From: Flavobacteriaceae bacterium
Lineage (GTDB): Bacteria > Bacteroidota > Bacteroidia > Flavobacteriales > Flavobacteriaceae
Length of the DNA: 64,000 nucleotides
Reading direction: 5' to 3'
Assembly (NCBI GenBank): GCA_002746415.1
Contig: NVXD01000017.1
Coordinates: 124,001-188,000 of the forward strand
Made by a program: the position numbers and the translations under genes. Of this stretch, positions 1 through 64,000 are shown one piece after another; positions within the stretch are counted from its first letter, which is position 1; the number at the start of each line of letters is the position of its first letter. The notes under the pieces were generated by a model. The model ran no database searches and had not been told where the DNA came from. It saw only the letters and a program-made list of their open reading frames with translations.

Positions 1-279
1 ACCAGCATTATTGACCAATCCGTCAATTCTTCCAAATTTTTCTATGACACTATCAACAGCCTTTTTACACTGCTTTGGGTCTGTGAGTTCTGCCAAAGCA
101 TGAAAAGCTTTCCCCCCATTATCTTCAATTTGCTGTACCGCTTTTAAAACATCCTTCTCTGTTCTGCCCACAATCACAGGAATGGCTTCTTCATTAGCCA
201 AAACTGCACTAATTCCGTATCCAATTCCTTTATCGCCTCCTGTAACTATGACTACCTTATCCTTAAGTTGTAAATTCAT
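1..279 (-). CDS. SDR oxidoreductase, probable L-fucose dehydrogenase (3' end cut by window)
   Basis: The first 93 codons of a short-chain dehydrogenase are present; the gene runs off the left edge. The N-terminus carries the Rossmann nucleotide motif TGGDKGIG (residues 13-20), and the visible part ends in the NNAG motif. The start ATG (277-279) lies 21 nt after the GH95 stop codon, on the same strand, so the gene is probably the last visible member of the fucose operon. Every other step of the oxidative L-fucose pathway is encoded upstream except oxidation of L-fucose to L-fuconolactone, so L-fucose dehydrogenase is the natural inference. SDR membership is certain. The substrate is inferred from context, and the catalytic Tyr-Lys pair lies outside the window. 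Confidence 0.75.
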   Translation of the reverse strand, partial: MNLQLKDKVVIVTGGDKGIGYGISAVLANEEAIPVIVGRTEKDVLKAVQQIEDNGGKAFHALAELTDPKQCKKAVDSVIEKFGRIDGLVNNAG

Positions 280-300
280 TGCTTTACAAGTAAATGATTA

Positions 301-2676
301 CTATTCTAGTTTTTCTAATTGTCCGTCAAAACGGGATTTATTGTTTGCTTGGAGATCGACTTCCACTGTGATGCCCTCATATACAAAATTTACTTTCTTA
401 TCTACTATCGAGCTTAAACCAAGTGATACCAATCTCCCATTTTTCCATTCCATATCCACCTCAACATTTCCTCTAGCCTTTAAACCACTTATGCTCCCAG
501 TAGCCCAATTTTCGGGCAGTGCGGGCAACACCCGTATAAAACCTTCATGAGATTGCATCAATAATTCGGCCACCCCCGAAGTAAACCCAAAATTACCATC
601 AATCTGGAAAGGTGGGTGCATATCAAAAAGGTTATCCGCTAAGGAGAGTTGAAAGAACTTCGTAATATTTTCCTCGGCTGATGCTTTATCCAATAACCTA
701 GCATTGATATTTATCATCCAAGCCCTGCTCCATCCAGTACCGGCACCTCCATGTTCTAAACGATGCGCTATAGTTTTTTTAGCTGCTTCAATATAAGCGG
801 TATCCTTCTGGGTAATATCATCCCCTGGGTGCAAAGCATAGATGTGCGACATATGCCTGTGTCCCTTTTCTGCTTCTTCATAAGGTCTATCCCATTCTAA
901 AATTCTGCCATCTTCTCCTAAGACAATCCCCGGGCGTAAACCAGCCTTCTTTTGGGTGACCTCTCTTGTAAAGTCATCACCAATACCCAATTCCTTGGCT
1001 GCAGCTAAAACATTATCAAAAACCTCACCTACTATTTGCTGCCCTTGAGCAGTACCAAAGCTCACCGCTGCAGGTTTGCCATCTTGGGCTATATAGGAGT
1101 TCTCTGGTGAGGTTTCAGGTGCGGATACCCAGGTATTATCCCTTTCATCCCATACCAACCAATCCAAATAAAATTCCGCTATTTCTTTTAAATAAGGGTA
1201 ACCTCTTTCTTCTAAAAACACCTTGTCTTTAGTATAGTTATAATGTTCCCAATAATGCTGTGCCATCCAACCCCCACCGTGTATCCAAGAGCCCCAATAA
1301 GGTCTTTCGGCACGCATCCAAGGCGTTTTCCATAAATCTGTGGTATGATGCATCATCGCACCTCTTTTAATGCCGTACTGTTCTTTCGCAATAATGCGAC
1401 CACGCACTAATAAGTCATCCATAAAATCGAAAAGCGGCATATGACACTCGCTAAGATTGGTGACCTCAGCTGGCCAATAATTCATCTGAATATTGATATT
1501 TAAATGGTAATCCGCATTCCAAGGGGCCTGAATATGTTCATTCCAAAGCCCTTGAAGGTTAGCAGGGTTGGTACCCGGCCTAGAGCATGAAATCAATAGA
1601 TATCTCCCAAACTGAAACAACTTGGCAGCCAAATCTGGGTCCTGCATGCTATCTTTTACCCGCTGCAATCTCTTGTCAATTGGAAGCGAATCTAATGCTG
1701 AACCCCCTAAATTAAAAGCAACTCTCTTATATAGTTTTTGATAATCTTTAACGTGGTTCTGCCATAGCTCTTGATATGGTTTGCTAACAATATTAGCTAA
1801 AGTCTTCGTATTTTTTTCTTTGAAATTTTCCTGATAAAAAGAAGAAGCACAGACAATCTCCAAAGTTGCTTTTTTAATTCCTTTTAACTGAAGACCTCCA
1901 TTATTGGTGGCAACACTCCCAGAATCATGCTTCACCTTTAGTCTCGTTTCAAATTTCACTCCGTAATCAATTGGAGTAGGTGTAGAATGAACCGCTCCCC
2001 CATATTGCGTCACCTCCCCTTCCATACTAATTTCATTATTTGATGGGTTGGAAGTGGACACCGTGGTATGACCTTTATCTTTTTTTCTGTCCAAATGGAG
2101 GTTAAAATCCATTCCTTCTGGTGCCGTTGTACTGAGCTCTACAACCAACACATCATCAACAGCAGATGAAAAAACCTTTTCTTTGTACTGATGCCCATCA
2201 TACGTGTAACTAATGGTGACAGTGGCATTTTCTAAATCGAGCTCACGCACATAATTTTCTATTTTCCTATCACCAAAAAAATCAATATATAAATCCCCCA
2301 TTGTTTGATGCGAGCGTGCCACGCCCTTATAGGACAATCTTTCCACAATGAGTTTATCCGCCAAATGAGGTTTACCATCCCTCAAGGCTTGCCTAATGAG
2401 TTCTAAATCTTCTGGTGTCCCTTTTGAATTCCCCCATTCTGGGCCTCCAGGCCACATGGAATCTTCATTTAATTGCAGGTGTTCCTGCGCTATAGTTCCA
2501 AAAACCATAGCCCCTAGCCTACCATTCCCAACCGGCAGGGCTTCCATCCAATCATTAGCAGGTTGCTCGTACCAAATTTTATTGGCAGCTACCTCTTTTG
2601 GTGTCTTTTCTTCATGGCAAGCGCCTAAAAAAAGCAAGGCAATTACAGCGTAAATTACACGCTTTCCTATTTTCAT
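301..2676 (-). CDS. GH95 alpha-L-fucosidase lipoprotein
   Basis: A 791-residue exported glycoside hydrolase that should release terminal L-fucose from glycans by inversion. A lipoprotein signal with lipobox LGAC ends at Cys20. It is followed by a GH95-type N-terminal beta-sandwich (about 34-280), an alpha/alpha-barrel (about 300-690) and a C-terminal beta-domain. The GH95 active-site segments are visible: NINIQMNYW (393-401, the two Asn that bind the nucleophilic water), SPEN with Glu525 as the likely general acid, and QIDGN with Asp693. Its start overlaps the end of the lactonase gene by 4 nt (ATGA), which indicates translational coupling. It probably acts in the periplasm or at the cell surface, feeding fucose to the enzymes of this operon. 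Some GH95 members act on galactose instead, so linkage specificity cannot be read from sequence. Confidence 0.93.
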   Translation of the reverse strand: MKIGKRVIYAVIALLFLGACHEEKTPKEVAANKIWYEQPANDWMEALPVGNGRLGAMVFGTIAQEHLQLNEDSMWPGGPEWGNSKGTPEDLELIRQALRDGKPHLADKLIVERLSYKGVARSHQTMGDLYIDFFGDRKIENYVRELDLENATVTISYTYDGHQYKEKVFSSAVDDVLVVELSTTAPEGMDFNLHLDRKKDKGHTTVSTSNPSNNEISMEGEVTQYGGAVHSTPTPIDYGVKFETRLKVKHDSGSVATNNGGLQLKGIKKATLEIVCASSFYQENFKEKNTKTLANIVSKPYQELWQNHVKDYQKLYKRVAFNLGGSALDSLPIDKRLQRVKDSMQDPDLAAKLFQFGRYLLISCSRPGTNPANLQGLWNEHIQAPWNADYHLNINIQMNYWPAEVTNLSECHMPLFDFMDDLLVRGRIIAKEQYGIKRGAMMHHTTDLWKTPWMRAERPYWGSWIHGGGWMAQHYWEHYNYTKDKVFLEERGYPYLKEIAEFYLDWLVWDERDNTWVSAPETSPENSYIAQDGKPAAVSFGTAQGQQIVGEVFDNVLAAAKELGIGDDFTREVTQKKAGLRPGIVLGEDGRILEWDRPYEEAEKGHRHMSHIYALHPGDDITQKDTAYIEAAKKTIAHRLEHGGAGTGWSRAWMININARLLDKASAEENITKFFQLSLADNLFDMHPPFQIDGNFGFTSGVAELLMQSHEGFIRVLPALPENWATGSISGLKARGNVEVDMEWKNGRLVSLGLSSIVDKKVNFVYEGITVEVDLQANNKSRFDGQLEKLE

Positions 2677-3500
2677 GATATATTGTAAAATTTAATTGCA
2701 TTGCCTCCCATCATTTTGTCAAGGTCTGTTTTGGAATAATTTGCAAAATAGTCAGTAATTATTTGGAGTACCTCATGATATTCCCCAGCTACCAAGCACA
2801 CAGGCCAATCTGAACCAAAAAGGACTTTATCTATCCCAAAAGCATTGACTACTACATCCAAAAAAGAGGCGAAATCATTTTTGTTCCATTTGTATTGCTG
2901 CGTCTCAGTTACCATTCCTGATAGTTTACAAAATACATTTTCATGTTTTCCCAATTCTTGCATACCATGCACCCAATATTCATCCAAACCTGTAGTGATT
3001 GCAGGTTTGGCAATATGATTTATAATAAATTTCTGATTTGGAAACTTTTCAACCAAAGCTATGGCCGCGGATAACTGACTGGGATAAATTAAAATATCAT
3101 AAGTAAGGTTGCACTGGGATAAACTACGAATACCATTTTGGAACTCAGTTCCAAGCATAAAATCATCTGATTCCTCTTGTACAATATGTCGTACCCCTTT
3201 GAAACTGTTATACTTTGAATAATGAACCAAGCGCTCTTCCGCATCATCCGACAATAAATCTACCCAGCCCACTACACCTTTTATAAAAGAATTCTCCGCG
3301 GCTAATTGCAACAAAAATTCGGTTTCAGTTTCTGTTTGGTCCACCTGAACTGCAATACAGCCATCCATATTGTTCTTTAGTAGAATTGGTTTTAAATCCG
3401 ATGGAAGAAAATCTTTTCTAATTTTCCTCATAGCATCGTTCAACCAACTGTGTCTCACGGCATCATACTTCCAAAAATGTTGATGGCTATCAATTCGCAT
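2673..3500 (-). CDS. Amidohydrolase-family L-fucono-1,5-lactonase
   Basis: A 275-residue TIM-barrel hydrolase of the amidohydrolase superfamily (COG3618 type). It shows the N-terminal HxH metal motif (His6, His8), His162 in NHIAKP and the catalytic aspartate Asp231 in FGSDWP. Relatives hydrolyse sugar lactones such as L-fuconolactone and L-rhamnonolactone. Here the neighbours supply the dehydrogenase that would make fuconolactone and the dehydratase that would consume fuconate. The start codon overlaps the FAH-family stop by one base (TGATG) and the stop overlaps the GH95 start by 4 nt, so all three genes are translationally coupled. No signal peptide is present, so the enzyme should be cytoplasmic. 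Confidence 0.88.
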   Translation of the reverse strand: MRIDSHQHFWKYDAVRHSWLNDAMRKIRKDFLPSDLKPILLKNNMDGCIAVQVDQTETETEFLLQLAAENSFIKGVVGWVDLLSDDAEERLVHYSKYNSFKGVRHIVQEESDDFMLGTEFQNGIRSLSQCNLTYDILIYPSQLSAAIALVEKFPNQKFIINHIAKPAITTGLDEYWVHGMQELGKHENVFCKLSGMVTETQQYKWNKNDFASFLDVVVNAFGIDKVLFGSDWPVCLVAGEYHEVLQIITDYFANYSKTDLDKMMGGNAIKFYNIS

Positions 3501-4357
3501 CAGTCTTGATATAATTTAGCATGCTGTTTGGAGCTCCCAAGGCCTTCTATACCCAATTCTACCACATCACCTGGGTTTAAAAAGCGTGGTGGATTAAAGC
3601 CTAAACCAACACCCGATGGGGTTCCTGTAGAAATAACATCACCAGGCAATAAGGTCATAAACTGACTAATATAACTCACGACTTCTTGTATCTTGAAAAC
3701 AAAATCGGAGGTACTGCTATTTTGAAGCATTTCCCCATTCAATTTTAACCATAGGTTCAAGTTATTTGGGTCTTTAATTTCATCAGCAGTAGCCATAAAA
3801 GGACCTAGAGGTGCAAAGGTATCACAGCTTTTTCCCTTAACCCACTGTCCTTCTTTTTCTAGCTGAAATTCCCGCTCACTATAATCATTATGCAAGACAT
3901 AACCCCCTACATAATCCAAGGCATCTGCTTCTGAAACATAAGAAGCTTTTTTGCCTATTACCACAGCAAGTTCTACTTCCCAATCCGTTTTTTTACTGTT
4001 TTTTGGAATCACCACATCATCATTTGGCCCCACAATAGCAGAAGTTGCTTTAAAAAACAATACGGGTTCTTTTGGTAATGTCATACCACTTTCCTCTGCA
4101 TGTTTGGCATAATTTAAGCCTACACAAATAATTTTAGAGGGACGCGCAATAGGGGCGCCTAGTCTAATAGCTCCATCCACTTCTGGACAAGTCTTTTCAT
4201 TATCCTTAATCCAAGTGGCCAGTCTAGCTAAGCCATCGTTTTCAAAAAATTGCTCTGTATAATCTTCTCCAAAAGCAGAAACGTCTATGCGCTTACCACT
4301 TTCTAACTGAATTCCAGGTTGCTCTTTCCCACTATTACCAAATCGTATTAATTTCAT
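3500..4357 (-). CDS. FAH-family hydrolase, probable 2,4-diketo-3-deoxy-L-fuconate hydrolase
   Basis: A 285-residue fumarylacetoacetate-hydrolase-fold protein. A short N-terminal domain is followed by the FAH core starting at KIICVGLNYAKHAEE (75-89). The metal-binding acidic residues are present: Glu127 and Glu129 in DWEVELAVVIG and Asp158 in HNDYSER. The late motif STGTPSGVG (243-251) is typical. In the oxidative fucose pathway a family member cleaves 2,4-diketo-3-deoxy-L-fuconate to pyruvate and L-lactate, which fits this operon position. Automatic annotation often calls this family ureidoglycolate lyase or 2-hydroxyhepta-2,4-diene-1,7-dioate isomerase; the context argues against both. Confidence 0.85.
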   Translation of the reverse strand: MKLIRFGNSGKEQPGIQLESGKRIDVSAFGEDYTEQFFENDGLARLATWIKDNEKTCPEVDGAIRLGAPIARPSKIICVGLNYAKHAEESGMTLPKEPVLFFKATSAIVGPNDDVVIPKNSKKTDWEVELAVVIGKKASYVSEADALDYVGGYVLHNDYSEREFQLEKEGQWVKGKSCDTFAPLGPFMATADEIKDPNNLNLWLKLNGEMLQNSSTSDFVFKIQEVVSYISQFMTLLPGDVISTGTPSGVGLGFNPPRFLNPGDVVELGIEGLGSSKQHAKLYQD

Positions 4358-4428
4358 TCTTTTTTGTTTATTTTATTTAAAGTACTCCTGAAGCGAATTC
4401 AGGTTGACAAATAGACAATTCCTTCTTC

Positions 4429-5205
4429 TTATCCGTTCAATTTTATAAACCCGCCATCAATAGGAAAATCTGTCCCCGTGATGAATGCTGCTGCATCCGA
4501 ACATAAATATAAGGCTAAACCTGCTATTTCTTCAGGTTTTCCCATTCGTCCTATGGGCTGTGATTTAGAAAGTTTATCAAACATTTCTTCCTCTTTGCCA
4601 GGGAAATTATCTTTTATAAACCCATCTACAAAAGGGGTATGTACCCTTCCTGGTGAAATACTATTGCACCGAATACCATTAGAAATATAATCTTTGGCTA
4701 CGGAATAAGTCATGGTGAGTACAGCTCCCTTGGACATAGAATATGCAAATCGATCTGCAATCCCAACAGTACTTGCAACAGATGCCATATTTAAAATAAC
4801 ACCACCTTTATCCTTCATTTGTTCCACAACGGCAAGCATACAATTGTACACTCCCTTTATATTCACATTATAAATCCTATCTAGATCGGTTTCACTTGTA
4901 TTTTCCAAATTTCCAATATGGGCAATCCCCGCATTGTTGACTAAAATAGCTATTGCGGCATCTTGAGCAATCACAGCAATTGTTTTATGCACCTCTTCTT
5001 GATTTGCAACATTACATTGATGTGCCTTGATTTGCCCCCCTGAAGCCTCTATTTCAGTAATAGTTTGTGCTGCCGCCTCTTTATTGATTTCCAATATATG
5101 GACCTTGGCCCCATTGGCAGCAAATTTTATTGCAATTGCCTTCCCGATACCACTGGCTCCTCCAGTGATAACAGCTATTTTTCCATCCAATCTAAACTCT
5201 GACAT
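4429..5205 (-). CDS. SDR, probable 2-keto-3-deoxy-L-fuconate dehydrogenase
   Basis: A complete 258-residue classical SDR: cofactor motif TGGASGIG (14-21), NNAG (90-93), catalytic Ser142, Tyr155 and Lys159 (YSMSK), and the usual C-terminal GTDFPIDGG. In this pathway the enzyme oxidises the C4 hydroxyl of 2-keto-3-deoxy-L-fuconate with NAD+, forming the diketo acid that the next gene product cleaves. It lies 71 nt upstream of the FAH-family gene and 116 nt downstream of the fuconate dehydratase gene, all on the same strand. The family is certain. The substrate rests on operon context. Confidence 0.86.
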   Translation of the reverse strand: MSEFRLDGKIAVITGGASGIGKAIAIKFAANGAKVHILEINKEAAAQTITEIEASGGQIKAHQCNVANQEEVHKTIAVIAQDAAIAILVNNAGIAHIGNLENTSETDLDRIYNVNIKGVYNCMLAVVEQMKDKGGVILNMASVASTVGIADRFAYSMSKGAVLTMTYSVAKDYISNGIRCNSISPGRVHTPFVDGFIKDNFPGKEEEMFDKLSKSQPIGRMGKPEEIAGLALYLCSDAAAFITGTDFPIDGGFIKLNG

Positions 5206-5321
5206 TCTTTTATCTTAATGTAATTTCTACAATAGTCACTATGGCATTCCTACCAAAAATAACCTGTATTCAATTACCTTGTACGTACTTTTTAATTTTT
5301 TGTTTTGATACTTCTTAGAGT

Positions 5322-6629
5322 TTAACTCCAAACACTCCCATTTGGAAACTCATAATCCGTTAACGATTGCTGCTTTATTTCAATACTATAGCCTGGCAAC
5401 TTTGGCGGCATATAGGCTCCATTTTTAATGTGTACTGGGTCTAGGAAATGCTCGTGTAAATGGTCTACATACTCTATGATTCTATCATCCAAGGAACCAC
5501 TTATAGCAATATAATCAATCATTGACAAATGCTGTACATACTCACACAATCCTATGCCGCCAGCATGTGGACAGACTGGAATCTTAAACTTGGCAGCCAT
5601 CAGCATTACAGCCAATATTTCGTTGACACCCCCTAATCTACAGCTATCTATTTGACAAATACCTATAGCATCTGCCTGCATAAGCTGTTTAAACATCACG
5701 CGGTTATGGCAATGCTCTCCCGTGGCTACCTTTATTGGTGCTACGGCTTTTGCTATTTTTGCATGTCCTAAAATATCATCTGGACTTGTTGGCTCTTCTA
5801 TCCACCAAGGGTTGAATTTTTTCAATGCCTCCATGTTTTCAATAGCCTCGTTTACATCCCATTTTTGATTGGCATCCATCATCAATACCAAATCTTCTCC
5901 AATTTCTTCACGGATAATAGTGGCCCGTCGCATATCGTCTTCCAAATTGGAACCGACTTTTATTTTCATATGTTTAAAGCCTTCAGCTTTTGCTTCTTGA
6001 CACAGTCTTCTCATTTTTTCATCAGGATACCCCAACCAACCTGCTGATGTAGTATAAGCAGGATATCCATTTTTCATTAAGGTATCAATTCGTTCTTGCT
6101 TTGTACTTTCCTGAGCAGTTAATAGTGCTAATGCCTCTTCTGGTGTCAAAGCATCAGTGATATAGGTGAAGTCAATACAAGAAACCAACTCCTTTGGGGA
6201 CATATCTGTTAGCAATTTCCACAAGGGTTTCCCCTCAACTTTGGCATACAAATCCCAAACGGCATTGACCAAAGCGGCCGTTGCCAAATGAATGACCCCT
6301 TTTTCAGGTCCCACCCAGCGTAACTGACTATCACCTGTCATCATTTTCCAAAAGGCACCCATGTTTTGGGTAAAATCCTCCAGTTTCTTACCAACAATCA
6401 AATATGACAGCGATTGCACCGCCGCCACGCACAATTCATTTCCTCTACCAATGGTAAAAGTCAATCCATGGCCTTCAAAATTGTCTGGATGATTGGTTTT
6501 TAAAATTACATATGCCGCGGAATAGTCTGGATCTGGGTTCATTGCATCAGACCCATCTAGTGATTTACTGGTAGGAAACCGAATATCCTTTACTTGAATA
6601 TCAGTGATTACGATATTTCTTTTATTCAT
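5322..6629 (-). CDS. L-fuconate dehydratase (enolase superfamily)
   Basis: A 435-residue enzyme of the mandelate-racemase subgroup of the enolase superfamily, close in length and sequence pattern to Xanthomonas FucD and its animal homologue ENOSF1. It removes water from L-fuconate to give 2-keto-3-deoxy-L-fuconate. The catalytic KxK motif is MKIKVG (Lys222, Lys224). Metal ligands are Asp252 (DANQKW), Glu278 (WIEEP) and Glu305 (TGEHCHN). The His-Asp dyad is His355 (CPHAGG) with Asp328. It is the first catabolic gene after the AraC regulator, 85 nt away. That gap contains the inverted repeat AAAGTAT-N20-ATACTTT (6659-6692), a possible regulatory site about 30 nt upstream of the start codon. Confidence 0.92.
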   Translation of the reverse strand: MNKRNIVITDIQVKDIRFPTSKSLDGSDAMNPDPDYSAAYVILKTNHPDNFEGHGLTFTIGRGNELCVAAVQSLSYLIVGKKLEDFTQNMGAFWKMMTGDSQLRWVGPEKGVIHLATAALVNAVWDLYAKVEGKPLWKLLTDMSPKELVSCIDFTYITDALTPEEALALLTAQESTKQERIDTLMKNGYPAYTTSAGWLGYPDEKMRRLCQEAKAEGFKHMKIKVGSNLEDDMRRATIIREEIGEDLVLMMDANQKWDVNEAIENMEALKKFNPWWIEEPTSPDDILGHAKIAKAVAPIKVATGEHCHNRVMFKQLMQADAIGICQIDSCRLGGVNEILAVMLMAAKFKIPVCPHAGGIGLCEYVQHLSMIDYIAISGSLDDRIIEYVDHLHEHFLDPVHIKNGAYMPPKLPGYSIEIKQQSLTDYEFPNGSVWS

Positions 6630-6714
6630 CAGATAAAAATATACCTTTTTGCTAGTTTAAAGTATTGCTTATTTTACCAATGATGATACTTTTTTTGCCC
6701 AAATAACAATGCTA

Positions 6715-7581
6715 TTAATTGATTTGGTGTTTTTTTGAGTAGTCTGAAGGCGAAATTCCAAGAACTAATTTAAACTGCCTATTAAAGTTGGAGATGTTAT
6801 TAAAGCCGCACTCGTAACAGATGGCTTTAATGTTAAAGGTTTGCTCTATTAATAATTTACACGCATAACCGATCCTAATCTCATTTAGATATCTAGTAAA
6901 GGTCTTTCTATGAGTTCTTTTAAAATACCTACTAAAAGCTGCTTGATTCATATGTATCATTTTCGCTACATCCTTAGCCCCAATAGGTGTTTTAAAATGC
7001 CTATACACATAGGAATATATTTTACTTAGTCTATCATCATTACTGGCATTAAAAGAGGTGACAAAACCATTGCTTGCCAAAAGTCTATACCCTTTAATTT
7101 CGGCTAAATCGTGTAAAACTTGAAGAAGTCTTACCGTTCTATCAAAAGAATTTAAATGAGATAAGGCAGCAATTTTTTCGGTTACAGCAGGTCGTAAATT
7201 TTCAAATTTAACACCCAGTTTTGCTCTTTGAAATAGTTGATGAATATGCTGCATTTCCGAGGCTTGTTGAAATATAGTTCCTAAGAAATCCTCTTTAAAA
7301 TGAATGGCCAGGGCATCTGCCACCAATTTGGAATCCTCCTCAAAATAGACATCATCATTAAGCCACATATGGGGTAGATTCTTACCAATTAAAAGCACAT
7401 CCCCTTCTTGAAACTTTTCAATGCCATCCCCTATAAATATTGTCCCCGTGCTTTTATTTACCACCACAAGCTCTAACTCTGTATGATGATGCCATATTTT
7501 TAAAAAATGTGAATACCTATTTGTTCTTACAGTGAAAGAACTCGTGTGAGTACTACTTCTATCAATTTGATGCAGTTTCAT
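6715..7581 (-). CDS. AraC-family regulator of the fucose operon
   Basis: A 288-residue transcription factor. The N-terminal half (about 15-150) is a cupin-like sensor domain with the typical WHHHTELELV and GDVLLIGKNLPHMW segments. The C-terminal 100 residues hold the paired helix-turn-helix AraC domain (AFSRYFKRTHRKTFTRYLNE, then CGFNNISNFNRQFK). It is the promoter-proximal gene of a co-directional run of fucose catabolic genes, so it most likely senses fucose or a pathway intermediate and controls this operon. No effector is known from sequence. The 146 nt between it and the next gene upstream hold no obvious gene. Confidence 0.88.
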   Translation of the reverse strand: MKLHQIDRSSTHTSSFTVRTNRYSHFLKIWHHHTELELVVVNKSTGTIFIGDGIEKFQEGDVLLIGKNLPHMWLNDDVYFEEDSKLVADALAIHFKEDFLGTIFQQASEMQHIHQLFQRAKLGVKFENLRPAVTEKIAALSHLNSFDRTVRLLQVLHDLAEIKGYRLLASNGFVTSFNASNDDRLSKIYSYVYRHFKTPIGAKDVAKMIHMNQAAFSRYFKRTHRKTFTRYLNEIRIGYACKLLIEQTFNIKAICYECGFNNISNFNRQFKLVLGISPSDYSKKHQIN

Positions 7582-7727
7582 CTCTGTCTCATTTATGTCT
7601 TAATCAATATAGTATTTTATTTACCATATCGGTTCAAAAAATAAATTAAAGGCAAAAAAAATATCAATGTTGATTAAGGCAGTAGCTTCATTTTTAGTAC
7701 ACAAATTTGCTTCAGGGGTTCCAAAAT

Positions 7728-9137
7728 TTATAAACTTGTTGGACACACATAATTTGTTAGATTCAAGTCTGTTTTCTTAATTGCCGCAAACCCTCCTGCT
7801 ACATCAATTAAATTATGGATACCCCTGCTCTTTAATATAGACGCCGCAATGATGGAGCGATATCCTCCAGCGCAATGCACATAAAAAAGCTTGTCTGATG
7901 GAAATTCCGTCAAATGATTGTTCAACAAACTTAAGGGGCTGTTGATAGCACCTACTAAATGCTCTGATTGGTATTCACTTTCCTTACGAACATCAAAAAC
8001 TGAGTCATTATCGGCGGCAATAGCCTCTTTCACATCGGCTACAGAACGTGATGTAATGGTATCAATCTCTTTACCTGCCTTTTTCCATGCTTTTAACCCT
8101 CCTTCTAAAACACCTAGGGTATTATCAAACCCCACTCTCGATAATCGGGTTACTGTTTCCACTTCTTGACCTTCAGGAGTAATCAGTAAAATAGATTGTT
8201 CTACATCGGCAATCAACGCACCTACCCATGGTGCAAAGTCACCGTTCAATCCAATAAAAATAGACCGTGGCACATGACCTTTTATAAAATCCTCTTGATG
8301 GCGCACATCCAAAACAATTGCCCCAGTTTCATTGGCAGCAGTTTCAAAAGCATTCGGAGACAATAAGGCTGTTCCCTTTTGTAACACTTCTGCAATATCT
8401 TGATACCCTTCTTTGTTCATTTTTACATTTAAGGGGAAATATTTTGGAGGAGGTAAGAGTCCGTCTGTAACCTCTTTTACAAACTCCTCTTTAGTCATAT
8501 CAGCTCTCAGGGCGTAATTCACTTTCTTTTGATTACCCAAGGTATCCACCGTTTCTTTCATCATATTCTTTCCACAGGCAGAACCTGCACCATGGGCAGG
8601 ATATACGATAACATCATCCGCTAAAGGCATTACTTTACTTCTAAGGCTATCAAACAATAATCCAGCTAAATCTTCTTGGGTCATGTCTGCAGCTTTCTGG
8701 GCAAGATCGGGTCTCCCTACGTCACCTAGAAATAAGGTGTCACCAGAAAAAATAGCATGATTCTTTCCATCCTTATCCCTTAAAAGATAGGTGGTACTTT
8801 CCATGGTATGCCCTGGCGTATGCAGAGCCTTTATCGTTACTTCTCCCAACTTAAACTCTTGTCCGTCTTCTGCTATAATGGCATCAAAAGATGTATGGGC
8901 AGTGGGTCCAAAAACTATTGAAGCACCTGTTTCCTTGGCCAATGTTACATGTCCACTCACAAAATCTGCATGGAAATGGGTCTCAAAAATATATTTTATT
9001 TTGGCATCATCCAGTTTTGCTCTGTTGATATATGGATGCACCTCTCTTAGTGGGTCTATAATTGCTACCTCACCTTTACTCTCAATATAATAAGCGCCTT
9101 GAGCAAGGCATCCCGTATAAATTTGTTCTATTCTCAC
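7728..9137 (-). CDS. CstB-like persulfide dioxygenase fused to two rhodanese domains
   Basis: A 469-residue fusion. Residues 1-200 are an ETHE1-type metallo-beta-lactamase fold with iron ligands in THFHADF (His54, His56, Asp58), His110, Asp133 and His182. Residues about 260-355 form a rhodanese fold without a catalytic cysteine (LLITPEGQE where the Cys loop should be). Residues about 365-465 form an active rhodanese with Cys422 in VHCAGGYRS. This order matches CstB, which oxidises low-molecular-weight persulfides to sulfite and transfers sulfur to yield thiosulfate. The start is a GTG, chosen because the N-terminus MRIEQIYTGC matches the family. It lies 62 nt downstream of the SulP gene and has a GTAA-N6-TTAC palindrome upstream, suggesting joint sulfur-responsive control. 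Confidence 0.9.
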   Translation of the reverse strand: MRIEQIYTGCLAQGAYYIESKGEVAIIDPLREVHPYINRAKLDDAKIKYIFETHFHADFVSGHVTLAKETGASIVFGPTAHTSFDAIIAEDGQEFKLGEVTIKALHTPGHTMESTTYLLRDKDGKNHAIFSGDTLFLGDVGRPDLAQKAADMTQEDLAGLLFDSLRSKVMPLADDVIVYPAHGAGSACGKNMMKETVDTLGNQKKVNYALRADMTKEEFVKEVTDGLLPPPKYFPLNVKMNKEGYQDIAEVLQKGTALLSPNAFETAANETGAIVLDVRHQEDFIKGHVPRSIFIGLNGDFAPWVGALIADVEQSILLITPEGQEVETVTRLSRVGFDNTLGVLEGGLKAWKKAGKEIDTITSRSVADVKEAIAADNDSVFDVRKESEYQSEHLVGAINSPLSLLNNHLTEFPSDKLFYVHCAGGYRSIIAASILKSRGIHNLIDVAGGFAAIKKTDLNLTNYVCPTSL

Positions 9138-9193
9138 AATCTTTCAATCTTAATTAGTCACTCCAAAAATACAGCTATTAATCTATGTGGAAA

Positions 9194-9207
9194 GTAATAT
9201 TAGTTAC
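9194..9207. promoter_or_regulatory. Palindromic site GTAATATTAGTTAC upstream of the persulfide dioxygenase
   Basis: A 14-bp interrupted palindrome (GTAA-N6-TTAC) lies 56 nt upstream of the CstB-like start and overlaps the last codons of the SulP gene. A near-identical site precedes SulP itself. Size and symmetry suit a Crp/Fnr-type dimer, and such a regulator is encoded at 13449-14090. The pairing of regulator and site is inference. Confidence 0.45.
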
Positions 9208-10930
9208 CACTATTTAAGTTCTGTCTTGCTACTTTTCCATGTATGGATGACACTTCTTCCGGGTTATCAAAATAAGCCACAGCTTCTTTTGTTTGTACAA
9301 AAAGGTGCTCCTGATGCAGAACATCTACAATACCACTACTGAAAATAACATCTCGAGTTGGTCCAATAGCTCCTGCAACATAAAATTGTAAACCTTTTCC
9401 ATGAATTTCTTGAATCACTTTTACCAACATCTTGGCGGCAGTGGAATCTATATAATTAATGGCCTCTGCATTTAAAATCACTCCTTTTAGTGCGTTCCCC
9501 TTACTTTCGATATGTTTTAATAATTGCTGCTTAAAAAAACTAGTGTTGCCAAAATACAATTGGGAATCAAACCTAACAATAAGCAAATCTTTCCTTATTA
9601 CTACCTCATCACCAAAACGATTTACATTTTTGTAATAATCAGATTTTTTTATATTTCCTAAAACAGCAAAATGAGGTTTGGATGTTCTGTATACCATCAA
9701 CAATAAAGAGAACAGCACACCTACTAATATTCCTTCCTTTATCCCAACAAACAAAGTCAACAAAAATGTGACTAGTAGTACCACAAATTCATCTTTTCTA
9801 TGTTTCCATAAGACCTTTGCGTAACCAACATCTATCAGACCAAATACAGAGACCATAATAATAGATGCCAATACAGCATTTGGCAAATAGTATAACAATG
9901 GTGTTAAAAAGAGTAAGGTAATAACCACCATTATAATGCTTATAACCGATGCTATGGGAGTTTTTACACCCACTTCGCTATTGATGGCTGAACGGGAAAA
10001 ACTTGCGGTTATTGGAAAGGATTGAAAAAATGAACCTACCATGTTAGAGGCTCCCAAAGCAATTAGTTCTTGATTGGGATTGATGGTCTCTTCGTTACTA
10101 TTCTCTTCTATTGCTTTCCCTATGGATATGGCTTCCAAATATCCTATCAAAGCCAAAGTTAAGGCAATAGGCCACAAATCTTTAACATTTTGCATACTGA
10201 ACTCTGGCATATTAAAAGAGGGTAGCCCCTTGGGAATGACACCCACCAATTTAATTCCCATATGTTCTAACTCTAAAAAATATGTTCCCAAGATTCCCAG
10301 TACTACTGCTACGAGTATGGCAGGTATTCTTTTGTTCCATTTTCTAAGAAGAATAATAAAAATAATTCCTATTGCCCCTATAGCAAAATCATAGGCATTC
10401 GTTTCTGGAATTTTCTGAAAAGCATTAAACATGAGTTTATGAAACTGATTGTTTCCCTCAATATGGGTTCCCAATAAGTGTTTTAACTGACTGAACATTA
10501 TAATCAGTGCTGCCGCAGAGGTGAAACCACTAATAACAGGTTTGGACATAAAATTGACCAAAAAGCCCATTCTAAAAACGCCTAACATAAATTGAATGGC
10601 ACCCACTAAAAAAGCAAGCAAAATGGCCATTGCAATATAATTCTCTATTCCAATGATAGAAAGTGCCCCCAAACCCGCAGCAACCAATAGAGAATCCATA
10701 GCCACCGGTCCTACGGCCAACTGTCTAGATGTACCCAACACCACATACATTAACAACGGAAACAAGGACGCATACAAACCATAAACTGGTGGTAAACCAG
10801 CGATCATTGCATATGCCATACCTTGAGGAATTAATATAATCCCTACTGTTAGTCCGGCCACCAAGTCTTTGGCAAAAAACTTTTTCTTATAATGAGGCAA
10901 CCATTGCAGTATCGGAAAGAATCTTTGCAT
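9200..10930 (-). CDS. SulP-family anion (sulfate-type) transporter with STAS domain
   Basis: A 576-residue inner-membrane transporter. The SulP signature region AGLTVGIILIPQGMAYA begins near residue 27 and is followed by about a dozen hydrophobic segments. A cytoplasmic STAS domain occupies roughly residues 440-560, with the characteristic YIDSTAAKML motif. SulP proteins move sulfate, bicarbonate or other anions; the substrate is not readable from sequence. It lies upstream of, and on the same strand as, the persulfide-oxidising CstB-like enzyme. A role in moving the sulfur oxyanions made or used by that enzyme is therefore a reasonable inference. Confidence 0.88.
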   Translation of the reverse strand: MQRFFPILQWLPHYKKKFFAKDLVAGLTVGIILIPQGMAYAMIAGLPPVYGLYASLFPLLMYVVLGTSRQLAVGPVAMDSLLVAAGLGALSIIGIENYIAMAILLAFLVGAIQFMLGVFRMGFLVNFMSKPVISGFTSAAALIIMFSQLKHLLGTHIEGNNQFHKLMFNAFQKIPETNAYDFAIGAIGIIFIILLRKWNKRIPAILVAVVLGILGTYFLELEHMGIKLVGVIPKGLPSFNMPEFSMQNVKDLWPIALTLALIGYLEAISIGKAIEENSNEETINPNQELIALGASNMVGSFFQSFPITASFSRSAINSEVGVKTPIASVISIIMVVITLLFLTPLLYYLPNAVLASIIMVSVFGLIDVGYAKVLWKHRKDEFVVLLVTFLLTLFVGIKEGILVGVLFSLLLMVYRTSKPHFAVLGNIKKSDYYKNVNRFGDEVVIRKDLLIVRFDSQLYFGNTSFFKQQLLKHIESKGNALKGVILNAEAINYIDSTAAKMLVKVIQEIHGKGLQFYVAGAIGPTRDVIFSSGIVDVLHQEHLFVQTKEAVAYFDNPEEVSSIHGKVARQNLNSGN

Positions 10931-10964
10931 GGTGCAAAGTAACCATTTAATCCAAATACCGAAA

Positions 10965-10978
10965 GTAACTTAGGTTAC
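10965..10978. promoter_or_regulatory. Palindromic site GTAACTTAGGTTAC upstream of SulP
   Basis: A 14-bp sequence with perfect 5-bp arms (GTAAC/GTTAC), 34 nt upstream of the SulP start codon. It shares the GTAA-N6-TTAC frame and most core bases with the site at 9194-9207, which makes the pair a candidate operator set for sulfur genes. An isolated GTAAC half-site also lies at 10939-10943. Confidence 0.5.
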
Positions 10979-10987
10979 CAAGAGGTA

Positions 10988-12118
10988 TTACTTATCCTTC
11001 CACCAATCCGAAAATTGCTGGTTTCCCCCTATGATAATTTTCTCACCAATAATAGGTGTGGCCAAATTAATATTTTTCTCTTTACTAACCTTAGATAGAC
11101 GTTTTATAGGGCCATCCCAATCATGTGTAGCCAAGGCAAACCCTCCCCAATGTATGGGAATAAGCATATCTCCTTTTACATCTATATGCGCTTGTACAGT
11201 TTGCTCTGGAAACATATGAATATCTGCCCAAAGCTCATCATACTGTCCACATTCCATCATGCAAACATCAAAAGGTCCATATTTCTCTCCAATTTCCTTA
11301 AAACCATTAAAATAACCAGAATCCCCACTAAAAAATATATTATGCTGCCCTGTTATCACCCAAGAACTCCACAGAGTCGCCATTTTATCCCTAAGTCCTC
11401 GGCCTGAGAAATGCTGTGCAGGTGTTGCCGTAAAAACGATATCGTCTACTTTGATGGATTCATGCCAGTACAATTCAGTAATCTTGCTTTTGGGAACCCC
11501 CCATTTTTCTAAATGCCCCCCAACACCTAAAGGAACAATAAACTGTTTTGTTTTATTCTTTAATTTCTTAATGGATCCATAGTCTAAATGGTCGTAATGA
11601 TCATGAGAAAGCAAAATAACATCAATGGTAGGTAAATCTGCAATGGCAATAGGGAGCGTATCAATGAACCTTTTATTTATGATATAGGGAACAGGTGCAG
11701 GATAATCCCCAAACATAGGATCTATCAAGATATTTTTTCCATTCATTTTTAGAAAAAAAGTAGAATGCCCATACCATACTGCGGTTGTTTCTTCCTTCTT
11801 TAATGCCTCCAATTCACTTTTATTCCATTTTAAAACTGGCAATGATTTGTTAGGTTTCCTATTAGGATTCCCCTTTATCATTTTACCAAACATCTTTTTA
11901 TAGTCGTCCCAACTAAAATCCTCTTTAACCTTTTCAATATTGCTAAACTTGCCATCTTTATAATTCGGAACACTTTTCATTTTATTCATACTTTCTTTGT
12001 TTGGATTTCCTCCAAATGACGGGTAAAAATTCACCACTAAGATTAAAAAAATACCAAAGAGCAGCGCAATACGAAATAACCAATAAACAATTTTCTTTAG
12101 TATTTTTTTTAATTTCAT
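10988..12118 (-). CDS. Membrane-anchored UlaG/NAPE-PLD-like metallo-beta-lactamase-fold hydrolase
   Basis: A 376-residue protein with one N-terminal membrane segment (about 10-30) and a soluble metallo-beta-lactamase-fold domain. The metal motif SHDHYDH (171-177) is preceded by WYGHSTFFLKM and LIDPMFGD, which are typical of the UlaG / NAPE-PLD / RomA branch. The most similar described activities are phosphodiesterase or lactonase reactions on lipids or sugars, but none can be assigned here. It reads in the same direction as SulP, 57 nt upstream, with a palindrome in that gap, so SulP probably has its own promoter. The enzyme faces the periplasm if the N-terminal segment is an uncleaved anchor. 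Confidence 0.8.
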   Translation of the reverse strand: MKLKKILKKIVYWLFRIALLFGIFLILVVNFYPSFGGNPNKESMNKMKSVPNYKDGKFSNIEKVKEDFSWDDYKKMFGKMIKGNPNRKPNKSLPVLKWNKSELEALKKEETTAVWYGHSTFFLKMNGKNILIDPMFGDYPAPVPYIINKRFIDTLPIAIADLPTIDVILLSHDHYDHLDYGSIKKLKNKTKQFIVPLGVGGHLEKWGVPKSKITELYWHESIKVDDIVFTATPAQHFSGRGLRDKMATLWSSWVITGQHNIFFSGDSGYFNGFKEIGEKYGPFDVCMMECGQYDELWADIHMFPEQTVQAHIDVKGDMLIPIHWGGFALATHDWDGPIKRLSKVSKEKNINLATPIIGEKIIIGGNQQFSDWWKDK

Positions 12119-12177
12119 TTCTATAATAATTATAACAAAAATGAGCCCTTTTTCTGCAATAAACTTTGCATATCTTG

Positions 12178-12987
12178 CTATTTACGCCTCACCTTAATTA
12201 AAATCTCGCGTGTTACAGTTAGAAAGTCAAAATTAGTTAACTGTACGTCAAGTTTAATCTTCTCATAACCAATAAGTGAATCGATTACATACCCACAAGA
12301 TTCAATTTCATTCTTATGTTGCGTCAGTCTTTCTTTTAACAAGTTAAAATCTCCCTTTATTTGAACTGCAGTATAATATCCTGCTGGTATTGTTAGAAAC
12401 TGATTGGTACTAGCTGAGGTTTTTTCTTCTACCCCAATATAATACCTGCATTCATTTAGCGGTACATGCATGGGCACATCCAAGTAAAAACCTATAGTCG
12501 TAATTACCCCATCTTCCTTGCTATTTATTAGCGTTTGATAAGAATGATTTAACTCTGGCATGGTTAGCCCTACTTTTTGCACTGCAATTTTCTTTGATGA
12601 AAGGTATTGAATGTTAATTCGTTTGTTGCCTGACTTAGATCTACTTATCCTTGAGAATGAATGTTTTTTTCGATATTCTGACGGCGCAATAGCCTGATGT
12701 TTCTTAAAACTTCTATTAAAAGTAGCAGGAGATGAAAATCCGCTTTCATAAGCAACTTCCATCAAGGCCATATTTGGATATATTTTCATTAAATGAATGG
12801 CATGTTTCAGTCTTAAATCCTCCAAATAAGCTAAAGGGGTACAATTTTGCTCTTTTACAAAAAGTCTGTGAAAATGGAATTTAGATAATCCTGCTTGTTT
12901 GGCAATAACCTCTAACTTTATTTTTTCTATAAAGTGGGTAGAGAGATATAATATAGCGCTTTCAGTTTGTGATTTGCCGATACCCAT
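12178..12987 (-). CDS. AraC regulator with GyrI-like effector-binding domain
   Basis: A 269-residue fusion. The AraC DNA-binding domain is N-terminal (about 5-105, with GLSKFHFHRLFVKE and SGFSSPATFNRSFKKH). A GyrI-like/SOUL-type small-molecule binding domain follows (about 120-265), as in Rob and related drug-responsive regulators. Its ATG comes immediately after the trmL stop codon with no intervening base, so it is likely translated from the same message. It is the last gene of a tightly packed minus-strand run that starts at the CotH gene. The ligand is unknown. Confidence 0.88.
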   Translation of the reverse strand: MGIGKSQTESAILYLSTHFIEKIKLEVIAKQAGLSKFHFHRLFVKEQNCTPLAYLEDLRLKHAIHLMKIYPNMALMEVAYESGFSSPATFNRSFKKHQAIAPSEYRKKHSFSRISRSKSGNKRINIQYLSSKKIAVQKVGLTMPELNHSYQTLINSKEDGVITTIGFYLDVPMHVPLNECRYYIGVEEKTSASTNQFLTIPAGYYTAVQIKGDFNLLKERLTQHKNEIESCGYVIDSLIGYEKIKLDVQLTNFDFLTVTREILIKVRRK

Positions 12988-13446
12988 TTAATGCAATCTA
13001 CTGTTTCGGATACCTTCATAAACCACTATACTTACAGCATTGGCCAAATTGAGACTTCTTATATGTGGACTTAAAAGAGGTATTTTATATAATTTATCCT
13101 TCTGTTTGCTAATAACATGCTTAGGTAGTCCAACAGATTCTTTCCCAAAGACAAAAAACATGTCCTCTTTAAATTCTATATCATAATACTCTTTTTCCCC
13201 GTGACTGGATAAAAACACCATTTCTTTGCCCTTATTCTTTTGGAAGAAATCGTCTATGCTATCATAAATGAACAATGAAATGTGTTTCCAATAATCCAAT
13301 CCGGCTCGTTTTACTCGGGAATCATCAATTTCAAAACCAAAAGGTTTCACCAGATGGAGGTGACAACCAGATGCCAAGCTAAGACGGCCAATATTTCCAG
13401 TATTATTTGGGATTTCTGGTTCAATTAGAACAATGTTATATGACAT
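12988..13446 (-). CDS. trmL: tRNA (cytidine(34)-2'-O)-methyltransferase TrmL
   Basis: A 152-residue SPOUT-class methyltransferase, the usual length for TrmL. It opens with IVLIEPEIPNNTGNIGR. It contains the knot motifs FVFGKESVGLPK and LSPHIRSLNLANAVSIVVYE, which bind S-adenosylmethionine. It methylates the 2'-hydroxyl of the wobble nucleotide of certain leucine tRNAs. It lies 2 nt after the Crp/Fnr gene and directly abuts the AraC-GyrI gene. Confidence 0.95.
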   Translation of the reverse strand: MSYNIVLIEPEIPNNTGNIGRLSLASGCHLHLVKPFGFEIDDSRVKRAGLDYWKHISLFIYDSIDDFFQKNKGKEMVFLSSHGEKEYYDIEFKEDMFFVFGKESVGLPKHVISKQKDKLYKIPLLSPHIRSLNLANAVSIVVYEGIRNSRLH

Positions 13447-13448
13447 AT

Positions 13449-14090
13449 CTACAACTCTAAAACTGTTATTTTATTCCTATCCATTTTAATTTTCCCTTCA
13501 CGTTCCAGTTGCTTTAGAAGCCTGGAAACCACTACCCTAGAAGTGTGCAAGTCATAGGCAATATCTTGGTGTGTGGTATGGAGTACATCATCATGACTCA
13601 CCTTTGCTTTGTCTTGCAAATGTTTTAACAAACGCTCGTCCATTTTTAAAAAAGCCAATGTATCCACCGTTTCCAATAACTCCATTACTCTGGTATGGTA
13701 GCTATCCAAAATATAACGCTGCCAACTTTTGTATTTAGACATCCAGATATCCATTTGTGCAATAGGAATAAATAACAAAGTGGTATCTGTTTCGGCAACT
13801 GCTCTAATTTCACTTTTTTTATTCCCTAAACAACAAGAAAGGGTCATTGCACAAGTATCGCTCTTTTCTATAAAATAAAGCAGAAGTTCATCACCCTTTG
13901 TATCTTCTCTTAGGATTTTTACAGCACCATCCAAAACTAAAGGCATCATGGTAATAAGGTCTCCAATTTCTATAAGCTGCTCCCCTTTCGGAACCCTTTT
14001 CAAAGCCCCTACTTTTTCTATTTCTTCTAAAAAAAGTGGTTCAAAAAGATAGCCATAGCTTTCCTCCAATGCCTTTTTTACTGAAAACAT
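13449..14090 (-). CDS. Crp/Fnr-family regulator with Cys-rich sensor motif
   Basis: A 213-residue regulator with an N-terminal cyclic-nucleotide-binding-like beta-barrel (about 20-130), a dimerisation helix (about 132-155) and a C-terminal winged helix (about 160-213) with recognition segment TSRVVVSRLLKQLE. The barrel carries CAMTLSCC (Cys80, Cys86, Cys87), not the cAMP-binding signature. Three closely placed cysteines suggest thiol or persulfide sensing, and the nearby CstB-like and SulP genes carry matching palindromes, but this role is inference. It lies 2 nt from both neighbours (mutarotase upstream, trmL downstream). Confidence 0.88.
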   Translation of the reverse strand: MFSVKKALEESYGYLFEPLFLEEIEKVGALKRVPKGEQLIEIGDLITMMPLVLDGAVKILREDTKGDELLLYFIEKSDTCAMTLSCCLGNKKSEIRAVAETDTTLLFIPIAQMDIWMSKYKSWQRYILDSYHTRVMELLETVDTLAFLKMDERLLKHLQDKAKVSHDDVLHTTHQDIAYDLHTSRVVVSRLLKQLEREGKIKMDRNKITVLEL

Positions 14091-14092
14091 AC

Positions 14093-14875
14093 TTAATTGC
14101 TTACTGGTTTCATATATACTGTAAAGATTTCTTTATCCGCGCTTAAATATTGAAACCCTTGGCAAAGATCTCTTTGAGCAACATCATAGGGATAAAAGGT
14201 AATTGGTTCTATACAAATCATGTTCGCTTCGGGTGACCATAACATAAAGTTACCAAATCCTTTTGTAGTAATTTCCAGCTCTTTTTCATCTTTCAGCACA
14301 ACAGCTTCACAATCTGAAATTTTATACGCTCTATCCCCCACTTCTATAACTGCATCCAATGGAATCTCTTTCTCCTCTGCTTTGATTATAGGTGCATTTG
14401 TATGCAATTTAAAGGCTGGGTGATAGCCCAACATAAAGGGCATATCTCTCTCTCCAGAAACTACAAATGTAATTTCTAGTCCATCTGCTTTTAATTCATA
14501 TTGCTTTTGGAAGACAAAACTAAAAGGCCAAATCAGCCATTGTTTGTTCGATTTTTCAGGAAATTTTGAATTCTTGACCAAAGTCCCCGCTTTATAGGTT
14601 TTTTGAAATAGCACTAAAGTTTCATTCTTGGAGACTACTTCATAATCCATTTCACGCAACAATCCATGTTGATCTTGGATTGCATTTCCTTTTGGCACTT
14701 GTACCATGAAATCAGTTTCATTTGTAGGTCCAATAATGGGAAACATCTCTGTATCCGAACTCCGCCAACCAGGACTCCCTTTCTGATGGATATATTCATG
14801 CCCTTCTTTTTGGAAGCTTACCAATTCTCCTGCATCTATTCTTGCCGTTTGGTTTTCTAGTGAAAGTGTGATCAT
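14093..14875 (-). CDS. Aldose 1-epimerase (mutarotase)-like protein
   Basis: A 260-residue galactose-mutarotase-fold protein without a signal peptide. The likely catalytic histidine is in MLGYHPAF and the catalytic glutamate in CIEPITFYPYD, in the order and spacing expected for the LacX/YeaD branch of aldose epimerases. It would interconvert sugar anomers in the cytoplasm; the specific sugar is unknown. It is 6 nt downstream of the M20 peptidase gene and 2 nt upstream of the Crp/Fnr gene. Confidence 0.82.
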   Translation of the reverse strand: MITLSLENQTARIDAGELVSFQKEGHEYIHQKGSPGWRSSDTEMFPIIGPTNETDFMVQVPKGNAIQDQHGLLREMDYEVVSKNETLVLFQKTYKAGTLVKNSKFPEKSNKQWLIWPFSFVFQKQYELKADGLEITFVVSGERDMPFMLGYHPAFKLHTNAPIIKAEEKEIPLDAVIEVGDRAYKISDCEAVVLKDEKELEITTKGFGNFMLWSPEANMICIEPITFYPYDVAQRDLCQGFQYLSADKEIFTVYMKPVSN

Positions 14876-14881
14876 TTAGTA

Positions 14882-16192
14882 CTAATTAATAAGTCTATAA
14901 ATTAAAACTGCCGTTCTTTTGGTCAGTGCTTCAATAGTATTCAAGTTTACGGTTTCCTGCGGTGTATGTGCGCCTGTTCCCATAGTACCAAGACCGTCCA
15001 AACAATCCACATATTGTGCTACAAAAGAAACATCTGCCGCCCCTCTTTTTCCAGGGTCATAAGCCAGCACTTCCCCTTGCTTTAAACTTAAACTCACTTC
15101 GTTTAATTGTTCCAAAAGCTTCAAATTTCCTTCTGTTGGCCCCATAGCTGGGTAACTATCGTTAAAATGAATTGCTGCGGAAGTATGTGGCAAATTGTTC
15201 CCCACAATTTCTCGCATTTTATTCCTTGCATTTTCTTTTTGCTCTTCGGAAATAAATCGTAGTCCACCTTTAACTACTGAAGTCTGAGCAACCACATTAC
15301 TTTTACCAAAAGCATTGCCTTTACTTGTCTCTTTATCAAAATCTAAAAAAGTCCCTCCCAATAGCACACCAGGATTGAATGTTAGGAATTCTTCTCCTCG
15401 GACTTCATTATAAAAAGCATTCAAAATACGTGACATTTCAAAAATTGCTCCTGCACCCGTTCTTTCACTAAAAATACCTGAAGAATGTGCTCGTTTCCCT
15501 TCAACTTTCACTTCCCAACCAGAAGCGCCTCTTCTTGCTACTGTGGCATAGTTAAAACCAGTTGACGTTTCAAAACCCAAGGCGATATCGCTTCGCTTCG
15601 CAGCATCAATCAAACTTTTACGACTTACACTCGTAGGTTTTCCAGTACTTTCTTCATCCCCAGTATAGGCAACTATGATTTGTGCATCATCTAACAAACC
15701 ATTTTCCTGTAATGCTTTTAAAGCGTAAAGAATGATTACATCTCCGCCTTTCATATCATTACCACCTGGCGCATGTGCAATGCTATCATTTACCATCTCA
15801 AATTTTTGAAACGGACTGTCTTCTTCAAAAACGGTATCTAAGTGCCCTATCAACAACAACTTTTTTCCTTTCTTCCCCGAAGTTTCTGCAAATAAATGCC
15901 CTGCCCTATTCATTTCAGCTGGTAAGCTTACCCAACTGGTAGTAAAATCAATATCATCAAAAGCATTTTTAAAAACCATCCCCACTTCCTTTACGCCTGC
16001 GGAGTTTAAGGTACCGCTATTGATGTTGACTACCTTCTCCAAAAAAGCTATGGCCTCCTCATTATTACTTTCAATAGATTTGACCAGTTTTTTCTCCATC
16101 CTAGAAAGTTTCTGGGCATTTAAAGTAAGTAGGCTACAACATGCCAGGAGTACAGTGAAAAACTTTTTCATATTCTTTATGTTGTACTTCAT
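14882..16192 (-). CDS. Exported M20-family metallopeptidase (carboxypeptidase G2-like)
   Basis: A 436-residue zinc peptidase. The first ATG directly follows the CotH stop (TAAATG). A second ATG at codon 8 (MKKFFTVLLACCS) gives a cleaner signal peptide and may be the true start. M20 metal ligands are visible in LLIGHLDTVF (His, Asp), GGNDMKGG and YTGDEEST (the catalytic Glu pair). The C-terminal GTGAHTPQETVNL carries the last zinc histidine. A dimerisation insert lies in the middle. Family members remove C-terminal glutamate or hydrolyse dipeptides; the substrate is not determined. It likely acts in the periplasm. Confidence 0.88.
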   Translation of the reverse strand: MKYNIKNMKKFFTVLLACCSLLTLNAQKLSRMEKKLVKSIESNNEEAIAFLEKVVNINSGTLNSAGVKEVGMVFKNAFDDIDFTTSWVSLPAEMNRAGHLFAETSGKKGKKLLLIGHLDTVFEEDSPFQKFEMVNDSIAHAPGGNDMKGGDVIILYALKALQENGLLDDAQIIVAYTGDEESTGKPTSVSRKSLIDAAKRSDIALGFETSTGFNYATVARRGASGWEVKVEGKRAHSSGIFSERTGAGAIFEMSRILNAFYNEVRGEEFLTFNPGVLLGGTFLDFDKETSKGNAFGKSNVVAQTSVVKGGLRFISEEQKENARNKMREIVGNNLPHTSAAIHFNDSYPAMGPTEGNLKLLEQLNEVSLSLKQGEVLAYDPGKRGAADVSFVAQYVDCLDGLGTMGTGAHTPQETVNLNTIEALTKRTAVLIYRLIN

Positions 16193-17602
16193 TTAAAGGG
16201 AATTTATTTCGGTATCCATCCATATCAGTCGGTCTTCTACCCAATTTTTTAAATAATCAATTTCTTCATTATAAGTATTTCCAACAAATGAATTGGGCCA
16301 TACATAAGTACCAAGTACATTCCAAGTATTGAAATTTTGATCTATTGATCCAGAAGCATCCAAGGCGTCATTATAAGTGTCAATTTTTCCTAAGATAGAA
16401 GCTTCAGACAAAACACTGCTTCTTAATATTGCCCACCGATTTTGTAATTTGGTAACATATGCCGGGTCTTGTAACAACCGATCCCACCAAAAAGGGACTT
16501 GCCAGAAATCATTTGGGCAGCGCTCATTAAATTTATAGGCCCAGACATTACTACTGCCTCCATCACAATAATCAGCATTACCAAATCCCAAATTAAAATC
16601 CCATATAGGTCCCATTTTTAATTTCTCATTCTTATCCTTTTGCATATAGGTACTCAATCGATACCCATCCACATTATTAGAAAGTTCATTGAGAAGGAAA
16701 AAATCTATAAAACTGTTTACATCTATATACGATGCATACCCTAAACTCTCATCTGTATAATCATTTGATGCTAAGGCATTTTCAAAATCTGTCACATAAG
16801 TGGAAATATAGGTTTTCTGTTCTGTTGTAATATCTTCAGCATCTGGATATTCATAAAGAAAGTTAATTTCTTGTCCTGATGCAGCATTTAACGGGTCATG
16901 TTGAGAAGTAAAGGAATTTAAATCATTATACCCATCTCCTAAATTGCTTCCTGCTACCTTATCAATTTTTAAAATGTACCCTCCTGTAACGTCTTCCCCA
17001 GAATTTTCATCCTCTTTTAGCTTATTAATATCAATACGTTCACCGTCTCGTTTCAATTTCTCCATAAAAACATAAACCCCTTGGTATTGGCCATTTACTG
17101 TTAAGTCAACAAAAACAGTTCTACTTGCGTACCGTTCCATATCTCTAGACAAGTCATATATCAGCATATTTCGCATTAAGGATTTATCACTGTAAGGAGC
17201 GTACAAAATCCAATCTTCCTCCTCTGGCATTCCTAAAAGGGACACGTCAAGGTCCACATTGTTTTTATCCCTTGTTTCCAGTCCAAAGGCCTTTTTTGGG
17301 AACATTTGCGATGATGCCCCTCTAATTTCTATACCAATAAAGCCTTCAAAAACCACCTCATCTGCAATAGAAATAGTGATTTCTGAATCAATTTTTGGTT
17401 CGTCTACGATTGTACCACCCTTTGTATTGATCCTAATTTGAGGTAGGCCGTCTTCAGGTGCAATTACTTGCTCTTCTTCTTGTTGTTCTTCATTTTCTGG
17501 TACTATAGTATCATCATTACTACAGGAAACCATAAAGATGAAAAGGCAGCAACTAAAAAAGGGTTTTACAAATGTGGCCAATTGTGAGGGAATATTATTC
17601 AT
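16193..17602 (-). CDS. CotH-family lipoprotein
   Basis: A 469-residue lipoprotein with lipobox VSC (about residue 27), an Asp/Glu-rich linker and a CotH domain from about residue 55 to the end. CotH proteins have an atypical protein-kinase fold. The strand-rich start GFIGIEIRGASSQMFPKKA, the central YQGVYVFMEKLKRD and the metal-binding segment GPIWDFNLGFGN are all recognisable. In Bacillus, CotH phosphorylates spore-coat proteins; its role in Bacteroidota surface biology is not defined. It begins the tightly packed string ending at 12178 and lies 37 nt downstream of the permease gene. Confidence 0.85.
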   Translation of the reverse strand: MNNIPSQLATFVKPFFSCCLFIFMVSCSNDDTIVPENEEQQEEEQVIAPEDGLPQIRINTKGGTIVDEPKIDSEITISIADEVVFEGFIGIEIRGASSQMFPKKAFGLETRDKNNVDLDVSLLGMPEEEDWILYAPYSDKSLMRNMLIYDLSRDMERYASRTVFVDLTVNGQYQGVYVFMEKLKRDGERIDINKLKEDENSGEDVTGGYILKIDKVAGSNLGDGYNDLNSFTSQHDPLNAASGQEINFLYEYPDAEDITTEQKTYISTYVTDFENALASNDYTDESLGYASYIDVNSFIDFFLLNELSNNVDGYRLSTYMQKDKNEKLKMGPIWDFNLGFGNADYCDGGSSNVWAYKFNERCPNDFWQVPFWWDRLLQDPAYVTKLQNRWAILRSSVLSEASILGKIDTYNDALDASGSIDQNFNTWNVLGTYVWPNSFVGNTYNEEIDYLKNWVEDRLIWMDTEINSL

Positions 17603-17639
17603 AATTTACTTTGTTTATTATTAAAATAATGCGATTGTC

Positions 17640-18881
17640 TTATTCAAACTTTATAGCCTTTACCGGAGAAATTCTAGTGATGATATAAGAAGGCACCAGT
17701 AACATCACCAAGCACAATACCAAAACGCCGATATTCAAGAACAACACTGTCCAAAAATCTATATGTACTGGAATATAGTCTATATAATACTCTTTTGGGT
17801 TTGGAAATTTGAACAGTCGGAATTTATACTGCATCCACAACACCCCTAATCCCACGACATTTCCCCAAAACAAACCTACTCCAATTAAGTAAACAGCATT
17901 GTATAAAAATACCTTTCTAATACTCCAATTTGCAGCACCCAATGCTTTTAGTATTCCTATCATTTGGGTGCGTTCCAATATTAAGACTAAGAGTGCCGTA
18001 ATCATATTGATACCACCAACAATGATCATAATTCCAATAATGAGTGCGGTGTTAAAATCGAATAGACCTATCCATTCAAAAATCTCATGGTGCTTACTTT
18101 TAATATTTTGTGAATCTAATGAGGATCCCGTTTTTCCATAAATTTCGATGCTTTTCTCCTCTATATCATCAAAATTATCTAGAAACACTTCAAAATTACC
18201 CACTTGGTTTTCTTCCCATTTATTCATATGTTGAATATGGCGGATATCAACCAAAATATATTTGGCATCAAATTCTTCAAAACCACTATTATAAATACCA
18301 ACCACCTTAAACCTGCGTTGGTTTGGGGTACTCTCTAAATTACCATTTTTTAAAAAGAAGGTGAAAAAGGAGTCTTCAATTTTTAACTTTAATTTATTTG
18401 CCAATATACTAGATATCAACACTTCAGTATTCAGTTCGTCCATGTAGTTGGGCAATTCACCTTCCACCAAATACTCTATAAAAGCATTCCAATTATAATC
18501 CTTTCCTACTCCTTTTGCAATAATGCCTTCAAAGGTTTCTTCCGTTCTAATAACCCCTGCTTTACTCGCCACTGCTTGAATATGGGAAATTCCATCGACG
18601 GTGGTAAACTCCGGGTAAAAATCCTGTTCTGTTGAAACGGGCACTACAGAAACATCTGAATAGTTAGTATCGTAATTATAGATTTGTACATGCCCATTAA
18701 AGGCAGCCACCTTCTCCCTAATTTTCTGCTTTAAGCCAGCACCAGTGGCAATAGCAATCAACATCATCACAACACCCAAAGCAATAGCTACAATGGCAAT
18801 TTTTATTATTGGTGCAGAAATGCTAATTTTATGCTCCTTACCCCTTATAAGGCGTTTGGCTATAAAAAACTCAAAATTCAA
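17640..18881 (-). CDS. FtsX/LolC-E-type ABC transporter permease
   Basis: A 413-residue inner-membrane protein: one N-terminal membrane helix (about 28-50), a MacB-like periplasmic core (about 55-265), then three helices near the C-terminus (about 275-300, 325-350, 375-405). This is the LolC/LolE layout of the lipoprotein-releasing ABC machinery. The start is a TTG at 18879-18881. No ATG occurs in frame for the first 38 codons, and the N-terminus MNFEFFIAKR is family-typical, so TTG is well supported. The start codon is only 3 nt from the start of the divergent GH171 gene. No ATPase partner is in the window. Confidence 0.88.
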   Translation of the reverse strand: MNFEFFIAKRLIRGKEHKISISAPIIKIAIVAIALGVVMMLIAIATGAGLKQKIREKVAAFNGHVQIYNYDTNYSDVSVVPVSTEQDFYPEFTTVDGISHIQAVASKAGVIRTEETFEGIIAKGVGKDYNWNAFIEYLVEGELPNYMDELNTEVLISSILANKLKLKIEDSFFTFFLKNGNLESTPNQRRFKVVGIYNSGFEEFDAKYILVDIRHIQHMNKWEENQVGNFEVFLDNFDDIEEKSIEIYGKTGSSLDSQNIKSKHHEIFEWIGLFDFNTALIIGIMIIVGGINMITALLVLILERTQMIGILKALGAANWSIRKVFLYNAVYLIGVGLFWGNVVGLGVLWMQYKFRLFKFPNPKEYYIDYIPVHIDFWTVLFLNIGVLVLCLVMLLVPSYIITRISPVKAIKFE

Positions 18882-18884
18882 TTC

Positions 18885-20126
18885 ATGTCGATTTTATACA
18901 GTTTCAAAAATACAGTTTTCATTTGGGTTTTAATGTTCATCTCGTGTGGAAACCAAGCAAAATTGAGTAAAAATCTGGAGGTATCGCAGTTTCCAGAACC
19001 AGAAATCACCACAAATAAACCCATAATTGTAGCGGCTAATAGGACTGATGCCTACCTACCCCTATTAAAAGGGAAGAAAATTGGCATAGTGGCCAACCAA
19101 ACAAGCGTTGTTTTTAAAAAAGAAGGCGGTTACACACACCTTGTGGATTCTCTACTCTCACTTCAAGTTGATATAAAAAAAGTATTTGCCCCAGAGCATG
19201 GATTTAGGGGAAAGGCTGATGCCGGAGAAGCTGTTAAAGATGATGTTGATACAAAAACTGGTTTACCACTCTTGTCTCTCCATGGAAAAAACAGAAAACC
19301 GCCAGCAGCACTGTTAAAAGATTTGGACATTATTGTATTTGATATTCAAGATGTGGGGGTACGTTTTTACACGTACATAGCCACATTGCAATTGGTTATG
19401 GAAGCCTGTGCTGAAAACAATATTCCTATTCTTGTTTTGGACAGGCCTAATCCCAACGGACATTATGTGGACGGTCCAGGTATGGAGGCTGAACATACCA
19501 GCTTTTTGGGAATGACCCAAATTCCGTTAGTATATGGAATGACCATAGGGGAGTATGCTAAAATGCTCAATGGAGAAGAATGGCTGGAAGATAAAAATAA
19601 GGCCGATTTGACTGTTATTCCTTTAGAAAATTATACGCACAACAGTGCATACCATTTACCAATACGGCCTTCCCCAAATTTACCGAATGACAAATCCATA
19701 AACCTATATCCCAGTCTGGGACTTTTTGAAGGTACAAATATCAATGCGGGAAGGGGAACCGAATTTCAATTTCAACGCTATGGCGCTTCTTTTCTGGATA
19801 GCACCTATTATAAGTTTAGCTATACACCTCAGCCTAATTTTGGCTCCAAATACCCAAAAGAGGAAGGTAAATTGAGTTTTGGAAATGATATCTCCGACGC
19901 AGCAAAGATGAGTGAAGTTTCTCTAAAATGGGTCATAGATGCCTATACAAATTGCCCTAAGAAAGACCTTTTCTTTCTAACCAATGGATTTACCAAGCAC
20001 GCTGGAACAAAGAAATTGCAACAACAGATTGAAGCTGGCTTATCTGAATCTGAAATTAAAAAAACTTGGCAACAAGATTTAATGGATTTTAAAAAGATTC
20101 GGGAAAAATATTTAAGCTACCCTTAA
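18885..20126 (+). CDS. NamZ-like exo-beta-N-acetylmuramidase (GH171, DUF1343) lipoprotein
   Basis: A 413-residue exported protein of family DUF1343/GH171, whose characterised member NamZ removes terminal N-acetylmuramic acid from peptidoglycan fragments. The ATG at 18885 gives a lipoprotein signal with lipobox ISC (about residue 21); an upstream in-frame ATG exists but spoils the signal peptide. Conserved segments include GIVANQTS, FAPEHGFRG, VFDIQDVGVRFYTYI, LDRPNPNG and EGTNINAGRGTEFQFQ. It probably acts in peptidoglycan recycling in the periplasm. Its 5' region lies inside the divergent permease gene. Confidence 0.9.
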   Translation: MSILYSFKNTVFIWVLMFISCGNQAKLSKNLEVSQFPEPEITTNKPIIVAANRTDAYLPLLKGKKIGIVANQTSVVFKKEGGYTHLVDSLLSLQVDIKKVFAPEHGFRGKADAGEAVKDDVDTKTGLPLLSLHGKNRKPPAALLKDLDIIVFDIQDVGVRFYTYIATLQLVMEACAENNIPILVLDRPNPNGHYVDGPGMEAEHTSFLGMTQIPLVYGMTIGEYAKMLNGEEWLEDKNKADLTVIPLENYTHNSAYHLPIRPSPNLPNDKSINLYPSLGLFEGTNINAGRGTEFQFQRYGASFLDSTYYKFSYTPQPNFGSKYPKEEGKLSFGNDISDAAKMSEVSLKWVIDAYTNCPKKDLFFLTNGFTKHAGTKKLQQQIEAGLSESEIKKTWQQDLMDFKKIREKYLSYP

Positions 20127-20134
20127 TCCATGAA

Positions 20135-20162
20135 CTTCTCACTTCTCACTTCTCACTTCTAA
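20135..20162. repeat. Heptamer tandem repeat (ACTTCTC class)
   Basis: Four consecutive 7-bp units: CTTCTCA three times, then CTTCTAA. The array fills most of the 42-nt gap between the stops of two convergent genes. Rotated, the unit is ACTTCTC, and it belongs with the other ACTTNNN heptamer arrays of this window. Confidence 0.85.
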
Positions 20163-20168
20163 CATAGA

Positions 20169-20999
20169 TCACTCCTCTACAGTTGGTTTTCTATATGTAT
20201 GAAACGGTTGTTTTAATAGGGTTCCAATCTGCCCATTGCCTTTTTCATCTGGAAAAGTATCCACTCCGTACACAATATTTTCTCTTTTTAGTTCCATAAA
20301 AGTGCCAAAAATTCTATCCCAAATAGAAAAAATATTACCATAATTACTATCGGTATAAGGTAATTTATAATGGTGGTGTATTTTATGCATGTCTGGTGAT
20401 ACTATGAAATAACTCAAAGCTTTATCTAACCCTTTTGGCATTTTAATATTTGCATGACCAAACTGTGTAGCGACCAAAGATAAAGATTGGTATAGCATTA
20501 CAATTCCTATGGGTGCTCCTATAATGAATACTCCTAAAAGTGTAAATACAAACCGAATAACGCTCTCTAAAGGATGGTGTCTATTAGCGGTGGTTGTATC
20601 TACATTATGGTCTGTATGATGTACTAAATGCACCATCCATAACGGTTTTACCTTATGTTCCACCAAATGCGCCAAATAAGCGCCGATTAAATCTAACAAT
20701 AATACCCCGATGATAATATAGGCCCACAAAGGCAAACCAGGAATCCAATTGATGATTCCAAAGTCATTGGCAACTACCCAATCACTCGTGCTTAGCAATA
20801 AAAAAGCCAAACCAAAATTGATAATTATTGTAGTTAAGGTAAAAAACAGATTAGGAAATGCATGTCTCCATTTTTTATAGTTGAATTTAAAAAGAGGTAT
20901 TCCATTTTCAAGCAACCAAAAGAAGGTCAATCCACCAACTAAAATAAGAGCACGATGCGTTGATGGTATGTTTTCAAAATAAGTTAAGAGGTGTTCCAT
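20169..20999 (-). CDS. Sterol desaturase / fatty acid hydroxylase-family membrane protein
   Basis: A 276-residue protein with four to five membrane segments and the histidine clusters of the di-iron fatty-acid hydroxylase superfamily: HLVEH (111-115), HLVHH (124-128), HH (141-142) and HKIHHHY near the C-terminus. Such enzymes hydroxylate or desaturate lipids using O2. Candidate substrates in Bacteroidota include carotenoids, sterol-like lipids and acyl chains; sequence alone does not choose. It stands alone on the minus strand, converging on the GH171 gene. Confidence 0.85.
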   Translation of the reverse strand: MEHLLTYFENIPSTHRALILVGGLTFFWLLENGIPLFKFNYKKWRHAFPNLFFTLTTIIINFGLAFLLLSTSDWVVANDFGIINWIPGLPLWAYIIIGVLLLDLIGAYLAHLVEHKVKPLWMVHLVHHTDHNVDTTTANRHHPLESVIRFVFTLLGVFIIGAPIGIVMLYQSLSLVATQFGHANIKMPKGLDKALSYFIVSPDMHKIHHHYKLPYTDSNYGNIFSIWDRIFGTFMELKRENIVYGVDTFPDEKGNGQIGTLLKQPFHTYRKPTVEE

Positions 21000-21023
21000 G
21001 CTTAAAAATAATGATTTTTCAAC

Positions 21024-21515
21024 TTATGGAATCCTTCTTTTCATTTCCTCTACAATATTAAATGCTGCTGGACAAATAGCCACGTTTTTTAAAGTAAGTA
21101 GGCTTATTTGTTGAAACTTCTTTCTATTGGTATGCGGAAACTCCCTGCATGCTTTTGGCCTTACATCATAGATAGAACAGTAGTTGTCTGCTCCAAGAAA
21201 AGCACAGGGTACTTGCTTTAGCACATAATCGTCATCCTCATCAATTTGTAAATATGTAGCAATGAACTTCTGGGGTTTCAATCTTAAATGTTTTGAAATT
21301 CGTTCCACATCCGCATTGGTAAACATAGGTCCTGTGGTTTTACAGCAGTTGGCACAAGTAAGACAATCTGTTTTTTCAAATTCGGCATCATGTAATTCTT
21401 GCATGATATAATCCAAATTCTTAGGTGTTTTCTTTTTAAGTTTGGTAAAATACTTCTTGTTTTCAAGGTGTTTCTCCTTGGTCATCTTTTGCAAGTCTTG
21501 TAAAATATCTTCCAT
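21024..21515 (-). CDS. YkgJ-family Cys-cluster protein
   Basis: A 163-residue protein with a zinc- or iron-binding cysteine cluster: CLTCANCC near residue 50, then CAFLGADNYCSIYDVRPKAC. These are the UPF0153/YkgJ signatures. Function is unknown; a metal or Fe-S centre is likely. The ATG at 21513-21515 is preferred over a TTG three codons upstream. It lies 24 nt upstream of the sterol-desaturase-family gene on the same strand, and divergently from the methyltransferase gene. Confidence 0.85.
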   Translation of the reverse strand: MEDILQDLQKMTKEKHLENKKYFTKLKKKTPKNLDYIMQELHDAEFEKTDCLTCANCCKTTGPMFTNADVERISKHLRLKPQKFIATYLQIDEDDDYVLKQVPCAFLGADNYCSIYDVRPKACREFPHTNRKKFQQISLLTLKNVAICPAAFNIVEEMKRRIP

Positions 21516-21609
21516 ATGCCACAAAATTAAAAAAGTATATTCAATTTATCGTTTTATATCAATTTTCATTATAAAACCCCACATTTGCACACACTTAAAA
21601 AAGCAGACC

Positions 21610-22323
21610 ATGTCAGATGTATTTGGCAAAGCCTTATTAGATTATCAATTGGGCAACTACACGGAAGATATCACCACCAATTCATCCTTAGATGAAGTCG
21701 ATTGTATCCCCCTGCCCTATCTTTTTAGGAACTATAAAGAAATGCCCAAATTAGAACAAAAAGCATTGCAATTATGCAAAGGGTCTATTCTAGATATTGG
21801 CTGCGGTGCTGGCAGTCATAGCCTGTATTTACAAAAAAAAGGACTCCATGTAACTGCACTGGATTTTTCTAAAGGTGCCATTGAAGTTTGTAAGACAAGG
21901 GGGATTGCCAATACTACAAATGCTAATATCAATGACTATAATGGAACGAAGTTTGATACACTTCTCCTGTTAATGAATGGTATTGGCATTGTTGGAAAGC
22001 TAAATAACCTTAGTGATTTTTTCAATCATTTAAAGTCATTGTTAGCCAGTGGTGGCCAAATTCTATTGGATTCCAGTGACATTATTTATATGTACGAGCA
22101 GGATAATGATGGTGGGTATTGGATTCCAGATGGGCCCGACTATTACGGAGAGGTTGAATTTGTAATGAAATATAAAGGTGAGAAAAGCAAACCCTTTTCT
22201 TGGTTGTATTTAGATTACAACACTTTGCAAACTGCTGCGTTGGCTAATGGATTAGACTGTGAGCTCGTGTTTAAAGGGGAACATTATGACTATTTGTCGA
22301 AACTAAGCCTGAATTCACAATAG
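21610..22323 (+). CDS. Class I SAM-dependent methyltransferase
   Basis: A 237-residue methyltransferase with motif I ILDIGCGAGSHSLYLQ (60-75) and an acidic motif II strand (VTALDFSKGAIEV). The start at 21610 follows the family N-terminus; the frame stays open upstream for 56 codons, but that part overlaps the divergent YkgJ gene and looks non-coding. The substrate is unknown. Together with the YkgJ gene it forms a divergent pair sharing about 94 nt of upstream DNA. Confidence 0.82.
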   Translation: MSDVFGKALLDYQLGNYTEDITTNSSLDEVDCIPLPYLFRNYKEMPKLEQKALQLCKGSILDIGCGAGSHSLYLQKKGLHVTALDFSKGAIEVCKTRGIANTTNANINDYNGTKFDTLLLLMNGIGIVGKLNNLSDFFNHLKSLLASGGQILLDSSDIIYMYEQDNDGGYWIPDGPDYYGEVEFVMKYKGEKSKPFSWLYLDYNTLQTAALANGLDCELVFKGEHYDYLSKLSLNSQ

Positions 22324-22375
22324 AAAGTACCATTTCATCGTTTCTGTTAGTATTGTTATTAAAAAAAATTGCATT

Positions 22376-23245
22376 ATGAAAAAGTATCGCTATTTAGTAT
22401 TGGTTTTGTTTTCAGTCATTCTTCTTAATTGCTCAAAAGATTCCAGTGATGATGTTACTCCCCCTGACAATCAAAATATAGATAAATCTGCTAATTTATT
22501 GGGCACAGGTGCTTCTGCAAGTGATATTTTAGGCAATGCCAATTTTACAGACTTAATAATAGAGATTGCTTATGTAGATGGTTTTAGACCTACAGTAGAA
22601 GCAATGAATGCTTTTAGAACATTTCTTTTGGAAAGAACATTCAAACAAGATATACAATTGGTCTATAATGAACTCCCTTCACCAAATGAGGATACGCTAA
22701 CACTACAAGAAATTGCAGATATAGAAACTGAACACAGAACTATATTTAACGATGGTACCACAATGGGTATTTATATCTATTTTGCAGATGCGCCATCTGA
22801 TGGTGATGATGATGAAGAAAACTTGGTTACCCTAGGAGCAGTTTACAGAAACACTTCCATGGTCATTCATGAAGCAACTATTCTTTCATTAGCAAGTAAA
22901 AGTATAACCATTAGCAATGCAGATGTTGAGTCAGCAACATTGAACCATGAATTTGGGCATTTATTTGGATTAGTGAATTTAGGAACCACACCAGTCAACG
23001 ACCATGAAGACCCAGATGCAGCAAATCATTGTAATGTTCTTGGTTGCCTAATGCGTGCCGAACTACAATTTGGTGGGTCTTCTGGAAAAAGCAATATATC
23101 AAGTTATAAAAACATGCTAAGTCCTGGCTGTATGCTTAGTGGTCATAGTGTTCTTCAAATGTTAGAAAATAAAACATCTAAAGGAGCTGCAGTCGATTTA
23201 GATGCCGAATGTATTTTGGACCTACAAGCTAATGGAGGGCGTTGA
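22376..23245 (+). CDS. Metzincin-like zinc metalloprotease lipoprotein
   Basis: A 289-residue lipoprotein (signal to about residue 18, Cys19 lipidated) with an Asp-rich linker and a metalloprotease domain. The zinc motif is HEFGHLFGL (191-199). The usual third zinc ligand is missing at its normal place (LVN instead of xxH). A later HCNVLGCLM (218-226) matches the HC-x4-C-x-M segment of archaemetzincins, so His218 may be the third ligand after a roughly 18-residue insertion. Flavobacterial relatives are annotated only as membrane metalloprotease. It follows the methyltransferase gene by 52 nt. Confidence 0.75.
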   Translation: MKKYRYLVLVLFSVILLNCSKDSSDDVTPPDNQNIDKSANLLGTGASASDILGNANFTDLIIEIAYVDGFRPTVEAMNAFRTFLLERTFKQDIQLVYNELPSPNEDTLTLQEIADIETEHRTIFNDGTTMGIYIYFADAPSDGDDDEENLVTLGAVYRNTSMVIHEATILSLASKSITISNADVESATLNHEFGHLFGLVNLGTTPVNDHEDPDAANHCNVLGCLMRAELQFGGSSGKSNISSYKNMLSPGCMLSGHSVLQMLENKTSKGAAVDLDAECILDLQANGGR

Positions 23246-23250
23246 AAGAT

Positions 23251-23353
23251 AGGTTAGAATTTGGAGGTTTGAGGTTGATAATCAATGCAAATTAACTCAT
23301 AACCTTTAACCCATTCTTACTTCGTATTTCGTATTTTGTACTTCGCACTTCAC
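23251..23353. repeat. Degenerate heptamer repeat region
   Basis: Almost the whole gap between the protease gene and queE is built from imperfect 7-bp units. At 23251-23278 the units are AGGTTAG, AATTTGG, AGGTTTG, AGGTTGA. At 23294-23314 they are AACTCAT, AACCTTT, AACCCAT. At 23319-23353 they are ACTTCGT, ATTTCGT, ATTTTGT, ACTTCGC, ACTTCAC. The last block belongs to the ACTTNNN class also seen at 20135 and 26069. Confidence 0.7.
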
Positions 23354-23421
23354 AAATAAAACAATCACAGCCAATTACCCCATATTAATTAGTTATTGTT
23401 CATTGATAATTATTAACTAAA

Positions 23422-24054
23422 CTATGGGATATTCAAATACTTATGTGTTTGCAAAGACACTTTCCACTTGGGGTTTTGCATAACATAATCTACAATCATG
23501 GGCACCACTTTTTCTCTTACGCTCCACTCAGGTTGTAAATACAAAATACAGTCCTTATTAACCAATGCTGCCTGTTCTTCAGCAAAAATTAAATCATGCT
23601 TATTAAAAACAATCATTTTTAATTCGTGTGCTTTTTCATAAATAGGTGCGACTGGTAATTTATTCTTTTTTGGTGATAAACAAATCCAATCCCAAACCCC
23701 GGTTAAAGGATATGCACCTGAGGTTTCTATATGCGTCTGTAAATTTTTAATTTTCAGTGCTTGGGTTAAAGGTTCCATATTCCAAGTAAGCGGTTCTCCT
23801 CCTGTGACAACAATGGTATCAGAATAGGTAGCTGCATTTTCCGCAATATGGGTTATACCTGTTGGTGGGTGCGTTCCTGCATCCCAACTTTCCTTAACAT
23901 CACACCAATGACAACCAACATCACAACCACCTATACGTATAAAGTAAGCTGCGGTGCCTTTATGATAACCTTCCCCCTGTATGGTATAAAACTCTTCCAT
24001 TAAGGGAAGCATTTCTCCTTTATCCACCATCGCTAAAACTGTGTCTTTTACCAT
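23422..24054 (-). CDS. queE: 7-carboxy-7-deazaguanine synthase QueE
   Basis: A 210-residue radical-SAM enzyme of queuosine biosynthesis, converting 6-carboxy-tetrahydropterin to 7-carboxy-7-deazaguanine. The Fe-S motif is GGCDVGCHWCD (Cys44, Cys48, Cys51; CX3CX2C spacing). It is preceded by EEFYTIQGEGYHKG, the QueE N-terminal signature. Length matches the family. ATG 24054 is used; internal Met9, Met15 or Met19 are also possible. It stands alone, divergent from the cold shock gene. Confidence 0.94.
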   Translation of the reverse strand: MVKDTVLAMVDKGEMLPLMEEFYTIQGEGYHKGTAAYFIRIGGCDVGCHWCDVKESWDAGTHPPTGITHIAENAATYSDTIVVTGGEPLTWNMEPLTQALKIKNLQTHIETSGAYPLTGVWDWICLSPKKNKLPVAPIYEKAHELKMIVFNKHDLIFAEEQAALVNKDCILYLQPEWSVREKVVPMIVDYVMQNPKWKVSLQTHKYLNIP

Positions 24055-24182
24055 GGGGGCAAAGATAAGGTTTCAATGGGAGTTATATCTTCAACATATT
24101 TCATAAAACCCTTTTAAATTTAAAATCTAATTTCTGGCATCATCTTTGTTCTATACCAAGTAATTAATTTAATATTTTTATT

Positions 24183-24377
24183 ATGAATACAGGAACAGTA
24201 AAATTCTTCAATGATTCCAAAGGATTTGGATTCATCACTGAAGAAGGTTCAGAAACAGATCATTTTGTACACATCTCCGGTTTAACCGATGAAATTCGCG
24301 AAGGAGACAACGTAACATTTGAACTACAACAAGGAAAAAAAGGATTAAACGCGATAAACGTTCAAGTTATAGACTAA
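24183..24377 (+). CDS. Cold shock protein (CspA family)
   Basis: A 64-residue single CSD OB-fold protein that binds single-stranded RNA or DNA. RNP1 is KGFGFI and RNP2 is DHFVHIS; the C-terminal strand GLNAINVQVI is typical. It has a 128-nt upstream gap, long enough for the structured leader usual in cold shock genes, and its own strong terminator 18 nt after the stop, so it is monocistronic. Confidence 0.96.
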   Translation: MNTGTVKFFNDSKGFGFITEEGSETDHFVHISGLTDEIREGDNVTFELQQGKKGLNAINVQVID

Positions 24378-24395
24378 CACTTTTATATTTCTAGT

Positions 24396-24425
24396 AAAAA
24401 GCCCATCAATTGATGGGCTTTTTTT
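24396..24425 (+). terminator. Rho-independent terminator of the cold shock gene
   Basis: A perfect 14-bp inverted repeat, AAAAAGCCCATCAA/TTGATGGGCTTTTT, directly followed by more T. It is A-rich on the other side, so it could also act on minus-strand transcripts. Confidence 0.93.
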
Positions 24426-24498
24426 ATATCAAATTTTAAAAATGGATGCTATTTTTTTGTTGAAATAAAAATCCCCTATTTTTATAAAAAATTACCAA

Positions 24499-26007
24499 AT
24501 GAGCACCAAAGATGAATTCTTTGCACATATAGAGAAAGGATATACTACTAAAGGCGATTTTATTACCATGGGTGCAGCCATGTTAGATGGAGAGACCGTC
24601 ACAGGAGCCCATGTTAAGATTCCATTAAAGACCCTTAACCGCCATGGGCTCATTGCCGGAGCTACTGGCACTGGAAAAACCAAAACATTGCAGATAATTG
24701 CAGAAAATCTTTCGGATAAAGGAATTCCAGTACTACTGATGGATTTAAAGGGAGACCTTAGTGGTATTGCCCAACCCAGTCCTGGACACGCAAAAATTGA
24801 CGAACGACATGAAAAAATAGGCATTCCTTTTGATGCTAAGAGTTTTCCAGTGGAAATCTTATCACTATCTGAACAAGATGGCGTAAAACTGCGGGCAACA
24901 GTATCAGAATTTGGTCCAGTACTATTATCTAGAATTCTGGATCTTAGTGTCACACAAGAAGGCATTGTGGCCGTGGTTTTTAAATACTGCGATGACAATA
25001 AATTACCCTTATTAGATTTAAAAGATTTTAAAAAAGTATTGCAATACACTACTGGAGCAGGCAGAAAAGAATTTCAAGAAGCCTATGGACGTATTTCAAC
25101 AAGTTCTACTGGGACAATTCTCAGAAAAATCATAGAACTGGAACAGCAGGGTGCCGACTTATTTTTTGGAGAAAAATCCTTTGAAGTAGATGATTTGACG
25201 CGTATTGATGAAAATGGTAGAGGCTATATCAACATTATTAGACTTACTGATATTCAGGATAGGCCCAAACTATTTTCAACCTTTATGTTGAGTCTTTTGG
25301 CGGAAATATATGCAACCTTTCCTGAGCAAGGTGATAGTGATCGTCCAGAATTGATTCTATTTATAGATGAAGCACATCTCATTTTTAGAGAAGCTTCAAA
25401 AGCATTGTTAAATCAAATTGAAAGTATTGTAAAATTGATACGATCTAAGGGTATCGGATTATATTTTGTTACGCAAAACCCAACAGATGTACCAGATGAT
25501 GTATTGGCACAATTAGGTTTAAAAATACAGCATGCACTAAGAGCTTTTACTGCCAAAGATAGAAAAGCCATAAAATTAACTGCAGAGAATTACCCCGATT
25601 CTGAATACTATGACACCGCAGAAATATTGACCTCTTTAGGTATTGGAGAAGCATTAATTTCTGTCTTAGATGAAAAAGGAAGGCCTACACCATTGGCAGC
25701 TACAATGCTACGCGCTCCTATGAGCCGAATGGATGTGCTCACGAAAAAGGAATTAAAAGAAGTTATAGACACGTCCAAACTGGTTAAAAAGTACGGAGAA
25801 GACATAGACCGTGAAAGTGCTTATGAAATTCTTAATGAGAAAATTGAAAAGGCAGAAAAATTAGCTGAAAAAGAGGAACGTAAATCTTCAAGTCGAAGAA
25901 CTAGTTCTAGAAGAAAAAGCACTCGTATGAACCCGATACTCAAAGTGGTGACCAGTGCTACATTCATTAGGGGGGTATTGGGAGTGTTGAAAAAAGTACT
26001 TCGCTAA
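24499..26007 (+). CDS. HerA-like ATPase (DUF853, YjgR type)
   Basis: A 502-residue P-loop ATPase of the HerA/FtsK superfamily (COG0433, YjgR). Walker A is GATGTGKT (54-61) and Walker B is LILFIDEAH (285-293). The segment LYFVTQNPTDVP (sensor region) is conserved. The C-terminal about 60 residues are Lys/Arg/Ser-rich. No partner nuclease or defence gene is adjacent, so it looks like the widespread housekeeping YjgR type and not part of a HerA defence system. Its cellular role is not established. Confidence 0.85.
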   Translation: MSTKDEFFAHIEKGYTTKGDFITMGAAMLDGETVTGAHVKIPLKTLNRHGLIAGATGTGKTKTLQIIAENLSDKGIPVLLMDLKGDLSGIAQPSPGHAKIDERHEKIGIPFDAKSFPVEILSLSEQDGVKLRATVSEFGPVLLSRILDLSVTQEGIVAVVFKYCDDNKLPLLDLKDFKKVLQYTTGAGRKEFQEAYGRISTSSTGTILRKIIELEQQGADLFFGEKSFEVDDLTRIDENGRGYINIIRLTDIQDRPKLFSTFMLSLLAEIYATFPEQGDSDRPELILFIDEAHLIFREASKALLNQIESIVKLIRSKGIGLYFVTQNPTDVPDDVLAQLGLKIQHALRAFTAKDRKAIKLTAENYPDSEYYDTAEILTSLGIGEALISVLDEKGRPTPLAATMLRAPMSRMDVLTKKELKEVIDTSKLVKKYGEDIDRESAYEILNEKIEKAEKLAEKEERKSSSRRTSSRRKSTRMNPILKVVTSATFIRGVLGVLKKVLR

Positions 26008-26068
26008 TTGAATTTTAAATAGCAAGTTCTAAATGATGGTTGGTTTGAAGACTAATTATAGCATACAT

Positions 26069-26115
26069 TTGACACTTGACATTTGACACTTGACACTTGA
26101 CACTTGACACTTGAA
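26069..26115. repeat. Heptamer tandem repeat (ACTTGAC class)
   Basis: Six consecutive 7-bp units TTGACAC (the second is TTGACAT), followed by TTGAA. Rotated, the unit is ACTTGAC. It lies about 60 nt after the HerA-like stop and about 60 nt before the next start codon, in otherwise unremarkable intergenic DNA. The unit differs from the array at 20135 only in its last three bases. Confidence 0.9.
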
Positions 26116-26172
26116 TTTAATACAATTTCACTTTTTCACCATTTTAACCAAAACCCTAATCCCCCTATTAAA

Positions 26173-26721
26173 ATGAACATCAAACATATTTTCACCATCA
26201 TCATACTAGCTACTTTCTTTATCCAATGTCAAGGGGAGAAAGACAGTCCTTTTTTAATTACAAAAGACCATATAGGCAAACTTGAACGGACTTCCCTATT
26301 GAGTGAATTGGAAACTATTTACAAGGCAGATTCTATTGTAAAAGATACAGCCTCAAGAATTAATTACGTGCTCAAAAAAGTAAACATTTATGAAAAAGGA
26401 GGTTTACATTTATTAGGGCTAACACCCAATATTGATAGCATCCCTACAATTGAAAACATCCATGTTTACGACCCACGCTTTATAACAGAAAATGGGGTAG
26501 GTCTCAACAGCACTTTTAAAGATATTAAAGACAATTATACCATCCTAAAAATAATTACATCCCTTAATAATGTTGTCGTTTTAATTAAGGACAATCCCGT
26601 ATATTTTACTATCGATAAGAAGGAACTTCCTGCCAATCTTAGGTTTGGAACGGCTAGCATTGAAGCAGTGCAAATACCCGATTTGGCCAAAATTAAATAC
26701 ATGATGGTTAGCTGGGACTAA
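26173..26721 (+). CDS. Hypothetical lipoprotein
   Basis: A 182-residue lipoprotein of unknown function. The ATG at 26173 gives a short signal peptide with lipobox IQC (Cys18); an in-frame ATG 69 nt earlier lies next to the heptamer repeat and would bury the signal. The mature part is mixed alpha/beta, with no recognised domain, catalytic motif or repeat. It stands alone, followed by a gene remnant. Confidence 0.72.
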   Translation: MNIKHIFTIIILATFFIQCQGEKDSPFLITKDHIGKLERTSLLSELETIYKADSIVKDTASRINYVLKKVNIYEKGGLHLLGLTPNIDSIPTIENIHVYDPRFITENGVGLNSTFKDIKDNYTILKIITSLNNVVVLIKDNPVYFTIDKKELPANLRFGTASIEAVQIPDLAKIKYMMVSWD

Positions 26722-26742
26722 CATCGTTTAATTAATTCTTAA

Positions 26743-26973
26743 ACCCATTATTTAGGAGTTCTTTTTATTGGTCTTAGTGCCCTAGCCCAATATGACTACG
26801 AACCAAGTGCTGAGCATCCTTTTGGATTACCCAACCCCAGAGCACCACAAGAATTGTTAGATTTCTCTCCTTTAATTGGGGCGTGTAATTATTGGTCCAC
26901 TTTTGTTAAACAAACCTTAATCTTTCATTTAAAACGTTGGTTTTCCATACTTTCGAAAGCGATTGCTTATTGA
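26743..26973 (+). pseudogene. Remnant of a secreted-protein gene
   Basis: An open frame without a start codon reads YLGVLFIGLSALAQ, then YDYEPSAEHPFGLPNP and DFSPLIGAC, and then runs into unrelated sequence to a stop at 26971. It looks like the end of a signal peptide plus the first about 35 residues of a mature flavobacterial secreted protein. The N-terminal residues are lost (TAA immediately upstream) and the C-terminus is truncated. Family assignment is from memory of HPFGLPNP-type proteins and is tentative. Confidence 0.45.
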
Positions 26974-27003
26974 AAAGAAATAGTACCGACCAAAACCAAA
27001 GAA

Positions 27004-28521
27004 ATGAAACGCACCTTGAAAAACTTATTCGCATTATTTACTGCATTACTACTATCCATGACCATGACACAAGCACAAAAAACTGGCATTTTTGAAAATC
27101 ACCACGACATAGGAAACGTAAAACATACTGGTTCTGCGACATACAATTCCGAGACACAAGAATACACCTTAAGTGGTTCTGGAACCAATATGTGGGGTAA
27201 TCAGGATGAATTCCATTATCTGTGGAAATCCATTCAGGGTGATTTTATTCTAAGAGCCCAAATCTCCTTTGTAGGTGAAGGTGTAGACCCACATAGAAAA
27301 ATTGGTTGGACTGTTAGGGACAACTTTCATTCAAATGGCAAGCAAGTGAATGCCACTGTTCATGGTGACGGACTTACCTCCTTACAATATAGAAGAACAA
27401 TTGGTGGAGAAACCGAACAGCTAGAATCCTCAGCGGCCGGTTCAGATGTAATTCAGCTAGAGCGTAGGGGGAATATCTATATTATGAGCACTGCCAAATT
27501 TGGGGACACCTTTACAAGTGTGCAAGTGGAAATGGATCTAAGGAATGAAGTTTTTGTAGGCCTTTCTATGTGTTCCCATAATCCTGATGTGGTAGAAAAA
27601 GCCATTTTTAAAAATGTAAGAATCATTAAACCCACTCCCGAAGACTATACGCCATACCGTGATTACCTTGGTAGCCACTTAGAAGTAATGAATGTTGAAA
27701 CCGGTGACCGGAAAATTTTGATGAGTTCCGCTCACAGCATTCAAGCTCCAAACTGGACACCAGATGGAAAAACATTGATTTACAACTCTAATGGGGTATT
27801 GTATACATATGATTTAGCCAGTGGTACAGTGGCCATGTTAAATACTGGCTTTGCCAACGACAACAATAACGATCATATTTTAAATGCAGATGCCACCAAA
27901 ATAGCCATTAGCCACCATAACGCTGATGATGGTAGAACATCTTCTATCTATTATTTACCAATAGAAGGGAGTGATTCTCCTACAAAGGTTACCAAAGATG
28001 GTGTTGGGGCGTCATACCTACATGGATGGTCTCCTGATGATACGAAAATGATTTTCACTGCCAATAGAAATAATCAATATGATATTTATGAAGTTGATGT
28101 GGAAACAGGTAAGGAAAAGCAATTGACAAATTTAGCCACCTTAGATGATGGCTCTGAGTATTCTTCAGATGGAAAGTTTATTTATTTTAATTCTAACCGT
28201 ACAGGAGCAATGCAAATATGGCGGATGAAAGCTAATGGTAAGGACCAAACACAAATGACATTCAATAAGAAACATTATGATTGGTTTCCCCACGTATCCC
28301 CAGACCAAAAGAAACTGTTCATTATTTCTTTTCCAGACAGCATTGAATCTGATCAACATCCATTTTATCAACATTGCTTGCTTAAGATTATGCCGATAGA
28401 AGGTGGTGAGCCAAAAATTATTGGGTATGTATATGGTGGTCAAGGTACCATTAATGTTCCTAGTTGGTCTCCAGACAGTAAACATGTTGCCTTTGTAACC
28501 AACTCTGGAAACATAGAGTAA
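27004..28521 (+). CDS. Secreted DUF1349 + TolB-like beta-propeller protein
   Basis: A 505-residue exported protein: signal peptide 1-24 (ending TQAQ), a concanavalin-like DUF1349 domain (about 30-205), and a TolB-type WD40-like/PD40 propeller (about 225-505). The propeller repeats carry motifs such as PNWTPDGKTLIYNS, HGWSPDDTKMIFTANR and PSWSPDSKHVAFVTNSG. No tolA/Q/R or pal gene is nearby, so it is not the TolB of the Tol-Pal system. Related flavobacterial proteins are of unknown function; a periplasmic binding or enzymatic role is possible. Confidence 0.8.
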   Translation: MKRTLKNLFALFTALLLSMTMTQAQKTGIFENHHDIGNVKHTGSATYNSETQEYTLSGSGTNMWGNQDEFHYLWKSIQGDFILRAQISFVGEGVDPHRKIGWTVRDNFHSNGKQVNATVHGDGLTSLQYRRTIGGETEQLESSAAGSDVIQLERRGNIYIMSTAKFGDTFTSVQVEMDLRNEVFVGLSMCSHNPDVVEKAIFKNVRIIKPTPEDYTPYRDYLGSHLEVMNVETGDRKILMSSAHSIQAPNWTPDGKTLIYNSNGVLYTYDLASGTVAMLNTGFANDNNNDHILNADATKIAISHHNADDGRTSSIYYLPIEGSDSPTKVTKDGVGASYLHGWSPDDTKMIFTANRNNQYDIYEVDVETGKEKQLTNLATLDDGSEYSSDGKFIYFNSNRTGAMQIWRMKANGKDQTQMTFNKKHYDWFPHVSPDQKKLFIISFPDSIESDQHPFYQHCLLKIMPIEGGEPKIIGYVYGGQGTINVPSWSPDSKHVAFVTNSGNIE

Positions 28522-28536
28522 AGAGTTTTAAAAAAT

Positions 28537-28577
28537 AAAAACTACCCTAGGGCTCCGAGCTTTAGGGGATAGTTTTT
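28537..28577. terminator. Bidirectional terminator between convergent genes
   Basis: AAAAACTACCCTA and TTAGGGGATAGTTTTT form an imperfect stem around a short GC-containing loop, with A-rich and T-rich flanks. It lies between the stops of the TolB-like gene (plus) and the HxlR gene (minus), so it can serve both. Confidence 0.8.
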
Positions 28578-29004
28578 AAGAAGCCTTATATTTTAATCTA
28601 TTCTCCTGTATTGTTTCTTTATAGGTATCTACCCATTCCGTAAGTTCTAATAATTTTTTAAGGTAAGAATGTCCAAAATCTGTTAGCTGATACTCCACCC
28701 GTATAGGCACTTCGGAATACATCTTTCTAGAGATATACCCATCTCTATCTAGGGTTTTTAAACGTTCACTTAATACCTTATTTGAGATACCATACACTTT
28801 CTTCTTGAGTTCATTAAAACGCAACACTGGGAAAAAACCCAAATACAAAAAAATCAATATGCTCCATTTATCAGAGGACAAAGCCATGATATCACGTATG
28901 GGACAGAGCTCCATGGATGTTCTGGGATTAATATGTCCAAACATTTTTTTTATTTTATTTGCGACTTTAACCTTCTGATAATCAGTAGTAGTTTCTATTT
29001 CCAT
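28576..29004 (-). CDS. HxlR-family transcriptional regulator
   Basis: A 142-residue winged-helix regulator with the HxlR signature ELCPIRDIMALSSDKWSILI, the recognition segment GISNKVLSERLKTLDRDGYI and the wing VEYQLTDFGHSYL. The ATG at 29004 is used; the frame extends 10 codons upstream only to a TTG, and Met21 (28944) is an alternative. The cysteine in ELCPI is often the redox-sensing residue in HxlR/YodB proteins. It is divergent from an alpha/beta hydrolase gene, with a perfect GTTAC-N5-GTAAC palindrome between them. Confidence 0.9.
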   Translation of the reverse strand: MEIETTTDYQKVKVANKIKKMFGHINPRTSMELCPIRDIMALSSDKWSILIFLYLGFFPVLRFNELKKKVYGISNKVLSERLKTLDRDGYISRKMYSEVPIRVEYQLTDFGHSYLKKLLELTEWVDTYKETIQENRLKYKAS

Positions 29005-29076
29005 ACCTACTTTATATTTTGAAACACCATTCAAATTAAAAATGATTGTGTAATTTTGGTTTTAATTAAAGAGCAA

Positions 29077-29091
29077 GTTACAAAAAGTAAC
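29077..29091. promoter_or_regulatory. Putative HxlR operator GTTACAAAAAGTAAC
   Basis: A perfect 5-bp inverted repeat with a 5-bp A-tract spacer. It lies 10 nt before the hydrolase ATG and about 70 nt from the HxlR start. Its position in the shared divergent region and the GTTAC/GTAAC arms suit control of both genes by the HxlR protein. Confidence 0.5.
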
Positions 29092-29101
29092 CTTATTAAA
29101 A

Positions 29102-29938
29102 ATGAAAAAAATACTTCAAAAATATATCCCTTTAGCCTACGGCATCTATTTTAATGGTTTCTCTCTTTTTTCGAAGAAAAAAGCAGCATCAAAGGCTTTC
29201 AGTGTTTTCTGCACGGTTAGAAAGGGAAAGGTTTTACCACATCAAAAGGAATTTTTGGATAAGGCCAAGAGTACAAAAGAAAAAGTGAAAGAACATACCT
29301 TACAGTCTTACCAATGGGAAGGAAAAAAAGAGACTGTGCTTTTATTACATGGATGGGAAAGCAATACGTTTCGCTGGAGAAATCTGATATCAAAATTAAA
29401 AGAGGCTGATTTTAATATTATTGCTTTTGATGCTCCTGCTCATGGACATTCCACTGGAAAAGAACTCAACGTACCGCTCTATACAGAATGTACACAGCAT
29501 TTTATTGAAAAGCACAAACCGCAACATATCATTGCCCATTCAGTTGGTGGCATGAACGCACTATACAATCAATACAAATATCCAGACTCTGATATAAAAA
29601 AAGTAGTCACCATTGGTGCTCCCTCAGAACTTTCAGAAATAATGGGTCAATACAAAACCACATTAAAATACAATACTAGAGTAGAAAAAGCCCTAGACAA
29701 CTATTTCATTGAAAGATTTGGTTTTAAAGTTGCTGATTTTTCAACCTCAAAATTTGTTCAAAGCAACACCAAAAAAGGTTTGTTGTTTCATGACGAATTA
29801 GATGCCATCGCCCCTTTCCATGCTTCAGAAAAAGTACATGCCAATTGGCAAGGAAGTACCTTCATCAAAACAAAAGGACTTGGGCATTCTATGCATCAAG
29901 AAGAAGTAAATAATAAGATTGTGGCTTTTTTAAAATAA
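29102..29938 (+). CDS. Alpha/beta hydrolase
   Basis: A 278-residue cytoplasmic hydrolase with LLLHGWES (oxyanion loop), the nucleophile elbow AHSVGG (Ser147), a late Asp (HDELDAIAPF) and the catalytic His in GLGHSMH. The cap domain is small. The substrate is unknown. Divergent HxlR regulators usually respond to electrophiles or quinones, so a detoxifying esterase or lactonase role is possible but unproven. Confidence 0.85.
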   Translation: MKKILQKYIPLAYGIYFNGFSLFSKKKAASKAFSVFCTVRKGKVLPHQKEFLDKAKSTKEKVKEHTLQSYQWEGKKETVLLLHGWESNTFRWRNLISKLKEADFNIIAFDAPAHGHSTGKELNVPLYTECTQHFIEKHKPQHIIAHSVGGMNALYNQYKYPDSDIKKVVTIGAPSELSEIMGQYKTTLKYNTRVEKALDNYFIERFGFKVADFSTSKFVQSNTKKGLLFHDELDAIAPFHASEKVHANWQGSTFIKTKGLGHSMHQEEVNNKIVAFLK

Positions 29939-30019
29939 TCTCCCTCTTATAAATTTACATATCAACATTAAACAGCTATGTAAATCACATTATACTCAAA
30001 ACTACAACTCCAAAACTGC

Positions 30020-30433
30020 GTTTTTTTTATTTTTCAATTTACATTTCCATTCCGCCATCATGTGTTGACAGATAATCTATTATGGACAGAAAACGGTCTT
30101 CGTTTTGCTTGGCACGTAATGATTATGGAAAAAAACGGGCATACAGATTTTACGGTAGTCAATAATAATACTCAAAAAAAATTTACCGTTTATCCCTCAC
30201 AATACTTAACAACAATTCAAGAAAAACAAATGAGTTTTCAACCAGATATGATTTGGCAATTTGCGCAACATTTGGGTGAAAAATACCGGAACAATAAAGG
30301 ATTAAACATATCAATCTATGCCAATTCAAAAGTCTCATTGAACGGAAGGGCATCAAAAACATACATTGACCCTAAAGTAGATTTGCTGACGCTTGAGTCA
30401 GTTGATGAAATCTACAATCATATTCAACCTTAA
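30020..30433 (+). pseudogene. C-terminal remnant of an HTTM / vitamin K-dependent gamma-carboxylase-like gene
   Basis: The frame reads FQFTFPFRHH, then LTDNLLWTENGLRFAWHVM, and ends in residues matching the C-terminus of HTTM-domain (VKGC-like) membrane proteins: the PFRH-x-W-T-E-x-G-x-R-F-x-W-x-V-M block and IQEKQMSFQPDMIWQFA, then the LNGR segment. Family members are about 440-480 residues; here only about 135 codons remain. The transmembrane N-terminal part is absent and the preceding 80 nt after the hydrolase gene contain no trace of it. The only start-like codon is a GTG at 30062, inside the conserved block. Expression is unlikely. Confidence 0.72.
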
Positions 30434-30436
30434 ATT

Positions 30437-31474
30437 TTAGCTCCTATACGGGTCCAAAGTTTCAATGCTACCATCCTCATTATATGTAATTTCAGCAACC
30501 TTTACGGAACGTAAATGTGTCACTCCTTTGGATAGAGAAGAATCATGATAAAATAAATACCACTTGCCCTCCACTTCGCAAATTGAGTGATGGGACGTCC
30601 AACCTACAACAGGATTCAATATACGTCCACCATACGTAAACGGACCATAAGGACTGTCTCCTATGGCATAACAAATAAAGTGTGTATCTCCTGTAGAGTA
30701 AGAGAAGTAATATTTGCCATTATATTTATGTAACCATGCAGCTTCAAAAAATCTTCTTTCCTTATCTCCTGCTAACAATAAGTCTCCATTTTCATCAAGT
30801 ATTTGAACTTCTTTTGGCTTTTCTGTAAACTCCAAAACATCATCCGTCATTTTAGCAACAAATGGCAATAATGCTGCTTCATTATCTTCTGGGATGTGGG
30901 CTGTTGGACTTTCAGGATGCGCTGCGTTAAAAACACCTGTTCTCCAACGTTGAAGCTGCCCGCCCCAAAGACCACCAAAATACATATAATAGCTTCCATC
31001 TTCATCTTCAAAGACAGCTGGATCAATTGAGAAACTATCCTTAATAGCTTCTGGTTGTGCTATAAAGGGACCTGTAGGAGAATCGCTTACGGCCACTCCT
31101 ATTCTAAATATTCCGTCATATGCTTTTGCGGGGAAATATAAATAATACCTCCCGTCTTTATGTGCTGCATCAGGTGCCCACATTTGCTTTTCTGCCCATG
31201 CAACATCCTTTACATGCAATGCCACACCATTATCTACTGCATTGCCTGTAACAGAATCCATTGAAATAACATGGTAATCTTCCATTGCAAAATGACTTCC
31301 TAAATCATCAAATGCCTCACCTGCATCTACATCATGCGATGGATATATGTATATTTTTCCATTAAAATAATGGGCAGATGGGTCTGCAGTAAATATGTGC
31401 GATACCAAAGGTTGTGATATTGCTCTTTCATTTAAATCACTAAAATCTATGTGTTCAATACTATCTTCTGGCAT
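30437..31474 (-). CDS. GH43 glycoside hydrolase (beta-xylosidase/arabinofuranosidase type)
   Basis: A 345-residue five-bladed propeller hydrolase with GH43 catalytic residues: Asp31 (TADPSAHYF, general base), Asp151 (SIDPAVFED, pKa modulator) and Glu244 (RFFEAAWLHK, general acid). There is no signal peptide, so it should act in the cytoplasm on imported oligosaccharides. It follows the GPH symporter gene on the same strand, separated by 114 nt that contain a long inverted repeat. Activity on xylo- or arabino-oligosaccharides is typical but not certain. Confidence 0.9.
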   Translation of the reverse strand: MPEDSIEHIDFSDLNERAISQPLVSHIFTADPSAHYFNGKIYIYPSHDVDAGEAFDDLGSHFAMEDYHVISMDSVTGNAVDNGVALHVKDVAWAEKQMWAPDAAHKDGRYYLYFPAKAYDGIFRIGVAVSDSPTGPFIAQPEAIKDSFSIDPAVFEDEDGSYYMYFGGLWGGQLQRWRTGVFNAAHPESPTAHIPEDNEAALLPFVAKMTDDVLEFTEKPKEVQILDENGDLLLAGDKERRFFEAAWLHKYNGKYYFSYSTGDTHFICYAIGDSPYGPFTYGGRILNPVVGWTSHHSICEVEGKWYLFYHDSSLSKGVTHLRSVKVAEITYNEDGSIETLDPYRS

Positions 31475-31496
31475 ACTGTTTTATTATTAGAAACTT

Positions 31497-31550
31497 CTCG
31501 ACTGCCTTCAAAAAGACCATTACTACTATGTCTAGTTGAACGCAGTCGAG
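31497..31550. repeat. Inverted repeat between symporter and GH43 genes
   Basis: Arms CTCGACTGCCTTCAA (31497-31511) and TTGAACGCAGTCGAG (31536-31550) pair at 14 of 15 positions around a 24-nt loop. No U-tract follows, so it is not a classical terminator. The CTCGACTGC/GCAGTCGAG core resembles dispersed repeats seen in flavobacterial genomes. Confidence 0.75.
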
Positions 31551-31588
31551 CGCTATTTTAATTTATTTTACTATTATCAGAATACTTT

Positions 31589-33004
31589 TTATGTTCTTCT
31601 TTCTTTTAAATCATTTTCAATCTGGACTTCCATTTTTTTATTTATCTCATAGAAAAACAACAACCCACACCCAATTAAAAATGGAATTGCGGGGTAAATA
31701 CTGACCAACATTTTTGTCCCGTGAATAGCATTTTCAACTTGTGAAGCAGCATACGGGACATAATCATATACTCCCAAAATCCAAGCGACTAATGAACTCC
31801 CAATAGTAAGCCCTAATTTTAAACCAACCATCATTGCTGAGAATATAATTGCAGTTGCTCTACGGTTATTTTTCCATTCAGAAAAATCCGCTACATCCGC
31901 AATCATTGCCCATAATATAGGCGTACTAATCCCGTAGAAGAATCCGTGTAAAATTTGTGTTGCAAAAATTAAACCTACTGATTGTGGCGGGTAAAAGTAT
32001 AAGAGAATAATAAATAAGGTTGAAACGAATAATGACCATCCAAACACAATTCGTTTTCCAAACTTATCTGCCAATCGTTTAGATAGTACAATCCCTATCA
32101 AACCAAAAAGAATCCCTCCTCCATTAAAAACCCCCAATCCTAAAGATGTATCATTTTCAAATGTTGGTAAAAAGGCTTTAAACGGGCCTAAAAAAGATTT
32201 TAATTGCGCTTGATCTACATAGTTTTCAAAATAAAACACATATGAACCACCTTTCATGGCTAGTGTAATAAAAACTAATGTTGTAAGCGTTAGCATTATA
32301 ACCCAAGGCTTGTTTTTAAATAAATCTGATATGTCTTCTTTGACACTTGATTTCTGTTCGGGTGTAGGAATAATGCGTTCTTTTGTTGTTAAAAAAGTGA
32401 TTATAAGCAAGACGGTACCAATAACTGCCAACCAAGTCATTACTGTTTCCATTCCTACAGCCTTATCTCCTCCTCCAGCTTTTAAGATTAAATCATACAT
32501 AAATACTTGCACAAAGAATTGTGCGCCCATAACTCCTATAAAACGATATGACGAAATACTATTACGCTCTTTCATATCACCAGTAATAACGCCACTTAAA
32601 GCAGAATATGGTAAGTTATTAGCAGCATATAACATTAATAATAATGTGTATGTTATGACAGCATAGATTACTTTTCCTTTATATTCAAAATCAGGCGTAC
32701 TAAAAGCAAGCATTGATGCAATCCCTAAAGGTACCGCTGTCCATAAAATCCAAGGTCTAAATTTCCCCCATCTTGTATTCGTTCTATCTGCAATCACTCC
32801 CATAATAGGATTAAAACCAAATGCAGCAACAATACCAACAACCAGTATTACAAGTGAAGCATCTTTAGTCCTAAGCCCATAAATATCAGTATAAAAATAC
32901 GCCAGATAAGCCACCAAAGTCTGGAACACTAAATTGGCCGCTAAATCGCCTAAACTATACCCTATTTTTTCTCTTACAGAAATTTTTTGACTGGAAGTAC
33001 TCAT
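31589..33004 (-). CDS. GPH-family sugar:cation symporter
   Basis: A 471-residue, 12-helix major-facilitator protein of the glycoside-pentoside-hexuronide family. The N-terminal signature is GYSLGDLAANLVFQTLVAYL, and the loop DRTNTRWGKFRPWILW contains the conserved cation-binding and gating residues. It imports glycosides with Na+ or H+ at the inner membrane. It is the first gene of a two-gene operon with the cytoplasmic GH43 enzyme, so the pair probably imports and cleaves a short xylo- or arabino-oligosaccharide. Confidence 0.9.
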   Translation of the reverse strand: MSTSSQKISVREKIGYSLGDLAANLVFQTLVAYLAYFYTDIYGLRTKDASLVILVVGIVAAFGFNPIMGVIADRTNTRWGKFRPWILWTAVPLGIASMLAFSTPDFEYKGKVIYAVITYTLLLMLYAANNLPYSALSGVITGDMKERNSISSYRFIGVMGAQFFVQVFMYDLILKAGGGDKAVGMETVMTWLAVIGTVLLIITFLTTKERIIPTPEQKSSVKEDISDLFKNKPWVIMLTLTTLVFITLAMKGGSYVFYFENYVDQAQLKSFLGPFKAFLPTFENDTSLGLGVFNGGGILFGLIGIVLSKRLADKFGKRIVFGWSLFVSTLFIILLYFYPPQSVGLIFATQILHGFFYGISTPILWAMIADVADFSEWKNNRRATAIIFSAMMVGLKLGLTIGSSLVAWILGVYDYVPYAASQVENAIHGTKMLVSIYPAIPFLIGCGLLFFYEINKKMEVQIENDLKERRT

Positions 33005-33041
33005 GAATTCTTTTTTAGTTAGTCTCTACTTCACAAAATAA

Positions 33042-33064
33042 AAACCTTAAAAGAATTAAGGTTT
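33042..33064. repeat. Inverted repeat AAACCTTAA-N5-TTAAGGTTT
   Basis: A perfect 9-bp inverted repeat with a 5-nt loop, 38-60 nt upstream of the GPH symporter start. It lies in a 340-nt stretch (33005-33344) without a gene. It could be an operator or a leader hairpin. Apart from this and the CAATCGATTG site at 33169, nothing recognisable was seen in that stretch. Confidence 0.6.
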
Positions 33065-33168
33065 CGTATAAATAAGTGTGTTTGCTAAACTAAGGATTTA
33101 CCAACAAATTGGCACTACAAATGAATATAAATTAGATTCTAAATAAATTTGTTGCGGATAATTTTTTG

Positions 33169-33178
33169 CAATCGATTG
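33169..33178. promoter_or_regulatory. LacI/GalR-like palindrome CAATCGATTG
   Basis: The 10-bp palindrome has the central CG of LacI-family operators and lies in TTGCAATCGATTGTAA, 165 nt upstream of the symporter gene. No LacI-type gene is in the window. The same 10-mer also occurs by the sigma-factor start (37768), so it may be coincidental. Confidence 0.3.
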
Positions 33179-33344
33179 TAATTTTACAATGTTCAAGATA
33201 ATCGCAAAAACCAAATTCCTTATTTCTAAAACAAACATTTATTGATTTTCGGCCGATGGCTTACCAAAAAACAATACCAAAATATTGTTTTTAACGTTAT
33301 CTAAAAGTATACACTTGGTAATTATGCCTACAAAATTACTAGTT

Positions 33345-33482
33345 ATGAAAAAGGTGATTTTTCTTTTTTTGATTCTTTTCTCTACAATATGCATTCATAG
33401 TTGCACCAACGATGAGGGAAGTGAAGACCTAGACCTACTAACCCCAGAGGATGAAAAAGAAATTATAAAGGATACCGCTTAA
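33345..33482 (+). CDS. Small lipoprotein
   Basis: A 45-residue product: signal peptide with lipobox HSC (Cys20) and a short acidic tail (about 25 residues) rich in Asp and Glu. The ATG at 33345 gives a standard signal; an in-frame ATG upstream would disrupt it. Very small acidic lipoproteins with an LTPED-type tail are common in flavobacteria, but their role is unknown. Confidence 0.62.
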   Translation: MKKVIFLFLILFSTICIHSCTNDEGSEDLDLLTPEDEKEIIKDTA

Positions 33483-33502
33483 AAGATATAAATAAGACTT
33501 AT

Positions 33503-34387
33503 TTACCTATTCTCTTTATGACGCTCCCTCGCTAGCAATGTGTTTTTCAACAACATGGCAATGGTCATAGGGCCAACACCACCAGGAACTGGAGTAATGA
33601 AAGATGCTTTTTTGCTTACATTTTCAAAATCCACGTCGCCAGCAAGGTAATAGCCTCTTTTTTTGGTTTCATCTGGCACGCGGGTAATGCCTACATCAAT
33701 AACAACAGCATCATCCTTGACCATTTCCGCTTTTAAAAAGTTAGGAATTCCTAGAGCAGAAATAATAATATCCGCCTGAGAAATGATTTGGGTTATGTTT
33801 TTGGTACGGCTGTGTGTTAAAGTCACCGTAGAGTTTCCAGGCCACCCTTTGCGTCCCATTAATATACTCATGGGCCTCCCTACAATATGGCTCCTCCCAA
33901 TAACTACAGTATGTTTTCCTTGAGTTTCTACATTGTATCTTTCCAACAACTCTAAAATACCAAAAGGTGTAGCCGGAATAAATGTACTCATATCCAAAGC
34001 CATTTTTCCAAAATTCATAGGATGAAAACCATCCACATCCTTATCTGGATTTACCGTCAAAAGTACTTTCTGGGTATCAATTTGTGGCGGCAAAGGCAGC
34101 TGAACGATAAAGCCATCTATATCATCATTATCATTAAGCTCTTCTATCTTATTCAACAACTCAACTTCACTTGTAGTGGCTGGCAATTGTATCAAGGTAG
34201 ATTCAAAACCTACGCGTTCACAAGACTTGACTTTACTACCCACATAGGTAAGGCTAGCGCCATCATTACCTACTATAACCGCAGCAAGGTGTGGTACTTT
34301 CTCCCCACGTTCCTTCATTTTAGCTACTTCTATAGCAATTTCATCTTTTATCTGATTGGATATTTTCTTTCCGTCGAGTAGTTCCAT
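33503..34387 (-). CDS. folD: Bifunctional methylene-THF dehydrogenase/cyclohydrolase FolD
   Basis: A 294-residue FolD, the usual length. It interconverts 5,10-methylene- and 10-formyl-tetrahydrofolate in the cytoplasm. Signatures include TYVGSKVKSCERVG (with the catalytic Lys), DGFIVQLPLPP, GRSHIVGRP (NADP-binding) and PVPGGVGPMTIAML near the C-terminus. It follows ffh by 44 nt on the same strand, so the two are probably co-transcribed. Confidence 0.97.
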   Translation of the reverse strand: MELLDGKKISNQIKDEIAIEVAKMKERGEKVPHLAAVIVGNDGASLTYVGSKVKSCERVGFESTLIQLPATTSEVELLNKIEELNDNDDIDGFIVQLPLPPQIDTQKVLLTVNPDKDVDGFHPMNFGKMALDMSTFIPATPFGILELLERYNVETQGKHTVVIGRSHIVGRPMSILMGRKGWPGNSTVTLTHSRTKNITQIISQADIIISALGIPNFLKAEMVKDDAVVIDVGITRVPDETKKRGYYLAGDVDFENVSKKASFITPVPGGVGPMTIAMLLKNTLLARERHKENR

Positions 34388-34431
34388 CTGTTGGTTTATT
34401 TCTTTTTTGATAATTATCTATTACCTCTCAA

Positions 34432-35769
34432 TTACTTCATGCCTTTCATAGCGCCCATCATCTGCATCATCTTTTTACCGCCACCGCCTTGCATCATTTT
34501 CATCATTTTGCCCATTTGGTCAAACTGTTTCAAAAGCTGGTTCACTTCTTGAATGGTACGACCGCTACCTTTTGCAATACGTTTTTTTCTGCCTGCATTC
34601 AATTTTGAAGGTGTGGAACGTTCATCTGGAGTCATGGAATGTATAATGGCTTCTATATGTTTAAAAGCATCATCATCCACGTCTACTCCTTTTAGCGCTT
34701 TACCGGCACCTGGAATCATCCCCATTAGATCCTTCATATTGCCCATTTTCTTAATTTGCTGTATCTGACTTAAAAAGTCATCAAAACCAAATTTGTTCTT
34801 CGCAATTTTTTTCTGAATTTTTCTGGCCTCTTCCTCATCAAACTGCTCCTGGGCTCTTTCCACAAGTGATATTACATCGCCCATACCTAAAATACGGTCT
34901 GCCATACGTGAAGGATAGAAAACATCTATCGCTTCCATCTTTTCTCCTGTACCAATGAATTTTATGGGCTTATCTACGACCGATTTAATTGAAATGGCCG
35001 CACCACCTCGGGTATCACCATCTAATTTGGTTAATATAACTCCATCAAAGTTTAAGATATCATTAAAGGCCTTTGCCGTATTCACGGCATCTTGCCCAGT
35101 CATGGCATCCACTACAAAAAGTGTTTCTTGAGGGCTTACTGCTTTATGAATGTTGGCAATCTCATCCATCATTTGCTCATCTACTGCCAAACGACCTGCA
35201 GTATCTATGATTACAACATTATAGCCATTGGATTTTGCATGGGCAACCCCTGCTTTAGCAATAGCCACAGGGTCATTATTTTCCTTATCTGAATATACCT
35301 CAACACCAATCTGCTCACCAACAATCTGCAATTGGTCTATTGCAGCAGGTCTGTATACATCACAGGCCACCAATAAAGGTTTTTTGGTTTTTTTATTTTT
35401 AAGATAATTGGCCAATTTTCCAGAAAAAGTAGTTTTACCAGAACCTTGAAGGCCAGACATTAAAATAACCGAAGGATTTCCAGAAAGGTCAACTCCCTCA
35501 GCATCGCCGCCCATTAATTGGGTCAATTCATCCTTTACAATTTTTATCATTAATTGCCCAGGCTGCAAAGTGGTCAATACATTCTGACCCAATGCTTTTT
35601 CTCTAACTTTATTGGTAAACTCCTTGGCTATCCTAAAATTGACATCGGCATCTAACAATGCCCTTCTTATTTCCTTAACGGTCTCAGCAACATTGATTTC
35701 AGTAATCTGACCATGTCCTTTGAGGACGTGGAGGGCTTTATCTAGCTTTTCACTTAAATTATCAAACAT
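34432..35769 (-). CDS. ffh: Signal recognition particle GTPase Ffh (SRP54)
   Basis: A 445-residue SRP54 homologue: N-domain helices (1-85), G-domain with P-loop GLQGSGKTT (106-114) followed by DTAGRLA and TKLDGDTRGGA, and a methionine-rich M-domain (from about 325) ending in MMKMMQGGGGKKMMQMMGAMKG-like sequence. It targets nascent membrane proteins to the SecYEG translocon. The M-domain RNA-binding motif is present as SKLNAGRKKRIAKGSGRT. Confidence 0.98.
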   Translation of the reverse strand: MFDNLSEKLDKALHVLKGHGQITEINVAETVKEIRRALLDADVNFRIAKEFTNKVREKALGQNVLTTLQPGQLMIKIVKDELTQLMGGDAEGVDLSGNPSVILMSGLQGSGKTTFSGKLANYLKNKKTKKPLLVACDVYRPAAIDQLQIVGEQIGVEVYSDKENNDPVAIAKAGVAHAKSNGYNVVIIDTAGRLAVDEQMMDEIANIHKAVSPQETLFVVDAMTGQDAVNTAKAFNDILNFDGVILTKLDGDTRGGAAISIKSVVDKPIKFIGTGEKMEAIDVFYPSRMADRILGMGDVISLVERAQEQFDEEEARKIQKKIAKNKFGFDDFLSQIQQIKKMGNMKDLMGMIPGAGKALKGVDVDDDAFKHIEAIIHSMTPDERSTPSKLNAGRKKRIAKGSGRTIQEVNQLLKQFDQMGKMMKMMQGGGGKKMMQMMGAMKGMK

Positions 35770-35852
35770 AATCTTCCATTATTAACGGGAATGGCAAATT
35801 TAAGAATAACAAAGGGAAGTGGGAAGTTAGATCTTAGAAATAATACAAAACA

Positions 35853-35883
35853 AAAGAGCACCCATCATAGATGGATGCTCTTT
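35853..35883 (-). terminator. Hairpin terminator downstream of the repeat lipoprotein gene
   Basis: AAAGAGCACCCATC and GATGGATGCTCTTT pair as a stem with one mismatch around a 3-nt loop. On the minus strand it is followed by TTTTGTTTTG. It lies 32 nt beyond the stop of the lipoprotein gene and also insulates ffh. Confidence 0.85.
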
Positions 35884-35914
35884 AAGAAGATTTAGGGTAA
35901 AAAAGGGGGCTATC

Positions 35915-37666
35915 TTAATTCTCGAATACTAGAATATTGTATCCAGAATCAGTCTCTTTTTTCAACTCTATTCTTGTTTGCGTAATAGAAATTAATTTGT
36001 AATCTGAAGTAAGTCCTCCTAATGGAGCTTCATCTCCTAAATTTAGGTACACTTTTAACCCTCCATCAAATCCTCTCACTGCTCTCCATATACCATCAGT
36101 TAAAATTGGGTCTGCATTTAAATTTGATACTGATATATTATGTAGGGCGCCAAATTCAAAAATATAATCTGTGTATTCTGAAGTATTATCCATTTCTCCA
36201 ACAGTATAACTAGCCACAGACCAAGTGTTACTTCTCATAATACTTCTGATTTCAACTAAATCATCGTCTATATGATCATTATCACAGTTTCTTAAAAGAA
36301 TTAGCTCAAAACCTTCAACCTCAAACTTTAAATATCTGTCACCTAAATGTCTCAATGGCCATTCAAAACTTACTCCTGGCTCTTCACCCATTGTAATTGC
36401 CATTACTGGAATATCTTGGTCATTTAGAATAATTTCCCATGTTCCATCTGAAGTAGTTGTACCATTACTCAATGTTACCAAACCTTCTGGCATAAACTTA
36501 AATTCGTATCCTAATAATCTTTCTATTCCTTCACCTTGATAAAATACTCTTTTAATTATCCAACTACATTCTTTTAATATGCTTCTCAAAGTGTCTGGAT
36601 CAGTATTTACGATATCACAGGCTTTATGCATGATTATTTTGTTACCATCATCAGAATAAAGTTTAATTTTACCTTCACCAATTTCATACACTAACCACTC
36701 TAAGGTAAAGTCTACCAAGACGTCAAACTCTAAGTTCAATAATATTCTATGCTCGCCAACTCTAGTACTCCAAGCTCCTTCTAGAATATTTCCTTCTCTG
36801 TCTTTAACAACTACACTACCATTTTCATAGAAATTCATAGCATAATCAAAATACTGTTCCGTACGGTATTGACCATCTCTCTTCACTTCATGAACCAACC
36901 ATGGGCATTTCACTAAATACTCATTTAAACGTTCTTGCGTAAAATCATCATCATTATGATCATTGTCATCATCTTCATCACACGCTTCCTTAGCAGTTTC
37001 AATAGCATGAGCCAACTCAGCATTACTATTCACAACCACTTCAGTTTCATCATAAAGAACCAATGTTACTGGGAAATCTATACTGATAAAATCATGTTCA
37101 TCTGTACCTGCAAAGAAACGTCTCAATTCTCTATCACTGTTTACGGTTACGCTTCCAGTTCTTTCTAAATGCGAGTCAAAAGTGTATAACGTCATTGGAT
37201 ACACAAAATCTATACATTCTATATCATCATCACTACCACCTTCTCTACATTCTTCAGCAATAGCACGTAATTCTTGCTTACTATTAATTGTAATTTCTGT
37301 AAAATCTGCCAACGTAATAGTTATTGGAAAAAGGATTTCCAATAAATCTTCATCTGTATCAACAGCATCAATAATTTCTTCGATTAATCTTAAATCATCT
37401 ATGGAATCAATAGTAAGTTCCAATCCGTTTACTTCAACAGTATATGGAAATTGAACAGCAAAACAACTGGCACCATCCACAATATTATCAAAAGACCCAT
37501 CTTGAGAAGATGTATTTTCAATAAGTTTTGCAGTAGCAGAACTTGCTGATATAGTCTCTTGTTCTTCACCATTTGGTAAAGGTTCAATTTCTTTTTGACA
37601 AGAGGTAAAACTAAGAGCCGCTATAAATAGGGCTGAAAACATGAAGTAACTCAAAAACTTTTTCAT
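35915..37666 (-). CDS. Repeat-containing lipoprotein of the ECF regulon
   Basis: A 583-residue lipoprotein (lipobox TSC, Cys23). The N-terminal half holds tandem units of about 50 residues built on an F-P-h-T-h strand followed by hTINSxxELxxh (FPYTVEVNG, FPITITLAD, VYPMTLYTF, FPVTLVLYD). An Asp-rich linker DEDDDNDHNDDDF follows. The C-terminal half has three lipocalin-like units of about 105 residues, each starting with L-x4-C/N-x-W. Function is unknown; surface display or ligand binding is plausible. It has an ECF-type promoter identical in layout to that of the FecR gene and is divergent from the sigma gene, so it is very likely a target of that sigma factor. Confidence 0.8.
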   Translation of the reverse strand: MKKFLSYFMFSALFIAALSFTSCQKEIEPLPNGEEQETISASSATAKLIENTSSQDGSFDNIVDGASCFAVQFPYTVEVNGLELTIDSIDDLRLIEEIIDAVDTDEDLLEILFPITITLADFTEITINSKQELRAIAEECREGGSDDDIECIDFVYPMTLYTFDSHLERTGSVTVNSDRELRRFFAGTDEHDFISIDFPVTLVLYDETEVVVNSNAELAHAIETAKEACDEDDDNDHNDDDFTQERLNEYLVKCPWLVHEVKRDGQYRTEQYFDYAMNFYENGSVVVKDREGNILEGAWSTRVGEHRILLNLEFDVLVDFTLEWLVYEIGEGKIKLYSDDGNKIIMHKACDIVNTDPDTLRSILKECSWIIKRVFYQGEGIERLLGYEFKFMPEGLVTLSNGTTTSDGTWEIILNDQDIPVMAITMGEEPGVSFEWPLRHLGDRYLKFEVEGFELILLRNCDNDHIDDDLVEIRSIMRSNTWSVASYTVGEMDNTSEYTDYIFEFGALHNISVSNLNADPILTDGIWRAVRGFDGGLKVYLNLGDEAPLGGLTSDYKLISITQTRIELKKETDSGYNILVFEN

Positions 37667-37703
37667 AACGATTTGGATTTTTATTATGTTCGTATAGTTC
37701 TAA

Positions 37704-37730
37704 AACAACTAACTTTTAAAATACCCTACC
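37704..37730 (-). promoter_or_regulatory. ECF-sigma promoter GGTAGGGTATTT-N9-GTTGTT (lipoprotein gene)
   Basis: On the minus strand, GGTAGGGTATTT (37730-37719) is followed after 9 nt by GTTGTT (37709-37704), 37 nt before the lipoprotein start. The same two blocks with exactly the same spacing precede the fecR-like gene. The pattern resembles the Bacteroidota ECF promoter type with a GTAGGG-like -35 and a GTTGT-like -10. Confidence 0.8.
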
Positions 37731-37774
37731 CCATTTTTAATTTTTTTTAAAATATCTTTGAAAAAACCAATCGA

Positions 37775-38287
37775 TTGAGCAGTAAAAATACAGATAACGT
37801 ATGTGAAGAGAAGATCTTTAGCATTCTCTTTGAAACTAATTCCAAAACGGTTTTTAATTACATATATTATAAATTCGGTAATGAAGAGAAGGCATATGAT
37901 GCCGTGCAGGAAGCTTTCGTAAAACTATGGGAGAACTGTGCCAAAGTAACTCCTGAAAAAGCCAAGGCTTATGTGTATACCATTGCCAACAATTTATACC
38001 TTAATGTATTAAAGGCTGAAAAAGTGCGCATGAAGTATGCCGATAGAGCAAATGACACTTCTTATGAGTCCCCAGAGTTTTTAATGGAGGAAAAAGAGTA
38101 CAAGGAAAAACTGGACAATGCCTTGAACAGTTTACCTGAAAATCAACGCACCACTTTTTTATTGAATAGGATTGATGGAAAAAAATATGCAGAGATTGCA
38201 GAAATGGAAGGTGTAAGTGTAAAAGCCATTGAAAAACGAATGCACTTGGCCTTGAAAAGTTTAAGGGAACAAATTGATGGGATATAG
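37775..38287 (+). CDS. ECF sigma factor (sigma-70 family)
   Basis: A 170-residue extracytoplasmic-function sigma factor: region 2 about 12-80 (DAVQEAFVKLWEN) and region 4 about 110-165 (LPENQRTTFLLNRIDGKKYAEIAEM, with helix-turn-helix VSVKAIEKRMHLALKSL). The frame has no ATG at its beginning; TTG at 37775 is the likely start. In Bacteroidota such genes normally sit directly before a FecR anti-sigma and a TonB receptor. Here these lie 7.6 kb further on, beyond three opposing genes. Its predicted targets are the divergent lipoprotein and the fecR/receptor operon. Confidence 0.92.
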   Translation: MSSKNTDNVCEEKIFSILFETNSKTVFNYIYYKFGNEEKAYDAVQEAFVKLWENCAKVTPEKAKAYVYTIANNLYLNVLKAEKVRMKYADRANDTSYESPEFLMEEKEYKEKLDNALNSLPENQRTTFLLNRIDGKKYAEIAEMEGVSVKAIEKRMHLALKSLREQIDGI

Positions 38288-38350
38288 TTTTAGCACCTCT
38301 TCAGCAATTCTTTTCTTAAAGGCAGTTTTGGGGATTGTACATATCTAAAA

Positions 38351-38383
38351 GTTCCCAATAAACAAAAATCGCCTATTGGGAAC
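38351..38383. repeat. Perfect 10-bp inverted repeat at the sigma/DUF1080 boundary
   Basis: GTTCCCAATA and TATTGGGAAC flank a 13-nt loop in the 159-nt gap between the convergent sigma and HEAT/DUF1080 genes. There is no clear U-tract on either strand, so terminator function is uncertain. Confidence 0.7.
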
Positions 38384-38446
38384 AATCCGTCTTAGTTTGG
38401 AAATTGTTTGACCAAACCATGACCTTTTACTCAAGATTCTTCTCTT

Positions 38447-41400
38447 TTATTTTAATCTTTTTATCCTAATATTACGAAAATCAAGTTCCGATCCGTGGCC
38501 TAAAAATGCTATATGCCCGTTATTCTTCAATAATCCTGGATGATCCTTATGGTCTAACGTGCCTTGTTTTGAAGCTTCCTTCATATTTCCCTCAATAATA
38601 ACAGACCCGTTTAATACAATTTTAATATAATCCCCTTTTACTATGACCTCCTCAGAGTTCCATTCTCCGACAGCCTTCAAAAATCCTCTTTTCGCAGGCA
38701 TAATCCCATAAACTGAACCATGATATTGATAAGGTTTTAAATTTGCATATATGGGTGCGGTATCGTCCAGTATTTGTAACTCTTTTGCTACGTAAGCAGC
38801 GTCGCCTTCAAGAGGGGTGTGAATACCCAGCCCATTATTGGCGCCAGGGGTTAATTTAAAATCGAACCTAAAAATAAAATCGGAATACTCTTCAACTGTA
38901 TAAAGATTTCCATGGCCTCCCTCCTCAGGTCTTACCACTAATTTGTTCTCTTCCACTAAATAATCAGTTTTATTCCCAGTCCAATGATTCAAATCCTTTC
39001 CATTGAAAAGTGACTTAAAACCTGCAACTCTTTCTTCATCGGATAAAAGCACATCCCCAGAATCAATTTCACGGATAAAAATATTTCTGAATCCCAAATC
39101 TTCACCATGTGCTTGTAACTCAATAGCCTCTTTAACAAAAATGGCGCTCTTACTATCCCAATAATTTTCAAGAATTGCATTATCTGTTACCAGTACACCA
39201 TTTAAATGCACTGTAACCCTTTCGCCCACCATTTTAATTCTAAAGGTATTCCATTCATTTACAGGATTGTCAGCTACTTTTAAAGGCGAGCTTATATTTC
39301 TCTGATTATTATATAATCCTCCAGATCCCACTTGAGCTCCTACATTAATTAAAGCAACATCCCAAATTTGAACTTGTGGAGTTCCCCTTAAATAAATACC
39401 ACTGTCACCACCTTTGGTTATCTTCCAATCTACCAGCAATTCAAAATCTCCATAATCCTTAACGGTACTGATATTATTGTACCCTTCTCCCTTAAAACCA
39501 ATAATTCCATCCTTAATAAACCAATCTTCCATCATTTGTTTATTGGCTTTTGCTTGGGCCCTAGTCATTATCCTTTTTGACATCTTGCCTCTTGCGATAG
39601 GATTTTCAACCAATCCTTCCCAGCCGGTAAAATCTTTACCATTAAAAATGGAAATGAACCCTTTTTCATTTGACATATTGTCCAAAAATTCTTTAACATC
39701 AATTTTGATGTATTGGCTATCGGGTCCTGTTAAATTACTAATGCTTTTTGAAACTATTTCCCTTACCAAATTGCCGCTCAATTCATTCTTTTTTCCAGGA
39801 GTGGGAAGGGCTATTTTAATTGCTGCATTGGATGCTGTTGTAATCAATCCCTTTGTATCCAAATACTCTGAAACAAAGACCAGTGACAAAAACGTTTTAA
39901 TACTACTAGCACTTTTAATAATTTCCTTTTGATCACTCAGGCCCGTTTTAAATGGTATTAATTTCTTAATCAGTAATAACTTCTGGTCATCTGGATAAGA
40001 AGATTTACCCACCTGTGATAAGTAGTACTTAAAGGCACTTGAACGTATTTTATTTTCTAAACTTGTACTTGCTTTTTCAAACAAATAGGGCAATGCATCA
40101 TTATTCCTCCAATTTGCCAAGGCATTCAATGCCACCATTTTTTCTTTGGCACTTCCTAAGTTTAATGATTTCACAACTAGCTTTAGTGACTCATCACTAT
40201 TTAATGCAGGTAAAATAGGGAGAATTTTCCCCTTTTGATCCATTGCGTTATAGGCATCAATAACTACTCTTGAATTATCCTCTTTGGAATTGCCCAAAAC
40301 ATGGATAGCTGCTTTCTGGACATTTGCAATATCGGTAGGATTTTGAGCACTATTAATCAGTCTTATGATAGTTGATAGTTCAGTTGTAGGGGCTAATGAT
40401 GATAATGCCGCATATATCGTGGAATTTAAATCATCGTTCCCGTTTTTAAGCAATGCCACTACCTCATCAAACTTCGATGTTGCACTACGGGCAGCCAAAA
40501 CACTCACTAGAACTTCTTTCCCTCCATCCATCATCTCACTCATACTGTTTGCCAGCACATTACTGTCTCCAACATCACATACTCTTAACAAAGTGACTTT
40601 TATGGCATTATACTCTTTTGGTAAAGTTGCTTGCTTTAACGCTTTAAGCAATACAGGAAGTGCTTTCTTCTTATCTTGAAAAGCTAAAGCCTTTATTCCA
40701 GCAACTTTTACATTGATATCATTATCTTTTATCGCTACTAAAATGCATTTCTCAAATACAACCGCTTCTTTCCTTTTACTTAGCATTCTAATTAATTGAG
40801 GCTTACCTTCTACTGGCATTTTCTTATAAGCCTTGACCCATTTAGAAACCTCGTTGACCATTAAACCATGTGATGCTGCATTTAAAACTGCTCCCCTATA
40901 TTCATTGTTTTTATGTTTGGCTTCTTTCACCAATGTTTTGGTAAAACTATCCCCGTATATTGCTCTTAAAAGTTGTACTGCGGCCGATCTAAAATGTAAT
41001 TGTGCCTCCGAAGTACAATTTTTTAATAGCGTTTTGCCAACTTCCGCACCAACAAGTACATTTCCTGTCTCGTTAAGTCTATTTCCATAATGGATATAGG
41101 CCAAAATAGCTTTAGATCTATCCAAATTATATTCAGCCTTTTTTACGGCGTCAACAAGGACTTCTTTAGAGCCCTCATCTGCAATTTCGGCTAGGGCCAT
41201 TAAAGATTTTTGCCGTATTAAAATAGAATTATCCACTGCCAGTTGTTCTAAAAGGCCAACGGAAGGGTTATAATTTAATTTCCCCAAGGCTTCTATAAAT
41301 GTAGGCTGTTTTTCAGTATCAGCCTTTTTGGTTGCTTCATAAACAGCTTTAGAAGCCTTTAAAGTACCAATTGACATTAAGACTGCCAGTGCAGGCTTGT

Positions 41401-41860
41401 AAAGTTTATCTTCCCCTAAATATGCGCTTAATACGTGAACACTGGCATCACTTCCACAATGCATTAAACCAGCCATTAAAAATGTTTTAATCTCAGTATT
41501 GGCCATCTTGTCCAAAGCCCTTAGCAAAGCTTCTTCCACAACACTGGTCCCTATTGTACGCTCTCTTCCTCCACTATATCTTGCAACACTTTCAATTGCA
41601 TATCTAGCTTGAGTATCGTCTCCTGTTCCCAATGGAACCAACATATCACAAAATTGAAGAACACCTTCGGAATTCAATCCAATGATCTCTTCCATTAATT
41701 TATCTGAGTGCTCCAAATTTTTTGTTGGTAATTGCGCCAGAATATCTGCCACCTTAGTCTCTAAGGTTCTATTATTTTGGGCATCTATATTATTCGTTGT
41801 GCACAACATCACAAAAAATGCACTTATAATTATATTGATTTTTTTCATTTTTTTAATCAT
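38447..41860 (-). CDS. Exported HEAT-repeat protein with two DUF1080 (3-keto-disaccharide hydrolase) domains
   Basis: A 1137-residue secreted protein: signal peptide (1-27; Met5 is an alternative start), an alpha-helical HEAT/armadillo-type solenoid (about 30-700) and two DUF1080 jelly-roll domains (about 732-931 and 942-1137). Each domain opens with FNGKDxxxW. DUF1080 enzymes cleave 3-keto-glycosides. Its gene starts 4 nt after the stop of a secreted Gfo/Idh/MocA oxidoreductase, an enzyme class that can make the 3-keto group, so the two probably act together in the periplasm. Catalytic competence of each domain cannot be judged here; the second keeps a GIHTPLEGD segment. Confidence 0.82.
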   Translation of the reverse strand: MIKKMKKINIIISAFFVMLCTTNNIDAQNNRTLETKVADILAQLPTKNLEHSDKLMEEIIGLNSEGVLQFCDMLVPLGTGDDTQARYAIESVARYSGGRERTIGTSVVEEALLRALDKMANTEIKTFLMAGLMHCGSDASVHVLSAYLGEDKLYKPALAVLMSIGTLKASKAVYEATKKADTEKQPTFIEALGKLNYNPSVGLLEQLAVDNSILIRQKSLMALAEIADEGSKEVLVDAVKKAEYNLDRSKAILAYIHYGNRLNETGNVLVGAEVGKTLLKNCTSEAQLHFRSAAVQLLRAIYGDSFTKTLVKEAKHKNNEYRGAVLNAASHGLMVNEVSKWVKAYKKMPVEGKPQLIRMLSKRKEAVVFEKCILVAIKDNDINVKVAGIKALAFQDKKKALPVLLKALKQATLPKEYNAIKVTLLRVCDVGDSNVLANSMSEMMDGGKEVLVSVLAARSATSKFDEVVALLKNGNDDLNSTIYAALSSLAPTTELSTIIRLINSAQNPTDIANVQKAAIHVLGNSKEDNSRVVIDAYNAMDQKGKILPILPALNSDESLKLVVKSLNLGSAKEKMVALNALANWRNNDALPYLFEKASTSLENKIRSSAFKYYLSQVGKSSYPDDQKLLLIKKLIPFKTGLSDQKEIIKSASSIKTFLSLVFVSEYLDTKGLITTASNAAIKIALPTPGKKNELSGNLVREIVSKSISNLTGPDSQYIKIDVKEFLDNMSNEKGFISIFNGKDFTGWEGLVENPIARGKMSKRIMTRAQAKANKQMMEDWFIKDGIIGFKGEGYNNISTVKDYGDFELLVDWKITKGGDSGIYLRGTPQVQIWDVALINVGAQVGSGGLYNNQRNISSPLKVADNPVNEWNTFRIKMVGERVTVHLNGVLVTDNAILENYWDSKSAIFVKEAIELQAHGEDLGFRNIFIREIDSGDVLLSDEERVAGFKSLFNGKDLNHWTGNKTDYLVEENKLVVRPEEGGHGNLYTVEEYSDFIFRFDFKLTPGANNGLGIHTPLEGDAAYVAKELQILDDTAPIYANLKPYQYHGSVYGIMPAKRGFLKAVGEWNSEEVIVKGDYIKIVLNGSVIIEGNMKEASKQGTLDHKDHPGLLKNNGHIAFLGHGSELDFRNIRIKRLK

Positions 41861-41864
41861 TGTA

Positions 41865-43133
41865 TTAGTATGCCCATGAACTTCTCATAGGTTGATTTAT
41901 TAATCTATTTGCTTCTTCGTCATTGATGAATTCTTGCTTTTCCGAATCAAACTCTAAAGTCCTTCCTAAACGAAGGGCTATAATGCCCATATTCACAATA
42001 GTAGCAGAACGATGTCCGTTCTCTTCATTTAAGGCGAATTTCTGTCTGGTTTTCACTGCCTCTGAAAAAGTCCCTATTTGCTCTTCTGGGTCTGGCATGC
42101 TATCTATTAATCCTTGGACATTGGGAATAGTAGATTTAAACCCATTGTATATTTTTCCATTGGGACCTTCAATATATGCGGCATCTTTATCCCTATTCTC
42201 CCCATCTAAAATTATTTGGCATCCGTCTGCATAGGTATATGTAATTTTCCTCCAGGCACCTATCGCATCATAATGTTGTTGTGGAGCATCCACTTCTACT
42301 TTTACAGGACTGGTATTATCTTTTCCCAAAAAATATTGTACGGGATCTATATAGTGCTGACCCATATCCCCAAGTCCTCCCCCGTCATAATCCCAATACC
42401 CCCTAAAGGTTGAATGCGTTCTATGTGGATGATAAGGTTTTTCTGGTGCAGGACCCAGCCACATATTGTAATCAAAATGCTCTGGAACATTTTGTGGTTT
42501 TAAATTCTCTTTTCCTACCCAGTAAAATTTCCAATTAAAACCAGTAACACCACTAATAGTGACCTTTAAAGGCCACCCCAAAGCACCACTATCTACAACT
42601 TTTTTAAGGTTTTTTACTGGAGTTCCCATTCCATAAAAATTATCCTTAAAACGGAACCATGTATTTAATCTGAACATTTTCCCATGAACCTTCATTGCTT
42701 CAACTACCCGTTTCCCTTCCCCAATGGTTCTAGTCATTGGTTTTTCACACCAAACATCTTTACCTGCTTCTGCTGCCATAACAGACATAATCCCATGCCA
42801 ATGGGGTGGAGTTGCGATATGAATTATATCAATATCTGGTCTCTGTAATACTTCCCTAAAATCACGATACCCTTTTACATCACCCCCAACTTTTTGAAGT
42901 GTTTTGGCTAGGTGCTGACCATCTGCATCACAAATTGCCAATAATTTTGTGTCCTCATAATTTAAATGTCCTTGCCCCATTCCTCCAACTCCAATTACCG
43001 CCTTAGTAAGTTGATCACTGGGAGCCAAGAAGTTGACACCTCCCAAAACATGTCTTGGAACAATTGTAATACCTGTCGCTATCGCCAAAGTTTTCTTAAC
43101 AAAACCTCTACGATCATTTGTTTTTTTCATCAT
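41865..43133 (-). CDS. Tat-exported Gfo/Idh/MocA-family oxidoreductase
   Basis: A 422-residue NAD(P)-dependent oxidoreductase. The start is placed at the ATGATG of 43128-43133 because it yields a twin-arginine signal (NDRRGFVKKTLAIATG); the open frame extends 64 codons further but that part looks non-coding. The Rossmann motif is VIGVGGMGQGH and the family EKP motif is CEKPMT. Export by Tat implies that the cofactor is bound before translocation. With the DUF1080 partner immediately downstream it is likely to oxidise a glycoside at C3 before cleavage. The substrate is unknown. Confidence 0.86.
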   Translation of the reverse strand: MMKKTNDRRGFVKKTLAIATGITIVPRHVLGGVNFLAPSDQLTKAVIGVGGMGQGHLNYEDTKLLAICDADGQHLAKTLQKVGGDVKGYRDFREVLQRPDIDIIHIATPPHWHGIMSVMAAEAGKDVWCEKPMTRTIGEGKRVVEAMKVHGKMFRLNTWFRFKDNFYGMGTPVKNLKKVVDSGALGWPLKVTISGVTGFNWKFYWVGKENLKPQNVPEHFDYNMWLGPAPEKPYHPHRTHSTFRGYWDYDGGGLGDMGQHYIDPVQYFLGKDNTSPVKVEVDAPQQHYDAIGAWRKITYTYADGCQIILDGENRDKDAAYIEGPNGKIYNGFKSTIPNVQGLIDSMPDPEEQIGTFSEAVKTRQKFALNEENGHRSATIVNMGIIALRLGRTLEFDSEKQEFINDEEANRLINQPMRSSWAY

Positions 43134-43190
43134 AGTATGTTCAATAATTTTAAAAGATTTAAACAAAGAAATAAGGCCTTGTGTAAAATA

Positions 43191-43212
43191 TGGGGTAATG
43201 AATGGGGTAATG
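43191..43212. promoter_or_regulatory. Direct repeat TGGGGTAATG x2, candidate operator
   Basis: Two exact 10-bp copies with a 12-bp period lie 58-79 nt upstream of the Gfo/Idh start, in the 262-nt gap (43134-43395) that otherwise holds nothing recognisable. Direct repeats near one helical turn apart are the normal target of OmpR/SARP-type winged helices, and the neighbouring gene encodes such a domain. Confidence 0.45.
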
Positions 43213-43395
43213 CTACTAAAAAAAATGTTTACTGTTTTTAGTAGAAAGAGACCAATGGTCAATATGCTAAAAGATTGTGAAGTGCCAAAAATTGCAGTAA
43301 AGTGTTTTAAATGCAATAAAAACAACCCAGAAGTTAGTATTACTTTTTACTTCCAACTTGGGCTAGGCAAATTATAATGCTAATGAAATCTCTTA

Positions 43396-45720
43396 TTAAA
43401 AGGGAGCGTGGTCTTCTGAAATCATATCTTCAAAAGAAATAACATACGTTTCCTTGTACAGTTTATGATAAAGTTTTGTGAAATTGTCATACACAGAGTG
43501 TGCCAAGCTAAGTTTCCCCTGTTTTATTAAAATTTGAAGTTTTAACTGAAGTGCTTTTTCATTTAAATCATCATAGATATACATCACTTCAGCTATATTG
43601 AAAAGTAAATCGCCATGCTTATCACCATTCAATTTTTTAGACAATTGAGAACACTGTTCTATTACTACATTACTAAATTTCTCAAGATAGGGGTCTAACC
43701 AAGCTTCACTACTATTGGCCAAAAAACGGCCTTCTTTTAGAACAGCAATAAATTTTGGCAATTCTTTTTCTAGAGAAGTCAATGAATAATCTTCTTTTGC
43801 AAAATAATTCAGATAGTTTAAAGCCATATGATAATCACAATAGCATCGTGTTTCAATTTCCAAAAACCATAGTTTATCTTCAAATACTAAATTGATTCCT
43901 GAAATAGGAACTAGGATAGTTCTGAGATTTTGTATACTTGTCCCTCTAGTGTTTTTTGCACTTTGCACAGTCATTCCAGGCCAAAGCAATTCTGTCAATT
44001 TTTTGGTGCTAATTCCTTTTTTCATTCCATAACTATGCAAAAAAACTACTATAAATAGTCGTTTTAACATTGGAGATAATTTTTTAGCAATATCAATCCC
44101 GGCTTCATTTAATATCCGCAAGGTCCCAAAACAAAGTAACTGTTCTTTTTTATTGCTTGTTACTGCATCATCAACATTGAATTGTATTGCTTGTGAGAAA
44201 TCAGCTTTTCCTCTGTCTAAACTATTTTTTCTTTTGCCTAAAAAGTACCTAGCTAGGAAAAAAAGCATTAAGAAAATTAATAAGATGACCAGACCCCAAA
44301 TAAAATCACCTATAAGGGCGGTCTCTTCTTTTGATTTTTTGCTAAATTGAAGTTTAATTTCATTGTTATTCAATTCTCTTTCCCAAATTTTGATAGCACC
44401 GAGATACCCTACAAAAAATTCTTCCCAAAGGTTACTTCCTATTAATAAATTATAATCAGAAGTAGCATAATCCGCAATTAACTCCACTCTATCTGTTTGA
44501 TTTCCATCAATAAAAAAACGCAAATCATTATTCACTTTTGAATGTACCAAGGCAATGTGGGTCCATTCATTTATGGGAACTGGTGAAGGTTCTGAAATAT
44601 AATCTTTGATTCCTGCCATCGTGAAGGTTAAAAACCCTTCATGAATTTTTAAAACAAAGAGGTCGCCCTTACCTAAAATACTATTATTTGAGGATCGAGT
44701 AGTAGGTTTAACCCATGCAGTAATAGTAAAACTGGATTTTAAAGTGGATCTACTTTTAATTCCTGTGTCTATATAAGCACGATCTTTAAAAAGACCAACT
44801 GCACCAATTTCGTTATCTCGTTCAAATAAAACACCATTAGTGATAATTCCGGCATCATTCTTCTTGGTTTTATTTTTAACCTTACTTTCAAAAACAAAAT
44901 AATCTGACAACCCAGATTCAGGATCCAATGGTACTCCAATAAACTGTTTTATATTGTCCTGGTTCTCAGGTGTGATAAATATAATATCCGGAGAAAAATG
45001 ATACCCAGCTTTATGAGGCGTTAAAATAGGCTGTATTCCAAGTTCGGGAACCGGAAAACTAAAATACCCATTAGCTTTTCCATCTTTAGAGTTTTTAAAC
45101 GTCACATTCTCTAATAAACGCTCCTTAGTCCTTACCACACCAAAGGCTTTTTTCTTAGCATTGAGCATAGAAACAGAACGTTGCACTTCCTCCAAATTAG
45201 AATTATCTGCATCAATAAAATTAGGAAGTTTTCCCGAACGCTTCCAAATATTAAAAATAAGGCTATCAGAAACATCCATTTTACCCCTATAATCAATACG
45301 ACCCAATTCTTCTAGTCCATTAAATCGTACTAAAGAGTCATTAGTTATTGCAAGAGATGATAAATCAATAGTTTCTACATCCTTATCACCAACTTTAATT
45401 ACAGTTATTTCTTTTGCATCAAGAGAATCTGCATTGCCGTCACCAAGAACAACCAATTGATTATTGTACTGAATATATTCCCTTAAAAAAGACAAGTTGA
45501 CATTGTTATTTTTGGAAAGATTTACAGCTATGGGAATTCTTTTATCGAGGAGAGTCTTTAATTTGGACAAAGGAACTGTATCCAAATTTATTAATACATG
45601 TGACTGTAAGCGTAACGCCAATCTATAATCATTAGACAGCCTCCCATATTCCTGTGCATTTCCAAAACCCACAAAAAAAAGCAGTAATACAGACCAAATA
45701 AAATATGTTGTTCTTTTCAA
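43396..45720 (-). CDS. Transmembrane regulator: periplasmic LamG sensor, SARP-like DNA-binding output
   Basis: A 774-residue protein: signal peptide (1-22), an unrecognised periplasmic region (25-290), a LamG/concanavalin-like domain (about 295-455), one membrane helix (about 472-492), then a cytoplasmic part. The latter has an OmpR/SARP-type winged helix (about 528-625: ISTKKLTELLWPG, then SAKNTRGTSIQNLRTIL) and helical BTAD-like repeats (about 630-755). This is a one-component membrane-spanning regulator, likely sensing a glycan and controlling the Gfo/DUF1080 genes downstream. The start is a TTG at 45720: a stop lies four codons upstream and no ATG occurs before the signal peptide. An AT-rich TAAATTTG hexamer-like -7 element (45744-45751) may be its promoter. 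Confidence 0.78.
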   Translation of the reverse strand: MKRTTYFIWSVLLLFFVGFGNAQEYGRLSNDYRLALRLQSHVLINLDTVPLSKLKTLLDKRIPIAVNLSKNNNVNLSFLREYIQYNNQLVVLGDGNADSLDAKEITVIKVGDKDVETIDLSSLAITNDSLVRFNGLEELGRIDYRGKMDVSDSLIFNIWKRSGKLPNFIDADNSNLEEVQRSVSMLNAKKKAFGVVRTKERLLENVTFKNSKDGKANGYFSFPVPELGIQPILTPHKAGYHFSPDIIFITPENQDNIKQFIGVPLDPESGLSDYFVFESKVKNKTKKNDAGIITNGVLFERDNEIGAVGLFKDRAYIDTGIKSRSTLKSSFTITAWVKPTTRSSNNSILGKGDLFVLKIHEGFLTFTMAGIKDYISEPSPVPINEWTHIALVHSKVNNDLRFFIDGNQTDRVELIADYATSDYNLLIGSNLWEEFFVGYLGAIKIWERELNNNEIKLQFSKKSKEETALIGDFIWGLVILLIFLMLFFLARYFLGKRKNSLDRGKADFSQAIQFNVDDAVTSNKKEQLLCFGTLRILNEAGIDIAKKLSPMLKRLFIVVFLHSYGMKKGISTKKLTELLWPGMTVQSAKNTRGTSIQNLRTILVPISGINLVFEDKLWFLEIETRCYCDYHMALNYLNYFAKEDYSLTSLEKELPKFIAVLKEGRFLANSSEAWLDPYLEKFSNVVIEQCSQLSKKLNGDKHGDLLFNIAEVMYIYDDLNEKALQLKLQILIKQGKLSLAHSVYDNFTKLYHKLYKETYVISFEDMISEDHAPF

Positions 45721-45887
45721 AAATAAGTTTTAAACCTACCTAGCAAATTTAAAAAAAATAAGCTGGCATTAAAAGATATATATTTGACCTAAGGAACATC
45801 TTTACATATATTGAGGAATGAAGTAAATATGTAATTGCATTTATTGATCAAGTAAAATTGCATTTTTAAATTTTAAACTCAAAATTA

Positions 45888-45914
45888 GGTAGGGTATTTC
45901 AAAGCTCGGTTGTT
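45888..45914 (+). promoter_or_regulatory. ECF-sigma promoter GGTAGGGTATTT-N9-GTTGTT (fecR operon)
   Basis: GGTAGGGTATTT (45888-45899), a 9-nt spacer and GTTGTT (45909-45914) lie 24 nt before the fecR-like start codon. Block sequence and spacing are identical to the element before the lipoprotein gene at 37704-37730, so both are probably read by the same ECF sigma factor (37775-38287). Confidence 0.82.
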
Positions 45915-45938
45915 ATAAAGATGTAAAGCATAGAAACC

Positions 45939-46850
45939 ATGCAAGAAAATTATTTAGCAAAATGGCTCAACAATGAGCTTTCTGGAGAAGAACTTAAGGA
46001 TTTTATGAAATCCGAAGCATATGCTTCTTATCAGAAAATAGCTGAAGTTTCCAAAACTATGGAGGCTCCAGAATTCAATGTTGACAAAGCTTTGAACCAC
46101 TTTAAGGATACTAACCTTACTAAAAAGGTTAAAGTAATCCAATTAAACCCTATTAGAAAAATTATGAGAATAGCAGCTGCTGTAGCGGTCATTGCTGTTG
46201 GCTCTTATTTCTATATTGATTCCTTGAATGAGAATATTGCTACTCAGTTTGCAGAGCACACGCAAGTAATCCTACCAGATAATTCTGAAATAGCCCTGAA
46301 TGCAGATTCCCAAGTTTCTTACAGTGAAAAAAAATGGGATAAGGAACGTAATGTCTCTTTAAACGGAGAAGCATTCTTCAAAGTTGCCAAAGGAAAACGC
46401 TTTACTGTATCTACAGAAGATGGTGTAGTTGCTGTTTTAGGCACGCAATTTAATGTAGAGAACAGGGAAGGTTATTTTGAGGTTTCTTGTTATGAAGGCT
46501 TGGTAAGTGTCACCTATAAGGGTAAAGAAATCATGTTGCCCGCTGGAAATTCTTTCCTAGTTATTAATGGAAAGGTAATAGATATGGGTACGCCAAAAGG
46601 CGCACATCCCTCATGGATGGATAATGAAAGCTCTTTTAAAAGTGCTCCCTTAAAATATGTTTTGGATGAATTTGAAAGACAGTACAATATTACTGTTGCC
46701 ACCCAAAATATTGATTTAAATCAATTATTTTCAGGTACTTTTAGCAACACTAACGCAGAATTGGCGTTAGAAAGTATTAGTGTTCCCTCACAAATATTAT
46801 ATAAATTAGAGGGTAATAAAGTACTCTTCTATGCGGAAAGCGCACAGTAA
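45939..46850 (+). CDS. FecR-family anti-sigma factor
   Basis: A 303-residue inner-membrane protein: short cytoplasmic anti-sigma region (1-72), one membrane helix (about 75-93), periplasmic FecR domain (about 104-205: TQVILPDNSEIALNADSQ, VLGTQFNVE) and C-terminal DUF4974 (about 235-300). It relays a signal from the TonB receptor to an ECF sigma factor. Its last 20 nt overlap the receptor gene. The matching sigma gene is not adjacent but 7.6 kb upstream; a shared promoter motif links them. Confidence 0.93.
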   Translation: MQENYLAKWLNNELSGEELKDFMKSEAYASYQKIAEVSKTMEAPEFNVDKALNHFKDTNLTKKVKVIQLNPIRKIMRIAAAVAVIAVGSYFYIDSLNENIATQFAEHTQVILPDNSEIALNADSQVSYSEKKWDKERNVSLNGEAFFKVAKGKRFTVSTEDGVVAVLGTQFNVENREGYFEVSCYEGLVSVTYKGKEIMLPAGNSFLVINGKVIDMGTPKGAHPSWMDNESSFKSAPLKYVLDEFERQYNITVATQNIDLNQLFSGTFSNTNAELALESISVPSQILYKLEGNKVLFYAESAQ

Positions 46851-49392
46851 ATATATTGGTTTTATAGTATGCCTTCTTTTCTTCCTTACTTTTTTCTCCA
46901 GTAAGGCTCAAGAAACACCTGAGGCATCCATAACCCTTATTTCTTATTTACAACAATTGGAAAAGGAGTATGATGTGAAGTTCTCTTATGCAGATGAGCA
47001 TATTCAAAGCTTTATGATTACTAATCCCAAAAGTGAGGGTCTTGAAGGTATTTTGAAAAATATTCAGGACCAGACCCAACTTAAGATCCAAAAAATAAAT
47101 GACCGCTACTATTCCCTTTTTAAAAGTAGTACGGTGGATATTTGCGGACATGTTCTAGACAATTATAAAAACACTTTGGCAAGTGGAGCCACAATAGAGG
47201 TTTTAAATAGTGAAATTGCCCTTCTCACAGATTTTGATGGTAAATTTTACTTAGAAAACATTCCTAGGGATGCTTTACTTCGCATTCGGCATTTGGGTTA
47301 TAAAACTCAATACATTGCTGTTGAAAAACTCACAAATCAGCATCCATGCAAAACCATTTTAATGGGATTGAGCTACGAACAATTAGATGAAGTTATTTTG
47401 TTTGACTTTCTAACAACCGGACTTTCCAAACAAACTGATGCTAGCATCCAATTAAACACAGAGGACTTAGGTATTCTTCCTGGTCTTATTGAACCAGATG
47501 TATTACAAACCATCCAAGCCTTACCTGGCATAAAAAGTATTGATGAAACGGTATCTGATATTAACGTTCGAGGTGGCACCAATGACCAAAATTTAATTCT
47601 TTGGGATGGCATTAAAATGTATCAATCTGGGCATTTCTTTGGATTAATTTCTGCTTTTAACCCTTATTTAACGGATAAGGTAACCGTCATAAAAAATGGC
47701 ACAAGTGCCCAATATGGAGATGGCATTAGTAGTGTCATTAGTATGGAAACTAAAAATGAGATAAAAAACACCTTCTTTGGAGGAGCAGGATTCAACCTCA
47801 TTAGTGGAGATGTTTATGGTCAGCTTCCCATAAGTCAAGATTTGGCCTTTCAGTTTTCGGCTAGGCGTTCTACCACAGATTTTTTCAGCACACCCACTTA
47901 CAATCAGTTTATTGACAAAGCCTTTCAGGATAGCGCCATTAAAATTGGAGATGACCCAACATCAGACAGGAATATTTCCAGAAATGAGAATTTCTACTTT
48001 TACGACTTTACAGCTAAAATTTTATACGATATCACTGAATATCAGAAAATTAGATTCAGCTTCATTAATATCAACAATAACCTAGATTATTTAGAAACTA
48101 TTGAAAACAATAACACAACGGAAAGCTACTTAGACCAAACCAATCTTTCTTTTGGAGGTAGTTTGGAAAGTCAATGGACTCGAAATTTTTCCACTTTGTT
48201 ACATATTTATTATACTCAATATAATATGAATGCGGAGCATGTTTTGGAAAATCAAATCCAACAACTCTCTCAAAAAAATGAGGTTTTGGAAACTGCTGTA
48301 AAACTAAATACCACATATACCTTTTCTGACCAAATTCAGTGGTTAAATGGGTATCAATTTAATGAAACTGGAATTACTAATTTCACAAATGTTTCTTTAC
48401 CAGAATTTAATAGCAATCTTAAAGGAGTCATTAGAACACATTCTGCTTTTTCTGAATTCAAGTATACCTCAGCTAATGAGAAATTATATGCAAGAGGAGG
48501 CGCCCGACTTAACTATATAGAAAATTTAAATACGTTCAAAACGCTGATTATTGAGCCAAGGTTTAACATAAGTTATGCACTTACGGATAATATCAAAACA
48601 GAAATTCAAGGTGAATATAAAAATCAGACAACAAATCAGATTATAGATTTGGAGCAGAATTTTTTAGGGGTTGAAAAACGTAGGTGGCGACTTTCTGATA
48701 ACGACTCTATACCCATCACCAAAAGCAAACAGGCCTCTATAGGGGTTAATTATGACAAAAAGAGACTCTACATAGGTCTGGAGGGCTTCTATAAAGAAGT
48801 AAATGGCGTAAGTACGGTAACACAGGGGTTCCAAAACCAAAATCAATTTAATGGAGAAATAGGTAAATATGATATAGTAGGTGCAGAATTCCTGATCAAT
48901 AAAAAAACACTGCATTACAGCACTTGGTTAAGCTATACCTATAATGTAAACAACTATACATTTGAGGATATCATACCCAATCGTTTTCCCAATAATTTGG
49001 ATATTCGACATCACATCACTTTTGCCGGAATATACACCTACAACAACTTAAAATTGGGTATTGGATTAAACTATAGATCAGGAAGGCCCTTTACCGAGCC
49101 ACTTAATGGAGATAGTGCTATAAATACATTAGACTTTCCAAACACCATAAACTATAATGAACCTAATAGCGATAGGTTACCAACTTATATTAGGGCAGAT
49201 GCATCTGCTACTTACAACTTTGATATGGGAGATAGCGTAAAAGCCACTGTGGGTGCTTCTGTAATCAACATCCTTGATCGAAGAAACCTTTTAAACACCT
49301 ATTATAGGCTCAATGAAAACAATCAAATTGAAACAGTGGAAAGTATTTCTTTGGGCATTACACCAAATTTTAGTTTTAGGGTCAAGTTTTAA
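46831..49392 (+). CDS. TonB-dependent outer-membrane receptor with STN signalling domain
   Basis: An 853-residue receptor: signal peptide (ending SSKAQ), STN domain (about 35-95) that contacts the anti-sigma factor, carboxypeptidase-regulatory-like beta domain (about 105-175), plug (about 210-310, with VRGGTNDQNLILWDG) and a 22-strand-type barrel to the terminal phenylalanine (SFRVKF). It overlaps fecR by 20 nt, so the two are co-translated. No SusD-like partner follows; the next gene converges and overlaps by 11 nt. The ligand is unknown; absence of SusD argues against a large-polysaccharide SusCD system. Confidence 0.93.
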   Translation: MRKAHSKYIGFIVCLLFFLTFFSSKAQETPEASITLISYLQQLEKEYDVKFSYADEHIQSFMITNPKSEGLEGILKNIQDQTQLKIQKINDRYYSLFKSSTVDICGHVLDNYKNTLASGATIEVLNSEIALLTDFDGKFYLENIPRDALLRIRHLGYKTQYIAVEKLTNQHPCKTILMGLSYEQLDEVILFDFLTTGLSKQTDASIQLNTEDLGILPGLIEPDVLQTIQALPGIKSIDETVSDINVRGGTNDQNLILWDGIKMYQSGHFFGLISAFNPYLTDKVTVIKNGTSAQYGDGISSVISMETKNEIKNTFFGGAGFNLISGDVYGQLPISQDLAFQFSARRSTTDFFSTPTYNQFIDKAFQDSAIKIGDDPTSDRNISRNENFYFYDFTAKILYDITEYQKIRFSFININNNLDYLETIENNNTTESYLDQTNLSFGGSLESQWTRNFSTLLHIYYTQYNMNAEHVLENQIQQLSQKNEVLETAVKLNTTYTFSDQIQWLNGYQFNETGITNFTNVSLPEFNSNLKGVIRTHSAFSEFKYTSANEKLYARGGARLNYIENLNTFKTLIIEPRFNISYALTDNIKTEIQGEYKNQTTNQIIDLEQNFLGVEKRRWRLSDNDSIPITKSKQASIGVNYDKKRLYIGLEGFYKEVNGVSTVTQGFQNQNQFNGEIGKYDIVGAEFLINKKTLHYSTWLSYTYNVNNYTFEDIIPNRFPNNLDIRHHITFAGIYTYNNLKLGIGLNYRSGRPFTEPLNGDSAINTLDFPNTINYNEPNSDRLPTYIRADASATYNFDMGDSVKATVGASVINILDRRNLLNTYYRLNENNQIETVESISLGITPNFSFRVKF

Positions 49393-50221
49393 TTCTTAAT
49401 TCCCAAGAAGGTTCATAAAAATCAAAATTCAACATGTTGCGCACAATACGATATAATTTTGGAAATTCTTTTTTAAATTCTGAAGGGCTTTCTACATAAC
49501 TTTCTACTAGTACCGAAAAAAACTCATGAATGTTGGTTTTACCGTATGCTCTAAAATAATTAGAAGTATCAAGCTTCTTAATAAAATCTTCATCCTTTAA
49601 CATCTTCCCAATTTTTCTGAACCCATACCTAAATTTACGTGCTTCCCATGTGTTTTTACGAAATGACTCAAAACTCAGCGCATGAGCAAATTCATGCATC
49701 GCCAAATTCAAATTGTCATCAGGCACATTAAATCCTTCCTTTAAACTTTCGGCCGAAAACACCAAGGTTTTTAAACCAGGATTGTATTCCCCTAAATGAT
49801 GCTGTTTTTTTATTCTGGAATAATATTGAGAAGGGTATATGACAACTCTAAGAACAGAACGCAACATTCTATAATTACTAAGACCCAAGGTCAATAATGA
49901 AGCAGTTGCACTCAGTAGTAGTGTTATTTCATGTTCTTTTTCTACACCACCGTAAAAAACAAATTTCTTCCTGCATCTAAACCAAGCTAATCGCTTTTCA
50001 AATTTTTCTTTGAATCTTTCAGGTAAGCTAGCATAGATTGGAAAATGAGTTCTTAAATAATACTCCTCATCTCTTGTTATTTTCTTGATTTTATTAAAGG
50101 GATTAAGATGGTATAATCCAAAAGCATAATAAATGATATAGGAGAGATACCCTACTATAAATAGTATTGCGGCTAGTATTCCAAATATTTCTGGTCCAGG
50201 CATCAATTGGTGTTGGTACAT
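49382..50221 (-). CDS. MtfA-like zinc-dependent peptidase
   Basis: A 279-residue M90-family peptidase with an N-terminal membrane segment (about 10-33). Zinc motif HEFAH is at 176-180, with the downstream glutamate in HEFFSVLVESYVESP. In E. coli MtfA titrates the Mlc repressor and has peptidase activity. The membrane anchor is an added feature of many Bacteroidota members. The 3' end overlaps the receptor gene by 11 nt (convergent). Confidence 0.86.
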   Translation of the reverse strand: MYQHQLMPGPEIFGILAAILFIVGYLSYIIYYAFGLYHLNPFNKIKKITRDEEYYLRTHFPIYASLPERFKEKFEKRLAWFRCRKKFVFYGGVEKEHEITLLLSATASLLTLGLSNYRMLRSVLRVVIYPSQYYSRIKKQHHLGEYNPGLKTLVFSAESLKEGFNVPDDNLNLAMHEFAHALSFESFRKNTWEARKFRYGFRKIGKMLKDEDFIKKLDTSNYFRAYGKTNIHEFFSVLVESYVESPSEFKKEFPKLYRIVRNMLNFDFYEPSWELRIKT

Positions 50222-50244
50222 TGTGAAAGTAACTAAATATTTAA

Positions 50245-52050
50245 TTACATCCGTTCTGGCACTTCAATCCCTAATAATTTAAAAGCAGATGCAATGATTT
50301 CCCCCACTTTATTAGAAAGTTGAACTCGTAAAATTTTCTTTTGCGCATCTGTTTCCCCCAAAATAGATACTTGCTGATAAAAAGAATTGAATTCCTTTAC
50401 CAAATCATAGGTGTAATTGGCAATCAAGGCTGGACTATAGTGCGCAGCAGCCAATTGAATGGTCTCTGGGAACAGTTGTATTCGTTTTAATAATTCTTTT
50501 TCTTTTTCATGCAACACAATTGAACTCTCCACTACGCTTGTGGTGATAACATTAGTGCTTTTGGCTTTTCTTAAAATGGATTGAATCCTTGCATATGTAT
50601 ATTGGATAAAAGGCCCCGTATTTCCTTGAAAATCTACCGATTCTTCTGGGTCAAAAAGAATGCGCTTTTTAGGATCCACCTTTAGAATGTAATATTTTAA
50701 AGCTCCAAGACCAATCATCTTGAACAACTCTTGCTTTTCAGTATCAGAATACTCTTCTAGCTTACCCAAATCCTCTGAGATTTTTTTCGCAGTTTGGGTC
50801 ATATCATTCATTAAATCATCAGCATCTACAACAGTACCTTCCCTACTCTTCATTTTACCACTAGGCAAATCCACCATCCCATAACTTAAATGATGCAATT
50901 GTTCTGCCCATGAAAAACCGAGTTTCTTAAGAATTAGAAACAACACCTTAAAATGATAATCTTGTTCGTTTCCAACAATATAGACCATTCCGTTTACAGA
51001 AGGATAATCTTTTACACGTTGTATAGCAGTACCAATATCTTGGGTCATATAAACAGCGGTGCCATCAGAACGCAACACAATTTTCTCATCTAGCCCTTCA
51101 TCCGTCAAATCTATCCAAACACTACCATCTTCTTTTTTAAAGAACACCCCTTTTTTAATCCCATCTGCAACAACATCTTTCCCTAATAAATAAGTGTCGC
51201 TCTCATAGTATAATTGGTCAAAATCTACGCCTAAATTTTTATAGGTTTCTTCAAAACCAGTATAGACCCAAGCGTTCATTGTTTTCCACAAGCTAACTAC
51301 GGCATCATCGCCAGCCTCCCATTTACGGAGCATTTCTTGGGCTTCCAATAGTAAAGGAGCTTCTTTTTCGGCCACTTTTTGCTCAGTTCCACTGTTTACC
51401 AATTCCGTAATTTCTTTTTTATAGGCTTTATCAAAGGCTACATAGTAATTCCCTACCAATTTATCCCCCTTTAAACCGGTATTCCCTGGAGTCTCTTTTT
51501 TACCATCTTTACCAATAGGAGCGAATCGCTCCCAAGCCAGCATACTTTTACAAATATGAATACCTCGGTCATTGATAATTTGGGTTTTGTATACTTTTCT
51601 ACCGGAAGCTTTTATAATTTCAGCGACTGAATATCCTAATAAGTTATTTCTTATATGCCCTAAGTGCAATGGCTTATTGGTGTTGGGAGAAGAATATTCA
51701 ACCATTACAGCATCTTTACTATCAGCCGCTACATAGCCATAGTTTTCCTGATCTTTAATAGAAGCTAAAAAATCCAAATAAAAAGCATCACTAATTACTA
51801 TGTTCAAAAAACCCTTGACCACATTAAACCCGGTCACTTCTTTTACATTCTCCTGTAAGAACTCACCAATCTGCTTTCCAATAACTTCTGGATTCCCTTT
51901 TACAAAACGCAGCATTGGGAAAACTACCGCAGTAATATCGCCTTCAAAATCTTTACGGGTCGCTTGAAACTCCACCGATGGAAGTTCCACATTGAAAATG
52001 GATAAAACGGCTTCTTTTACTTTGGTTGTAAGTACTTCTTGAACATTCAT
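50245..52050 (-). CDS. argS: Arginyl-tRNA synthetase
   Basis: A class I aminoacyl-tRNA synthetase of about 601 residues. HIGH-type motif HLGHIRN lies near residue 129 and the KMSKS equivalent is SGKMKSREG. The N-terminal Add1 domain and C-terminal DALR anticodon-binding helical domain (from about 480, FIQYTYARIQSILRKA) are present. The start at Met52050 matches flavobacterial homologues; ATG 52062 and TTG 52074 are alternatives in frame. It lies 23 nt upstream of the MtfA-like gene on the same strand. Confidence 0.96.
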   Translation of the reverse strand: MNVQEVLTTKVKEAVLSIFNVELPSVEFQATRKDFEGDITAVVFPMLRFVKGNPEVIGKQIGEFLQENVKEVTGFNVVKGFLNIVISDAFYLDFLASIKDQENYGYVAADSKDAVMVEYSSPNTNKPLHLGHIRNNLLGYSVAEIIKASGRKVYKTQIINDRGIHICKSMLAWERFAPIGKDGKKETPGNTGLKGDKLVGNYYVAFDKAYKKEITELVNSGTEQKVAEKEAPLLLEAQEMLRKWEAGDDAVVSLWKTMNAWVYTGFEETYKNLGVDFDQLYYESDTYLLGKDVVADGIKKGVFFKKEDGSVWIDLTDEGLDEKIVLRSDGTAVYMTQDIGTAIQRVKDYPSVNGMVYIVGNEQDYHFKVLFLILKKLGFSWAEQLHHLSYGMVDLPSGKMKSREGTVVDADDLMNDMTQTAKKISEDLGKLEEYSDTEKQELFKMIGLGALKYYILKVDPKKRILFDPEESVDFQGNTGPFIQYTYARIQSILRKAKSTNVITTSVVESSIVLHEKEKELLKRIQLFPETIQLAAAHYSPALIANYTYDLVKEFNSFYQQVSILGETDAQKKILRVQLSNKVGEIIASAFKLLGIEVPERM

Positions 52051-52097
52051 TAATTTGGACATATAAGCTTGCAAAATTACGTAATTTTTACGCTTTT

Positions 52098-53666
52098 ATG
52101 CTAAAAGAAGGGCGTGGCATTACTAGGTTTTATAATTTAACTAACTTTATACGGTACACCAACAATTCCAATACCTTGTTTTTAAAAAAAAACCACCTTC
52201 TACTAGTTTCCATTTCAATACTCTTTTTATTCTCTCTATTTGCTTTCCTATGGACAGAGGAGAGTTACAATGCTATTGAGATAACCTCTATATGGGTGCG
52301 GAATTATTTTGGCTACTTCTATTTGTATCTGGGATTTGGCTGTGTATTAATACTCTTAGCTATTGCATTATCGCCATTAGGTAAACTAAAACTTGGAAAT
52401 AAAAACCAAAAACCCGAGCATTCTCTGTGGGCTTGGACTGCCATGTTGTACAGTGCGGGCATGGGAGCCGGAATTCTACTCAGAGCTGTGCAAGAACCCG
52501 TATTTATGCAACAGCATCAACCGTACAATTCGAACTTATCAGCAGAAACATTGGCTTTAGAATATACGTTCTACCAATGGGGGTTTACCGCTTGGGCATT
52601 TTATGGACTTTTTGCAATGGTGGTAGGCTATGCCCTTTTTGTTCAAAAAAAGAAAGTGAGCGTGAGTGCCACTATTGAAGATTCCTTTAAAAACAAACCT
52701 GTGCGGTTCGGTATAGATATCATGACCATTATTACCACCGTTTTTGGATTGATTGCCGCTATTGGACTTGGCACAGCCCAAATTAATGGAGGCTTAAATC
52801 ATGTATTTTCTGCCAATTTTGGAATAGGAACTACGATTTTATTGGCAATTCTTGTGTCTACATTAGCTTTTATTTCTGCATGGAAAGGAGTTAATAAAGG
52901 AATTAAGATAATTTCCAAACTAAATATTCTCATTACATTACTGTTACTCCTGTTCATATTTTTCACTAGTGATATGTTGACCATTTTAGTATTCTTTGGA
53001 AAAGCAACGTATCATTACATACTGGACTTTGTCCCTATGAGTTTGGCCCTTGAAAACTATAACCCTGGACTATCCTTCCTAACCGATTGGACTTTTTATT
53101 ATTGGGCATTTTGGCTGGCGTGGGCACCTTTTACTGGAATTTTTATTGCTCGAATCTCTAAAGGAAGAACCTTAAGGCAATTGCTCTTGGGGGTATTACT
53201 AATTCCATCTTTGGGGACTTTCTTTTGGTTTTCGGTTTTTGGCACATCGGCATTTCAACTTATTGAAGGTTGGGGCACTTACAACAATGAGTTTGGAAAT
53301 GTTTTCTCTTCTATTTTTGTGTTTTTTGAGAACTATCCCATGGCAACATTCCTCAATTTTGTCACCTTGATAGTACTGATTGGTTTTTTGGTCACGTCGG
53401 TAGATTCCGCAGTGTTTGTCTTGAGCATGTTTACAGATAAAGGAAAACAAAACCCAAAGAAAAAACATCGATTGATTTGGTCCGTTTTTATACTCTTAGC
53501 TACCATATCACTGCTACTTTTAGGGAATGTAAAACCAGATATTGACATCTTGGTGGCAGTTCAAAAATTACTCATCATCACTTCCCTGCCTTTTGCTTTT
53601 TTCATGGTGGTAATGGCGGTTGCCTTTTTGAGAACGGTATTAAAAAAAGCGCCATCAAAAATCTGA
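52098..53666 (+). CDS. BCCT-family betaine/choline/carnitine transporter
   Basis: A 522-residue, 12-helix secondary transporter with the BCCT signature WAFWLAWAPFTGIFIARIS (Trp-rich substrate site) and the glycine-rich SAGMGAGI segment in TM3. It imports trimethylammonium osmolytes at the inner membrane; the exact substrate and coupling ion are not evident. The N-terminal 30 residues are soluble. It is divergent from argS. Confidence 0.92.
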   Translation: MLKEGRGITRFYNLTNFIRYTNNSNTLFLKKNHLLLVSISILFLFSLFAFLWTEESYNAIEITSIWVRNYFGYFYLYLGFGCVLILLAIALSPLGKLKLGNKNQKPEHSLWAWTAMLYSAGMGAGILLRAVQEPVFMQQHQPYNSNLSAETLALEYTFYQWGFTAWAFYGLFAMVVGYALFVQKKKVSVSATIEDSFKNKPVRFGIDIMTIITTVFGLIAAIGLGTAQINGGLNHVFSANFGIGTTILLAILVSTLAFISAWKGVNKGIKIISKLNILITLLLLLFIFFTSDMLTILVFFGKATYHYILDFVPMSLALENYNPGLSFLTDWTFYYWAFWLAWAPFTGIFIARISKGRTLRQLLLGVLLIPSLGTFFWFSVFGTSAFQLIEGWGTYNNEFGNVFSSIFVFFENYPMATFLNFVTLIVLIGFLVTSVDSAVFVLSMFTDKGKQNPKKKHRLIWSVFILLATISLLLLGNVKPDIDILVAVQKLLIITSLPFAFFMVVMAVAFLRTVLKKAPSKI

Positions 53667-53694
53667 TAATTAGCAATACATACAGTAAACCAAT

Positions 53695-53720
53695 GGATTC
53701 CTGCCTTCACAGGAATGACA
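53695..53720. repeat. Dispersed hairpin repeat (ATTCCTG...CAGGAAT)
   Basis: GGATTCCTGCCTTCACAGGAATGACA contains a 7-bp inverted repeat with a 6-nt loop. It lies between the convergent BCCT and ACT-domain genes. A second, better-preserved copy occurs at 54193. Confidence 0.85.
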
Positions 53721-53728
53721 AAAAATTA

Positions 53729-54121
53729 TTATTTGGATAACTTCTGCAATACTTCCATTGCTTTTTGTCCGTCTTTTTGGTTGACAAAAATATGGTCATG
53801 GTAATAACCAGAAATTACATTACAGCTAATTTGATGCCTGGCTAATTCGGTTGAAAACAATGCCGTTAATCCAACTGCATCCAAAGAAGAATGCACATTT
53901 AAGGTAATCCAAGAGGCAATATAATTATACGACAATTGGTACAAGTCTGCATGTTGACGTTCTAAAATAACAGTTATTCCTTCCTTTTCCTTAAACTCAG
54001 ATAGTATATGTTCTTTTTTAATAAAATCTGTAGATGCAACAGTTGCAAAGACATACTCCCCTGTATTTAATTCAGGTTGCATTTCTTTAAGCAGTTTTTC
54101 AAGATTTGTTTCACCTTGCAT
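53729..54121 (-). CDS. ACT-domain protein (DUF2241/ACT_7)
   Basis: A 130-residue protein with an N-terminal DUF2241 part (GEYVFATV) and a C-terminal ACT-type domain (ITLNVHSSLDAVGLTALFS, then VISGYYHDHIFV). ACT domains usually bind amino acids and act as regulators, but this stand-alone family has no assigned role. The ATG at 54121 fits the family start; the open frame extends 7 codons to a TTG. Confidence 0.83.
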   Translation of the reverse strand: MQGETNLEKLLKEMQPELNTGEYVFATVASTDFIKKEHILSEFKEKEGITVILERQHADLYQLSYNYIASWITLNVHSSLDAVGLTALFSTELARHQISCNVISGYYHDHIFVNQKDGQKAMEVLQKLSK

Positions 54122-54192
54122 ATCTAGTGCTTTAATTTTCAAATAATTGCCTACTCATCCCTAGGCAAAGTCATTTATTATTACAATTTATA

Positions 54193-54281
54193 GATTCCTG
54201 CCTTCGCAGGAATGACAACAATAGGATGCAGGAATGACAACAAAGTGTGCAGGAATGACATCAGAGGCCATAGGAGTGACA
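54193..54281. repeat. Cluster of degenerate dispersed repeats
   Basis: A full copy GATTCCTGCCTTCGCAGGAATGACA (perfect 8-bp stem ATTCCTGC/GCAGGAAT, loop CTTC) is followed by three partial copies: GCAGGAATGACAACA, GCAGGAATGACATCA and a decayed TAGGAGTGACA. The cluster occupies most of the gap between the ACT-domain and ctlX genes. Confidence 0.85.
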
Positions 54282-54291
54282 TATTGAGGTA

Positions 54292-55221
54292 TTAATTTTT
54301 AGGCAGAAACACTTCGGCCATCATACATCTGGCGCTACCACCACCGCAAGTTTCTATGGTTTCTAAAGAACTGTGGATAATTTCACCATAGGTCTTAAAA
54401 TCTTTAATCTGACCAGGGGTTAGGCTATTATAAGCTGCAGTGCTCATGACTAGATAGCGCTTGTCATCCTTTCCTAACACTTGCAACATATTACCTGCAA
54501 ATTGGTGCATTTGGACTTCCGTAATGGCCATTATCTTTTTATGATCTTGTTTTAGATGATGTAAGACATTTTTCCTTTCCTTTTTATCATCTATGGCATC
54601 CAAGCATATTACGGCGAACTCTTCTGCCATGCACATCATTACATTGGTATGATAAATGAGTGCCCTTTCCCCGTTTACGGTTTGTTTGGAGGTAAAAATT
54701 ACTGGAGTATATTCAAAATCTTCACAGAATTCAATAAATAATTCCTCATCCGCTCTTTCAGATAAGGCACAATAGGCTTTTTCATTCACCCTATCTAACA
54801 AAATACTGCCAGTACCTTCCAAAAAAACACCTTCCTCTTCGGCTGAAGTATAATCAACTATGTCATTTATGACATATCCTTTTTCTTCCAGAAGATCTAA
54901 GATATCATCTCGTCGTTCTTGCCTTCTGTTTTCTGCAAACATAGGATACAAACCTACTGTACCATTAGCATGAAAAGAGATCCAATTGTTCGGGAATATG
55001 GAATCTGGTGTATTAGGTTCCATAGTATCTTCAACAACTAGTACATCAACTCCTCTACTTTCTAAAACAGTCACAAAAGCATCAAACTCTTGTTGCGCTT
55101 TCTTGTTGATTTCAATATCCTTAAGATCAATATGTTCTTGAAAATAATTATTTACCGCTGTTTGTTCGTTCATTCTAAAACTAACAGGGCGAATCATTAA
55201 TATGGCGTTCGTAATTTGCAT
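54292..55221 (-). CDS. ctlX: Citrulline utilisation hydrolase CtlX
   Basis: A 309-residue member of the guanidino-group-modifying (arginine deiminase/amidinotransferase) superfamily. The family segments FPNNWISFHANG, MHQFAGNMLQV and the catalytic-cysteine region ETCGGGSARCM near the C-terminus are present. CtlX is proposed to degrade citrulline in Francisella and Bacteroidota. Another superfamily member is encoded at 60538-61452, and argS is nearby, giving an arginine/citrulline flavour to the region. Confidence 0.88.
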   Translation of the reverse strand: MQITNAILMIRPVSFRMNEQTAVNNYFQEHIDLKDIEINKKAQQEFDAFVTVLESRGVDVLVVEDTMEPNTPDSIFPNNWISFHANGTVGLYPMFAENRRQERRDDILDLLEEKGYVINDIVDYTSAEEEGVFLEGTGSILLDRVNEKAYCALSERADEELFIEFCEDFEYTPVIFTSKQTVNGERALIYHTNVMMCMAEEFAVICLDAIDDKKERKNVLHHLKQDHKKIMAITEVQMHQFAGNMLQVLGKDDKRYLVMSTAAYNSLTPGQIKDFKTYGEIIHSSLETIETCGGGSARCMMAEVFLPKN

Positions 55222-55277
55222 CTATTAGGTTTTACACTTTATCTATGCAAAGTTAATTTTTTTAAATCGACCTCCCC

Positions 55278-56477
55278 TTAGAAATACTTAAACAATGTGA
55301 TTCGTAAAAAACTATCGTTTTGAAAATTGGATAGAATAAACTCATTATCATCTACATTATTTAAAAATCTTCCTTCAATTTCCACCTTCATACTTTCCCC
55401 AAACCTACGAGAACCTTCTATGCTAAATATTTTGCTGCTATTCTCCAAGTCGGTTATTCCTCCCAACAAAATCTCTGTACTTTGTATGTCATTAAAGGCA
55501 ATACGACTTCCAAAAAAGATATCGTTTTGCAACGCATTTAAAGCAAGTTCATCTCGTTCATCGTACAAATATTCTCCAATAAGACCTACGTCTATACCTG
55601 TATTTTTAATATTGCTAATGGTGAATTCCACACCACCAACTGCTGCGAAAAAATCTTGCGCATCACTTGTTCTGTATATGGATTCTAGTTTCCATAAAAA
55701 AGCATTGTGTGTTATTTGCACGTCCAATCCTGTTTGATTGATGATGGGATAAAATGCGTTGATATTTCCAAAGGCATCAAAATCAAATAAAGGCTCTCTT
55801 CCTGTTCCATAAAAATGGGAAAGTCCAACATCAAAAATACCTATGCTATGTGCATATCTAAGTGCAAAATCTTGGTGCCATTCTTCTGCATCACTTTCAT
55901 AACCGAAATCATCTTTATTTAAAACATCAGAAAACCTAAAACGACCTTTACTTCCTGCAAATGTCCGTTTTCTGTGATAGGGCAAATAGAATGCATCAAA
56001 AGTTCCAAAATTAGTACTCAATGAGTATTGTACCATGGGTTGTCCTAATTTTTTCTCTCCATCAAAGCTTTCAACGGCATCAGTTTGGTTAATAATATCC
56101 ACCAAATGGTTACTCTCTGTAACCCCCCAATATACTTTCTTAAGACCAATACTTATTTCCCAATTGCTTTTTGCCTTTTGGTAATACAGCTCTCTAATAT
56201 CCCAATGGGTACGTTCATCATCCACATCCAAACGAAAAAAACCTTTAAAATTTAGGCTTTCGTAACCCTTGTTCCATTCTAATGAATACTCAGGCCGCAC
56301 TGCAATAGAAGGGAAATTATTCTCTTGGTTATTGAAAGAAGCCTCATCAAAAAAATAGCGATATTCTCCTTCCAATTCCAACTCAAAATCATGTGTAAGG
56401 CTAGGTCCTTTTTCTTCTTGGGTAAAACCACAATAAATAGTAAAACTTAAAATTACCGTAACAATATATTTCTTCAT
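55278..56477 (-). CDS. Outer-membrane beta-barrel protein of the MMPL export operon
   Basis: A 399-residue protein with a signal peptide (cleavage near GFTQ) and alternating beta-strand pattern ending in an aromatic C-terminus (ITLFKYF), as in outer-membrane barrels. The ATG at 56477 yields a proper signal peptide; the frame stays open 20 codons further upstream. No named family is recognised with confidence. It follows the LolA-like gene by 80 nt and an MMPL transporter, so it probably forms the outer-membrane part of that system. Confidence 0.72.
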   Translation of the reverse strand: MKKYIVTVILSFTIYCGFTQEEKGPSLTHDFELELEGEYRYFFDEASFNNQENNFPSIAVRPEYSLEWNKGYESLNFKGFFRLDVDDERTHWDIRELYYQKAKSNWEISIGLKKVYWGVTESNHLVDIINQTDAVESFDGEKKLGQPMVQYSLSTNFGTFDAFYLPYHRKRTFAGSKGRFRFSDVLNKDDFGYESDAEEWHQDFALRYAHSIGIFDVGLSHFYGTGREPLFDFDAFGNINAFYPIINQTGLDVQITHNAFLWKLESIYRTSDAQDFFAAVGGVEFTISNIKNTGIDVGLIGEYLYDERDELALNALQNDIFFGSRIAFNDIQSTEILLGGITDLENSSKIFSIEGSRRFGESMKVEIEGRFLNNVDDNEFILSNFQNDSFLRITLFKYF

Positions 56478-56557
56478 GTCCTTTTTGTTAATATAAAATC
56501 GGGAGCTGTAATAATTTACTCCCGACTTTACTTTCACCCAACAAAATTTAATTTATT

Positions 56558-57337
56558 TTAATTTCCAGCTCTTTTTAAAGAATTCTGAGAAAAATCATCC
56601 TCCGTTAATTCTTTCTCAAAATTGTAATCAGAAAATTCCAAGGTGGTTTCCTTATTACTTTGATGATTCACCATCTTCATTTGTCCAGCTCTCCAATACT
56701 TGTTTTTATATTGTTTGTACCCACTATAGTCCAATGTTTTTAATAGCGTATCTTTTCTATCATAAAACTCTGATTTCTCTATACGGTAACCCTTGTCTTT
56801 ATTATAAGTAACCACTCTACGGGTATACCCAGATTTTGGATCTACTGGATCCTGCTCTACAATTAAGAAGTTACCTTCTGATTTTAAGAATTTATAGGTG
56901 TATTTTTCTACTTCTTGGGAAGAAAGATCTTCATAGGCAAATTCACTTCCCATAAAAGGGCCCGACTTATTATTTGACGAGATTCTTTTAACCCGACTTA
57001 TAGAAGGTAAATACAGCCACTGGTCATCACTACCAACTCTATGGGTAAAGGTTAGCGTGGAAGTACCTTTTACATCCTTAGGGGTGTTAAAAATAATTAA
57101 GGACTTATCACCATCAGTTTCCATTTCCAATGTTTTGGTACTCATTTTACGCTCACTTACCTGTCCGTTTTTATTCTTCAAAATCATTCTAAGTTCTACC
57201 GTAGAACTTCCAAAACCTGTATCTGCGGCATCAGCTGCTTTAGCTACTTCTAGACCCCTTTCTTCTGGGCTTTGGGCGTAAGAAACTGATACACCCATGG
57301 TAAATACAATAAGGGTTGTTAAAATTTTATTTTTCAT
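56558..57337 (-). CDS. LolA-like outer membrane lipoprotein-sorting protein
   Basis: A 259-residue periplasmic protein with a signal peptide (ending SYAQ) and a LolA/LppX-like fold of the type annotated as outer membrane lipoprotein-sorting protein (signature SDDQWLYLPSISRVKRIS-like segment, GPFMGSEFAYEDL). These proteins accompany MMPL transporters and carry hydrophobic cargo between membranes. It is 32 nt downstream of the MMPL gene, in the TetR-controlled operon. Confidence 0.85.
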   Translation of the reverse strand: MKNKILTTLIVFTMGVSVSYAQSPEERGLEVAKAADAADTGFGSSTVELRMILKNKNGQVSERKMSTKTLEMETDGDKSLIIFNTPKDVKGTSTLTFTHRVGSDDQWLYLPSISRVKRISSNNKSGPFMGSEFAYEDLSSQEVEKYTYKFLKSEGNFLIVEQDPVDPKSGYTRRVVTYNKDKGYRIEKSEFYDRKDTLLKTLDYSGYKQYKNKYWRAGQMKMVNHQSNKETTLEFSDYNFEKELTEDDFSQNSLKRAGN

Positions 57338-57369
57338 TTTTCTATTATTTTAATTGTTGACTTTTTTAT

Positions 57370-59733
57370 TTATTCTTGTTTGATTTCATCTTTATCCTTA
57401 CTAACCAATATGAGTAATGATGGCAATAGAATAAAATCGATGACCAATGCAGATACTATAATTATGGTTGTAATTCGTGCCATATAACTATTTAATGCAA
57501 AGGATGATTGAGACAACACTATAAACCCTGCCAACAACACTACTGTTGTAACAATAAGTGCGGTACCCACAGTAGAAAAGGCATAGATGACAGCTTCTTT
57601 GGCATTATAGCCAAAATCTCTTCTTGCCCTTAAAAATTTGGACATAAAATGAACCGTGTCATCCACTATAATACCAAGTGACATGCCAAATACAATGACC
57701 ATACCCGTATTTATTTCTCCTTTGTATAAATACCAGAATCCAAAACCTACCAAAACTGGTGCAACATTGGGAATAAGACTTAATAGTCCCAACTTAAAAT
57801 TCCGAAGGGCAAACATTAAGACCAAAGAAATTAATAATAAGGCAATAATATTCCCTTTAAACATGCTATCAGCTTGCCTGAATCCTAATTTCGAAAACAT
57901 TAGTGTTGGACTAACCGCAAGTGCATGCATGGGTTTTGGTGTATTGTCAATCAACCAATTTTCGGCTCTTTTAGAAAAAGCGATCATATCTGCACTTCTA
58001 ATATTTCCTATCGTAACAGTTACTCTGGACTCCGATTTATCTACATTAATTTGATTGTTCAAGTCCAAACCAAAGGGCAATGACATTTCGTATAACAATA
58101 AATACTGGGCAGCATTTTCCCGTTGAGAAGCGACTTTATAATACGCCTCATCATCGCCATGCATAGAACGGTTAACGCGACGAGATACCTCACTAAAAGC
58201 ATTCACGTGTATGACCTCTGGTTGTTCATTTAACCAATCCTCAAATTTGTTTAAATGCTGTAAATAAGAAGGGCTGTTTATTCCACCACTTTCACCAGAG
58301 CCTATGGAAAACTCAAGATTATAGATTCCAGTCAAGTTTTCACTGATATAATCAGTATCTGTTCTAAACTGAACACTTTCATCAAAATAATCAATGAATT
58401 CATCATTGAACACATTTTTGTTGGCCAAATACGTTAGCCCACTTATAATCACCAGTGAAATTATAGTAAGTTTCACAGGTCTATTGGCCACATATGTGCC
58501 AAATCTAACTAGGTATGGTTCTTTTGCTTTTTTCTTGTCATTAACGGCCAGTTTTTGTTTTTCCTTGACTTTGATTGGTAGTATGGAAACCAGTGCTGGT
58601 AGTGTGGTCAAGGAAAAAAGAAATGCTGCTCCCATTCCAAAAGCTGTTATATTCCCTAAATCCCAAAATGGTGGCACATCACCAAAATTCATAGTCAAAA
58701 ACCCAATTACAGTTGTAAGACTAGTAACCAGTATTGGCATAAAATTTAAACGAATACTATCTTTTAGTGCATCATTCTTAGACATCCCTTTATTTTTCAT
58801 ATTCTGTAACATGGTAATGAGAACATGTATGCTATCTGCGACCGCAAGGGTTAGTATCATGGTTGAAAATACCGCAGATGGTGGCGTTAGTTTTATGCCC
58901 ATAATACCAATAAATCCAACCGCTGACATAATAGAAAAAAGAATCACCACCAAAGTTGCCAAGGTGCTGAAAAAACTTCTTGTTAATATGAGTGTCACTA
59001 TAATAACAATGAGCAACATAATGCCCGTAAGTCCCATATCTCTCATGGAAGCTTCAAAAAACGCAGTATTTAAAGGCACTAATCCAGAAGTATGCACTTT
59101 AAAGTTGGGGTGTTTTGCTATAAACTCTTCAATCATGTTTCTTGTAAAGGCGGTAACTTCTGGAATTTCTTTTGCACTGTCCTTGCCAGGTAATTTCACT
59201 GTGACATTTATGGCTGTAACACTTCCCTTTTCATTTATAATCCTATTGACCAATAAAGGTTCTTTTAAAGCAATTTGTTTTATTTCCTGTATTTCTGCAC
59301 TTGTTTTTAAAGCAGATTCATAGGATAAATCATCTACATACAAATCATCTCCTTCTGCACTGGTATGCTGAAAATTAGTAATTGCATCCACACGTGATGA
59401 ATAAGGTGTATTCCAGGCCTCAGCTGTAAGCTCCTCTATTGCAACAAGATTACTTTTTGTGAATATATTGCCATTATCAGGAGATAAAACAATAACAACG
59501 TTATCATCTTTGGTATATTTTTCCTGTAACGCATCAAAGGCTTCTAATTCTGGGTTGGACTCACTAAAAAACACATGATAATCACCATCAAACTCCATTT
59601 TACCCTGGGAACCCAATCCCAATGCTAAAACGGTTGTTAGTAGTAATACCACCCATTTTTTCTTGATCATAAACTCCCCCCACTTTTGTGCGAAAGAATT
59701 CATTGCTGATTTACTTTGTTTTAATTTGTTCAT
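57370..59733 (-). CDS. MMPL/RND-family exporter
   Basis: A 787-residue inner-membrane transporter with the RND two-fold layout: TM1, a large periplasmic loop (about 55-225), five helices, a cytoplasmic linker, then TM7, a second periplasmic loop (about 440-600) and five helices. Segments such as LTLAVADSIHVLITML and MSLGIIVDDTVHFMSKFLRA hold the acidic proton-relay residues. It lacks membrane-fusion and TolC partners, as expected for the hydrophobe/lipid-exporting MMPL branch. The nearby TetR gene and two operator-like sites suggest inducible expression. Confidence 0.9.
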   Translation of the reverse strand: MNKLKQSKSAMNSFAQKWGEFMIKKKWVVLLLTTVLALGLGSQGKMEFDGDYHVFFSESNPELEAFDALQEKYTKDDNVVIVLSPDNGNIFTKSNLVAIEELTAEAWNTPYSSRVDAITNFQHTSAEGDDLYVDDLSYESALKTSAEIQEIKQIALKEPLLVNRIINEKGSVTAINVTVKLPGKDSAKEIPEVTAFTRNMIEEFIAKHPNFKVHTSGLVPLNTAFFEASMRDMGLTGIMLLIVIIVTLILTRSFFSTLATLVVILFSIMSAVGFIGIMGIKLTPPSAVFSTMILTLAVADSIHVLITMLQNMKNKGMSKNDALKDSIRLNFMPILVTSLTTVIGFLTMNFGDVPPFWDLGNITAFGMGAAFLFSLTTLPALVSILPIKVKEKQKLAVNDKKKAKEPYLVRFGTYVANRPVKLTIISLVIISGLTYLANKNVFNDEFIDYFDESVQFRTDTDYISENLTGIYNLEFSIGSGESGGINSPSYLQHLNKFEDWLNEQPEVIHVNAFSEVSRRVNRSMHGDDEAYYKVASQRENAAQYLLLYEMSLPFGLDLNNQINVDKSESRVTVTIGNIRSADMIAFSKRAENWLIDNTPKPMHALAVSPTLMFSKLGFRQADSMFKGNIIALLLISLVLMFALRNFKLGLLSLIPNVAPVLVGFGFWYLYKGEINTGMVIVFGMSLGIIVDDTVHFMSKFLRARRDFGYNAKEAVIYAFSTVGTALIVTTVVLLAGFIVLSQSSFALNSYMARITTIIIVSALVIDFILLPSLLILVSKDKDEIKQE

Positions 59734-59769
59734 TTCAGTTGTTATGTTAATGGTTTTGATTTAATAAAT

Positions 59770-59813
59770 GACCAGTCAACTATAAATTTTTGTACACTAT
59801 TAAACGACTGGTC
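59770..59813. promoter_or_regulatory. Two TetR-type operator sites upstream of the MMPL operon
   Basis: TGACCAGTCAAC (from 59769) and CGACTGGTCAAC (59805-59816) both contain the core GACCAGTC/GACTGGTC, itself a near-palindrome TGAC-N2-GTCA. The two cores are exact inverted copies 28 nt apart, in the 102-nt gap between the TetR and MMPL genes. Confidence 0.6.
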
Positions 59814-59835
59814 AACTTTAATATGTTTAAAAAAA

Positions 59836-60432
59836 TTATCTTGTTAGTAATAATTTGGAATATGCCAACGCATTGTCCAAAGCTTTATGATCCTGAGACA
59901 TTTTTACGGTAATCATTGCGCCTTTCCATGCATCTTCAATAAAAGGTATAATATTCTCGGCAATAATAGTTGTACTGACCTCTCCCATCTCCTGAGCCTC
60001 CTTTAATACAGCAATTAATTTGCCCCTAAACTCATTTTCATTTTTTGAAAGAACATTCCGTATTTTTTCACTATGATTTGCCATTTCAGCAGTCACATTA
60101 CATGCCATACAACCTATACAGTCAAATTCATCCTTAACAGTCTGATTCTTATACTCCAGTAAATTAAACAACCTCCTTAATGCTGATGGCTCTTCTTTAT
60201 TATCCAAAATATCAGAAACCGGTGCGGTCATTATTACAAAATATCGATCAATTGCCTTTACCGCGAAATCTTCTTTAGACTCAAAGTAAAAATAAAAAGA
60301 ACCTTTGGGAACTCCTGCAGCCTTTACAATATCATTCACGCTAGTTCCATTATAGCCTTTATCCCAAAGCACATGCAACCCTTTATCCAAAAGGTAGTTT
60401 GCTTTTTCAATATGTTTTATCGTTACGACCAT
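59836..60432 (-). CDS. TetR/AcrR-family regulator
   Basis: A 198-residue repressor: N-terminal helix-turn-helix (about 10-55, with GYNGTSVNDIVKAAGVPKGSFYFYF) and a ligand-binding C-terminal domain (TetR_C-like, with a CIGCMAC cysteine cluster near residue 105). It is directly upstream of the MMPL operon on the same strand. The gap to MMPL and its own upstream region both carry GACCA-type half-sites, so it most likely autoregulates and represses the exporter. Confidence 0.9.
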   Translation of the reverse strand: MVVTIKHIEKANYLLDKGLHVLWDKGYNGTSVNDIVKAAGVPKGSFYFYFESKEDFAVKAIDRYFVIMTAPVSDILDNKEEPSALRRLFNLLEYKNQTVKDEFDCIGCMACNVTAEMANHSEKIRNVLSKNENEFRGKLIAVLKEAQEMGEVSTTIIAENIIPFIEDAWKGAMITVKMSQDHKALDNALAYSKLLLTR

Positions 60433-60456
60433 TAATTTTATTAGGGTACAAATATA

Positions 60457-60468
60457 TGACCACTCGTC
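60457..60468. promoter_or_regulatory. Possible TetR autoregulatory half-site
   Basis: TGACCACTCGTC lies 25 nt upstream of the TetR start. It shares the TGACCA half and a GTC arm with the two operators before the MMPL gene but is less symmetric. Confidence 0.4.
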
Positions 60469-60537
60469 TAGTAAATCAAACCTATTTAATAAAAATTTAT
60501 GATTTAAGTTTTAAATTACTGATTAAAAGCAACTTAC

Positions 60538-61452
60538 CTACTCTCTAATTAAAGGTAAAGTGCTACATCTTAAGAGACCTTCCTGCTTGGCTATTTCCGC
60601 ATAGGGTACTTCTTCTACCACAAAACCTTGCTTTCTTAACCAAGTATTGAGTCGCGTAAAGCTGCATTCAGAAACCACCACTTTTGGAGAAATAGAAAAT
60701 ACATTACTATACATATTGTACATTTCCTCTTTTGTGATCTCAAAAATATTCTCAACCCCAAAATAATTTACGAGCCAATTATATTCCTCTTCAATCAAAA
60801 ATCCATTCTTATGCAAAATTGCCTTGTCTTTTCCTATGGGTTGAAAGCAACAATCTAAATGCAGAGCATTTTCTTTGGCATTGGTATTGGATTTTCTCAG
60901 CTCAAATGATTTTACTTTTTTATCTGGAAATTGCTCTGTAATATAGGTTACTGCTTCTTTATTTGTTCTTGCAGTAATAATATTTGGATAATCCTCTCCT
61001 GTATATGTTCCAATAAAAATATAATCATTCCAAGGCATCACATCACCTCCTTCTATATGCACTTCTTCAGGAGGGCGCATAAACTTCTCTGGAGCTATCC
61101 TATCTAACACATGCACTATTGCCTCAAACTCTCTTTCTCTGTCCGGTAAAATATTGGCATGAAACAACTTGTCTTCAATCACAAAAGCAATATCCCTAGA
61201 AAATATCTGATTACAGTCTTCAAGAATTTCTGGTCTAAACACTTGGACATTGTACTTTTCCAGGACTGTTGCAAAGGCCTCCATTTCTTTTGTCATATCC
61301 GTTTCCGTAGGATACGTTCCTGCCAAAATATGTTCTACTGATTTGGGATCATATGCATCGGTAACTTTTGGAACTGGACCACAGCTTGCCGCAGTACCCA
61401 AAACAACAGCTTTTAAAGTTGCTGTCTCATCCTTAACATTTAATTGAAGCAT
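60538..61452 (-). CDS. Arginine deiminase/DDAH-superfamily amidinohydrolase
   Basis: A 304-residue member of the guanidino-modifying enzyme superfamily with HIEGGDVMPW (substrate Asp and His region), the HLDCCF segment and a probable catalytic cysteine in LLRCSTLPL near the C-terminus. Relatives act on arginine, dimethylarginine or glycine-amidino substrates; assignment between deiminase, dimethylargininase and amidinotransferase is not possible here. The ATG at 61452 is used; the frame extends 9 codons further. It is separated from gltA by a strong terminator. Confidence 0.82.
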   Translation of the reverse strand: MLQLNVKDETATLKAVVLGTAASCGPVPKVTDAYDPKSVEHILAGTYPTETDMTKEMEAFATVLEKYNVQVFRPEILEDCNQIFSRDIAFVIEDKLFHANILPDREREFEAIVHVLDRIAPEKFMRPPEEVHIEGGDVMPWNDYIFIGTYTGEDYPNIITARTNKEAVTYITEQFPDKKVKSFELRKSNTNAKENALHLDCCFQPIGKDKAILHKNGFLIEEEYNWLVNYFGVENIFEITKEEMYNMYSNVFSISPKVVVSECSFTRLNTWLRKQGFVVEEVPYAEIAKQEGLLRCSTLPLIRE

Positions 61453-61479
61453 TGTTATATTTTTGACAAATATAACCAT

Positions 61480-61519
61480 AAAAATGCCCTTTTTACATGA
61501 TACAAAAAGGGCATTTTTT
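61480..61519 (-). terminator. Rho-independent terminator of gltA
   Basis: AAAATGCCCTTTTT (61481-61494) and AAAAAGGGCATTTTT (61504-61518) form a perfect 14-bp stem with a 9-nt loop, with a T-run following on each strand. It lies 17 nt after the gltA stop, so the DDAH-family gene needs its own promoter. Confidence 0.93.
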
Positions 61520-61536
61520 ATGCTTTTACTTATTTC

Positions 61537-62820
61537 CTATCTTTTATCCAATGCCACAAAAGGTCTTTTGGTTTTCCCTATATACACTTGTCTAGGACGT
61601 CCAATTGGCTCTCCATTAAGACGCATCTCTCTCCACTGGGCAATCCATCCTGGAAGTCTTCCTAAAGCAAACATTACTGTAAACATTTCTGTAGGAATGT
61701 CTAAAGCTCTATAGATGATTCCTGAATAGAAATCAACATTGGGGTACAATTTACGCTTCACAAAGTAATCATCCTCAAGTGCTTCTTTTTCCAAGCCTTT
61801 GGCTATAGCCAGAATAGGGTCATTAATTCCTAAATCCGCTAAAACTTCATCAGCTGCTTTCTTTATAATTTTTGCTCTTGGGTCAAAGTTTTTATATACT
61901 CTATGTCCAAAGCCCATCAATCTAAAAGGGTCATTCTTATCTTTTGCCTTGGCCATATATTTTTTAGTATCGCCACCATCTTTTTCAATAGCTTCCAACA
62001 TTTCTAACACCGCCTGATTGGCACCCCCGTGAAGTGGTCCCCATAATGCAGATATTCCAGCTGAAATTGAAGCAAAAAGACCCGCGTGTGAAGAACCTAC
62101 AATACGAACTGTAGAAGTAGAACAATTCTGTTCATGATCAGCATGTAAAATCAATAATTGGTCCAAAGCATCTATGACCACTTTGTTCTTTTTATATTCC
62201 TGTCCTGGTCTTTTAAACATCATTTGATGAAAATTTTCCACATAGCCAACAGAATCATCACCATAATCCAATGGTAATCCTTTCTTCTTCCTTAATGCCC
62301 AAGCAACCAATACAGGGAATTTTGCTAGCAACCTAACTATGGCATGATACATATCTTTTTCAGAAGATACATCAACTGTAGTAGGGTTAAAGGCAATTAA
62401 AGCACTTGTTAATGAAGATAATACACCCATTGGGTGCGCTGATTTTGGAAAACCATCCAATATCTTCTTCATTTCCTCATCTACATGAGACTCTGCTCTT
62501 ATATCATTATGAAATTGCAGCAATTTTTCTTCATTTGGCAATTCACCAAAAATCAATAAATAAGCAACCTCTAAGAAATCCGCTTTCTCTGCCAAAGCTT
62601 CAATCGTAAACCCTCTATATCTTAAAATTCCTTTTTCGCCATCTAAAAACGTTATGGCGCTTTCACAAGATCCTGTATTTTTAAATCCTGGATCTATGGT
62701 GATTAAATTGGCTACCCCTCTTAACGTTTTAATATCAATAGCAAATTCATTCTCCGTACCCTTTATTACAGGAAACTCATATTTTTTGCCTTGAAATTCT
62801 AATATAGCTTTATCTGACAT
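61537..62820 (-). CDS. gltA: Citrate synthase GltA
   Basis: A 427-residue hexameric-type (type II) citrate synthase, first enzyme of the TCA cycle. Catalytic residues are in GFGHRVYKN (His), with the partner Asp in VDFYSGIIY and His in LHGGANQ. N-terminal zinc-like region typical of Gram-negative enzymes is present. It is followed by its own terminator and preceded by the glycogen synthase gene on the same strand (108-nt gap). Confidence 0.97.
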   Translation of the reverse strand: MSDKAILEFQGKKYEFPVIKGTENEFAIDIKTLRGVANLITIDPGFKNTGSCESAITFLDGEKGILRYRGFTIEALAEKADFLEVAYLLIFGELPNEEKLLQFHNDIRAESHVDEEMKKILDGFPKSAHPMGVLSSLTSALIAFNPTTVDVSSEKDMYHAIVRLLAKFPVLVAWALRKKKGLPLDYGDDSVGYVENFHQMMFKRPGQEYKKNKVVIDALDQLLILHADHEQNCSTSTVRIVGSSHAGLFASISAGISALWGPLHGGANQAVLEMLEAIEKDGGDTKKYMAKAKDKNDPFRLMGFGHRVYKNFDPRAKIIKKAADEVLADLGINDPILAIAKGLEKEALEDDYFVKRKLYPNVDFYSGIIYRALDIPTEMFTVMFALGRLPGWIAQWREMRLNGEPIGRPRQVYIGKTKRPFVALDKR

Positions 62821-62928
62821 TTGTGCTTTTTAGTGTTTTGAAAATAAGAAAGTAAATTTACAAAAAAGACATCATCTTAACAATCTGCAATCCCACTTAA
62901 TGTAAATAAATCACATGTTTTAGAATTA

Positions 62929-64000
62929 TTATGATTTTAGAACATATAATTTTTCATAGTATTCCTCTACAGACTTTTCCCAAGTAAATTTCATTTTCTT
63001 GGCGTTCGTCTTAATTCTTTTCCATTTAGGCTTGTCATTGATATAAACATCCAATGCCTCATCAAAAGAGATGAGCATGTTTTTCATTTTCTGGTCAAAA
63101 GTTTTTCCATCAAAACTAAATCCAGTTTTCATATGTACCACTGTATCCTTTAATCCTCCAGTGTGGTGTACTAAACAGGGATTGCCATTTCTCATAGATA
63201 GCATTTGACTTATACCGCAAGGTTCAAACTGACTTGGCATAAAGTACAAATCCGATTCCAGGTAAATTGAATCAATTAAATCTTCGGATTGTCCATTTGT
63301 AAAAATGAAATTTTTATGTTTATAACTTAATTCCCTAAATACCTCTTCGTATTCTGGAGCACCAGTTCCCAAAAGCATAAAAATACCATCTACCTTTTCC
63401 AATTTTTTCAAGATTTGCACAAAAGTCTCCGGTGATCGCTTAAAAAAATAAAATTTTTGCTCTGTCAACCTTGCAACACTAGACACAATAAATTTTGGTC
63501 TGTTGTCCACCAATTCCATCACTTTTTCACCAGTATGGGCCAAAAAATCAGCTTTATATTTTTTAGATTCTTCCTGCAACCATCTAAAAAGAGCTTTTAC
63601 TGTATTGCGATAAATGAACCCTGTATTGGCAGCACGTATATTCTTATAATTGCATCCATTGAGAATACCAAACAATCTTCCCTCGTTGTCCGCAATTTTT
63701 AAGTCTTTTTCCAATCCTTCACCACCAATAAATTCAGGTGGTTTGCTAGGTAGCAATATATCCTCTTTGTATGAAGGAGAAACTGTATGTACGGCATCTG
63801 CCAATCGAATGCCAACTGCCATTAGATTAACACAATCTTGATATCTATAATCCATCAGACCCTTATAATCAATAAGAACATCTGGAAACCAATTTTTTAG
63901 GGAAGAATAGTTGTTTTCAAAAGGCCTAATACCTTGTATTGCTAAATTGTGTATGGTATAAACAAAACGAATTTTTCTTAGTGTTGTATAGGAAGCATGA
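62929..64000 (-). CDS. glgA: Glycogen/starch synthase (5' part beyond the window)
   Basis: The frame is open to the right edge and encodes the C-terminal 356 residues of a GT5 ADP-glucose-dependent glycogen synthase. VYTIHNLAIQG and the interdomain region lie near the edge. The C-terminal Rossmann domain carries SSVARLTEQK and the donor-binding motif PSQFEPCGISQML, followed by HHTGGLKDTV. It makes alpha-1,4-glucan from ADP-glucose. An internal Met at 63855 is not the start, because the conserved IHNLAIQG segment lies upstream of it. Confidence 0.9.
   Translation of the reverse strand, partial: HASYTTLRKIRFVYTIHNLAIQGIRPFENNYSSLKNWFPDVLIDYKGLMDYRYQDCVNLMAVGIRLADAVHTVSPSYKEDILLPSKPPEFIGGEGLEKDLKIADNEGRLFGILNGCNYKNIRAANTGFIYRNTVKALFRWLQEESKKYKADFLAHTGEKVMELVDNRPKFIVSSVARLTEQKFYFFKRSPETFVQILKKLEKVDGIFMLLGTGAPEYEEVFRELSYKHKNFIFTNGQSEDLIDSIYLESDLYFMPSQFEPCGISQMLSMRNGNPCLVHHTGGLKDTVVHMKTGFSFDGKTFDQKMKNMLISFDEALDVYINDKPKWKRIKTNAKKMKFTWEKSVEEYYEKLYVLKS

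Follow-up and report, generated by a model that had tools for sequence, protein, structure and literature searches.

The window, by which we mean the whole stretch of 64,000 nucleotides analysed here, carries on its minus strand a gene for a membrane-spanning protein, hereafter the regulator, followed on the same strand by two enzyme genes that we propose as its target operon. Coordinates of the gene, of the parts of its product and of the proposed operator are as follows.

43396..45720 (-), regulator CDS, 774 aa, TTG start, ORF intact
44917..45645 (-), alpha/beta (TIM-like) part, then a small transthyretin-like beta-sandwich, residues ~26-268
44353..44820 (-), LamG/concanavalin-like jelly roll, residues ~301-456
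44251..44307 (-), single membrane helix, residues ~472-490, from hydropathy and charge (helix 470-497 in the model)
43822..44151 (-), OmpR/SARP-type winged helix, residues ~524-633, predicted fold
43411..43821 (-), helical BTAD-like part, residues ~634-770; AfsR/EmbR matches cover this part and the winged helix
43204..43210 (-), half-site 1 of the proposed operator, TTACCCC
43192..43198 (-), half-site 2 of the proposed operator, TTACCCC, at 12 bp from the first
43180..43186 (-), degenerate half-site 3, TTACACA, again 12 bp on, ending 8 bp before the -7-like box
43164..43171 (-), -7-like promoter box TTTCTTTG, 39 bp from half-site 1
41865..43133 (-), proposed target gene 1, a Gfo/Idh/MocA oxidoreductase with Tat motif, related to glycoside 3-dehydrogenase BT_2158
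38447..41860 (-), proposed target gene 2, a HEAT-repeat protein of 1137 aa carrying 3-keto-disaccharide hydrolase domain(s) (PF06439)

A FecR gene also adjoins the regulator.

Architecture of the regulator

The 774-residue chain runs from a signal-like N-terminus through a periplasmic part, a LamG domain and one transmembrane (TM) helix to a cytoplasmic SARP-like part, with topology judged from hydropathy and charge. We read the protein as N-out/C-in because positive charge sits C-terminal of the sole strongly hydrophobic segment (~471-489), the net charge on that side being +2 to +7 in 16/16 aligned sequences, window protein included. This agrees with an earlier note on this DNA, which had placed the two soluble parts on opposite sides of a single membrane helix. 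The periplasmic LamG domain claimed there is likewise borne out, by the topology and by a Pfam match to Laminin_G_3 (PF13385) at residues 326-456 (E 2.2e-20, 73.8 bits vs. a cut-off of 27.6). Fold matches of the LamG region, which the model gives with low confidence, include pentraxins, LNS-type folds, neurexin, agrin, laminin and the sialoside-binding CBM40. For residues 25-290 the structure prediction proposed there showed no LamG; these residues form an alpha/beta part of their own, joined to a small beta-sandwich. AlphaFold modelled this N-terminal periplasmic part with a pLDDT of 82 and a pTM of 0.81; its alpha/beta part has weak TIM-like matches (Z up to 8.2; PcrB, thiamin phosphate synthase), its beta-sandwich a weak transthyretin-like one (SusC NTE domain 9hfj, Z 7.4). 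No significant Pfam match was found for the N-terminal part, and a family name for it was dropped, as the fold matches are only middling.

The AlphaFold model of the whole regulator has a pTM of 0.38 and a mean pLDDT of 68.6, with the LamG domain and the linkers poorly modelled; a linker of ~30 residues with pLDDT <50 lies between the membrane helix and the DNA-binding part. Residues 521-770 reach block pLDDT values of 68-91, and the top PDB match of this C-terminus is AfsR (8hvr; Foldseek E 8.7e-7, Z 15.0 over 241 residues, rmsd 4.9), followed by EmbR (2ff4/2fez, Z 14.8/14.4). These matches cover model range 518-773, so that winged helix and BTAD are both matched, and isolated winged helices (TcpP, SaeR, PhoB, CovR, ToxR) rank lower (Z 8.0-9.7). 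The OmpR/SARP-like winged helix with BTAD-like helices that had been proposed thus has AfsR and EmbR as its nearest folds (Z 14.4-15.0), and neither of the failures feared for it, a region 528-625 other than a winged helix or soluble parts on the same side of the membrane, occurred. In the suggested HMM search LamG was found, while in the window protein Trans_reg_C and BTAD did not exceed their curated cut-offs and the C-terminus gave no significant Pfam match. Among the 16 aligned C-termini there were weak BTAD matches in 5 (best E 0.032) and a Trans_reg_C match in one (E 0.0037); in some relatives, too, the BTAD profile stays below its cut-off. Pfam BTAD has no match at E 0.01 in the regulator's own genome, which means that the standard profile misses the regulator, and a PDB search with the C-terminal sequence profile returned matches at chance level only.

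A Pfam scan of the regulator found no kinase, HisKA, HATPase, receiver, AraC-type HTH, Reg_prop or Y_Y_Y domain and no FecR-type anti-sigma domain or sigma-70 region, consistent with the suggestion that its signal would pass without a kinase or sigma factor. By prediction, the protein follows the transmembrane one-component plan, with DNA-binding domain and TM helix in one chain and the sensor outside; regulators of this kind as such are already known (PMC10269533, in part).

Proposed operon and operator

The same architecture recurs in 37 distinct LamG-type loci that we gathered, a census that the earlier note had called for (L109, which shares a genome with L002, was left out of locus counts, and L041 (= G553:C63) and G300, further class-level hits, enter no operon count). 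A Gfo/Idh/MocA gene lies directly downstream on the same strand in 27/37 of these loci and in 0/10 Kelch-type loci (Fisher 3.6e-5, relatedness ignored). In 20 of the 27, this Tat-type gene is followed by a 3-keto-disaccharide hydrolase gene. Upstream FecR/TonB genes were considered as partners and dropped, because the loci read do not share the same genes on the upstream side of the regulator.

The gap before the enzyme holds a perfect 7-mer repeat with a period of 12 in 25/27 loci (shuffled maximum 2), and a box resembling the sigma-A -7 consensus TAnnTTTG (PMC9723704, in part) stands at +39/40 in 26/27 gaps (shuffled maximum 4). The box pattern, T[AT]nnTTT[GA], was chosen after the gaps had been viewed, and the shuffles in both tests were simple letter permutations. 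A third half-site at +24 averages 4.07/7 matches, while no other offset between +14 and +35 exceeds 2.56; of the seven GH109-type loci, most show it only indistinctly. The exact heptamer pair at 43192-43210 is the sole exact copy in the regulator's own 3.82-Mb genome. Autoregulation was rejected, since the 64-kb window has no further exact site; with two mismatches allowed, the window has no clear excess of sites, 5/100 shuffles reaching as many.

Site and regulator across genomes

In three genomes (L006, L007, L010) the regulator does not stand beside the enzyme, and a search made first for the site found exactly one exact copy in each. All three copies precede a 79-82% identical MocA gene and then a HEAT hydrolase, with the box at +39; the L010 site shares a contig with the regulator, ~25 kb away, those of L006 and L007 are on other contigs, and the stretches beside the three target operons hold no regulator. 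In L004, starting from the enzyme, we found a degenerate site before an 86%-identical MocA gene on the same contig, ~31 kb from the regulator, and in L110, which lacks MocA, a one-mismatch site with box lies ahead of the PF06439 gene. Five of the 37 LamG-type loci (L132, L138, L139, L143, L145) have neither an adjacent enzyme nor a site in the stretch examined. The site with its box was found in 0/11 Kelch/other loci and in 0/11 sus loci.

The recognition helix reads KENR in 7/7 regulators before TTC-type sites and KNTR or KNNR in 20/20 before TTA-type sites. In a tree from which L109, L143, L140 and L144 were left out (duplicate, or match too short), site, helix and enzyme types track clades, so that these counts are not independent.

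A family census of exact sites gave 27 in 25/397 genomes, figures that are lower bounds because genome searches score few candidates per genome. The site is present in 12/27 genomes with the C-terminal domain vs. 13/370 without (Fisher 2e-9, relatedness ignored), and a reversed-pattern control shows no such link (7/27 vs. about 105/370, counted by hand). The control is the commoner pattern, in about 112/397 genomes by hand count, and the raw frequency of the site therefore proves nothing. Twelve of the 27 census sites are at regulator loci, and one, where the upstream stretch of the genome is masked, precedes this MocA/hydrolase operon too. Around the other 14, up to 1.5 kb on each side gave no match to a regulator or an enzyme (wider stretches were read for three of these genomes). 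Two of these unmatched copies, in genome G779, also carry the box at +39/40, which means that site plus box can arise otherwise. One unmatched site stands near an integrase-like gene.

Proposed mechanism and known systems

Taken with the architecture, fold, gene order, heptamer repeat, fixed spacing to the -7-like box and uniqueness of the site, all computed directly, the operon plus its operator, our strongest evidence, point to the regulator as probably a transmembrane one-component activator acting at the heptamers of the adjacent periplasmic 3-keto-glycoside operon. LamG, the N-terminal alpha/beta part and the beta-sandwich would sense either a saccharide or something that the exported enzymes produce, and the winged helix-BTAD part would stay at the membrane through its one helix and ~30-residue linker. 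We infer that tandem protomers bind two good heptamers and one degenerate one (TTACCCC, 12-bp period), which end 8 bp upstream of the presumed sigma-A -7 box, and recruit RNA polymerase there in SARP fashion. The target would be the adjoining operon of the Tat-exported glycoside 3-dehydrogenase relative and the HEAT/3-keto-disaccharide hydrolase, and the likely outcome of its activation is periplasmic 3-keto-glycoside breakdown.

LamG folds bind proteins too. It is conceivable, if somewhat doubtful, that this part serves protein interaction or anchoring instead of saccharide sensing, with a signal such as a partner enzyme, as its matches to neurexin, agrin and laminin beside pentraxins and CBM40 would allow; the alpha/beta part is, moreover, absent from the L116, L120 and L121 regulators of the same operon. 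The partner genes examined, however, fall in glycoside-active families. The activator might also act by regulated intramembrane proteolysis, in which a ligand would trigger a cut close to the membrane helix and a soluble winged helix-BTAD part would diffuse to the operator. The low-pLDDT linker would suit such a cut, and a released domain would easily reach sites at least 25 kb from the regulator, as found in some genomes. We nevertheless consider this unlikely, given that no recurring protease gene was noticed when the neighbours in 27 loci were read by eye, and that other transmembrane regulators work from the membrane (PMC10269533, in part).

Half-sites just upstream of a -7 box are typical for repressors as well, and the regulator could block polymerase there until a ligand frees it. 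Repression is improbable in our view: the effector fold is SARP-like with a BTAD, and the 39/40-bp spacing is fixed to a -7-like box that is often off consensus (TTTCTTTG, TAnnTTTA), which fits a promoter that depends on an activator. That a different factor binds the repeats, the adjacency of the regulator reflecting shared operon history only, would be in keeping with regulator, site and enzyme usually standing together and with the two G779 copies, yet it is very hard to reconcile with the co-occurrence of site and regulator per genome even when apart, with half-site types that follow the recognition helix, and with the absence of site plus box from the 11 Kelch/other and the 11 sus loci.

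Membership of the SusR family was rejected as next to impossible, for although the regulator shares with it the Bacteroidota host, saccharide operons and a general plan of periplasmic sensor, TM helix and C-terminal DNA-binding part, and although BT2160 of B. thetaiotaomicron, listed as SusR4 (PMC3878776), is described as regulator of operon BT2156-BT2160 (PMC11879859) with the 3-ketotrehalose hydrolase BT2157 (PMC9007349; all three sources in part), the four SusR-like proteins compared are TPR-TM-DUF6377 chains instead of LamG plus winged helix-BTAD and score at background with the regulator's C-terminal profile (E 2.5 or worse). These four come from the 11 stretches with SusE/F (PF16411) genes, and plan and context, rather than name, marked them as SusR-like; L097, a fifth candidate, is a PAP2 protein and was left out. 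Predicted SusR motifs also differ, their box centres lying 67 or 77 bp apart (PMC3878776, in part) vs. 12 at the proposed operator.

The SARP activator design is best known from actinobacterial antibiotic control, and SARPs of the AfsR/EmbR type are cytoplasmic. The regulator shares with AfsR (8hvr, 8k60) and EmbR (2ff4, 2fez) the order of winged helix then BTAD, and its proposed operator shares with SARP sites the heptamer direct repeats and the position near -35/-10. AfsR, Aur1PR4 and FdmR1 sites precede the -10 element by 8 bp, and SARP heptamers have 4-bp spacers (both from PMC7040171, in part), giving a period of 11 bp as compared with 5-bp spacers and 12 bp here. AfsR and EmbR are actinobacterial and SARPs are known as regulators of antibiotic gene clusters, whereas in this Bacteroidota protein the SARP-like part is C-terminal to a periplasmic LamG and one TM helix and neighbours a glycoside-enzyme operon.

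ToxR, TcpP and CadC have an N-terminal winged helix and are not known to have a BTAD. Like them, the regulator has a winged helix in a membrane-spanning chain, and those of TcpP and ToxR match its fold; its polarity is reversed, with the winged helix C-terminal to the TM helix and the signal-like N-terminus outside, and CadC/ToxR membership was rejected on that position. Bacteroides hybrid two-component systems (HTCS) likewise sense saccharides in the periplasm and bind DNA with a single chain, but the Pfam scan of the regulator shows none of their histidine kinase, receiver, Reg_prop and Y_Y_Y domains and, as regards ECF sigma/anti-sigma systems, no FecR-type or sigma-70 region; both assignments were rejected.

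The literature matches listed, mostly open-access titles and abstract starts, describe no LamG- or TM-linked SARP-type regulator, and none ties SusR to SARP. The earlier note's idea of a distinct Bacteroidota signalling class holds up against the four SusR-like proteins, and we lean towards a further saccharide-signalling class beside HTCS, ECF/anti-sigma and SusR, one that would combine LamG or Kelch sensors, one helix and a SARP-type activator, with the LamG branch reserved for operons of exported redox glycosidases (3-keto-glycoside, GH109-like) through membrane activation, tandem heptamers and a readable helix-to-half-site code. The SARP activator design would then appear in a membrane-bound Bacteroidota sensor tied to one particular DNA site, which could explain how these bacteria control their operons for exported 3-dehydrogenases and hydrolases. 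As the proposed site is recognisable in dozens of relatives, this unusual type of signalling is directly testable, and a single reporter could reveal ligand and mechanism, since the site is unique, keeps a fixed spacing to the box and finds the operon at a distance.

The regulator would also be tied to relatives of the enzymes in the 3-keto-glycoside pathway of BT2157/BT2158. When one MocA gene per group was compared, the NCBIfam model for glycoside 3-dehydrogenase BT_2158 ranked first in 3/3, with each match far under the equivalog cut-off (for the neighbour of the regulator here, 161 bits vs. 750); the enzyme is further related to the PDB dehydrogenases 8tdf/8tdh, and the hydrolase shares PF06439 with that pathway but is a 1137-aa HEAT fusion.

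Domain plan and fold of the regulator

The regulator, its candidate operator and the genes around them lie in the window as follows.

45939-49392 (+): FecR anti-sigma gene, then TonB-dependent receptor, divergent from the regulator
45720..43396 (-): regulator, 774 aa, start codon TTG
43192-43210: exact pair TTACCCC-5-TTACCCC, the proposed operator
41865..43133 (-): Gfo/Idh/MocA oxidoreductase gene (MocA)
38447..41860 (-): HEAT/3-keto-disaccharide hydrolase gene
35915-37666 (-): 583-aa ORF without a Pfam match at E 0.01

The earlier note had described the regulator as a periplasmic LamG domain joined through one membrane helix to an OmpR/SARP-like winged helix with BTAD-like helices. Its first half was borne out: Pfam places LamG_3 at residues 326-456 (E 2.2e-20), with no other domain over cut-off, and hydropathy gives a single membrane segment at about 471-489. 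All 16 aligned sequences, the window regulator included, carry a net positive charge (+2 to +7) on the C-terminal flank of this segment, and in the window regulator residues 1-22 read as a signal-peptide-like start ending in NAQ. Together these features place the LamG domain outside and the C-terminus inside, so that the soluble parts are predicted, from hydropathy and charge, to lie on opposite sides of the membrane, as had been proposed. A second hydrophobic peak by the N-terminus exceeds the threshold in 10 of the 16 sequences, the window regulator not being one of these.

An AlphaFold model of the regulator, built from a ten-sequence alignment, is poor as a whole (pTM 0.38, with LamG and linkers low), and its C-terminal part is well modelled (block pLDDT 68-91 across 521-770). 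Foldseek and VIA-align rank SARPs first among structural matches of this part.

SARP matches of the modelled C-terminal part
AfsR, 8hvr: E 8.7e-7; Z 15.0, 241 residues
EmbR, 2ff4: Z 14.8
AfsR, 8k60: Z 14.6
EmbR, 2fez: Z 14.4

The AfsR and EmbR matches extend over winged helix plus BTAD, and winged helices alone (TcpP, SaeR, PhoB, CovR, ToxR) rank next at Z 8.0-9.7, so the model supports the second half of the description as well. By sequence profile the assignment stood for LamG; the C-terminal domain scores under the Pfam Trans_reg_C and BTAD cut-offs. One soluble relative (L144, 7971-9551), a MEDS-BTAD protein, is hit by the C-terminal profile (E 4.2e-7) as well as by Pfam BTAD (1.2e-11), and thereby links module and BTAD by sequence. 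The N-terminal part, modelled alone (pLDDT 82), may comprise an alpha/beta TIM-like part and a transthyretin-like sandwich, a reading we treat as a lead since Z values reach only 8.2 and 7.4, respectively.

Sensor branches and partner enzymes

Whole-protein matches were found in 29 of 198 relatives (own genome included), 22 of them through the LamG region only; the C-terminal domain occurs in 27 of 397 family genomes at E 0.001 and, at class level with a threshold of 1e-5, in 7 of 395. Nine loci from one scan of genome contigs and 40 neighbourhoods, less one duplicate, gave 48 loci, sorted by local profiles into 37 LamG-type, 10 Kelch-type and 1 soluble. The architecture of the earlier note thus recurs in relatives, and the C-terminal module is joined to varied periplasmic sensors, as both LamG-type and Kelch-type loci were found. 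The Kelch-type branch (L122, L131, L134, L135, L136, L137, L140, L141, L142, L146) combines a Kelch sensor with the same TM-winged helix-BTAD part; its profile was made from four of the ten members, and Pfam Kelch-type models match all three proteins examined. Another relative (L041, 520 aa) has the same C-terminus behind a short periplasmic part that lacks both LamG and Kelch, looks SPOR-like by eye and has nothing over the Pfam cut-off.

By BLAST with three MocA queries, 27 of 37 LamG-type and 0 of 10 Kelch-type loci have a MocA oxidoreductase gene as the following same-strand gene (Fisher 3.6e-5, kinship uncorrected), and all 27 enzymes have a twin-arginine motif close to the chosen start. 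Sixteen of these loci share the window arrangement, MocA then HEAT/3-keto-disaccharide hydrolase. Four others (L115, L117, L118, L125) have a different MocA and a short hydrolase-like gene, which is PF06439 by Pfam in L115 and by BLAST in the rest. The third group comprises seven loci (L119, L126-L130, L133), the six other enzymes being 73-91% identical to that of L119, with a Glyco_hydro_109_C domain in both enzymes examined by Pfam; these GH109-type enzymes presumably work via a 3-keto sugar. For one member of each group, NCBIfam ranked the BT_2158 glycoside 3-dehydrogenase model first, with scores under its equivalog cut-off in all three. All three partner types fit 3-keto sugar chemistry. 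The HEAT protein may hold two hydrolase modules, as solved chains of the putative glycosyl hydrolase/3-keto-disaccharide hydrolase kind match it at both ~730-930 and 939-1137.

In four loci (L116, L120, L121, L124) the MocA proteins are 85-88% identical to that of the window while the regulators form another clade in the tree (L116 is 28% identical to the window regulator), and those of L116, L120 and L121 are without most of the N-terminal alpha/beta part. Judging by these sequences, the sensor changes, or is swapped, far more rapidly than the enzyme.

Upstream of the window regulator, the gap to the FecR gene contains no ORF reaching 120 aa, and hence no ECF sigma gene; among the other regulators read, none had the FecR/receptor pair immediately upstream.

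A heptamer repeat ahead of the enzyme operon

All 27 regulator-MocA gaps were read, and repeats were searched without assuming a motif. A perfect 7-mer repeat of period 12 is present in 25 gaps, any other period from 8 to 25 occurs in at most 2, and counts in shuffled gaps never exceed 2; the remaining gaps (L118, L129) have imperfect copies. Twenty loci carry TTACCCC-5-TTACCCC or a near match, six carry TTCACCC-5-TTCACC or a near match, and L133 has TTCCCCC. At +24 follows a third, degenerate copy, which is evident in the TTA-type loci, 20 in all (4.55 of 7), and not in most of the seven others. Downstream lies a box resembling the flavobacterial sigma-A -7 type element, TAnnTTTG (PMC9723704), scored loosely as T[AT]nnTTT[GA]: in 26 of 27 gaps it starts at a distance of 39 or 40 bp from the first half-site (at most 4 after shuffling); it occurs no more than once at any other offset from 20 to 59, and follows the end of the repeats, third copy included, by 8 or 9 bp.

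The exact pair is single in its own 3.82 Mb genome. With 2 mismatches allowed there are 21 matches versus 47 for the reversed control, so that the exact copy alone stands out. Among 397 genomes, 25 have the exact pair: 12 of 27 with the C-terminal domain versus 13 of 370 others. About 112 genomes have the reversed pattern (hand count), which shows no such link (7 of 27 versus about 105 of 370). One of the 13 domain-less genomes has the same MocA/hydrolase operon behind its site, the sequence upstream being masked; in the rest, the flanking stretches gave no enzyme or regulator match, and despite this both copies in one genome (G779) carry the box.

The sharpest test came from genomes with regulator and enzyme apart (L006, L007, L010), in which the site was searched first. 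Each has a single exact copy, which immediately precedes a MocA gene (79-82% identity with that of the window) and has the box at +39; a HEAT hydrolase comes after MocA. Site and regulator share a contig in L010, 25 kb apart, and lie on different contigs in L006 and L007. The L004 genome has no exact copy; a protein search located its MocA (86% identical) 31 kb away from the regulator, and in front of this gene stand a degenerate repeat with the 12-bp period kept and, in the corresponding position, a TTCTTTG box. In L110, a one-mismatch site with box precedes a PF06439 gene. Adding up, 32 of 37 LamG-type regulators can be linked to a group enzyme that has a site of this kind (adjacent in 27, nearby in 1, distant in 4); L132, L138, L139, L143 and L145 cannot. 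L132, L138, L143 and L145 are LamG-type regulators without the enzyme pair, and those of L143 and L145 adjoin sulfatase-like genes (by eye). No LamG-type site with box was found in the Kelch-type stretches. For the GH109-type half-site, five of six exact copies in eight genomes sit at regulator loci, and two of seven GH109-type genomes carry variants that this pattern does not match.

ECF sigma-, FecR- and SusC-like genes (by reading) lie downstream of the regulator in L010 (10331-17716, also SusD-like) and L004 (8458-13775), as if a polysaccharide locus had been inserted between regulator and enzyme operon, 25-31 kb apart on one contig. In L184, two identical TTACCCC-repeat copies 9.6 kb apart (9507 and 19152), one beside an integrase-like gene and neither with a regulator match nearby, are perhaps the ends of a mobile element.

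Half-site type follows residues of the recognition helix, taken as the counterpart of AlphaFold helix 584-602: KNTR or KNNR in 20 of 20 regulators before TTA-type sites, KENR in 7 of 7 before TTC-type sites, and a mixed helix in L133, whose TTCCCCC site mixes both types. This match in sequence is only suggestive, because the helix changes track the tree.

Proposed mechanism and known regulators

Architecture, topology, fold, gene order, repeat, spacing, uniqueness and linkage at a distance, all established computationally, give a coherent picture of regulator, operon and operator that we regard as real. According to PMC7040171, SARPs have sites made of heptamer repeats separated by 4-bp spacers, and the sites for AfsR, Aur1PR4 and FdmR1 lie 8 bp ahead of the -10 element. 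Once the gaps were aligned, a likeness to these sites became apparent: heptamers and the ~8-bp distance to the promoter element are shared, with spacers of 5 bp here. By analogy with SARPs, the C-terminal parts, either still in the membrane-bound protein or released by cleavage, would bind the heptamers in tandem, contact polymerase and activate the enzyme operon; judging by the partner enzymes, the signal would be glycoside-type.

Transmembrane regulators are reported as widespread and enriched in Bacteroidota (PMC10269533), in the main text of which a word search for SARP, BTAD and LamG gave no occurrence; among the papers listed by our literature searches, none was seen to describe the LamG-TM-SARP-type architecture. 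The nearest functional analogue is SusR. Four SusR-like representatives are TPR-TM-DUF6377 proteins, unrelated to the C-terminus of the regulator by profile, which makes SusR membership very unlikely and agrees with the earlier suggestion of a distinct class. In B. thetaiotaomicron, BT2160 is named SusR4 and described as the BT2156-BT2160 regulator; since that operon also includes a 3-ketotrehalose hydrolase, related enzymes seem to be under regulators of two types that share no relationship.
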